From the NCBI GenBank assembly GCA_946625485.1, contig CAMOTB010000009.1, positions 1 to 39,026 of the forward strand: a DNA stretch of 39,026 nucleotides, given 5' to 3'. A program made the position numbers and the translations under genes. The notes below the pieces were generated by a model. The model saw only the letters and a program-made list of their open reading frames with translations. It was not told the DNA's origin and ran no database searches. Positions 1-39,026 of this stretch are shown in pieces. The stretch's first letter is position 1. Each line of letters starts with the position of its first letter. The stretch is from an uncultured Bacteroidales bacterium (GTDB lineage: Bacteria; Bacteroidota; Bacteroidia; Bacteroidales; UBA932).

Positions 1-2
1 AT

Positions 3-155
3 TGTTTCGATATGGTGGGACTGGAAGGCGGCGCCTCTGCGACGGCCGACAAAAGTGCACTGACCGTCAGCTGGACCGGTTCTGCCTCCAAAGTGGTCCT
101 CCATGCCAGCAACGGCCAGGTCCGCGTGGAGAAGATCACGGTTGAATTCGAATAA
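3..155 (+). CDS. C-terminal fragment of an unknown secreted/surface protein (5' end outside window)
   Basis: Frame 3 is open from the window edge to TAA at 153-155 (CFDMVGLEGGASATADKSALTVSWTGSASKVVLHASNGQVRVEKITVEFE*), 12 bp before the next same-strand gene. Confidence 0.6.
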   Translation, partial: CFDMVGLEGGASATADKSALTVSWTGSASKVVLHASNGQVRVEKITVEFE

Positions 156-167
156 AGGGAACGGACC

Positions 168-1355
168 ATGCGAAGGTTTTTCCATTACCTGTCAGGGATG
201 ATGCTCCCGCTCCTCTGCCTGCTGCAAGCCTGCGGGGGAGTGGAGGACGTGCGTCTCGAGCTGAGCTTGTCCGAGCCGGAGGTGACCTGCGATGCGGGTT
301 CCGTGTTCGCAAGGGTTCTTTCGGAGACCTCCTGGGAGCTCGAAATCGTTCCTCCGGTCGATTGGGCAAGCCTGCAGACAATGTCCGGCAGCGGCAGCAA
401 GAACAGCATCATCCTCAGCTATTCCGCCAACCGGGGTTCCGCTGCCCGAACCCTGACGGTCGTCGCTACGGCGGCGGGCGGCAAGGCGACGGCTTCTGCG
501 ACGCTCCGCCAGGGGGCCTACGTCGAGCCGGCCCCTTCGGGCGCTCAGGGTGGCCGGGCGGCTTCGGCTCCTTACCGGTGGCTGGAGCTGCCTGCGACTT
601 CCGCGGCGGACGGGATGGATTTCCTCTGGCACATGGTTGATGTGAACGGCAAGGCGGTCCGCAATTATTCCTGCTATTGGAACTACTCAGACCGGGTCTC
701 CATGTGGGTGGCCTATCCGCTCTGCGGCCTGTATCTGGGTTCCCTCTCCCGCAGCGATGCGTGGGGCTTCGATCCCTTCCTGCCGGCCGCCAGCCAGCAG
801 AATGTCGGCGGCGGTTACTGGGACGGCAACAACGGTCATTACGACCGGGGTCACCAGCTCCCTTCGGCGGACCGGACGGCCAATTATGCCATGAATGCGG
901 CGACCTTCTACGGGACCAACATGACTCCGCAGAAAAACTCCTTCAATGCCGGTCTCTGGGCTTCGCTGGAGTCGAAGGTGCGGGACTGGTCCCGCTCCTC
1001 GGATACCTTGTATGTCGTGACGGGCTGTGTCCTGGACGGGGCGAAATACTATGCCCTGGACCGCGCCAGCAACAAGATCACGGCCCCTGCGGCGTATTAC
1101 AAGGCCGTGCTGCGCTATGCCCCCTCTTCCTCCACGGGACTGGGACATTCCGGCTACATGGGCTGCGCCGTCTGGATGGAGCACAAGGAGACCGCTTCCT
1201 CGGCCAAGATGGACAAGACCTATTCGATGTCCATCGACGCCCTGGAGCAGAAGCTGGGCATCGACCTCTTCGTCAACCTGCCCGACAAAGTCGGCAAGAG
1301 CGTAGCGGACCAGATCGAAGCCGAAGACCCGCAAAAGATCAGTTGGTGGTGGTAA
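168..1355 (+). CDS. Lipoprotein with N-terminal BACON-like domain and C-terminal DNA/RNA non-specific endonuclease (NUC1) domain
   Basis: Lipobox-like LLCLLQAC; Ig-like BACON pattern (SWELEIVPPVDWASL...GSAARTLTVVA); NUC1 active-site motif YDRGHQLPSADR and downstream TPQKNSFNAGLWASLE. Confidence 0.87.
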   Translation: MRRFFHYLSGMMLPLLCLLQACGGVEDVRLELSLSEPEVTCDAGSVFARVLSETSWELEIVPPVDWASLQTMSGSGSKNSIILSYSANRGSAARTLTVVATAAGGKATASATLRQGAYVEPAPSGAQGGRAASAPYRWLELPATSAADGMDFLWHMVDVNGKAVRNYSCYWNYSDRVSMWVAYPLCGLYLGSLSRSDAWGFDPFLPAASQQNVGGGYWDGNNGHYDRGHQLPSADRTANYAMNAATFYGTNMTPQKNSFNAGLWASLESKVRDWSRSSDTLYVVTGCVLDGAKYYALDRASNKITAPAAYYKAVLRYAPSSSTGLGHSGYMGCAVWMEHKETASSAKMDKTYSMSIDALEQKLGIDLFVNLPDKVGKSVADQIEAEDPQKISWWW

Positions 1356-1376
1356 AACATGAAAAAACAGACAATT

Positions 1377-2456
1377 ATGCGTAAATATATCCTCCTCATC
1401 CTGGCCCTGTCCCTCAGCTGGTGTGCTCCGGCGCAGCAGAAGATCGGACCCGGCTATATCATCGGGTTCTACAACCTGGAGAACCTCTTCGATACCTATC
1501 ACGACGAGGGCAAGAATGACTATGAATACCTCCCGGACGGTTCCAACAACTGGACGGAGGCCAAATATGAGAAGAAACTCCACAACATGGCGACCGTGAT
1601 CCGGGCCATGGCCGACGACAACGGACGCTTCCATACCATCTTGGGCGTCAGCGAGATCGAGAACCGCCATGTGCTGGAAGACCTGGTCAGCCAGCCGGAG
1701 ATCGCGGCGGCCAATTTCCAGATCGTCCATTATGACGGTCCGGACCGCCGCGGCGTGGACGTGGCGCTGCTCTACCGCCCGGACCAGTTCAAGGTCCTGG
1801 AGAGCCGCTCGATCCCGTTCACCTTCGACAGCGAGATCAAGTTTGAATATACGCCCGAAGAGCAGGCGCAGTTCCGTACCCGTGACATCCTGATGGTCCG
1901 GGGCATGATCGAAGACGAGATGTACGCTTTCTTCGTCTGCCATCTTCCTTCCCGTCTGGGCAGCAAGGGAAATGACCTGCGCAGCCGCGGGGGAGAGATC
2001 ATCTACCAGACTTCGATGGAACTGATGCGCCAGTATCCCGGGATCAAGATTGCGGCGATGGGAGACATGAATGACAATCCCGACGACGATTCGATGGCAA
2101 TCTACCTCCACGGGCGCGAGACGCTGGAAGAGGTCGGGCCGGAGGATTTCTATTCTCCTTTCCTGTCCATGCTCAAGGCGGGCTTCGGTTCGCTGGCGTA
2201 TCGCGGGGAGTGGAACATCTACGACCTGATCCTGGTCAATGAGGCCCTGGCGAAAGGCACGTCCGGCAAGTACAAGCTGCAACCCCTGGTCAAGCAGCGC
2301 AAGAAAGTGTTCTACGGCCGTATCTTCCAGAAGGATTTCATGACGCAACAGGAAGGACAGTACAAGGGGACGCCGTTCCGCACTTTCTCCAACGGGGCTT
2401 TCGTGAACGGTTATTCCGACCACTATCCGACCTATATTCTCATCGGTAAAAAATAA
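1377..2456 (+). CDS. Endonuclease/exonuclease/phosphatase (EEP) family secreted protein (ORF open from 1359)
   Basis: Signal peptide MRKYILLILALSLSWCAPAQ; GFYNLENLFD, GVSEIENRHVL, AAMGDMNDNPDDDS and GYSDHYPTYI fit the EEP fold; start at 1377 gives a cleaner signal peptide. Confidence 0.88.
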   Translation: MRKYILLILALSLSWCAPAQQKIGPGYIIGFYNLENLFDTYHDEGKNDYEYLPDGSNNWTEAKYEKKLHNMATVIRAMADDNGRFHTILGVSEIENRHVLEDLVSQPEIAAANFQIVHYDGPDRRGVDVALLYRPDQFKVLESRSIPFTFDSEIKFEYTPEEQAQFRTRDILMVRGMIEDEMYAFFVCHLPSRLGSKGNDLRSRGGEIIYQTSMELMRQYPGIKIAAMGDMNDNPDDDSMAIYLHGRETLEEVGPEDFYSPFLSMLKAGFGSLAYRGEWNIYDLILVNEALAKGTSGKYKLQPLVKQRKKVFYGRIFQKDFMTQQEGQYKGTPFRTFSNGAFVNGYSDHYPTYILIGKK

Positions 2457-2465
2457 AGATTCGAT

Positions 2466-5387
2466 ATGTTCAAGAAATTTACCCTTGCAGTATCCCTGCT
2501 GCTGATGTGCGTCTCCCTGGCTGCCCAGGTGACCGGTGGTGTCAAAGGCACCATCGTCAGCCGCGCCGACCGTTCTCCGATCGCCGGAGCGGAACTGACG
2601 CTCTTCAACGGGACGGACTTCGTCGCGGAGGCGGTCTCCGGTAAGGACGGTACCTTCTTTGTCGGGAACCTGCCGGACGGGATCTACAACCTTGTGATCT
2701 CCAGCGATGAATTCATGGATACGCAGGTCAACGTGACCGTCAATGACGGTTATGTCAAAAACATGTTCAACCTCTCGCTTTCACCGCGTGTGAGCGAGCA
2801 GGAGCTGGATATGTCCAATTTCTCAGAGTTTGACCTGGAAGATTCCGGCTACAGCGACAATCCGACCTTGCTCTTTGCGCAGAACGACGTGTTCACGAAC
2901 ATGGCGGGCTACAATTTCAGCGCCATCCGCTTCAAGACGCGCGGTTACGGCAGCGAGACGCAGGATGTCTATCTGGCGGGCGTGCGGATGAACGATGCGA
3001 TCACGGACTACAGTCCGTTCTCGCTCTGGAGCGGCCTCAACGAGGCGACCCGCACCAAGGAAGCGACCATCGGCCTGGAACCCTCCCGCTACGGTTTCGG
3101 CGGCATCAACGGCATCACCAACATCCCGGGCAACGCCTCGTCGATGCGCGTGGGCCTGCGGGGCAGTGTGCTGACCAACAGCGCAATGTACCGCCTCCGC
3201 CTGATGCTGTCCTACGGCTCCGGCGTCCTGGACAACGGTTGGGCTTATGCCTTCAACATTTCGACCCGCCTGGGCGGCAATGACTGGATCAAGGGCGTGT
3301 ATTACAAGTCCTTCGCCTATTACGGCGCCGTGGAGAAGAACTGGCACGACACCCACCGGCTCGGGCTGGTCTTCATGGCTTCCCCGGGCGAGCGCGGTGC
3401 GCAGAACTCCTCCACGCAGGAAGTTTACGACCTGATGGGGGACAATATGTACAACTCCAACTGGGGCTGGTACAACGGGCAGATCCGCAACGCCCGTGTC
3501 CGCCGTACCCATGAGCCGATCGCCATCCTCAAATACGACTTCACTCCTTCGGAAAAGTTCAACCTGGCTGCCACCTTGCTGTACCGTTTCGGCAAGAACG
3601 GCTATACCGCACTGGACTGGTATGACGCGGCGGATCCGCGCCCGGACTATTACCGCAACCTCCCCAGCTATTTCTACAATGAGAATCCGGACTTCAACCG
3701 GACCGACCTGCGCAAAGCGGCTTGGGCCCGCGAAGCCTGGGAGAGCAACTATGTCAATACGACCCATATCAACTGGGATCGGCTCTACACGGTCAACAGG
3801 ATGAATCTCAACGAGTTCGGCTATGCGCGTTCGAAATACGTGCAGGAGGAGCGCCATGTGGACCAGAAGGACCTCAACTTCGCCCTTTCCACCCAGTGGA
3901 AGCCCAAGCGCTGGTATGAACTGGACGGCGGCATCGAAGCCAAGCTGAACCGGACCGAGAATTACAAGAAGATCGCCGACCTGCTGGGCGGAGAGTATTT
4001 CGTGGACCTGGACAACTTTGCGGAGCGCGATTTCGCTTCCAACCGGGCTCGCGTCCAGAATGACCTGGATTACTATTTCATGGCCGGCGCCGCCCGCGTC
4101 TTGCACAAGGGAGACAAGTACGGTTATGACTATCTCGCCCATGTGCATAAGTACAATGTCTGGCTGGACAATCATTTCAAGGCCGGGGCCTTCCGTGCCC
4201 ACGTGGCCGGTCAGATCGGCAACCATACGCTCTGGCGTGAGGGCCTGGTGCGAAAGGGCCTCTTCGCCGGCCTGGATGACAAGGGCAACATCATTTATGA
4301 TGAAGAAGGCAATCCGCTGACGAGTTATGATTCGTTCGGCGAGGTGATCACTTCCAAGGGCAATTCCAAGAAGGCGCATTTCCTGACCTGGGCGGTCAAG
4401 AGCGGCGTGGAACTGGCCCTGGGCAGCCGCGTCCGCGTGTACGGCAACCTGGGTTATTTCCATGACGCGCCGACTTTCAACCAGTCCTTCCTGTCGCCCC
4501 GCACGCGCAACAGCCTCATCCCGGACCTGACGACGATCAAGACCTTCTCGGGCGACATCAACGCCCAGTATTCCTACCACGGCGTCAACATGCGGGTCAC
4601 GCTCTTCTATACCAACATCATGGACCAGAGCACGATGCGCAGCTATTACAACGACCTCCAGGGTTCCTTCGTCAATGCCGCCATGAGCAACATCGACGAA
4701 GTCCACAAGGGCGTGGAGTTCGGCTTCAAGATGCCGACCCCGGTCACCAACCTGTCGCTGCAGGGCGTGCTCAGCTGGGGTGAGTACTACTATACCTCCA
4801 ACCCCTACATGACCATGACGGTGGACAACAGTTCGGAAGTGGTCGTCGATCATCAGATCGTCCCTTACTGGCAGAGTCACCCGGTGTTCAAACGCGACGC
4901 CGAGGGCACGATCACCAACCAGATCGATCACTATCAGAGGCATTATGTCCCCTCGACGCCCCAGCTGGCGGCGAGCCTGGGCCTGGCTTACAACAAGAAC
5001 TACTGGTTCATCGATGCGGATGTGGATTACTTCTCCCATTCCTATCTGGAGATGAGCCCGCTCAGCCGTACCGACATGGCGACGGCCGGCGGCGACGGCG
5101 TGATTACGCCCGTCGAGGTCGAGGCAATGGCCTCTCAGGAGCGTTTCAACCCGGCCTTCCTGGTCAACTGCAGCGTGGGCAAGTCCTGGTATCGCCGGGG
5201 CCATCAGATCGGCTTCTCGCTCCAGGTCAAGAACCTGCTCAACAACCGCGGGGTCAAGACCGGCGGTTACGAGCAGACCCGCCTGGTCGACGACACCAAG
5301 AGCGGGGAGCGCTACTATCCCTTCGATCCCAAGTATTTCTATATGAGCGGAATCAACTATATGTTGAATGTTTACTTCAGATTCTAG
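2466..5387 (+). CDS. TonB-dependent receptor with N-terminal carboxypeptidase-regulatory-like domain
   Basis: Signal peptide, GGVKGTIVSRADRSPIAGAELTLF domain, plug-like region (VYLAGVRMNDAITDYSPFSLWSGLNEA), aromatic C-terminal strand ending YMLNVYFRF. Confidence 0.9.
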   Translation: MFKKFTLAVSLLLMCVSLAAQVTGGVKGTIVSRADRSPIAGAELTLFNGTDFVAEAVSGKDGTFFVGNLPDGIYNLVISSDEFMDTQVNVTVNDGYVKNMFNLSLSPRVSEQELDMSNFSEFDLEDSGYSDNPTLLFAQNDVFTNMAGYNFSAIRFKTRGYGSETQDVYLAGVRMNDAITDYSPFSLWSGLNEATRTKEATIGLEPSRYGFGGINGITNIPGNASSMRVGLRGSVLTNSAMYRLRLMLSYGSGVLDNGWAYAFNISTRLGGNDWIKGVYYKSFAYYGAVEKNWHDTHRLGLVFMASPGERGAQNSSTQEVYDLMGDNMYNSNWGWYNGQIRNARVRRTHEPIAILKYDFTPSEKFNLAATLLYRFGKNGYTALDWYDAADPRPDYYRNLPSYFYNENPDFNRTDLRKAAWAREAWESNYVNTTHINWDRLYTVNRMNLNEFGYARSKYVQEERHVDQKDLNFALSTQWKPKRWYELDGGIEAKLNRTENYKKIADLLGGEYFVDLDNFAERDFASNRARVQNDLDYYFMAGAARVLHKGDKYGYDYLAHVHKYNVWLDNHFKAGAFRAHVAGQIGNHTLWREGLVRKGLFAGLDDKGNIIYDEEGNPLTSYDSFGEVITSKGNSKKAHFLTWAVKSGVELALGSRVRVYGNLGYFHDAPTFNQSFLSPRTRNSLIPDLTTIKTFSGDINAQYSYHGVNMRVTLFYTNIMDQSTMRSYYNDLQGSFVNAAMSNIDEVHKGVEFGFKMPTPVTNLSLQGVLSWGEYYYTSNPYMTMTVDNSSEVVVDHQIVPYWQSHPVFKRDAEGTITNQIDHYQRHYVPSTPQLAASLGLAYNKNYWFIDADVDYFSHSYLEMSPLSRTDMATAGGDGVITPVEVEAMASQERFNPAFLVNCSVGKSWYRRGHQIGFSLQVKNLLNNRGVKTGGYEQTRLVDDTKSGERYYPFDPKYFYMSGINYMLNVYFRF

Positions 5388-5393
5388 GCGCGT

Positions 5394-6386
5394 ATGAAAA
5401 AGATCTTTGTCTGGCTGCTTGCAGCCCTGTTTATGACCGTCTCCTGCGACATCTATCCGGCCGCGGAAGAGACGCAGCCCTCGGATCCCTTTGCGGATGT
5501 CCCCGAGGTCAATACGACCATCGCCCAGCTGAAGGCGCTCTACACCAAGCCGGGACAGCCGGTCGTCATCACGGACGACCTGGTCATCGGCGGACAGGTG
5601 ATTTCTTCGGACGAGTCCGGCAATATCTACCGGAGTTTCTATATCCAGGACGAGACCGGTGCCATCGAGATCAAGATCGGCAAATCGTCCCTGTATAATG
5701 ACTACAAGCTGGGCCAGTGGGTCTATGTCAAGTGCAAAGGCCTGGCACTGGGCCAGTACGGCGGCATGCTCCAGATCGGTTACCGGACGGACCAGCCGGC
5801 CTGGATCGAGGCGACGTCTTCGTATGAGACCAATTACATGGATGTCCAGTACCTGATCGACGCCCATATCTTCCGGGGCAAGCTGGACAAGCCGGTCGAA
5901 CCGATGCTGATCGGCGAGGCCGGGATCAAGGATGAGGCCAATTTCGGCCGCTACGTCCGGATCGAGGGCCTGACCTATGGCAACCAGATCTTCGTGATCC
6001 TGTATGACAAGGCGGACAATTCCACCTATCTGAGCGACAAGACTTATGGCGTGGATACCTGGGCGATGTCGCTGAACGGCTTCAAGTCTTACATGACTCC
6101 GAACGGGAAGGTCGAGCCCCAGAACGCTTTCGACGGAGCGGTTACCAAGGAGAATTGGCAGGGCTTGTATGACGCTGCCTCGGCTTACACCCTCAGCCAG
6201 TATTTCAAGTTGGGCAAGACCGACCTGCAGGTCCGCACCAGCGGTTATGCCAAGTTCGCGGATGCCAAGATCTACCGTAAGATCCTTGCCGGATACAAGG
6301 TCAACCTGACCGGCATCCTGACCTATTACAACGGGAACAACCAGTTCACGCTGATCGACCTGAACGGCGTGGAAATCGTGGATTGA
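5394..6386 (+). CDS. DUF5689-type lipoprotein with OB-fold-like region
   Basis: Lipobox FMTVSC; VVITDDLVIGGQVISSDESGNIYRSFYIQDETGAIEIKIG...GQWVYVKCKGLALGQYGGMLQIGY resembles DUF5689/OB-like domains. Confidence 0.72.
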   Translation: MKKIFVWLLAALFMTVSCDIYPAAEETQPSDPFADVPEVNTTIAQLKALYTKPGQPVVITDDLVIGGQVISSDESGNIYRSFYIQDETGAIEIKIGKSSLYNDYKLGQWVYVKCKGLALGQYGGMLQIGYRTDQPAWIEATSSYETNYMDVQYLIDAHIFRGKLDKPVEPMLIGEAGIKDEANFGRYVRIEGLTYGNQIFVILYDKADNSTYLSDKTYGVDTWAMSLNGFKSYMTPNGKVEPQNAFDGAVTKENWQGLYDAASAYTLSQYFKLGKTDLQVRTSGYAKFADAKIYRKILAGYKVNLTGILTYYNGNNQFTLIDLNGVEIVD

Positions 6387-6388
6387 TC

Positions 6389-8413
6389 ATGAAAAAGATT
6401 GTTTTATTCCTTGCCGCAGCCATGGCTCTTGCTTCCTGCGCCCAGCGCACCAATCCTTTCCTGGCGGAGTGGAATACGCCTTATGGCATCCCTCCGTTCG
6501 ACCAGATCCAATATGCCGATTACATCCCTGCCGTGAAGGCCGGCATCGAGGCCCAGCAGGCGGAGATCGATGCGATCGTCGCTTCGCAGGAGGCGCCGAC
6601 CTTTGAGAGCGTGATCGCTCCCTTCGACCGCAGCGGCGGCCTGCTCGCCAAGGTGACGGGCGTGCTGTACAACGTCTCCGAGACGGAGAACTGCCCCGAG
6701 ATGGAGGCCATCATCGAGGAAGCGACACCGCTCCTGTCCGCCTATGAGGACGGCATCTATATGAATAAGGACTTGTACCGCAAGGTCGCCGCCGTCTATG
6801 AGGCCGACCAGAGCGGACTGACCCGCGAGCAGCAGGTGGTCCTGAAAAAGATCTATGAAGCCTTCCAGCGCAACGGCGTCGGCCTGGATGACGCCGCGCA
6901 GGCAGAACTCAAGCAGATCAATACCGACATGGCGGCCAAGATCAACAAGATCGGCAACAACATCCTGGCGGAGTCCAACGCGTTCAAGCAGGAATTTGGC
7001 ATCAGCGTATCGGCCTATCCGGTCGCGATGACCGAGACGGCCGACCGCGCCCTGCGAGAGAAGATGTTCAAGGCCTATTCCATGCGGGGCCACAACGGCA
7101 ACGACAATGACAACCGCGCCCTGATCCTGGACGTGATGCGCCTGCGGATCCGCAAGGCCCGGATCATGGGTTTTGACAATCCGGCGGATTATATCCTTGA
7201 GAACAAGATGGCCCACGACCACGGGACGGTGGATGCCTTCCTGGCCGATATCATGAAGGCCGCTGTCGCCAAGGCCAAGGACGAGATCGTGGACATGCAG
7301 GCGGTGATGGACGAGGATGTCAAGGCCGGACTGCTTCCGGCCGGCAGCAAGATCCAGCCCTGGGATTGGTGGTATTATGCCGAGCGGGTGCGCAAGGCCA
7401 AATATGACCTGGACGAGAATCTGACGAAGCCTTATTTCGAGGCGGGTCATGTCAAGAAGGGCCTCTTCCAGGCCGCCAAGACCCTGTACGGCGTCAATGT
7501 CGAGGAGATCGAAGGCGTGCCCGTGTACAATCCGGCGGTCCAGACCTATAAGCTGACCTACGACGACGGCTCGCTGATCGGTATCTTCACGACCGATTAT
7601 TTCCCGCGGGACTCCAAGCGGGGCGGGGCCTGGATGAACAACATCCGGGAGCAGTATGTGGATGAGGCCGGCAACGACATCCGTCCGATCATCGTCAACG
7701 TGGGCAATTTCTCCGCCCCGGACAGCAACGGCGTGGCTCTGCTGAGCGTGGACAATGTCGAAACGGCCTTCCATGAGTTCGGCCACGCGCTGCACGGCCT
7801 GTTGACGAAGTGCCATTACAAGACGGTCAGCGGCACGAGCGTGGCGCGCGATTTCGTCGAGGTTTTCTCCCAGTTCAATGAGAACTTTGCCTTCCAGCCC
7901 GAGCTCCTGGCTCAGTATGCGAAGCATTATCAGACGGGCGAAGTGATCCCTGCCGACCTGGTCGCCAAGATCAATGCGGCGAGCAAGTTCAACCAGGGTT
8001 TCATGACGACGGAGCTCTGCGCCGCTTCCATCCTGGACATGAAATGGCATGAGCTGACGGAGATCCCGGCCGATGCGGGCCTTGAGTTCATCGATGCTTT
8101 CGAGGCCAAGGTCTGCCAGGAGATGGGCTTGATCGATGAGATCATCCCGCGCTACCGCACGACCTATTTCAACCACATCTTCGGCAGCGGGTACAGCGCC
8201 GGTTACTACGGCTACCTCTGGGCCGAGGTGCTGGACAAGGATGCCTTCTCCAAGTTTGAGGAAGAAGGGGTGTGGAACACGGATTTGTCCCGCCGCTTCA
8301 AGGAGACCTTCCTGGAGAAGGGCGGCAGCGAGGAGCCGATGGTACTCTTCAAGGAGTTTATGGGCCGTGAGCCCCGGACGGAACCGTTCCTGAAGGGACG
8401 CGGGCTGCTCTGA
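6389..8413 (+). CDS. dcp: M3 family metallopeptidase, peptidyl-dipeptidase Dcp-like lipoprotein
   Basis: HEFGHALHGLL zinc motif (codons at 7772-7786), NPFLAEWNTPYGIPPFDQI N-terminus, C-terminal FNHIFGSGYSAGYYGYLWAEVLDKDAF; lipobox ALASC. Confidence 0.92.
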   Translation: MKKIVLFLAAAMALASCAQRTNPFLAEWNTPYGIPPFDQIQYADYIPAVKAGIEAQQAEIDAIVASQEAPTFESVIAPFDRSGGLLAKVTGVLYNVSETENCPEMEAIIEEATPLLSAYEDGIYMNKDLYRKVAAVYEADQSGLTREQQVVLKKIYEAFQRNGVGLDDAAQAELKQINTDMAAKINKIGNNILAESNAFKQEFGISVSAYPVAMTETADRALREKMFKAYSMRGHNGNDNDNRALILDVMRLRIRKARIMGFDNPADYILENKMAHDHGTVDAFLADIMKAAVAKAKDEIVDMQAVMDEDVKAGLLPAGSKIQPWDWWYYAERVRKAKYDLDENLTKPYFEAGHVKKGLFQAAKTLYGVNVEEIEGVPVYNPAVQTYKLTYDDGSLIGIFTTDYFPRDSKRGGAWMNNIREQYVDEAGNDIRPIIVNVGNFSAPDSNGVALLSVDNVETAFHEFGHALHGLLTKCHYKTVSGTSVARDFVEVFSQFNENFAFQPELLAQYAKHYQTGEVIPADLVAKINAASKFNQGFMTTELCAASILDMKWHELTEIPADAGLEFIDAFEAKVCQEMGLIDEIIPRYRTTYFNHIFGSGYSAGYYGYLWAEVLDKDAFSKFEEEGVWNTDLSRRFKETFLEKGGSEEPMVLFKEFMGREPRTEPFLKGRGLL

Positions 8414-8419
8414 TCAGGG

Positions 8420-10645
8420 TCAGCTGCGGCTTTTTTTAGCTGAAGAAGTCTTCCGGGCCGTTTTCTTCGGAGAACTGCCCGGATTTCTTTTTGCCGCGGC
8501 CCTGGGCTTCTTGGCGACCGGAGCATAGAAGGGGCGGTCGGTCATCGCTTCGAGGCGGGCCTGCTCTTCGGAGATGCCTTCATCGGGATAGTTGTCCGCG
8601 TCGGAAGCATAGCCGTCCTGTTCCGGGATTCCGGGCTCGATCAGTTCGTAATCCAGCAGCTTCTGCTCCAAATTGGTTTCCTTGACCTTGATACGGACCT
8701 TGTCGCCGAGTGTATAGATCTTGCGGGTGCGGCGGCCGACCAGGCGGTAACGCTCTTCGTCAAATTCGAAGAAGTCGGACTTGATCGTCCGGAGCGGCAC
8801 CATGCCTTCGACCTTGGTCGGCTCGATTTCGACGTACATGCCCCATTCGGTGACGCCCGAAACCGTACCGTCGAACTCCTGTCCGATCTTGTCCTGCATG
8901 AATTCGACCAGCTTGTACTTGATGCTGGCGCGTTCGGCCTCCGCGGCGATCACTTCGCGCTCGGAAGCGTGCTTGCACTGATCCTCGTAGTAGGGGAGAC
9001 TCTGGCTTTCGCCGCCTGCGAGGTAGATGGACAGCAGGCGATGGACCATCAGGTCCGGGTAGCGCCGGATCGGGGAGGTGAAATGCGTGTAGAACTTGAA
9101 TGCCAGGCCGTAGTGGCCGATGTTGTCGGTCGTGTAGGCGGCCTTCGCCATCGCACGCAGGGCGATCATCTGCATGGCCTGGTATTCGGGTTTGTCCTTG
9201 GCTGAGCCGAGCAGGGCCGTCAGGGAACGGGCTGTCTGCTCCGGACTGCCGGTCTGGCCCATTTCGTAACCGAAATTGCCGGCGAACTTGCGCAGGCCCT
9301 CGATCTTTTCCGAATTGGGTTCCGCGTGGGTACGGTAGACGAAGGTCTTGGCCTTCTTGGAGGCGACGCCGTTCATCTGGCCGGCGGTGGCGACGTATTC
9401 GGCCACGCTCCTGTTTGCGAGGAGCATGAACTCCTCGATCAGCCAGTGGGATTCGTTGGAAACCACCTCGCGCACGTCGACGGGCTTGCCCTTCTCGTCC
9501 ACGAAGACCTTCATCTCCGGACGGTCGAAACTGATGGCGCCTGCGTCGAAACGCTTCTTGCGCAGGATGGCGGCCAGTTTGTTGATTTCGATGATGGCGG
9601 TCTCCACCTCGTCGGCGGCTTCGCCGCTCTCCAGGAAGACCTGCACTTCTTCGTAGTTGAAACGCCGGTTGGAGCGGATGATGCTGCGCCCGAACCAGCG
9701 GCTCTTGATCTCCGCCTTGGGGCTGATTTCAAAGACCGCAGAGAAAGTCAGCTTGTCCTCGTCAGGTCGCAGGGAGCAGAGATTGTTGCAGAGTTTCTCC
9801 GGCAGCATCGGGACGGTGCGGTCCACCAGATAGACCGAGGTGCCGCGGTATTGGGCTTCCTTGTCCACCAGGGAACCGGGCCTGACGTACCAGGAGACGT
9901 CGGCGATGTGGACGCCGATCTCGAAGTTGCCGTTCTTCAAAGGCTTGAAGGACAGGGCGTCGTCGTAGTCCTTGGCATCGGCCGGGTCGATCGTGAAGGT
10001 CAGGGCGTCCCGGAAATCCTTGCGGCCTTTCAGGTCTTCGGCCGTGATGGCGGCGGGGATCGCTTCGGCTTCGTCATTGACGGCCTTTTCGAAACGGTAG
10101 GGGAGTCCGAATTCCGCGAGGATGGCGTGCATCTCCGTCTCGTTCTCGCCCGGCATGCCGAGCACGTCCACCAGATGGCCGTGGGGAGCAGGGTCATTGC
10201 GGTTCCAGCTGTCCACGACGGCGGCGACTTTCATGCCGCGCTGTGCGCCGAGGGCCGCACCTTCCTCCGCATCCACTTCGATGTCGTAGGGCATGGATTT
10301 GGACTGCATCAGCACCCAGGCCTGGGCTCCGACGGTGTGGTACACGCCGACGAAGGGGCGCTTCGAGCGCTCGACGATCTTGACGATTTCGCCTTCGCGG
10401 CGGCGGTCACGTCCGCCTTCCCGGGTCACGGCGACGATCACCGTATCTCCGTTAAGAGCCTGGCGGGTCTTGGAAGCCTTGACGAAAATGTCGTCTTCCA
10501 GGCCTTCGACGATGACGAAGACGAAGCCTTCGCGGGTCATCTGGACACGGCCGGTGTATTCGGGATAAGTCTTGGAGGCTTTGTGGCGGGCGCTGTGATG
10601 GGTATTGCCTTGGGCGCCACGGGCTTTGCTGCTTTTTCTGCTCAT
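8420..10645 (-). CDS. rnr: Ribonuclease R (RNase II/VacB family) with Lys/Arg-rich C-terminal tail
   Basis: TIDPADAKDYDDALSF, HIADVSWYVRPGSLVD, HFTSPIRRYPDLMVHRLL, S1-like C-terminal region (GTVSGVTEWGMYVEI). Confidence 0.95.
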   Translation of the reverse strand: MSRKSSKARGAQGNTHHSARHKASKTYPEYTGRVQMTREGFVFVIVEGLEDDIFVKASKTRQALNGDTVIVAVTREGGRDRRREGEIVKIVERSKRPFVGVYHTVGAQAWVLMQSKSMPYDIEVDAEEGAALGAQRGMKVAAVVDSWNRNDPAPHGHLVDVLGMPGENETEMHAILAEFGLPYRFEKAVNDEAEAIPAAITAEDLKGRKDFRDALTFTIDPADAKDYDDALSFKPLKNGNFEIGVHIADVSWYVRPGSLVDKEAQYRGTSVYLVDRTVPMLPEKLCNNLCSLRPDEDKLTFSAVFEISPKAEIKSRWFGRSIIRSNRRFNYEEVQVFLESGEAADEVETAIIEINKLAAILRKKRFDAGAISFDRPEMKVFVDEKGKPVDVREVVSNESHWLIEEFMLLANRSVAEYVATAGQMNGVASKKAKTFVYRTHAEPNSEKIEGLRKFAGNFGYEMGQTGSPEQTARSLTALLGSAKDKPEYQAMQMIALRAMAKAAYTTDNIGHYGLAFKFYTHFTSPIRRYPDLMVHRLLSIYLAGGESQSLPYYEDQCKHASEREVIAAEAERASIKYKLVEFMQDKIGQEFDGTVSGVTEWGMYVEIEPTKVEGMVPLRTIKSDFFEFDEERYRLVGRRTRKIYTLGDKVRIKVKETNLEQKLLDYELIEPGIPEQDGYASDADNYPDEGISEEQARLEAMTDRPFYAPVAKKPRAAAKRNPGSSPKKTARKTSSAKKSRS

Positions 10646-10681
10646 GAGCGTAAGATCGGAGTTCTAGTCTGCTCCTTCCTG

Positions 10682-10689
10682 CAAAGGTA
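10682..10689 (-). promoter_or_regulatory. Candidate Bacteroidetes -7 element TACCTTTG for rnr
   Basis: caaaggta on + strand = TACCTTTG on - strand, matching TAnnTTTG, 36 bp upstream of the rnr ATG; no clear -33 box seen. Confidence 0.4.
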
Positions 10690-10697
10690 GCAAGATG

Positions 10698-10732
10698 TTT
10701 GTTCAATTCCTCGCGGATTATTACTAAATTTG
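10698..10732 (+). promoter_or_regulatory. Candidate Bacteroidetes promoter (TTTG ... TAAATTTG) for gpmI
   Basis: TTTG at 10698-10701 and TAAATTTG at 10725-10732 (TAnnTTTG), 23-bp spacer, about 37 bp before the gpmI ATG. Confidence 0.5.
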
Positions 10733-10769
10733 CAAGATTCAAATTCACGACAGATAAAAACTTATTTAT

Positions 10770-12293
10770 ATGAACAGAAAAGTACTCCTGATGATCCTCG
10801 ACGGTTGGGGCGAGGGCAGACATGATTATTCCAATGCGATTTGGACCCAGGGCACGCCCGTCATCGACGGCCTCCGCGCCAAGTATCCTTTCGGCCACCT
10901 GCAGGCCTGCGGCGAATATGTCGGCCTGCCGGACGGGCAGATGGGCAATTCGGAAGTCGGCCACATGAATCTGGGCGCCGGCCGGGTCGTGTACCAGGAC
11001 CTGGTCAAGATCAACATCGCCTGCCGCAAGCATGCGCTGCTCGAGAATGCCGAGATCAAGGCTGTCTTCGACTATGTCAAGACCTCCGGCAAGAAGCTCC
11101 ATCTGATGGGCCTCACCTCTCACGGCGGTGTCCATTCTTCCCTGGACCATGTGTACGAATTCCTGCGTGTCGCCAAGGAGCAGGGACTGGACAAGGTCTA
11201 TCTCCACGCTTTCATGGATGGCCGTGACACCGATCCGCACAGCGGCAAGGGATTTGTCGCCGAGCTGGAGGGCAAGATGGCCGAGACGACCGGGCGCGTC
11301 GCGACGGTCTGCGGCCGTTTCTATGCGATGGACCGCGACAAGCGCTGGAACCGCATCAAGGAGGCCTATGACATGCTGGTCGAGGGCAAGGGAGCCCGTT
11401 TCACCTCTGCCACCGAGGCCATCCAGGCTTCGTATGACGCCGATGTCACCGACGAATTCATCAAGCCCGTCGTGATTACGGACGCCGCCGGCGAGCCGCT
11501 GGCCAAGATCGAAGAGGGCGATGCCATCATCTTCTACAACTTCCGCAACGACCGCGCCCGCGAGCTGACGACCGTGCTGACGCAGAAGGACATGCCCGAG
11601 GAGGGAATGCATACGATCCCGCTCTACTATTGCTGCCTGACTCCGTACGACGCCTCTTTCACCGGCGTGCATATCCTCTTCGACAAGGAGCTTGTGGCCG
11701 ATACCCTCGGCGAGACGGTTTCCAAGGCTGGAAAGCGCCAGCTGCGCATCGCGGAGACGGAGAAATACGCCCATGTGACCTTCTTCTTCAACGGCGGCCG
11801 CGAGCTGCAGTTTGAGGGAGAGGACCGCATCCTGGTCAATTCGCCGAAGGTCCCGACCTACGACCTGCTGCCTCAGATGAGCGCTCCCGAAGTGGCGGAG
11901 AAGCTGATCGCTGCGATCGAGTCCGATAAGGAAGACCTGATCATCCTCAATTTCGCCAATGGCGACATGGTCGGTCATACCGGCGTATATACCGCTGTCA
12001 CCCAGACGGTCGCATGCATCGACAAGCTGGTGGGCCGCGTGGTCGATGCGGCTATCGCCCATGATTACGTGGTCCTGCTGACGGCGGACCATGGCAACGC
12101 TGATTTCGAAGTCAATCCGGACGGCACGCCCAATACGGCCCATTCGCTCAATACGGTCCAGTTCGTGGTGATCAACGCCGGTCCCGAGGTCAAGGCCGTC
12201 AAGGACGGTGCCCTGTGCAATGTCGCTCCTACGATCCTGAAGCTGATGGGCATTCCCCAGCCGGCCGCGATGACCGCCGAACCTTTGATCTGA
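10770..12293 (+). CDS. gpmI: 2,3-bisphosphoglycerate-independent phosphoglycerate mutase
   Basis: [47 protein letters not shown] signatures; full length. Confidence 0.96.
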
Positions 12294-12300
12294 TCGCAGT

Positions 12301-13413
12301 ATGTTCAAGTTCAAGCCTTATCTCAAAACGGTGGTCTGGGGCGGAGAGAAGATCGCTCCGTTCAAGGGCGTGAAGACCAATCAGGAGCACATTGGCGAAA
12401 GTTGGGAGATCTCGGCCGTCAAGGGGCACGAGTCCATTATCGACGGAGGGGACTTTGACGGCAAGACCATCACGGAGCTCTGCGCCGAGCGCAAGGAGTG
12501 GCTCCTGGGTTCGAAAGTCTATGAAAGGACGGGGACGGAATTCCCCTTGCTGATCAAATTCATCGACGCGCAGTCGGACCTGAGCATCCAGGTGCATCCG
12601 GACGACAAGCTGGCGGCCGTCCGTCACGACGGATCGAAGGGCAAGACGGAGATGTGGTATGTCGTCGGAGCTTCCGAGGGTGCGCATCTGATGTCGGGTC
12701 TGTCGAAGCGGATCACGCCGGAGGAGTATGTGTCCAAGGTGTCTGAAGGTACCATCACGGATGCGCTTTGTGACTACAAGGTCGCTCCGGGGGATGTGTT
12801 CTTCATTCCGGCCGGCCGGATCCATGCCATCGGAGCGGGTTGCTTCGTGGCGGAAATCCAGCAGACTTCCGACATTACCTATCGCATCTATGATTATGGC
12901 CGGCTGGGCCTGGACGGGAAACCCCGTGAACTTCACACGGAATTGGCGAAAGACGCCATCGATTACAGTGTGAAGCCGGATTACCGGACGGGATACCAGA
13001 AGGCGGTCAACCGGGAGAGCGTCCTGGTACGCTGCCCGTATTTCACGACTTCGCTGTACGACCTGACGGAGCCTTATGAGAAGGATCTTCACAATATTGA
13101 TTCTTTCCTGAGCGTGATCTGCGTGGAAGGGTCCGGCGTGCTGCGGGCCGTGGAGCCGGCACCGATGCGAGAGAAGAAGGTTTTCGGCTTCACCCGCCGG
13201 GCGAAGGCTTTGGAAGATCCGAAGCTCGTCGAGATGCCCGTTCGCCAAGGTGAGGCCGTCCTGGTCCCTGCCTGTGTGTCTTCGCTGCAGTTCATCCCCG
13301 ATGCGACCCCTGTCACCCCCGAAGCCACCCCTGTCATCCTGAGCGAAGCGAAGGATCTCACCCCCCAACCCTCCGCTCCGCACTTCAAGCTCCTGACGAG
13401 TTACATCGCTTGA
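12301..13413 (+). CDS. manA: Mannose-6-phosphate isomerase, class I, with a repeat-derived insertion near the C-terminus
   Basis: FKPYLKTVVWGGEKIAPFKG, LSIQVHPDD, VGASEGAHLMSGL, FFIPAGRIHAIGAGCFVAEIQQTSDITYRIYDYGR. Confidence 0.93.
   Translation: MFKFKPYLKTVVWGGEKIAPFKGVKTNQEHIGESWEISAVKGHESIIDGGDFDGKTITELCAERKEWLLGSKVYERTGTEFPLLIKFIDAQSDLSIQVHPDDKLAAVRHDGSKGKTEMWYVVGASEGAHLMSGLSKRITPEEYVSKVSEGTITDALCDYKVAPGDVFFIPAGRIHAIGAGCFVAEIQQTSDITYRIYDYGRLGLDGKPRELHTELAKDAIDYSVKPDYRTGYQKAVNRESVLVRCPYFTTSLYDLTEPYEKDLHNIDSFLSVICVEGSGVLRAVEPAPMREKKVFGFTRRAKALEDPKLVEMPVRQGEAVLVPACVSSLQFIPDATPVTPEATPVILSEAKDLTPQPSAPHFKLLTSYIA
13333..13360 (+). repeat. Short dispersed-repeat-like sequence GTCATCCTGAGCGAAGCGAAGGATCTCA inside manA
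   Basis: Read directly; resembles the widespread bacterial GTCATCCTGAGCGAAGCGAAGGATCT-type repeat, translated in frame as VILSEAKDL. Confidence 0.65.
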
Positions 13414-13417
13414 TATG

Positions 13418-13503
13418 GCCGGCGGGGCAAGGGTGGTCGGGCAGTAGTCCATCCTCGCTTCGCTGCGGCTGCGTTACTGCCCAACCACCCTTGCCCCGCC
13501 GGC
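13418..13503. repeat. 29-bp imperfect inverted repeat (1 mismatch) flanking a 28-bp loop, just after the manA stop
   Basis: Left arm GCCGGCGGGGCAAGGGTGGTCGGGCAGTA (13418-13446); right arm TACTGCCCAACCACCCTTGCCCCGCCGGC (13475-13503). Confidence 0.85.
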
Positions 13504-13667
13504 TTGAAGAAGGCGTTACGGATAGCCGTTCCTCTTTTGTTTAGCTGATGCTGCGTTACTGCCCAACCGCCCTTGCCCCGTCGGCTTGAAGAAGGCGTTA
13601 CGGATAGCCGTTCCTCTTTCGTTTAGCTGATGCTGCGTTACTGCCCGACCGCCCTTGCCCCGCCGGC
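13471..13667. repeat. 82-bp tandem repeat, about 2.4 copies, between convergent manA and MATE genes
   Basis: GCGTTACTGCCC...TTGCCCCG starts at 13471, 13553 and 13635 (period 82); shared GGCTTGAAGAAGGCGTTACGGATAGCCGTTCCTCTTT. Confidence 0.9.
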
Positions 13668-13684
13668 AGGAGGCGGATGCAGCC

Positions 13685-15076
13685 TTATTGGAATGGTTCT
13701 TCCAGGATGGAACGGCGGTAGAAGACGGTCAGCCAGACCGTGCGGACGAGCAGATGGATGAAGTAGGCGGCCATCAGCAGGTGAAGGGCTGCTCCGCCGA
13801 GGACCACGGGATCCGGCTGTGCATCTCCCGCCGGCAGGAAAATCGCCTTGAGAACCCACCAGGTCAGATAAAAGCCGACCATGGCTCCCAGCATCGCATT
13901 CCGGACAGGCCGGGAGGAGGTAGCCCCTTCGTAGATCCCGTCCCAGGCAAAGGCGGCGCAGCCCAGCGGCGGCATCAGGATCAGCCAGGGAAGGTAGGGC
14001 CGGCAGGCGTTCACGACCGCACCGTCCGAGGTCATGATCCGCAGCATCTGCATCCCGCCGAACTGGTAGATGAAGATGAATCCCACGGCAATCGCCATGC
14101 TCCAGATGAATACGTAACGCACTGACTTGCGTGTCATCTCGCGCGATTCCATCCCGATAAACTTGCCGACCAGCGCCTGCCCCGCGTAAGCGAAGCCGTC
14201 TGTAAAGAAGGAGAAGATCATCAGAAGTTTCATCAGGATCGCTCCCACGGCCAGGGTCATGTCACCGTAATGGGCGGTGAGGGTCGTGAAACCGATATAA
14301 ATCGCCGTGAGTCCCAGGGAGCGGAAGAACAGGTCCGTATTGAGCGAGAAGAAACGCCGGATCTCCCGGCCCTGGAAGGCCGTCCGGAGGTCTTCCCCGG
14401 TGAATCCTGCAAACAGGGAGCGGTATTTGACCAGGATGGTCAGTCCGGCGAAAAGCAAGCCGGCGTACTGCCCGATCAAGGTTCCCAGTGCGACGCCTTT
14501 GAAGCCCAGGCCCGGCCAGTTTCCGACTCCCAGGGCCAGGAGGATGCTCAGCACGATGTTGGTCCCGTTGACCACCAGGTCCGTCAGCATGGAACTGACC
14601 GAGTCCTGCATGCCGATGAACCAGCCCCGCAGCGCCATCAGGGACAGGGTGGCCGGCGCGGCCCAGATCCGGATGAAAAAATACTGCAGCGCCAGGGCGC
14701 GTACCTCCTCCGAAGCGTCCACAACCAGGAAAGCCAGCTGGACGAAAGACCACTGGATGGCGAGTACCAGCAAGGCGATGGCGAGGGACAGACCCACCCC
14801 GCGTGTCAGCAGGCGGGCGCATTCCTTCGGATCCCTCTTCCCGTAAGCCTGGGCCGTCAGACCTCCCGTTCCGGCGCGCAGGAAGGAGAAATTCCAATAC
14901 AGCAGATCGAAGAGCATGGACCCGACGGAAATGCCGCCGATGAAAGCGGCAGCGCCTCCGGAACCGTGCAGATGCCCGGCAACGGCAATGTCCACCATGC
15001 CCACCAGGGGCACGGTGAGGCCGGCGAGGATACTGGGTATCGCCAGGCGGAGGATCTCCTTGTTGAGCGCGTTCAT
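13685..15076 (-). CDS. MATE family efflux transporter (DinF-like)
   Basis: Multiple hydrophobic helices; ILRLAIPSILAGLTVPLVGMVDIAVAGHL N-terminus; LRAGTGGLTAQAYGKRD. Confidence 0.9.
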   Translation of the reverse strand: MNALNKEILRLAIPSILAGLTVPLVGMVDIAVAGHLHGSGGAAAFIGGISVGSMLFDLLYWNFSFLRAGTGGLTAQAYGKRDPKECARLLTRGVGLSLAIALLVLAIQWSFVQLAFLVVDASEEVRALALQYFFIRIWAAPATLSLMALRGWFIGMQDSVSSMLTDLVVNGTNIVLSILLALGVGNWPGLGFKGVALGTLIGQYAGLLFAGLTILVKYRSLFAGFTGEDLRTAFQGREIRRFFSLNTDLFFRSLGLTAIYIGFTTLTAHYGDMTLAVGAILMKLLMIFSFFTDGFAYAGQALVGKFIGMESREMTRKSVRYVFIWSMAIAVGFIFIYQFGGMQMLRIMTSDGAVVNACRPYLPWLILMPPLGCAAFAWDGIYEGATSSRPVRNAMLGAMVGFYLTWWVLKAIFLPAGDAQPDPVVLGGAALHLLMAAYFIHLLVRTVWLTVFYRRSILEEPFQ

Positions 15077-16024
15077 CTAGCGGAATTTGCTGTCTTCTTC
15101 CAGCATGCCGAGGTAGGAATTGTAACGCTCGGCGCTGATGGTGCCGGCATCGACGGCCGCCTTGACGGCGCAGCCGGGCTCATGGGTATGCGTGCAGGGC
15201 GTGAAGCGGCACTGGCGTGAAGCTTTCAGCATTTCGGGGAAATAGAGGGCAATCTCTTCCTTGCCCAGGTCGACGAGACCGAAGCCCCGCAGGCCGGGCG
15301 TATCGATCAGAAAGGCCTCATCCCGGGTGCGGTACATTTCGTACAGGGAGGTCGTATGCTTCCCCTGCAGATGCGCTTCGGAGATTGCACCGACCTTGGG
15401 ATCCAGCGAAGGGTCCAGGGCCCGGATGAGGCTCGACTTGCCGACGCCCGATTCGCCGGAAAGAAGGCAGACCTTGCCCCGGGTGGCTTCCCGCAGCGTT
15501 TCGATCCCTTCTCCGGTGACGGTCGAGGTCTCGATTACGCGGTAGCCGGCGCTCTCATATATGCGCCGGAAGGCGGAGACCTGCTCCGGCACTTCGCTGC
15601 GGTACAGGTCCACCTTGTTGAGCACCAGGGTGACGGGCACGCCATAGACTTCGCAGGTCACCAGCAAGCGGTCCAGGAAGGGCAGCTTGATCTCGGGGAA
15701 ATAGAGCGAGACGATCAGGAAGGCCTGGTCGAGATTGGCCGCAATGACATGGGCCTGGCGCGAGAGGTTGGTGGAGCGTCGGATGATGTAGTTCCTGCGC
15801 GGGAGCACTTCCGTGATGAGGGCGGGGTGCTCGTGGGAGGGGGTTTCCTCGAAGGAATAGCGCACGTGGTCACCGACGGCCACCGGATTGGTGGCGACAC
15901 CGCCTTTCAGGCGAATGCGTCCCCGCAGCACCGCGGGGAACGGCGCCCATTCCTGTGGCAATACGCTGAGCAGGAACTGACTGCCGGCGTTCTTGATGAC
16001 TGTTGCGGTTCCGCTTGACTCCAT
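15077..16024 (-). CDS. rsgA: Ribosome small subunit biogenesis GTPase RsgA (ORF open to 16093; start at MESSGTATV preferred)
   Basis: Circularly permuted GTPase motifs: VLNKVDLYR (G4), GESGVGKSSL (G1), DTPGLRGFG (G3); C-terminal zinc region CRFTPCTHTHEPGCAVK. Confidence 0.94.
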   Translation of the reverse strand: MESSGTATVIKNAGSQFLLSVLPQEWAPFPAVLRGRIRLKGGVATNPVAVGDHVRYSFEETPSHEHPALITEVLPRRNYIIRRSTNLSRQAHVIAANLDQAFLIVSLYFPEIKLPFLDRLLVTCEVYGVPVTLVLNKVDLYRSEVPEQVSAFRRIYESAGYRVIETSTVTGEGIETLREATRGKVCLLSGESGVGKSSLIRALDPSLDPKVGAISEAHLQGKHTTSLYEMYRTRDEAFLIDTPGLRGFGLVDLGKEEIALYFPEMLKASRQCRFTPCTHTHEPGCAVKAAVDAGTISAERYNSYLGMLEEDSKFR

Positions 16025-16029
16025 TGTCG

Positions 16030-16037
16030 CAAAGATA
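16030..16037 (-). promoter_or_regulatory. Candidate -7 element TATCTTTG for rsgA
   Basis: caaagata on + = TATCTTTG on -, matching TAnnTTTG, about 6 nt from the proposed rsgA ATG. Confidence 0.5.
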
Positions 16038-16050
16038 CAAGTTTTCTGCT

Positions 16051-16058
16051 TATCTTTG
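16051..16058 (+). promoter_or_regulatory. Candidate -7 element TATCTTTG for the polyprenyl synthase gene
   Basis: TATCTTTG matches TAnnTTTG, 20 bp before the ATG at 16079. Confidence 0.5.
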
Positions 16059-16078
16059 TAAAAATAATCTTTCGTCCC

Positions 16079-17074
16079 ATGATTGAAGAACACATCCTGG
16101 ACCAGGCCGTCGCCGATCTTTTCAGCGGCATCTCCTTCCCGCAGGAGCCGTCAGGGCTCTATGATCCCTTGCGATACATGATCGCGATCGGCGGCAAGCG
16201 CCTTCGCCCGAAACTTTGCCTGCTTACCTATTCGCTCTTCCGCGATACGCTGGATGAAACGATCCTGGAGCCCGCAGCCGGGCTGGAGGTGTTCCATACC
16301 TTTACCCTGATTCACGATGACATCATGGACCGCTCCCCGATGCGGCGCGGCTGCGATACCGTCTGGAAGAAATGGAGCGAGGATACCGCCATCCTGTCGG
16401 GTGACGTGATGTGTATCGATTCGTACCGGAGGATCGCCCAGGCGCCGGCTGCCGTGCTCGGACCGGTTCTGGCCCTGTTTACCAGGACGGCGGCCGAAGT
16501 CTGTGAGGGGCAGCAGCTGGACATGGACTTCGAATCCGTTCCGCAGGTGCCAATGGCCGATTACATGAAGATGATCGGGCTCAAGACCGGCGTGCTGATC
16601 GCCTGCGCGGCCCAGATGGGCGCCTTGATCGGCGGGGCCGCCCCGGAGGTTGCGGACCGGCTCTACGAGTATGGCTACCAGATGGGACTGGCCTTCCAGG
16701 TCGCGGACGATTATCTGGATACTTATGGCGATGCCGCCGTCTTCGGCAAGCCAATCGGCGGGGATATCGTCAACAACAAGAAGAGCTGGCTGCTGACCCG
16801 TGCCTTGGAGAAGCTTTCCTGCAAGGAAGCCTTGCTGAAGGCGATGGACCTGCCCGTCGGGACGGCCGACGAACGGGCGGCCAAGATTGCTGCCGTCAGG
16901 GCCATCTACGATGCAGCCGGAGTGGGCGACGACGCCCGCGCCGAAGTCCGCCGCCTGAGCGACTGTGCCCTTGCCGCCATCCGCGGTCTGGATGCGGCGA
17001 CCGGCCATTCCGGCGATGCGGCTTACCGCCGTCTGGCGGACTTCGCCGACCGCCTGGTTTCCCGTGCGAAATAG
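16079..17074 (+). CDS. Polyprenyl synthetase family protein (farnesyl/geranylgeranyl-type diphosphate synthase)
   Basis: GGKRLRPKLCLL, FTLIHDDIMDRSPMRRG (first Asp-rich motif), LAFQVADDYLD (second Asp-rich motif). Confidence 0.94.
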   Translation: MIEEHILDQAVADLFSGISFPQEPSGLYDPLRYMIAIGGKRLRPKLCLLTYSLFRDTLDETILEPAAGLEVFHTFTLIHDDIMDRSPMRRGCDTVWKKWSEDTAILSGDVMCIDSYRRIAQAPAAVLGPVLALFTRTAAEVCEGQQLDMDFESVPQVPMADYMKMIGLKTGVLIACAAQMGALIGGAAPEVADRLYEYGYQMGLAFQVADDYLDTYGDAAVFGKPIGGDIVNNKKSWLLTRALEKLSCKEALLKAMDLPVGTADERAAKIAAVRAIYDAAGVGDDARAEVRRLSDCALAAIRGLDAATGHSGDAAYRRLADFADRLVSRAK

Positions 17075-18949
17075 TTATTTGGCTGCCACGGACCAGGAGA
17101 GGCCGCCGAGGACGGTGATGCCGGGTTCGGGGAAGCCTTGCATGGTCTCGTAGTCCTGGTTGAGGAGGTTGGCGCCGCGGACGAAGATTTCCAATCCCTT
17201 CGTGATCCGGTAGGAAATCCGGGCTTTCAGGTCGATGTAGTCTTCGGTGACGGGGTCTCCCTTCGAAAGGTCGTTGATGATCAGGCCTCCGATGTACATG
17301 GCGCCGAGGGTGACCGCGAAACGCCCCGGGGTCCAGCTGCCGCCCAGCCACGCCTTATGGACAGGTGCGCCGGCATACAGCTTTCCCATGTGGAGGAAAC
17401 TGTAGTTGGCATTGAAAGAAAGGTTCCGGGCGGCCTTCCAGTCTGCGGCAAACTCTGCACCGGCATTGGCGAAAGCGCCCACGTTCCGGTTCTGGCGGAT
17501 GCCGTCCACTACGTTGACTTCGATGATGTTGGAACCCTTGGTGTAGAAGGCGCTGGCTTCCAGGTTGAGGCGTCCGTCGAGGAAGTGCTGTCCGACGGTG
17601 AGATCGTAGCTCCAGGCTTTTTCGGGCAGGAGAGCTTTATTGGCCACGGCATACATGTAGAGTTCGCGCATGTTGGGCATGCGGAAGCCCTTGGAAGCGC
17701 TCAGCTTGACCGTCGTCCCGGTCGCCGGCGTCCAGGTGGCGCCGAACTGGGGAATCCATTCCAGGCCGTAGGCGCTGTGGCGGTCCAGACGCACTCCCGC
17801 ACTGAAACTGAAGGGGCCGAAACTCTGCTTGTCCAGCAGATAGAGGGCCTGTTCGTTGAGGCACTTGTGGTCGGCGTAGATTTCCGTGACAGGGTTGCGG
17901 TAGGCGTTGCCGCCGTAGTAGAGCAGGTCGAGCCCCGCCGTGAGGGCGTTGCCTTCCCAAGTATCAATCGTCTCGTAGGCGGTCAGGCCGGCGGTGAAGT
18001 CGGTGCCATGGAAGAGATATTCCTGGGCGGGCTTGTCTGCCGTGTGGCCGTCGTTGATGATGTGGTTGCCCCCGTTGAAGAAGAGATCGATGGCGCCGGA
18101 AAAGCGCTCTCCTTTATTCTCAAGGGCGATGCCGGCCATGCCGCGGAGGGTGTGGGCCGTGCCGTCCAGCACCGGGGCGCTGACGGGACCGGGATTCTGG
18201 GAATAAGCATCGGACAGGCTCACGCGCGCCGTGGCTTTCCAGACGTTGGAGAGCTGGTATCCGGCGTTGAGCATCCCGCCGATGGAGTTGAAGGCCGAAT
18301 TGGCTCGATGGCCGGCGGTACGGTCGGCACTGACAGATGCGGTCATGGAGAAACGTCCCTTCTTGTAAAGGTCGGTGATATGGCCTCTCCAGGTCCCGTA
18401 GGATCCTCCCATCAGTCTGATGTCCAGCTCGTTGCCATCGCGGACCGGCTGGCGGGTGATGATGTTGATTGCGCCGCCCATGGCATTGGAGCCGTAGAGG
18501 ACGGAGGCGGCGCCGCGGGATACTTCCACGCGCGCTGCGTTGGCCGCCAGGTATTCGTCGGCGACGGGATGGCCGTAGATGGATTCGAACTGCGGGTGCC
18601 CGTCGATCAGGATGGCGACCCGACCACTGCCGGCGCCGAAGCCGCGGAGCGAAATGGCTCCGGCCGCGCCGTTGGAGACGCCGTATCCCGTGACGCCGCG
18701 CGAAGTGACAAAGAGACCCGGTACCTGTTCCATCAGGGTGGGCATCAGGACGTTCTCGTCGGCGTGCGCGATCGTCTCACGGCCGACGACGCTGATCGGC
18801 GCAGGGACCTGGTCACGGAGCATCGAGACCCGGGTGCCGGTGACGACGGAGGTCCGGAGGGTATCGGTACGGCCGGCCGGATCTTCGTTGCTCGCCCAAA
18901 GAACGGTACACAAGACAAGGCTGCCGGCCAGGAGGAAGAATCTTTTCAT
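17075..18949 (-). CDS. TonB-dependent receptor (BtuB/CirA-like; ORF open to 19042)
   Basis: Signal peptide MKRFFLLAGSLVLCTVLWA; plug motifs VVTGTRVSMLRDQVPAPISVV, ISLRGFGAGSGRVAILIDGHP, VEVSRGAASVLYGSNAMGGAINIITR. Confidence 0.92.
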   Translation of the reverse strand: MKRFFLLAGSLVLCTVLWASNEDPAGRTDTLRTSVVTGTRVSMLRDQVPAPISVVGRETIAHADENVLMPTLMEQVPGLFVTSRGVTGYGVSNGAAGAISLRGFGAGSGRVAILIDGHPQFESIYGHPVADEYLAANAARVEVSRGAASVLYGSNAMGGAINIITRQPVRDGNELDIRLMGGSYGTWRGHITDLYKKGRFSMTASVSADRTAGHRANSAFNSIGGMLNAGYQLSNVWKATARVSLSDAYSQNPGPVSAPVLDGTAHTLRGMAGIALENKGERFSGAIDLFFNGGNHIINDGHTADKPAQEYLFHGTDFTAGLTAYETIDTWEGNALTAGLDLLYYGGNAYRNPVTEIYADHKCLNEQALYLLDKQSFGPFSFSAGVRLDRHSAYGLEWIPQFGATWTPATGTTVKLSASKGFRMPNMRELYMYAVANKALLPEKAWSYDLTVGQHFLDGRLNLEASAFYTKGSNIIEVNVVDGIRQNRNVGAFANAGAEFAADWKAARNLSFNANYSFLHMGKLYAGAPVHKAWLGGSWTPGRFAVTLGAMYIGGLIINDLSKGDPVTEDYIDLKARISYRITKGLEIFVRGANLLNQDYETMQGFPEPGITVLGGLSWSVAAK

Positions 18950-18999
18950 ACGAATGTCTGTTTTTTTTCGTTTGCAAAGGAACAATCGTTTTCTTGTAT

Positions 19000-19007
19000 T
19001 AATTTTG
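19000..19007 (+). promoter_or_regulatory. Candidate -7 element TAATTTTG for the AraC-family gene
   Basis: TAATTTTG matches TAnnTTTG with an upstream TTTG at 18971-18974 (spacer 25, slightly long). Confidence 0.35.
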
Positions 19008-19026
19008 CCGTACGTGCCAATTTGTT

Positions 19027-19917
19027 TTGCTGAAAATGCCAATGTATCAAAATTCGCGGGTCCTGGAGTACCATGGCATCTCCTTCTCCTGCATCCATGA
19101 CGAAACGCTCAGGGAGGCCTTCGCGCTGAAAGACCATGCCTTGATCCACCTGATCGGCGGAACGCTGGAGATCTCCGTCCCGGAGCGCACGATCCGCTTG
19201 TCTCCCGGCGAATGCATCTTCGTCCGGAAGGATTGCAACGTTTCCCTCGCCAAGTCCTGCGGTTCGGGCGGAGAACCCTACAAGGCCGTGACGATGATCT
19301 TCGAGCGGAGTTTCCTGCTCTCCTTCTATCGCCGTTCGCGTCCCGAGATCGTGCCGGTTCGTGCCGTCCGAGCCGACAGTCCGCTGCGCAAGATCCCCGG
19401 ACGGCCGGATGTGACCGGACTGTTCCAGTCCCTGCTGCCGTATTTCTGGTCGGACGAACGGCCGGACCGGGAATGGGCGGACATGAAAAAGACGGAAGGC
19501 CTTCGCTGCCTACTCAAGACCGACCCCAATATCTACGCCTCGCTCTTCGACTTCACGAGCCGATGGAAGATCGACCTGAAGGAATTCATGGAAGAAAACT
19601 TCGTACTGGATCTGCCGCTGTCCGACTTTGCCAACTATACCGGACGGAGCCTGTCGGCCTTCAACCGGGATTTCCGGAGCATTTTCGGCCTTTCTCCCGA
19701 GAAATGGCTGATCCGCAAGCGCCTCGACCTGGCCCGGGAACTGCTCCGCAGCGGATCGGAACGGGTGCAGGATGTGATGGCGGATGCCGGCTTCGGCAAC
19801 CTGTCCTACTTCTCCCGTGCCTACAAGGAAGCTTTCGGTCATCCGCCCAGCGAAGAGAAAAGGGCCCCGGAACACCAAAAAAATGAAGAAGGGGAGCGGG
19901 AAAGAAGAAAAAGTTGA
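19027..19917 (+). CDS. AraC family transcriptional regulator (start may be 19036 or 19042)
   Basis: C-terminal double HTH: LPLSDFANYTGRSLSAFNRDFRSIFGLSPEKWLIRKRLDLARELLRSGSERVQDVMADAGFGNLSYFSRAYKEAFGHPPSE. Confidence 0.93.
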   Translation: MLKMPMYQNSRVLEYHGISFSCIHDETLREAFALKDHALIHLIGGTLEISVPERTIRLSPGECIFVRKDCNVSLAKSCGSGGEPYKAVTMIFERSFLLSFYRRSRPEIVPVRAVRADSPLRKIPGRPDVTGLFQSLLPYFWSDERPDREWADMKKTEGLRCLLKTDPNIYASLFDFTSRWKIDLKEFMEENFVLDLPLSDFANYTGRSLSAFNRDFRSIFGLSPEKWLIRKRLDLARELLRSGSERVQDVMADAGFGNLSYFSRAYKEAFGHPPSEEKRAPEHQKNEEGERERRKS

Positions 19918-19956
19918 AAATAAGTTATTATATTTAACGAATAAAATCTAATACCT

Positions 19957-22197
19957 ATGGCCAACAATACCTATGATTGGAAGTACGTCTCTCTCGGAGG
20001 CGTCACCCGGGTCCAGATCGCCAACGGCGAGGATATTGCCCATCTGGGCGAATTGGACCAGAAGAAATGGACCGTCTTGAGCTGCCCGGTCAAGGGCCTG
20101 GAGTTCGACGAGAAAACCCTCTCGATGATCGATACGGACGCGGACGGCAAGATCCGTGTCGGCGAGATTGTCGCAGCCGCCGAGTGGCTGACCTCCGTTC
20201 TGAAGGACAAGGATGCCATCCTCAAGGGTGAGGATACGATCCCGCTTGCCCAGATCAACACCGAGTGCGAGGCCGGCAAGAAACTCTATGATTCCGCCCG
20301 TCAGATCCTGGCCAACCTCGGTCTCGAGAAGGACAGCATTTCCGTCGCGGATACTTCCGACAGCGTGGCCATTTTTGCCAAGACCAAACTCAACGGCGAC
20401 GGCATCGTGACTCCCGCTTCCACCGATGATGAGGATCTGAAGAAGACGATCGAGACCATCGTCAGCACCGTAGGCTCCCAGACCGACCGCAGCGGCGAGC
20501 CGGGTGTCGATGCCGAACTGGTGGAGAAATTCTATGCGGCTCTCGCCGACTATGCCGCCTGGCTGGATGCCGCCGAGGCCGACCTGGATGCCGTAAGGCC
20601 TTATGGGGATGATACTTCCGCGGCCCTGGACGCCGTCAATGCCGTGAAGGACAAGGTTGCCGACTACTTCATGCGCTGCAAGCTCATCAACTTCGACGCC
20701 GCCGTTTCCGAAGCGCTGGATGTCTCCGTGGAGAAGGTCAGCGCCATCAGCGGAACCGACCTGGTCGCCAATGAGGCGGAGATCGCCACCTACCCGCTGG
20801 CCCGTCCCGAGAAGGATCCCATTCTCCCCTTGAATGCCCTCAATCCGGCCTGGCAGGGCGCTTTCGAGACCCTCAAGTCCCTGGTCCTGGACAAGGACTT
20901 CCCGGGCAAGGACAGCCTCTCCGAGGCGGAGTGGAAGACGGTCCTTGCGAAGTTCACCCCCTATACCAACTGGATGGATGCCAAGAAGGGTTCCGAGGTG
21001 GAGCCGCTGGGCGCCGAATGCATCCGCGCCCTGCTTGCCGCGGACAAGAAGGAAGCCCTGCTCGCCCTCATCGCCGAGGACAGGGCCCTCGAAGAGGAGG
21101 CGGCCGGGATCGATGCCGTGGACAAGCTCACGCACCTAAACCGCGACTTCTACCGCCTGCTTCGCAACTATGTCAATTTCAGTGAGTATTATTCCCGTGA
21201 CGGAGAGCCTTCGGCCATCTTTGAGGTCGGCAAGCTCTATATCGACGAGCGCTGCTGCAACTTCTGCGTCAAGGTGGAGGATATGGGCAAACAGGGCGAC
21301 ATGGCCGGTTTGAGCAACATGTTCCTGATCTATTGCACCTGCACGCAGAAAGCGACGGGAAAGACCATGGACATCGTGGCGGCGATGACTGCCGGCGACA
21401 CCGACGACCTGCGCCCCGGCAAGAACGCCCTCTTCTATGACCGCAGCGGACTTGACTGGGATGCCGTCGTGACCAAGGTCGTGGACAACCCGATCAGCAT
21501 CAAGAAGGCTTTCTGGAGCCCCTACCGCAAGCTGGCGAAGTTCGTCTCTGACAAGATTGACAAGAATGCGGCTGACAAGGACACCGCCGCCGTCGCCAAG
21601 CTGCAGACCAATGCCGATGCCGGCGTACCGGCCGCTCCGGCCGCCGCCAAGCAGCCTTTCGACATTGCCAAGTTCGCCGGCATCTTCGCCGCCATCGGCA
21701 TGGCCATCGGTGCCGTGGGCGTCGCTTTGGCTGCCCTCTTCCGCGGTCTCTTCGCCCTCAAGTGGTGGCAGCTGCTGCTGGTGATCGTCGCGATCATGCT
21801 GATCATCTCCGGCCCGGCCTGCTTCATCGCCTGGCGCAAGCTCCGCCGCCGCAACCTGGGTCCCGTGCTCAACGCCAACGGCTGGGCTGTCAACTCCAAG
21901 ATCCTGATCAACATCCTCTTCGGCAAGACGCTCACGAGCGTGGCGAAGTATCCGGTCGTCAAGGGCAACGATCCGTATGTCAAGAAGATCCCCGTCTGGC
22001 GCAAGATCCTGCGCTGGCTGATCGCCTTGCTGATCGTCGCTTTCGGATGCCTGTATTTCACCGACAACCTCGGTTGCATCGGGCTGCCGCGCCACAAGGC
22101 ACAGGCCGAAGAAGTCGTCGAGGCTCCGGAAACGGTCGTAGAGGAAGCGGCTCAGCCCGCTCCCGAAGCCGCGCCGGCTGAAACCCCGGCCGAGTAA
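19957..22197 (+). CDS. Uncharacterised 746-aa protein with canonical EF-hand loop and C-terminal transmembrane segments
   Basis: EF-hand DTDADGKIRVGE (20131-20166); hydrophobic segments IFAAIGMAIGAVGVALAALF, LLLVIVAIMLIISGPACFI, WLIALLIVAFGCLYF; acidic/Ala/Pro-rich tail. Confidence 0.85.
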   Translation: MANNTYDWKYVSLGGVTRVQIANGEDIAHLGELDQKKWTVLSCPVKGLEFDEKTLSMIDTDADGKIRVGEIVAAAEWLTSVLKDKDAILKGEDTIPLAQINTECEAGKKLYDSARQILANLGLEKDSISVADTSDSVAIFAKTKLNGDGIVTPASTDDEDLKKTIETIVSTVGSQTDRSGEPGVDAELVEKFYAALADYAAWLDAAEADLDAVRPYGDDTSAALDAVNAVKDKVADYFMRCKLINFDAAVSEALDVSVEKVSAISGTDLVANEAEIATYPLARPEKDPILPLNALNPAWQGAFETLKSLVLDKDFPGKDSLSEAEWKTVLAKFTPYTNWMDAKKGSEVEPLGAECIRALLAADKKEALLALIAEDRALEEEAAGIDAVDKLTHLNRDFYRLLRNYVNFSEYYSRDGEPSAIFEVGKLYIDERCCNFCVKVEDMGKQGDMAGLSNMFLIYCTCTQKATGKTMDIVAAMTAGDTDDLRPGKNALFYDRSGLDWDAVVTKVVDNPISIKKAFWSPYRKLAKFVSDKIDKNAADKDTAAVAKLQTNADAGVPAAPAAAKQPFDIAKFAGIFAAIGMAIGAVGVALAALFRGLFALKWWQLLLVIVAIMLIISGPACFIAWRKLRRRNLGPVLNANGWAVNSKILINILFGKTLTSVAKYPVVKGNDPYVKKIPVWRKILRWLIALLIVAFGCLYFTDNLGCIGLPRHKAQAEEVVEAPETVVEEAAQPAPEAAPAETPAE

Positions 22198-22236
22198 AGC
22201 GAAACAGAACGTAACTAAAAACCAATACTTCACATT

Positions 22237-23574
22237 ATGGCACAAGGTATTTATGATGCCCGTCAGTTAGGCGGCGGCAAAATGACGGTTCTCGGCCTCC
22301 AGCACATGTTCGCCATGTTCGGAGCGACGGTCCTCGTCCCTGCGATTACCGGTTTGTCCGTTTCGGCGACGCTCCTGTTCGCCGGCCTGGGAACCCTCTT
22401 GTTCCACTGGATCACGAAATTCAAGGTCCCGGCCTTCCTCGGTTCATCCTTTGCCTTCCTCGGCGGTTACGCCGCCGTGGTGGAAATGGGTGCCAAGTCG
22501 GGTCTCACGGCGGCTCAGGCCCTGCCTTACGCCTGTCTGGGCGTGTTCTGCGCGGGCCTGCTGTATTTCGTGCTGGCCGGCCTGATCAAAGCTTTCGGGA
22601 TCAAGAAGGTGATGCGTTTCTTCCCGCCCGTGGTGACAGGTCCGATCATCATCGCCATCGGTCTGACCCTGTCCGGGAGCGCCATTTCCAATTGCAACGC
22701 CAACTGGTGGGTGGCCCTCGTCGCCATCGCGACCGTGATCATCTGCAACATCTGGGGCAAGGGCATGATCAAGATCGTCCCGATCCTGCTGGGTGTCGTG
22801 GTGTCTTATGTGTTCGCCGCCATCCTGGGCGACGTTGACTTCTCCGCCGTGCGTGACGCGGCTTGGATCGGCCTGCCCTTCAAGGGTGAAGATACGGTCC
22901 TGGCCGTATTCAAGGGCTCCAACTCCGCGCTGGTCTGGGGTTCTATCTTCACGATCATGCCGATCGCCCTGGCCACGATGGTCGAGCATATCGGTGATAT
23001 CTGCGCCATCTCTTCCACGACGGGGATCAATTACCTGGAGAATCCGGGCCTGCACCGCACCCTGATGGGTGACGGCGCCGCCACGATGCTCGCTTCGCTC
23101 TTCGGCGCTCCGGCCAATACGACTTATGGCGAAAATACCGGCGTGCTGAACCTGACCAAGGTGTATGATCCCCGCGTGATCCGCATTGCGGCCGCTTTCG
23201 CGATCCTGTTCAGTTTCAGCCCGAAATTCGCGGCGATCGTGAGTTCGATGCCGGCCGCCACGATCGGCGGTATCTCCCTGATCCTCTATGGTATGATTTC
23301 CGCTGTCGGTGTGCGTAATGTCGTGGAGAACCGTGTGGACTTCACCAATTCGCGCAACGTGATCGTCGCCGCCCTGATCCTGGTGCTTGCCATCGGTATC
23401 AAGTACGGCGCCGGCGATGCGATTTCGATCGGTTTCACCAGCCTCAGCGGCCTGGCTGTCGCAGCGCTGGTCGGTATTATCCTCAATGCCATCCTGCCTG
23501 GCAAGGACTATGAGTTCGGCAAGATCCAGGAGGGCGACAAGGCCGTCAATTTCGGCGACCCTGACCACAAATAA
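22237..23574 (+). CDS. uraA: Uracil/xanthine permease (NCS2 family)
   Basis: GLQHMFAMFGATVLVPAITGL, FPPVVTGPIIIAIGLTLSG, NTTYGENTGVLNLTKVYDPRVI. Confidence 0.94.
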   Translation: MAQGIYDARQLGGGKMTVLGLQHMFAMFGATVLVPAITGLSVSATLLFAGLGTLLFHWITKFKVPAFLGSSFAFLGGYAAVVEMGAKSGLTAAQALPYACLGVFCAGLLYFVLAGLIKAFGIKKVMRFFPPVVTGPIIIAIGLTLSGSAISNCNANWWVALVAIATVIICNIWGKGMIKIVPILLGVVVSYVFAAILGDVDFSAVRDAAWIGLPFKGEDTVLAVFKGSNSALVWGSIFTIMPIALATMVEHIGDICAISSTTGINYLENPGLHRTLMGDGAATMLASLFGAPANTTYGENTGVLNLTKVYDPRVIRIAAAFAILFSFSPKFAAIVSSMPAATIGGISLILYGMISAVGVRNVVENRVDFTNSRNVIVAALILVLAIGIKYGAGDAISIGFTSLSGLAVAALVGIILNAILPGKDYEFGKIQEGDKAVNFGDPDHK

Positions 23575-23577
23575 AGA

Positions 23578-24774
23578 ATGAAAAATATTACGTTGAAAGA
23601 TCAATGCGCCCGCTACACCCTTGCGGATGAGGTGCGGGCGCAAGGGATCTACCCCTATTACCGTCCGATCTCTTCCGGACAAGACCCGGTCGTGAAGATG
23701 GCGGACGGGCGGGAGGTGCTGATGTTCGGGTCCAATTCCTATCTGGGCCTGTCGGACGATCCGCGCCTCAAGGAAGCTGCGATCAAAGCCATCGAAAAAT
23801 ACGGCACCAGCTGCTCGGGCAGCCGTTTCCTGAACGGCACCCTGGACCTTCACGAAGAATTGGAGGCCAAACTGGCCCGTTTCGTCGGAAAGGAGGAGGC
23901 GGTTACGTACAGCACCGGATTCCAGGTCAACCTGGGTGTGGTGAGTTGTCTGTCGCCCCGGGGAAGCTTTGTCTTCCTGGATGCCCTGGATCACGCCTGC
24001 ATCATTGACGGCAGCCGCCTGGGATTCGGGGATGTCCGGAAATTCCCCCACAATGACATGACGGTGTTGGAGCGTCGTCTCCGGGCGACACCGCGCTCGG
24101 CGCAGAAGCTGATCGTCGTGGACGGCGTCTATTCGATGGAAGGCGATATCGCTCCGCTGCCGCAGATCGTGGAACTGTGTGAAAAGTACAATGCCTCGGT
24201 CATGGTGGATGATGCGCACGCGCTGGGTGTCATCGGCGTGAACGGATCGGGAACGGCCAGCTACTATGGCCTGACGGACAAGACCGACCTGATCATGGGC
24301 ACTTTCTCCAAGAGTTTCGGCTCGCTGGGCGGCTTCATCGCCGGAGACCATACGGTGATCGATTTTATCAAGCACAACTCCCGTTCGCTGATTTTCAGCG
24401 CTTCGATGACGCCAGCCGCCGTCGCGGCGGCTTCCACGGCGCTGGACATCATGATCAACGAACCGGAGCGCCGCGAGCATCTGTGGATGGTCACGCGCCA
24501 TGCGCAGGACGCTTTCCGCGCAGCCGGATTCGATATCGGGCATACCCAGTCGCCGATCATTCCGCTCTTCGTGCGGGATACGGTTAAGGCGATGACGGTG
24601 GTCCGGGAGGCCTACGAGCAGGGTGTTTTCATCACGCCCGTGATCGCGCCGGCCGTCCCGGAGTCGGATGTACTGATCCGCTTCGCCCTGATGGCAACCC
24701 ACACGAAGGAACAGGTGGACCATGCTGTGGAGGTGCTGACGGGTATATTCAAGAATCTGGGTATTATCGCCTGA
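23578..24774 (+). CDS. spt: Alpha-oxoamine synthase, probable serine palmitoyltransferase
   Basis: SNSYLGLSDDPRLKEAAIKAIEKYGTSCSGSRFLNGTLDLHEELE; PLP region VDDAHALGVIG...IMGTFSKSFGSLGGF; resembles Bacteroides SPT. Confidence 0.85.
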   Translation: MKNITLKDQCARYTLADEVRAQGIYPYYRPISSGQDPVVKMADGREVLMFGSNSYLGLSDDPRLKEAAIKAIEKYGTSCSGSRFLNGTLDLHEELEAKLARFVGKEEAVTYSTGFQVNLGVVSCLSPRGSFVFLDALDHACIIDGSRLGFGDVRKFPHNDMTVLERRLRATPRSAQKLIVVDGVYSMEGDIAPLPQIVELCEKYNASVMVDDAHALGVIGVNGSGTASYYGLTDKTDLIMGTFSKSFGSLGGFIAGDHTVIDFIKHNSRSLIFSASMTPAAVAAASTALDIMINEPERREHLWMVTRHAQDAFRAAGFDIGHTQSPIIPLFVRDTVKAMTVVREAYEQGVFITPVIAPAVPESDVLIRFALMATHTKEQVDHAVEVLTGIFKNLGIIA

Positions 24775-24780
24775 CGCGTT

Positions 24781-25575
24781 ATGGTTATCCTTATCACGGG
24801 CATCACGTCCGGTTTCGGGCGTGCGATGGCCGGACGGCTTGCCGCTGACGGGCACAAGGTCTATGGAACTTTCCGCCGGGAGTCGGAGCGGCTTCCGGGC
24901 GTGGAGTATCTGCGGGCGGACGTTTCCTTTCCGACAGACTGTGAGACGGTGGTCCGGAAGGTGGTTGAGGCGGAGGGGCGGCTGGACGTCTTTATCAATA
25001 ACGCCGGCATGGGTATCGGCGGCCCGTTGGAATTCTCTTCCCTGGAAGATGCCCAGAAACAGATGGACATCAATTGGATGGGGATGGTGCGGATGCTGCA
25101 CTACGTGCTCCCCGTGATGCGTCGGCAGGGAGGGGGAAAGATCCTGTGTTTCAGCTCGATCGGCGGCCTGATGGGACTGCCGTTCCAGGGTTTGTATTCT
25201 GCGTCGAAGTTTGCCATCGAAGGCTATTGCGAGGCGCTGCGGCTGGAGACGCGGGGCCTGGGCATCCAGGTCGTCGTGATCGAACCGGGCGATTTCGCCA
25301 CGGCCTTTACGGCGAGTCGCAAAAGCGTGTCGGATCCCGAGGCGGATGCGGCTTATCCGGCCTGGGCACGGGCCCTGGCCTCCATCGAGAAGGACGAGAC
25401 CGGCGGGCTCAAGCCCGAATATCTGGCGGGGAAGATCTCTAAGATCGTGATGAAGAAGCGCCCGCGCTACCACTACGTCATCTCGACGTTGGAGCAGCGC
25501 CTTTCCGTTACGCTGAAGAAGATCCTTCCTCCCTCCTGGTTCGCCCGGATCCTGGGGAGTTATTACAAACTGTAA
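24781..25575 (+). CDS. Short-chain dehydrogenase/reductase
   Basis: TGITSGFG cofactor motif, NNAG, catalytic FSSIGG...YSASK. Confidence 0.92.
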   Translation: MVILITGITSGFGRAMAGRLAADGHKVYGTFRRESERLPGVEYLRADVSFPTDCETVVRKVVEAEGRLDVFINNAGMGIGGPLEFSSLEDAQKQMDINWMGMVRMLHYVLPVMRRQGGGKILCFSSIGGLMGLPFQGLYSASKFAIEGYCEALRLETRGLGIQVVVIEPGDFATAFTASRKSVSDPEADAAYPAWARALASIEKDETGGLKPEYLAGKISKIVMKKRPRYHYVISTLEQRLSVTLKKILPPSWFARILGSYYKL

Positions 25576-25590
25576 CTTTTGCGCGTTTTT

Positions 25591-25616
25591 GGGAGCAAAA
25601 CGGCGCTTTTTCTCCC
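25591..25616 (+). terminator. Hairpin after the SDR stop; possible terminator or degenerate first unit of the downstream array
   Basis: GGGAGCAAAA-CGGCGC-TTTTTCTCCC: 10-bp stem with one mismatch, 15 bp after the stop codon. Confidence 0.45.
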
Positions 25617-25629
25617 GAGAGGGGAGCGC

Positions 25630-25884
25630 CAGGTGCGAAACTGGGGTTTTTACACCCGGGAGCCCTGGATTCGGCGCCGTCAGGTGCAGAAGGGCGGTTT
25701 CTGCACCGCGGAGGGTCTGAAACGGTGGCTCCAGGTGCAGATAGGCCGTTTCTGCACCTCCGGTGGTTAGAAAAGAGGACGTCAGGTGCAGGAAGGCTGG
25801 TTTTGCACCGTAGGCGGCTGAAAAAGGGTCTGTCAGGTGCAGGATGGTCGGTTTTGCACCGCAGGCGGCTGCGGGTCCTGGAAG
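25630..25884. repeat. Array of five 51-bp tandem units, each with a GGTGC...GCACC-type hairpin
   Basis: CAGGTGC at 25630, 25681, 25732, 25783 and 25834 (exact 51-bp spacing); e.g. GGTGCAGAAGGGCGGTTTCTGCACC in unit 2. Confidence 0.9.
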
Positions 25885-25977
25885 TGAGTGAAGGCAGCCG
25901 TTGCGTTACGCTGATTCCGCCGGCGCTATCGCAGTGATTTCATGATCCGTCCTGTGAAAGAGTGATTTTCAAGAATT

Positions 25978-27099
25978 ATGAAGAAAGGAATCTATAGATG
26001 CTGGGCCACGGCACTTCTGTTGCTGGCCATCCTTCCGGGACAGGCGCAGGAGCGTCCCGGTCGCGGGCGGATGGAGTGGCGCTATGATATCGGTTTCCGG
26101 TATTATTTCGACAACCGGGAGTTTGATGCGTCGGAACCGTATCTGCTGAAATCGGGGACGACGCATGCGGCGGTGCTGACGCCGACGGTCAGTGCCTTGT
26201 GGCAGCCGTCGCGACGGGTGAAGCATACTTTGACGATGGGCGCTGATTTCCAGCATGATATGGGGGTTGCGACCTGGGACGGGACCTTCCGTGAGGGCAT
26301 CCTTTATTACGACGGACAAGTCCGGACCCGGAAAGGGATGTTTGAAGGCGTGGCGGGTATCTATCCGCGTGCGCTGATGCGCGAATTCTATTCCGAAGCT
26401 TTCTTTTCCGATCTGAACCGTTTCCAGGACCGTTATTTCGAAGGCGTTCTCCTGAAGTGGGCGGGCCGGCGTTTCCACACGGAGATGGCCCTGGACTGGC
26501 TGGGAAAGAAAAGCTATGAAAGCAAGGAGCGTTTCCAGATTATCAGCGCCGGATCCTGGGCACCCGCAAACTGGCTGGCACTGGGCTGGGCGGCCGATTA
26601 TTTCCATTATGCCGGTTCCTGGGAGGCGCCGGGCGTCGTGGATCACGGTCTGCTCCATCCCTGGCTCAAACTGGGCCTTGTCTCCCCGTCGTCGGATTTG
26701 TCCCTGAACCTTCGCCTCGGTGCGATCTTGTCCTACCAGTGGGACCGGCGACGCGCAGACAAGGCTTCCACGCCCGGGGGTGGGGAAGCGACGCTGACGC
26801 TTCGTTTCCGGAGCCTGTCGCTCGAGAACAACAGCTATTTCGGCGATGATTTGCTGCCGCTCTATGACGGCGTGGACACGGCCGGTCATCCGTATGCCGA
26901 CAATCTGTATTTCGGCCATCGTTTCTATACGGGCTTCTACGACCGGATCGGCTTGTTCTGGGAGCCGCGGATCGGCAAACGGGTCCGGTTCCGCCTCGGC
27001 GCCCGCGCCCATTTCACTTCCACCGGTTACATGGGCTGGCAGCAGACAGCGAGTCTCCGCTTTGATTTCGGCGAGGCCAAAGGCGGGAAGCTGCGCTAA
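25978..27099 (+). CDS. Uncharacterised secreted protein, probable outer-membrane beta-barrel
   Basis: Signal peptide ending GQAQ; alternating aromatic/hydrophobic strands (MEWRYDIGFRYYFDNREF, NLYFGHRFYTGFYDRIGLFWEPRIGKRVRFRLGARAHF). Confidence 0.7.
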   Translation: MKKGIYRCWATALLLLAILPGQAQERPGRGRMEWRYDIGFRYYFDNREFDASEPYLLKSGTTHAAVLTPTVSALWQPSRRVKHTLTMGADFQHDMGVATWDGTFREGILYYDGQVRTRKGMFEGVAGIYPRALMREFYSEAFFSDLNRFQDRYFEGVLLKWAGRRFHTEMALDWLGKKSYESKERFQIISAGSWAPANWLALGWAADYFHYAGSWEAPGVVDHGLLHPWLKLGLVSPSSDLSLNLRLGAILSYQWDRRRADKASTPGGGEATLTLRFRSLSLENNSYFGDDLLPLYDGVDTAGHPYADNLYFGHRFYTGFYDRIGLFWEPRIGKRVRFRLGARAHFTSTGYMGWQQTASLRFDFGEAKGGKLR

Positions 27100-27232
27100 T
27101 CATCTGCCTATTATTTATTTGGTCGATATTATTTTCCTTTTGGGAAATTATTAGGCTATTTCTTTCAAAAAGGTTATCTTCGCGAACTTTTTGTGCTTAC
27201 CCGCATAATTTATTGACAGCTCTGATAACCTT

Positions 27233-29062
27233 ATGATTTTCTGTAACAAGAAAATCCGTGCAGCTGGGATGGCTGCGCTGATTGTGCTCTTCTCTTGCAC
27301 ATGCAGCCCGCGCAATACGGGCACCGAAACTCCCTCAGAAGTAAGTAAATCGATTAACGTTACCGGCGTGCAAATCACCCGGGCCAGTCTGGAGTTGAAC
27401 GTCGGGGACGGCTTCCATCTGGGCGCCCGCGTGCTCCCCAAAGACGCGACCAACCCGCGGGTCACGTGGAGCTCCGACAACGAGGCCGTCGCCACCGTCA
27501 CCCAAGACGAAGGACAGGTCAAGGCCATCGCTGCCGGCTCGGCTGTCATCACCGTCACGACCGTGGACGGCGGCTTCACCGCGACCTGCCCGGTCAAGGT
27601 CAACGGCCAGGCCGAACCGGAACCTCCGACTCCGCCGACGCCCAGCGACCCCGGGGCTCCGAAGGCATACGGGGCTACGCCGACGGCCGGCCAGCTGGCC
27701 TGGCAGCGCCGTGAATTGCTGATGTTCTATCATTACGGGCAGGCGACGTTCTCCGGCTATGACGGCGAAAACGAAGCCTCCCGCATCGGCATCGGCCAGT
27801 GGACCGAGGACCTGTTGCTCAAGAATTATAAGCCCGGGACCATCAATACGGACCAGTGGGTCAAGGTCGCTGCCGACAACGGCTTCGGCGAGATCATCAT
27901 CACGGCCAAGCACCATGACGGTTTCTGCCTCTGGGACAACCCCGAGAGCACGACGGACGTGGCGAATGCCGGCTGTTCCAACCACACGGACGTGCTGCAG
28001 GGCCTGCGCGACGCCTGCAACAAATACGGAGTCGCGATGGGCATCTACCTTTCCCCTTGGGACCGGATGATCGAGACGGCGGGACTGAGCCTGAGCGTCT
28101 ATGAGACGAAATACAAGAACGCCTTGAAAGACCTGATGACCCGCTATGCGCCGGTGGTGGAAATGTGGTTCGACGGCAACCATGCCGGGGGCTTTAACTG
28201 GCCTTCCGTCAACAAGGTGGTCTTCGACGCCAATCCCGAGTGCGTGATCTTCTCCAACGGCGGTCCCGGCTGCCGCTGGGTGGGCAATGAGAACGGAGAT
28301 GCGCGTGAGACCAACTGGGCTACGCTCGACATCGCGGGCCGCGGCCTGTCTCCGAGCAACCTGCCCGGCGATTACGGGACCTATCTGGGCTCCGGCGATG
28401 AAGGCGCCTCTTCCTGGTGCCCGGCTGAGTGCGATTTCTCGATCCAGGCGATCGGCGACCGCAACGGCTGGTTCTATGGCGCGTCCGACAGCCGCAAGAG
28501 CGCCCGGGACCTGATGGATCTCTACTACAAGAGCGTGGGCCGCAACGGCGTCTTCCTGATGAACGTCCCGCCTTCGGACAAGGGCGTCATCGATGACAAG
28601 GAAGTCAGGATCATCGAGGAATTCACCCGGATGCGCCAGAGCGTCTTCGGAAAGAACCTGGCCGACGGTGCCACGGCGACCGCTTCCTCGGTGCGCGGCA
28701 ACAATCCCGACAAATATGGCCCCCAGCTGATGCTGGACGCCGATTATGACCATTATTTCTGTACTGACGACGATGTCAGGACGGTGGAGATCGAGCTTGC
28801 GCTCAAGGGTGAGCAGACCTTCAACCGCGTGATGCTGCAGGAGTATATTCCGCTGGGCCAGCGGGTGAAATCCTTCGAGGTCGAGGTGCGTTCCGGCGGC
28901 AGCTGGACTTCCTGGGGCCGCGGCACGACGATCGGCCACAAGCGCATCCTGACGGGTCGCAGCGTGAAAGCCGATGCCGTGCGTATCAAGATCACCGGTT
29001 CCCGGGCCTGTCCGGTCCTGAACGGCTTCGGCCTGTACAATGATACCGTCTCCGGACTATGA
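27233..29062 (+). CDS. GH29 alpha-L-fucosidase lipoprotein with N-terminal BIG2-like and C-terminal F5/8C-like domains
   Basis: AKHHDGFCLWDNPEST, PVVEMWFDGNHAGG (predicted nucleophile Asp codon 28172-28174); BIG2 VTWSSDNEAVATVTQDEGQVKAIAAGSAVITVTT; discoidin-like C-terminus; lipobox LFSC. Confidence 0.92.
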   Translation: MIFCNKKIRAAGMAALIVLFSCTCSPRNTGTETPSEVSKSINVTGVQITRASLELNVGDGFHLGARVLPKDATNPRVTWSSDNEAVATVTQDEGQVKAIAAGSAVITVTTVDGGFTATCPVKVNGQAEPEPPTPPTPSDPGAPKAYGATPTAGQLAWQRRELLMFYHYGQATFSGYDGENEASRIGIGQWTEDLLLKNYKPGTINTDQWVKVAADNGFGEIIITAKHHDGFCLWDNPESTTDVANAGCSNHTDVLQGLRDACNKYGVAMGIYLSPWDRMIETAGLSLSVYETKYKNALKDLMTRYAPVVEMWFDGNHAGGFNWPSVNKVVFDANPECVIFSNGGPGCRWVGNENGDARETNWATLDIAGRGLSPSNLPGDYGTYLGSGDEGASSWCPAECDFSIQAIGDRNGWFYGASDSRKSARDLMDLYYKSVGRNGVFLMNVPPSDKGVIDDKEVRIIEEFTRMRQSVFGKNLADGATATASSVRGNNPDKYGPQLMLDADYDHYFCTDDDVRTVEIELALKGEQTFNRVMLQEYIPLGQRVKSFEVEVRSGGSWTSWGRGTTIGHKRILTGRSVKADAVRIKITGSRACPVLNGFGLYNDTVSGL

Positions 29063-29796
29063 GAAAACTGGCGTTCATCCTGCTCTCCGCCGTCGCGCTG
29101 ACGGTCGCCTGTGCCCCCAAGGACGGGATCCGTACGATCCGCACCGCCCCTGACAAGGAGGCGGACCTGGGTAAGATCAAGGAGATCGACGGTCCGGTCA
29201 CAGTCCGGCTCGTGGTGCGCAACGAGTATGCCGACACCCTCTATCCCGCTTACATCCATACGCCCTGCGGCTGTACCGAAGGGCACTTCGATCCCCATCC
29301 GGTCGCCCCGGGCGAGGACGAGACCATCGAAGTGACCTACAATCCCGCCTACCGGCCCGGCCTGATGATGGAGCAGATCCAGGTTTACTACAAGGATTCC
29401 CCGGTCAAGATGCGCTCCTTCGTCATCAAGGGCGAGGTGATCGGCTACCTGCATCCCATCGAAGAGGACCGTCCCTATTACTATGGGGAAGGACTGTATA
29501 TGAGCCACATGCTGCTGAGTTACGGCCTGCGCTCGCCGGGTGAGACGGCGGATTTCTTCTTCCGCTACGGAAACGGCAACAAGCACAAATCCACGCTGAC
29601 TTTCGACGTCCCCGAGCAGTGGCAGCCCTATCTGGGGCTGCGCTCTCCCGGCCGGATGAAGGCAGACCAGCGCGACACGCTCCATGTGAGTTTCACGATG
29701 CCCGAAGGGGTGGATACGGTGGATTTCACCGTTCAGCCCCGGATGGACGGACGTCCTACGGAGCAGGTGCTGACCGTACATGCATTCCGCAAGTAA
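29059..29796 (+). CDS. DUF1573-type lipoprotein
   Basis: Lipobox ALTVAC; VRLVVRNEYADTLYPAYIHTPCGCTEGHFDPHPVAPGEDETIEVTYNPAYRPG; ATG overlaps the GH29 stop (ATGA). Confidence 0.78.
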   Translation: MRKLAFILLSAVALTVACAPKDGIRTIRTAPDKEADLGKIKEIDGPVTVRLVVRNEYADTLYPAYIHTPCGCTEGHFDPHPVAPGEDETIEVTYNPAYRPGLMMEQIQVYYKDSPVKMRSFVIKGEVIGYLHPIEEDRPYYYGEGLYMSHMLLSYGLRSPGETADFFFRYGNGNKHKSTLTFDVPEQWQPYLGLRSPGRMKADQRDTLHVSFTMPEGVDTVDFTVQPRMDGRPTEQVLTVHAFRK

Positions 29797-29833
29797 CTTA
29801 CTACAAATACATTATCAACCAACAACAAACTTT

Positions 29834-32800
29834 ATGAATTTCCAACTCAAGAAACTCTTCACGACGGCCCTCGCGACCGTCGCGGGGATGTTCATCGCAG
29901 GCGGACTGGCGCTGGCCCAGAACCGGGTCATCACGGGTACTGTCACCGATGACTATGGCGAGCCGCTCATCGGAGCCGGCGTCGTCGTGGAAGGAAATGC
30001 GACGATCGGCGCCGTGACCGACCTGGACGGACATTATGAACTGTCCGTACCCGAGTCGGCCGTTGCCCTGCATTTTTCCTACATCGGTCAGAAGGATGAG
30101 ATCGTCCCGATCAACGGCCGTTCGGTCATTGACGTGACCCTCAAGTCCGAGAACGAAGCCCTCACGGCGACGGTCGTCACGGCCATGGGCATCCGCAAGG
30201 AGGAAAAATCGCTGTCCTACAATGTCCAGCAGGCCAAGTTGGAGACGGTGAGCCCGGTGGGCTCCTTCGTCAACAGCCTGAACGGTAAGGTAGCCGGCGT
30301 ATCGATCTCCCAATCTTCCACGGGTGTGGGCGGATCGTCGCGTATCGTGATGCGCGGCTCCAAGTCCATTTCCAACAACAACAATGCGCTCTACGTGATC
30401 GACGGTATCCCGATGCAGTCCCTGCGCGGCAGCCAGCCGGAAGGCAGCTATGCCGGCGCCGGCCAGACCGGTGACGTGCTCGGCTCCCTCAACCAGGATG
30501 ACATTGAGTCCATCTCCGTCCTCTCCGGCCCTTCCGCGGCCGCCCTGTACGGTGCCAATGCGGCGAACGGTGTCATTATCATCACGACCAAGAAGGGCCA
30601 GAAGGACCGTTTGGACATCGACTATTCCAACACCACCTCCTTCTCTCGGGCTTATGTGATGCCCCAGTTCCAGAATACCTACGGCCCTTCGGCTCCCGGT
30701 TCCTATTACAGCTGGGGTGAGAAACTCGCCACGCCTTCGACCTACCACCCCCGGAACTTCTTCCAGACGGGTGTCAACGAGGTCAATTCCTTCAGCCTGT
30801 CCACGGGTACCGACCGCAGCCAGACCTACGTGTCCCTGGCCGCTGCCAATGCACGCGGCATCGTCCACAACAACAATGTCAACCGCTACAACCTCTCCTT
30901 CCGCAACACGACCGACCTGGTGAAAGATGTCCTCACGATGGATATCAACCTGACCTACGGCCGTGTCGGCGAGCAGAACATGACCGCCCAGGGCGAATAC
31001 GGCAACCCCGTCGTTCCGGTCTATCTCTTCCCGGCGGGTGACGACTTCTCCAAGCTCCAGGTGTACGAGCGTTACGACGTGGGCCGGAGCCTGAAGACCC
31101 AGTTCTGGCCGTACGACTTCATCATGTCGATGCAGAATCCTTACTGGATCACGGAACACCAGAAATGGCAGAACCACAAGAACCGCATGATGGGATCCGC
31201 CCAGCTCTCCTACAAACCTTTCCAGTGGCTGACCCTGAGCACGCGCGGCAAGTATGACCGTACGGACGAGATCCAGGAGCAGAAATTCGACGCCGGCACC
31301 AACACCCTCTTCACCGAGGGCTCCAAGCACGGTTTCTACTCCCGCAACAACCAGTACACCGAGCAGATGTTCGGCGAGTTCCTGGCTACGTTCAACAAAT
31401 ATTTCGGAGACAACCTCTTCAGCCTTTCCGGCGTCGTGGGTGCCAATATCGAGCGGGTCACTTTCCGTTCCGACCTTGTCAGCGGTCCGCTGGCCTGGGT
31501 CAACAACAAGTTTGACTTCTCCAACCTGGATGTCTCCGGGAGCCACTACCGCCTGGCTTCCGACGGTCACCGTTACATCAACGAGTCCGTCTTTGCCAAC
31601 GCCCAGCTGGGTTATCGCAGCAAGGTCTATCTCGACATGACCTACCGCGCAGACTGGAACTCTTCCCTTTGGACGGCCGGTGCCATCACGTATCCGACCA
31701 TCGGTCTGTCCGGCATCCTGACGGAGATCATCCCCGGCCTCAAGAGCACCTTCCTCCCTTACTGGAAGGTCCGCGCCTCCTATTCCGAGGTGGGTAACTC
31801 CCCGGATCCGAGCCTCTACCTGCTGTATCCTTCGGGCAGCCAGAACAACGGCAGCGTGGTGCGTGACACCCGCCGCGAGAACACGCAGCTCCAGCCGGAG
31901 CGCACCAAGTCCTGGGAAGTCGGTACCAACATCCACTTCTTCGACTCCAAGCTCCAGATCGATGCTACCTACTATCAGTCCAGCACGTTCAACCAGTTCT
32001 ACAACCCGCGCCTGAGCTCCACTTCCACCAACGCCAACATCTATCTGAACGGCGGTCAGGTGGACAACCGCGGCGTCGAGCTGTCCGTGCGCTTCGACGA
32101 TACGATCGGCAAGTTCCGTTACGGCACCTTCGCCACCTGGACTTGGAACGACAACAAGATCGTCAGCCTGTCCTTCAAAGATCCTGAGACCGGCGAGGTG
32201 TATGGCCGTGACGGTATCTCGATGGGCGGTTTCGGCGGCCTGAACAACATCCTTTACGAAGGAGGCACGCTGGGCGACGTCTATGTGACGACCATCGCTA
32301 CGGACGAGAACGGCTATTACAAGCAGAATGCCGACGGCATGATTATCGCCGACTATGATGAGAAGGACATGATCTTTGCCGGTACGACCGATGCCAAGCA
32401 CCGTCTCAGCTGGGGCGGTCATCTGGGTTACGGCGGTCTGACGGCCAACTTCCTGTTTACGGCCCGTCTGGGCGGCATCGCCGTCTCCAAGACCCAGGCT
32501 GTCCTCGATTACTATGGAATCTCCCAGGATACTGCGGATGCCCGCGAAAAGGGCTATTTCGAGGTCAACGGGATGAAGAATTACGATATCCAGGGCTTCT
32601 ATCAGACCATCGGCCGCGACCGGGGTGTGATGAGCCAGTATGTCTATGATGCGACCAATGTCCGTCTCGCCGAAGTCTCCCTGGGCTATGATTTCCCGGT
32701 GGACCGGTGGGGCAGCTGGATCAAGGGCCTGAATGTTTCCGTCGTCGGCAACAACCTGGCGATGCTCTATCTCAAGGCTCCGTTCGATCCTGAGATGACG

Positions 32801-33349
32801 TCCAATGTCGGCACTTACAACCAGGGCGTGGATTATTTCATGCAGCCTTCCACCCGCAGCCTCGGCTTCTCCGTCAAGGTGAAGTTCGGCGGAAGCACCG
32901 CTTCCCACGATGTGGCAGCTGCCGTCCGCGAGCCTCAGGTGGTCGAGAAGATCGTTGAGAAGATCGTCGAGAAACCGGTCGAGAAGATCGTTGAGAAGCG
33001 GGTCGAAGTACCTGTCTACAAGGCCGATGCGAACCTCTCCGATGATTTGTTCTTCGTTATCAACCAGGCCGAACTCCGTCCGGAGGAAGCCCTCAAGCTG
33101 GGCCGTCTTTGCCGTGTCCTCGAGGAGAATCCGGATGCAAAGATCACCGTCACCGGTTATGCTGACAGCGGTACCGGTACGAAGACCATCAACCAGGATC
33201 TCTCGGCGCGTCGCGCCCAGGTCGTGGTCGACCTGCTCAAGAAGGCCGGTATCGCCGCTTCCCGTATCGTTTCCGGAAACGTCGGCGGTGACCGTGACGC
33301 GAACAAGAGCCCTGAATCCAACCGAGTCGCTGTGTGTATCGTCAAATAA
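29834..33349 (+). CDS. SusC/RagA-type TonB-linked outer membrane protein with C-terminal OmpA-like domain (ORF open from 29780)
   Basis: CarboxypepD-reg-like ITGTVTDDYGEPLIGAGVVVEGN; plug ALYVIDGIPMQ...DIESISVLSGPSAAALYGANAANGVIIITTKKG; barrel end LGFSVKVKF; then EKIVEK linker and TVTGYADSGTGTKTINQDLSARRAQVVVDLLKKAGI. Confidence 0.94.
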   Translation: MNFQLKKLFTTALATVAGMFIAGGLALAQNRVITGTVTDDYGEPLIGAGVVVEGNATIGAVTDLDGHYELSVPESAVALHFSYIGQKDEIVPINGRSVIDVTLKSENEALTATVVTAMGIRKEEKSLSYNVQQAKLETVSPVGSFVNSLNGKVAGVSISQSSTGVGGSSRIVMRGSKSISNNNNALYVIDGIPMQSLRGSQPEGSYAGAGQTGDVLGSLNQDDIESISVLSGPSAAALYGANAANGVIIITTKKGQKDRLDIDYSNTTSFSRAYVMPQFQNTYGPSAPGSYYSWGEKLATPSTYHPRNFFQTGVNEVNSFSLSTGTDRSQTYVSLAAANARGIVHNNNVNRYNLSFRNTTDLVKDVLTMDINLTYGRVGEQNMTAQGEYGNPVVPVYLFPAGDDFSKLQVYERYDVGRSLKTQFWPYDFIMSMQNPYWITEHQKWQNHKNRMMGSAQLSYKPFQWLTLSTRGKYDRTDEIQEQKFDAGTNTLFTEGSKHGFYSRNNQYTEQMFGEFLATFNKYFGDNLFSLSGVVGANIERVTFRSDLVSGPLAWVNNKFDFSNLDVSGSHYRLASDGHRYINESVFANAQLGYRSKVYLDMTYRADWNSSLWTAGAITYPTIGLSGILTEIIPGLKSTFLPYWKVRASYSEVGNSPDPSLYLLYPSGSQNNGSVVRDTRRENTQLQPERTKSWEVGTNIHFFDSKLQIDATYYQSSTFNQFYNPRLSSTSTNANIYLNGGQVDNRGVELSVRFDDTIGKFRYGTFATWTWNDNKIVSLSFKDPETGEVYGRDGISMGGFGGLNNILYEGGTLGDVYVTTIATDENGYYKQNADGMIIADYDEKDMIFAGTTDAKHRLSWGGHLGYGGLTANFLFTARLGGIAVSKTQAVLDYYGISQDTADAREKGYFEVNGMKNYDIQGFYQTIGRDRGVMSQYVYDATNVRLAEVSLGYDFPVDRWGSWIKGLNVSVVGNNLAMLYLKAPFDPEMTSNVGTYNQGVDYFMQPSTRSLGFSVKVKFGGSTASHDVAAAVREPQVVEKIVEKIVEKPVEKIVEKRVEVPVYKADANLSDDLFFVINQAELRPEEALKLGRLCRVLEENPDAKITVTGYADSGTGTKTINQDLSARRAQVVVDLLKKAGIAASRIVSGNVGGDRDANKSPESNRVAVCIVK

Positions 33350-33358
33350 GTTGAGAGT

Positions 33359-34945
33359 ATGAATACGAAGAATATATTGAAAGGCCTGTGTGCCTGCGTC
33401 CTCGGAACGATTCTGCTCGGCTCTTGCAGCATGAGCTACTTCGAGGAGTTCAACAAAGACGAATTCGGCGTCAGCAAGGAAGACATGGGTAAGGACGGTC
33501 TTGCGCTGGGCGGCATGCTGCAGCAGCTGGAGCGTTCCGTGATCATCTACCGCGACGGTACCTACCTGGATTCCGATTACCAGATCATGTACAACCTCTG
33601 CGCCGAGACTTGGTGCGGTTACATGGCTCCGACCCTCAGCGACGGCCACAACGCCGGCTGGGACGTCAATGACGGCTGGCACCGCCGTATGTTCACGGTC
33701 AAGTACGAATACGGCATGGGCGGCTACAAGGATTTTAAGGCCGCTGCCGAGGAATACGGGATGGAGAATGAACTGGCGCTGGCCAACATCCTGAAAGTGG
33801 CTACGATGCATCAGGTCGCCGATTATTACGGCCCGATCGCCTATTCCCAGTTCGGCTCCATCACCAACCTCTACGATCCGCTGGACCAGGTTTACGGCCA
33901 GTTCTTCGATGAGCTGGACGCTGCGATCGCGACCCTCGAGAAGCTGGCGGCGACCGGTTCCAAACTGCTGGAAGACTATGATCTGGTCTATGGCGGTGAC
34001 GCGGCCCAGTGGGTCCGTTTCGCCAACTCCCTGCGTCTGCGTCTGGCGATGCGCGCCAGCTATGCCGATCCGACCAAGGCCCGCGAAGAGGCCGAGAAGT
34101 CGATCAGCAATCCGTTCGGCGTGATCACCACCAACGCGGACAATGCCGTGATCAGCGAGCCGGGTATCTATCATCCGATCCGCGAGATCAACGTGGCCTT
34201 CAACGATGCCGATACCCAGCTGGGTGCCTCCCTGGAGGTCTATCTCAACGGCTTCAACGATCCCCGTAAGTTCTTGTATGCCAAGCCGGCCGGCGACGGC
34301 AACCTCCATGGTGTCCGTCCGGGCATTTCGCCCAGCAGCTGGACCAACTACAAGAATACGGCGGCCAAGGTGTCCGCTCCCAATGCCGGGATCTACAAGA
34401 TCACCTGGCTGAATGCCGCCGAGGTCGCGTTCCTGCGCGCCGAGGGTGCCCTGAAGGGCTGGAACATGGGCGGAGATGCCCAGGAGTTCTACGAGCAGGG
34501 TGTCCGCCTCTCCTTCGAGGAGTGGGGTGCCGAGGGCGTCGTCGCTTACCTGTCCAACACGACGGCCAAGCCCGCCGAATTCCGGGATGCCGTCCAGCGT
34601 GCCCACGCGCCGGCTCCTTCGACGGTGACCATCGCCTGGAACAACCGTGACACGGACGAGCAGAAGCTCGAGAAGATCGCGACCCAGAAATGGCTGGCCC
34701 TGTTCCCCAACAGCGCCGAGGCCTGGGCCGAATACCGTCGTCTCCACTATCCCGTGCTGATCACCCCGGCCAACAATTTCTCCAACGGAATTGTCAATAC
34801 CAACCAGGGTATCCGCAGGGTTCCTTACCCCGTCTCCGAGCAGACCGACAACCCCGAGGGATATGCCTCCGGCGTGGCGGGCCTGGGCGGCCGGGACGAT
34901 GCCGGCGTGCGTCTCTGGTGGGATGCCAAGCCGTTTAACAATTAA
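33359..34945 (+). CDS. SusD/RagB-like nutrient-binding lipoprotein
   Basis: Lipobox LLGSC, immediately downstream of SusC, SusD-like pattern (VADYYGPIAYSQFGS, RFANSLRLRLAMRAS, AEVAFLRAEGALKGW). Confidence 0.92.
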   Translation: MNTKNILKGLCACVLGTILLGSCSMSYFEEFNKDEFGVSKEDMGKDGLALGGMLQQLERSVIIYRDGTYLDSDYQIMYNLCAETWCGYMAPTLSDGHNAGWDVNDGWHRRMFTVKYEYGMGGYKDFKAAAEEYGMENELALANILKVATMHQVADYYGPIAYSQFGSITNLYDPLDQVYGQFFDELDAAIATLEKLAATGSKLLEDYDLVYGGDAAQWVRFANSLRLRLAMRASYADPTKAREEAEKSISNPFGVITTNADNAVISEPGIYHPIREINVAFNDADTQLGASLEVYLNGFNDPRKFLYAKPAGDGNLHGVRPGISPSSWTNYKNTAAKVSAPNAGIYKITWLNAAEVAFLRAEGALKGWNMGGDAQEFYEQGVRLSFEEWGAEGVVAYLSNTTAKPAEFRDAVQRAHAPAPSTVTIAWNNRDTDEQKLEKIATQKWLALFPNSAEAWAEYRRLHYPVLITPANNFSNGIVNTNQGIRRVPYPVSEQTDNPEGYASGVAGLGGRDDAGVRLWWDAKPFNN

Positions 34946-34953
34946 ACCCGCAG

Positions 34954-36111
34954 ATGGATATGAAAAAGATAATGATTCTGCTTTCTACGGTCCTTGCCGC
35001 GTTTGCTTTTTCTTCCTGCGACCTGAAGGTCGAGAAGATCGAGCTCCAGCACGACAAGACCCCCGACATGGAGGCCGACATGGCTGATCCCTACTACGAG
35101 AGCCTGCGCGAATGGAAAGAGACCCGTCATACGATCTCTTACGTCTATTTCGCGGCCTGGGCCCCGCCGGAGGGTGCGACCAGCCTCTTTATCGAATACA
35201 AGACGATGCGTCCGCGCCTGATGGCCCTGCCGGATTCGCTGGACATCGTCAACCTCTGGATGGGAACGCCCATGAAGGAGGAATACACGGACGCATGCTT
35301 CTACGGCAACGTCAAGAATCCCGAGACCGGTGAGATCGAGCACGCTCCCTTGCATGCTTATGACTATTCTCCCTATGCTTATGCCGATCTGGAGTATTGC
35401 CAGAAGGTCAAGGGTACGCGTTTCGTGATGCATGCGGACGCTTCCCACTATGGCCAGGAGTTCGATCTGCTGGATGAAGCGACGGGCGAGAAAAAGCATT
35501 GGGTCGTGGAGCGCGGCAACCGCGCCTCCATCGAGGCCTACGCCAAGCTTGTCGTGGATATCGTCAACACCCACGGCCTGGACGGCGTCGATTTCGACTA
35601 TGAAGGCTGGGGTTCCCAGGACATGCTCTGGGCCATCCAGAAGGCGGGCGAATACTTCGGCCCCAAGGGCTCCGATCCTTCGAAGCTCCTGATCATCGAC
35701 TATTTCGGCAGCTATCCTGGCGCTGAAGTTGAGCCCTACATCGACTATCTGGTCAAGCAGGCCTACTCCGCACAGGGATCTTCCGTCGGCGGCCCGGGCT
35801 GGTGCCCCGAGGAGAAGATGGTCTATTGCGAGCAGTACGAGCAGTCTTCCGGCGACGGTCCCAACTACCTCAACGGCGGTTACCCGACCGAGATGACGAC
35901 CGAGGGCGGTGCCAAGATGTACACCCTCGAGCGCTATGCCCGTTATGCCAACGAAGCCGGTAACGGCGCCGGCGGTTTTGGTGCCTACTATATTGATAAT
36001 GATTATGCCAACGGCGTGGATGCGCTTCGCGCCAAAGGCTATGCCGGCAATTATGGGACCTATGCGTTCCTGCGCCGCGCGATCCAGATTGTGAATCCTG
36101 CCGGTAAATGA
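34954..36111 (+). CDS. GH18-family glycoside hydrolase lipoprotein (endo-beta-N-acetylglucosaminidase-like)
   Basis: Lipobox FSSC; catalytic DGVDFDYE (35581-35604) in the DxxDxDxE pattern. Confidence 0.87.
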   Translation: MDMKKIMILLSTVLAAFAFSSCDLKVEKIELQHDKTPDMEADMADPYYESLREWKETRHTISYVYFAAWAPPEGATSLFIEYKTMRPRLMALPDSLDIVNLWMGTPMKEEYTDACFYGNVKNPETGEIEHAPLHAYDYSPYAYADLEYCQKVKGTRFVMHADASHYGQEFDLLDEATGEKKHWVVERGNRASIEAYAKLVVDIVNTHGLDGVDFDYEGWGSQDMLWAIQKAGEYFGPKGSDPSKLLIIDYFGSYPGAEVEPYIDYLVKQAYSAQGSSVGGPGWCPEEKMVYCEQYEQSSGDGPNYLNGGYPTEMTTEGGAKMYTLERYARYANEAGNGAGGFGAYYIDNDYANGVDALRAKGYAGNYGTYAFLRRAIQIVNPAGK

Positions 36112-37373
36112 TGAAGAATATGAAAAAATATGTAATCCCCGCGCTTGCTGCGGCCGTTCTCTTCGGGCTGGCCGCTTGCAACGAGGCAGACAAATTCGAC
36201 TACCATCAGGAGATCGCGCTCATCACGGGTACGGATGCTTCGCCTATCTCGAAGGACCAGATCCTGGCCGACGAGATTCCGATCACGTACAATTTCTCGA
36301 TTTCCACCACGGGTGTCGTCAGTGAGGATGTCAATGTCCATATCAGCTACGACAGCCTGGCGGTGATCCGCTACAATGAGCGCTTCAAGACCAATTATTC
36401 CGCCGTCCCGCGCAACACCTTCGTCATCAACGACGAATATGTCGTGATCAAGGCCGGCGAGGCTGTCTCTCCGATCACTTCCGTCACCCTGCGTGACAAC
36501 AAGTTCATCGAGGAAGGCGTCAACTATGTGATCCCGCTTGCCGTCGCTTATATGGAAGGCGGCAACGCCAAGGTTCTCGAGGCCTCCAAGAACCTGTTCA
36601 TCAAGATTGGCAAGACGATGGAGACCTTCTCCCTCGACATCCCGGGGACGGGTATCTACAGTACCTACAGCCTGGGTGCCGGCTATGACCTGAGCGGAAG
36701 CTGGACCCTGGAGATCAAGGCCCATCCCTACAACATGAAGTCCCGCGGCGCCGACCAGCTCTGCCGGCTCTGTTGCTGGAACGAAGACGGCGGCGGCCAG
36801 GTGCTGCTCCGCTTCAACGAGAACGGAAAGCCTTGGAAGACCCTTGATATCGTGGCCCCCAACGGCCGTTATGTCACGGGTGCCACGACCGAGGATGCGA
36901 GCGGCGAAGGTGTCTTCAACGCGAACCAGTGGTATATGATTTCCATCGTGTGGGACGGCTCCAACATGTCCGTCTACGTCAACGGTGAGAAAGACACCCC
37001 TTGGCAGAATACCATCTCCGGCAGCCAGGGCTTCCACCTCAACCGTTTTGAGATCGGCATGTCCTGGGGCGGCTACGGCGGTCCCCAGAGCTATACCGGC
37101 CGCATGGCTGAGATGCGCATCTGGAACATCGCCCGCAGCCAGAGCGACATCGCCTCGACCCAGTGTTCCGTCGATCCCAAGTCTGAGGGCCTGGTCGGCT
37201 ACTGGAAGATGAATGAAGGCGAAGGCCATATCTTCCATGACTCCGTCGCCGGCAACGACATGGATTGGGACAAGTCCGAGCGTCAGAAGGATGAGACCAA
37301 TTATGTCACGACTCCTGAGGCCGGCGCCGCTATCCAGTGGGTCAAAGACGACAGGAACAAATGTTCCCAATAA
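36108..37373 (+). CDS. DUF1735 + LamG (concanavalin A-like) domain lipoprotein
   Basis: Lipobox GLAAC; DUF1735-like VNVHISYDSLAVIRYNERFKTNYSAVP; LamG-like WYMISIVWDGSNMSVYVNGEKD...RMAEMRIWNIARSQSDI. Confidence 0.85.
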   Translation: MMKNMKKYVIPALAAAVLFGLAACNEADKFDYHQEIALITGTDASPISKDQILADEIPITYNFSISTTGVVSEDVNVHISYDSLAVIRYNERFKTNYSAVPRNTFVINDEYVVIKAGEAVSPITSVTLRDNKFIEEGVNYVIPLAVAYMEGGNAKVLEASKNLFIKIGKTMETFSLDIPGTGIYSTYSLGAGYDLSGSWTLEIKAHPYNMKSRGADQLCRLCCWNEDGGGQVLLRFNENGKPWKTLDIVAPNGRYVTGATTEDASGEGVFNANQWYMISIVWDGSNMSVYVNGEKDTPWQNTISGSQGFHLNRFEIGMSWGGYGGPQSYTGRMAEMRIWNIARSQSDIASTQCSVDPKSEGLVGYWKMNEGEGHIFHDSVAGNDMDWDKSERQKDETNYVTTPEAGAAIQWVKDDRNKCSQ

Positions 37374-37410
37374 TACCGCATAATCAATAACAATAAATAC
37401 CATCAAACAA

Positions 37411-39006
37411 ATGAAAAAATTCTTTACAGTTTTCGCGGCGGCTGCGCTCATCCTCGCCGGATGCGCCAAGCAGTACGATGACTCCGAGCTTCGCAACCGG
37501 GTCACCACGCTCGAAACCAAGGTGGGTAACCTTGAAGCGAACATGAAGGCCATCCAGGATGCTACGGCGGACGGGATGTTCGTCCAGAAAGTGGAAGAAC
37601 TCGTCGAGGATGGCAAGGTGGTCGGCGTGACCGTCACCTACACGACCGGCAAGGTCGTCACTTTCCAGATCTCCGGCGCTGGTGCCGAGACCAATCTTTC
37701 CGTGATCAAGAACGCCGCCGGCGAGCTCTGCTGGGCGCTCAACGGTGAGATTCTGAAGGATCCGGACGGCAAGGACCTCACGGTTGGCCAGACCCCTTCC
37801 TTCTCCATCGAGAACGGTGTCCTTTACGTGACTGTCAACGGCAAGAAGACCGAGATCGGCCCGATGGGCGGTGGCCTGGGCGACGCGATCTTCAAGGATA
37901 TCGCCGTTACGGACAAGGCGGTCGTCCTGACCCTGGACGACGGCAGCAAGATCGAGATCCCCTTCGCCAAGGCTTTCAAGCTGGTCATTGCGAAGACCCA
38001 GTATGCGGTCACTTCGACCGATCCGATCGAGATCCCTTACACTGTCGAGAATAAGACGGCCAATACGGTCGTTGATGTCTTCACCGATGCCAACTTCTCC
38101 GCTGCGGTAGATGAGGCCAAGATCGTCATCACGCCCAAGGCGGTTGCCGAGGGTATGGCCCTGGCCTATGCCGACTCCCAGGTGGGCCTGACTTCCATCG
38201 TGAAGCTGACCTTCGGTGCCGAGGCTGAGCCCGACACCTTCGAGATCACCGACGAGTCTCTCGACTATATCGCCGAGGCGAAGGATGCTTCCGTCGAGGT
38301 GCATGCCGTTTCCAACCTGCCCTTCGAGGTGAAGCCTCAGGTGGACTGGATCCACTATGTGGAGACCCGCGCCACCAACTACACCATCATCCTCTCCGTG
38401 GATGACAACCCTGCCAACGAGATCCGTACCGGCAGCGTCCAGATCGTCCGTGCCGGGACCGAGCAGGTCCTTCAGACCATCAACATCGCCCAGAAGGCTG
38501 CCGAGAAGGAAGTCGAGCCTTACAACCCGGCCGGTTGGGACAAGGTGTTCAACATGTCTGACTATAAGATCAACTCTACGTTCATGCTGGGCGGCGCCAT
38601 TGCGCTGAATCCGGCTTCCGTTACCCTCCAGTGGAAGTTCTACTCCAACAAGTGGAATGATCACAAGTTCAATGACAAGGATGCAGCCGGCAACCAGCTC
38701 TTCTGCAACCGTCTCGGCGAGTTTGCCAACTCTGACGAGTCCCAGTCTGTCCTCTTCCGCTTCTCCAATGATGGTGATGCTGACGGTCAGCTTTGCCTCA
38801 ATGCCGGCATCTTCGGTGTCAACCAGGTGCAGGTGAGCAAGGATAACAAGCCTTATGCCTGGCCTACCGGCGAATGGGTGGTCCTTACCGTCGTCTGCGA
38901 CGGTACGAATGTCCTGATCTATCACGATGACGTCCTCGTCCAGACTGTCGCGGCTCGTCCCGGCGCTTCCTGGAGCCTGTCCCGCTTCGATCTCTCCATG
39001 ACTTGA
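37411..39006 (+). pseudogene. DUF4988-like + BACON + LamG lipoprotein, apparently truncated by in-frame TGA inside the LamG domain
   Basis: Lipobox LILAGC; coiled-coil RNRVTTLETKVGNLEANMKAIQD; BACON-like SNLPFEVKPQVDWI...AGTEQVLQTINIAQKA; LamG ends SLSRFDLSMT* while the upstream paralogue continues LNRFEIGMSWGGYGG. Confidence 0.6.
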
Positions 39007-39026
39007 GATGACGGCAGCCGCTGGCC

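Follow-up and report, generated by a model that had tools for sequence, protein, structure and literature searches.

Arrangement of the hairpin array

Between an SDR gene and an outer-membrane beta-barrel-like gene, the window (the whole 39,026-nucleotide stretch of DNA analysed here) carries a run of short hairpins preceded by one more degenerate hairpin. From left to right, with coordinates in the window, the features are:

24781–25575, + strand: SDR gene, the upstream neighbour; its stop codon lies 56 bp before the array and 16 bp before the degenerate hairpin
25592–25615, no strand assigned: degenerate sixth hairpin of the GGAGC subtype, GGAGCAAAACGGCGCTTTTTCTCC, 40 bp before unit 1 (PWM scan, score 16.1)
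25632–25886, + strand: tandem array of five 51-bp steps, each a 25-bp hairpin and a 26-bp spacer, head to tail (TRF and unit comparison)
25632–25656, + strand: hairpin unit 1 (U1), GGTGCGAAACTGGGGTTTTTACACC, degenerate (pattern and PWM scans)
25683–25707, + strand: hairpin unit 2 (U2), GGTGCAGAAGGGCGGTTTCTGCACC
25734–25758, + strand: hairpin unit 3 (U3), GGTGCAGATAGGCCGTTTCTGCACC
25785–25809, + strand: hairpin unit 4 (U4), GGTGCAGGAAGGCTGGTTTTGCACC
25836–25860, + strand: hairpin unit 5 (U5), GGTGCAGGATGGTCGGTTTTGCACC
25978–27099, + strand: outer-membrane beta-barrel-like gene, the downstream neighbour, named by the first-pass annotation from a reading of the sequence only

The first-pass annotation had reported CAGGTGC at exact 51-bp intervals in five units, each with an inverted repeat, and both observations were borne out. 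The heptamer starts at 25630, 25681, 25732, 25783 and 25834; it occurs 11 times on the + strand of the window against 3.7 expected, and 5 of the 11 are in exact 51-bp register. TRF detected the array independently (25679–25871, period 51, 3.8 copies, score 170), and the 25-nt hairpins themselves, starting at 25632, 25683, 25734, 25785 and 25836, also step by exactly 51 bp. Their consensus is GGTGCA-A/G-A/G-A (GGTGCArrA), followed by 7–8 mostly G/C bases and then TTTTGCACC. Perfect matches to GGTGCA-n13-TGCACC number four in the 39-kb window, and every one is an array hairpin. Among the array units U1 matches least well; as single strands of the + strand, U2 to U5 fold better than shuffled sequences (z = −3.2, −2.2, −1.9 and −3.0, respectively), with G–U pairs on the sense strand maintaining the stems of U4 and U5. 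The hairpin core measures 25–27 nt and the arms reach 1–4 bp beyond it, a size in the range of the imperfect palindromes (20–40 nt) of classical REP/BIME elements.

The 26-bp spacers between the window hairpins resemble one another, and adjacent units are direct, head-to-tail copies. A loose GG..G..TGAAA..GG core, previously noted as part of the unit, corresponds to this spacer. The same annotation had favoured selection on the hairpin rather than recent duplication. Its first half agrees with the conservation described below; its second half does not stand, because the head-to-tail copies imply that tandem duplication took part.

No Rfam family matched the array. A scan of 25500–26050 for terminators (GC stem plus T tract) returned a sole match, no better than chance, which starts beyond the array at 25999; the array thus lacks the features of an intrinsic terminator. 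Nor does it look like a CRISPR array: here the repeats vary and the spacers are alike, whereas CRISPR arrays have near-identical repeats and unrelated spacers. The window holds a second tandem repeat between two genes (13468–13667; 82-bp unit, 2.4 copies, 95% matches), in which a search for hairpin pairs found none. Orthologous SDR genes in relatives have no array behind them, and because the next gene differs there, they provide no clean empty site for the window array.

Dispersal, placement and conservation of the hairpin

The genome to which the window belongs (G000) is 55% complete; other G numbers denote genomes of the same genus. In G000, we identified eight hairpin loci including the window, with about 20 units that are mainly extragenic; the other seven (C14, C22, C26, C35, C39, C100 and C109) mostly show 51-bp steps again (range, 50–53). 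A covariance model of the hairpin, the check proposed for homologous arrays elsewhere, recovered it in 25 of the 200 genomes searched within the genus; a search of 146 genomes representing 132 genera of the order gave no match in the 131 other genera. In a scan of named genomes with the bare single-hairpin pattern, which matched many loci, a partner at 51–53 bp occurred only in Bacteroidales/Bacteroidia (at least 14 loci) among the matches listed, and the source of many of these paired-hairpin records is the rumen or gut. The lone GGTGCAAAA hairpins of other phyla had no partner at 51–53 bp among the matches listed (one pair was 62 bp apart) and were taken as unrelated palindromes.

Spacing is narrowly distributed. 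The start-to-start distances of 78 steps in the loci examined are 51 bp (53 steps), 52 bp (22), 53 bp (2) and 50 bp (1). Over all steps, 60 are direct, 13 inverted and 6 tied; the window units are direct. Long arrays occur in G009 (9–12 units) and RUG14270 (7 units) (L026, L028 and L173). Several arrays lie near contig ends (G000 contigs 22, 39 and 100; G200 contigs 23, 30 and 90), which suggests that arrays break assemblies and that longer ones are thereby missed.

Most arrays sit directly behind the 3′ ends of genes. With genes called on both sides by a small codon-usage script trained on the window, 44 arrays divide into 20 in convergent, 19 in co-directional and 5 in divergent gaps, compared with 7, 50 and 43, respectively, of the 100 other gaps that measure 60 bp or more. 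Convergent gaps are thus enriched for arrays (20/44 versus 7/100, p = 2e-7) and divergent gaps depleted of them (5/44 versus 43/100, p = 2e-4). Some hairpins lie in frame within housekeeping genes, and because 51 bases are 17 codons, a 51-bp step preserves the reading frame. In mnmE, an in-frame doublet is present in G135 and G177, with the aligned place in G027 making three species:

L106, 2939–4384 (G177); L096, 2408–3817 (G135); L058 (G027): mnmE with a doublet that follows the GTPase domain and precedes the helical C-terminal portion
L087, 642–3323: hrpB with an in-frame hairpin
L117, 3129–5231: aroD-aroA fusion with an in-frame doublet
L086, 3615–4880: gene without assignment, with an in-frame hairpin

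Arrays vary between species in presence and copy number. One aligned place has two units in G223 and one in G104, and a doublet lies between a gene pair in G175 that in G177 stands without it; other hairpins are common to several species at orthologous places. A comparison of G104 with G223 as an empty site was rejected, as the insert proved to be 2.2 kb with unrelated open frames. This pattern fits hairpin units that arrive, persist for a while and are lost, the movement itself being unobserved; orthologous persistence of some hairpins would also be expected of fixed functional sites.

We examined covariation against shuffles with one hairpin per locus at 57 loci. The shuffles leave shared ancestry in, so the z-values are upper bounds: 6.2 for flank position +1 (paired in 84% against 51% of shuffled cases), 5.6 for arm position 3 (T–A versus A–T), 3.0 for arm position 1 and about 2 for flank positions +2 to +4. 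The claim that the hairpin is conserved more than the rest of the unit gains from this outer-stem signal. Covariation above background, however, is confined to the outer stem: the inner stem (arm positions 4–8, GCAAAA/TTTTGC) is conserved in sequence with covariation not above that of shuffles, and a ‘covarying RNA’ reading of it fails. Pairing at the loop edges is rarer than chance. G223 and G200 share an orthologous site at which their outer arms are unlike, yet each set pairs. The flanking columns have a paired G/A at +1 and are mixed beyond; GT[AG]G (GTAG or GTGG) was not seen there at the 5′ foot. In sum, the inner sequence of the hairpin is fixed, and its feet vary freely and are paired in most cases. 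Pairing is imperfect in some units: a T·T mismatch at pair 3 (GGTGC opposite GCTCC) occurs in the majority of G009 units and in part of those in L173.

Hairpins beside Y1 transposase genes

Complete Y1 units with hairpins of the window's GGTGC type occur in two species. On G200 contig 30, a hairpin at 59 is followed by a Y1 gene (157–1047) and by hairpins at 1070 and 1121, with the GGTGC type on both sides; the protein has 296 amino acids and the HUH motif MSNHLH. On RUG12551 contig 65 (L197), GGTGC doublets at 113 and 166 and at 1235 and 1287 enclose a Y1 gene at 271–1200. Such a gene was not found in the window's own, 55%-complete genome. Of the five Y1 genes that G000 does contain, four (L274, L275, L276 and L277) adjoin other hairpin types and L364 has no clear one. 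The GGAGC subtype of the degenerate sixth hairpin also flanks Y1 genes in other species.

Y1 homologues are present in 166 of the 200 same-genus genomes, with up to 11 per genome. Flank analysis covered 77 distinct Y1 loci; of 74 of these, 55 have the gene bracketed by hairpins. Palindromes number 6.1 per kb at Y1 flanks and 2.4 per kb in control DNA of the same loci. Centre distances peak at 51 bp (41) and 52 bp (23), and 68 of 190 pairs at Y1 flanks are 49–54 bp apart, compared with 21 of 264 in control DNA. Each Y1 gene has its own arms, including GTTTGTTCC, GTCCTC, GGGAGC, GTGTGC, TGTATGC, GCGCACG, GATCCC and others. The length of arm shared between loci tracks Y1 protein identity (Mantel r = 0.53; 0 of 2,000 permutations), a relation that is clearest above 70% identity. 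Another 52-bp tandem family, TGGTCCAACGnATGGACCA, with many repeats, adjoins a Y1 gene in L300 (G011 contig 7) and also occurs on G011 contigs 1 and 19.

The proteins, approximately 280–335 amino acids long with a Y motif of YVxRNG or YxxMN, form two groups (A2 and A3) that are homologous over their length (alignment probability, 100) and have invariant NHxH and Tyr/Asn positions. When sought across the order, neither group turned up in any of the 131 further genera sampled. The best matches in a search of solved structures are IS200/IS605 transposases, albeit weak (E = 0.016–0.02). Matches in NCBIfam and Pfam mostly fall below cut-off, among them NCBIfam REP_Tyr_transpos (E = 6e-9), and a search with Pfam Y1_Tnp alone did not separate genomes with arrays from those without. 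The C terminus is predicted to be helical; a structure prediction from two eligible sequences reached a pLDDT of 42, too poor for judging the fold.

Interpretation and comparison with known systems

Palindromes of the REP, BIME and REPIN kinds are associated with RAYT (TnpAREP) transposases (PMC2817692, PMC3116915, PMC3733652). We consider it probable that the window array is a REP/BIME-like, non-coding and non-autonomous palindrome cluster belonging to a genus-specific REP-associated HUH/Y1 tyrosine transposase (RAYT) system. The array had been described as no known element; its behaviour is instead that of palindrome arrays of the REP/BIME kind, accompanied by a cognate family of transposases. 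One hairpin would constitute one unit, occurring in doublets or longer runs with centres 51–52 bp apart. In some species a Y1 gene of about 300 codons lies between doublets, and elsewhere, as in the window, the hairpins stand alone. By analogy with known RAYT biology, the Y1 transposase may read the single-stranded hairpin through its arm sequence (GGTGC in the window) and may cut and rejoin beside it, thereby spreading units. These would settle mostly behind the 3′ ends of genes, where they may do little harm, and local head-to-tail duplication could then extend the array. That the Y1 protein recognizes, cuts and moves the hairpins is thus inferred from that biology, by which the Y1 genes probably copy hairpins around the genome. 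The approximately 20 units in G000 are far below classical REP copy numbers, and this counts against a REP/BIME reading. Further points against it are the missing GT[AG]G foot, the failure to find in the incomplete G000 a Y1 gene with GGTGC hairpins or, for the window array, a clean empty site, the T·T mismatches in many G009 units and the orthologous persistence of some hairpins.

The spacing invites another explanation. Because 51 bp is about five helical turns of B-DNA, a dimeric nucleoid, segregation or regulatory protein bound to each palindrome would face the same side of the helix along the array. Such arrayed binding sites would account for spacing that stays at 51–52 bp over unrelated arm sequences, for the inner GCAAAA...TTTTGC that is conserved without covarying and for the vertical persistence of some loci. 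The arms, however, vary from one Y1 gene to another in step with the transposase rather than with a single host protein, the outer stem covaries where a dimer site has no need of it, and the distribution is patchy (25 of 200 species); we regard this explanation as unlikely. We give still less credence to an RNA element, in which transcribed hairpins behind genes would end transcription or protect the 3′ ends of mRNAs. The location downstream of genes and between convergent ones would suit it, as would the good folding of the + strand units as RNA and the pairing kept in U4 and U5 through G–U on the sense strand. An RNA-level function, which the first-pass annotation had entertained, is nevertheless unsupported: the array lacks a terminator-like site, doublets or hairpins lie within translated genes (mnmE, hrpB and the aroD-aroA fusion) and, with co-directional neighbours, G·U outnumbers A·C by only about 12 to 9, small numbers that give no clear strand bias.

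Replication slippage of a chance palindrome, a plain minisatellite with no mobile system, would explain why the units of the window follow one another head to tail and are alike even in their spacers, and why an orthologous place can have two units in one species and one in another. It is already disfavoured by dispersal, as an identical hairpin type and spacing recur at many unlinked loci in many species, and transposase genes are flanked by the hairpins; we consider it very improbable.

Within the REP/BIME-like reading, a more specific proposal is possible, and we offer it tentatively, as something that may well prove wrong. What a new branch of HUH transposases, restricted to this genus, actually recognizes could be the hairpin doublet with its fixed five-turn distance. 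The arms would be freely re-coded with each transposase and the spacing would stay constant, so that one genome would contain many REP-like systems that operate in parallel and are specific with respect to one another. Apart from this proposal, the REP/BIME-like reading itself implies that an uncultured gut and rumen Bacteroidales genus carries a large radiation of REP-like systems; a single genome has several of them, which differ in their arms and share one spacing. Such a radiation provides a natural series of matched hairpin–transposase pairs from which to learn how an HUH transposase reads a hairpin, allows spacing to be tested against sequence as the constraint, and accounts for a repeat class that recurs near the ends of contigs in these assemblies. 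Most of what is known of REP palindromes and their transposases comes from Proteobacteria. A literature search for the hairpin arrays described here found no earlier report among the papers covered; REP-like versions in Bacteroidetes are mentioned, in a 2018 study, only as ‘atypical structures’ (PMC6006769).

IS200/IS605 elements, which include the best solved-structure matches, share the HUH/Y1 transposase and subterminal hairpins. The protein here is twice as long, most hairpin arrays have no transposase gene, and the paralogues are divergent rather than near-identical copies. TIRYTs (TnpAY1 subclass 2.1) are Y1 proteins lengthened by an extra C-terminal portion, and they are reported to be associated with long terminal inverted repeats and not with REPs (PMC3733652, PMC6006769). 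The present proteins resemble them in length and in a C-terminal addition, here predicted to be helical, and differ in that hairpin doublets flank the Y1 genes. Of the branches described so far, TnpAY1 subclass 2.6 comes closest; for it, Quentin et al. 2018 (PMC6006769) report a Bacteroidetes host, ‘atypical secondary structures’, hairpins without GT[AG]G with copies elsewhere in the genome, a median length of 179 amino acids and the Y motif YIH[QN]NP. The host and the flanking hairpins without GT[AG]G are points in common. Because protein length (approximately 280–335 amino acids) and Y motif (YVxRNG or YxxMN) set the family apart from the subclass as described there, we keep it out of subclass 2.6.

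The comparison with REP/BIME–RAYT systems reveals both differences and likenesses. The GT[AG]G foot is absent here, the 51–52-bp spacing is constant across many arm types, and up to 11 Y1 homologues per genome accompany far fewer hairpin copies per family. Classical REP/BIME doublets are inverted; in the arrays from this study most steps are direct and a minority inverted. In common with those systems, the palindromes are short and dispersed, form doublets and clusters, are intragenic in some cases and are biased towards gene 3′ ends and convergent gaps; and the Y1 gene is flanked by its own palindrome type, with arms and transposase diversifying together.
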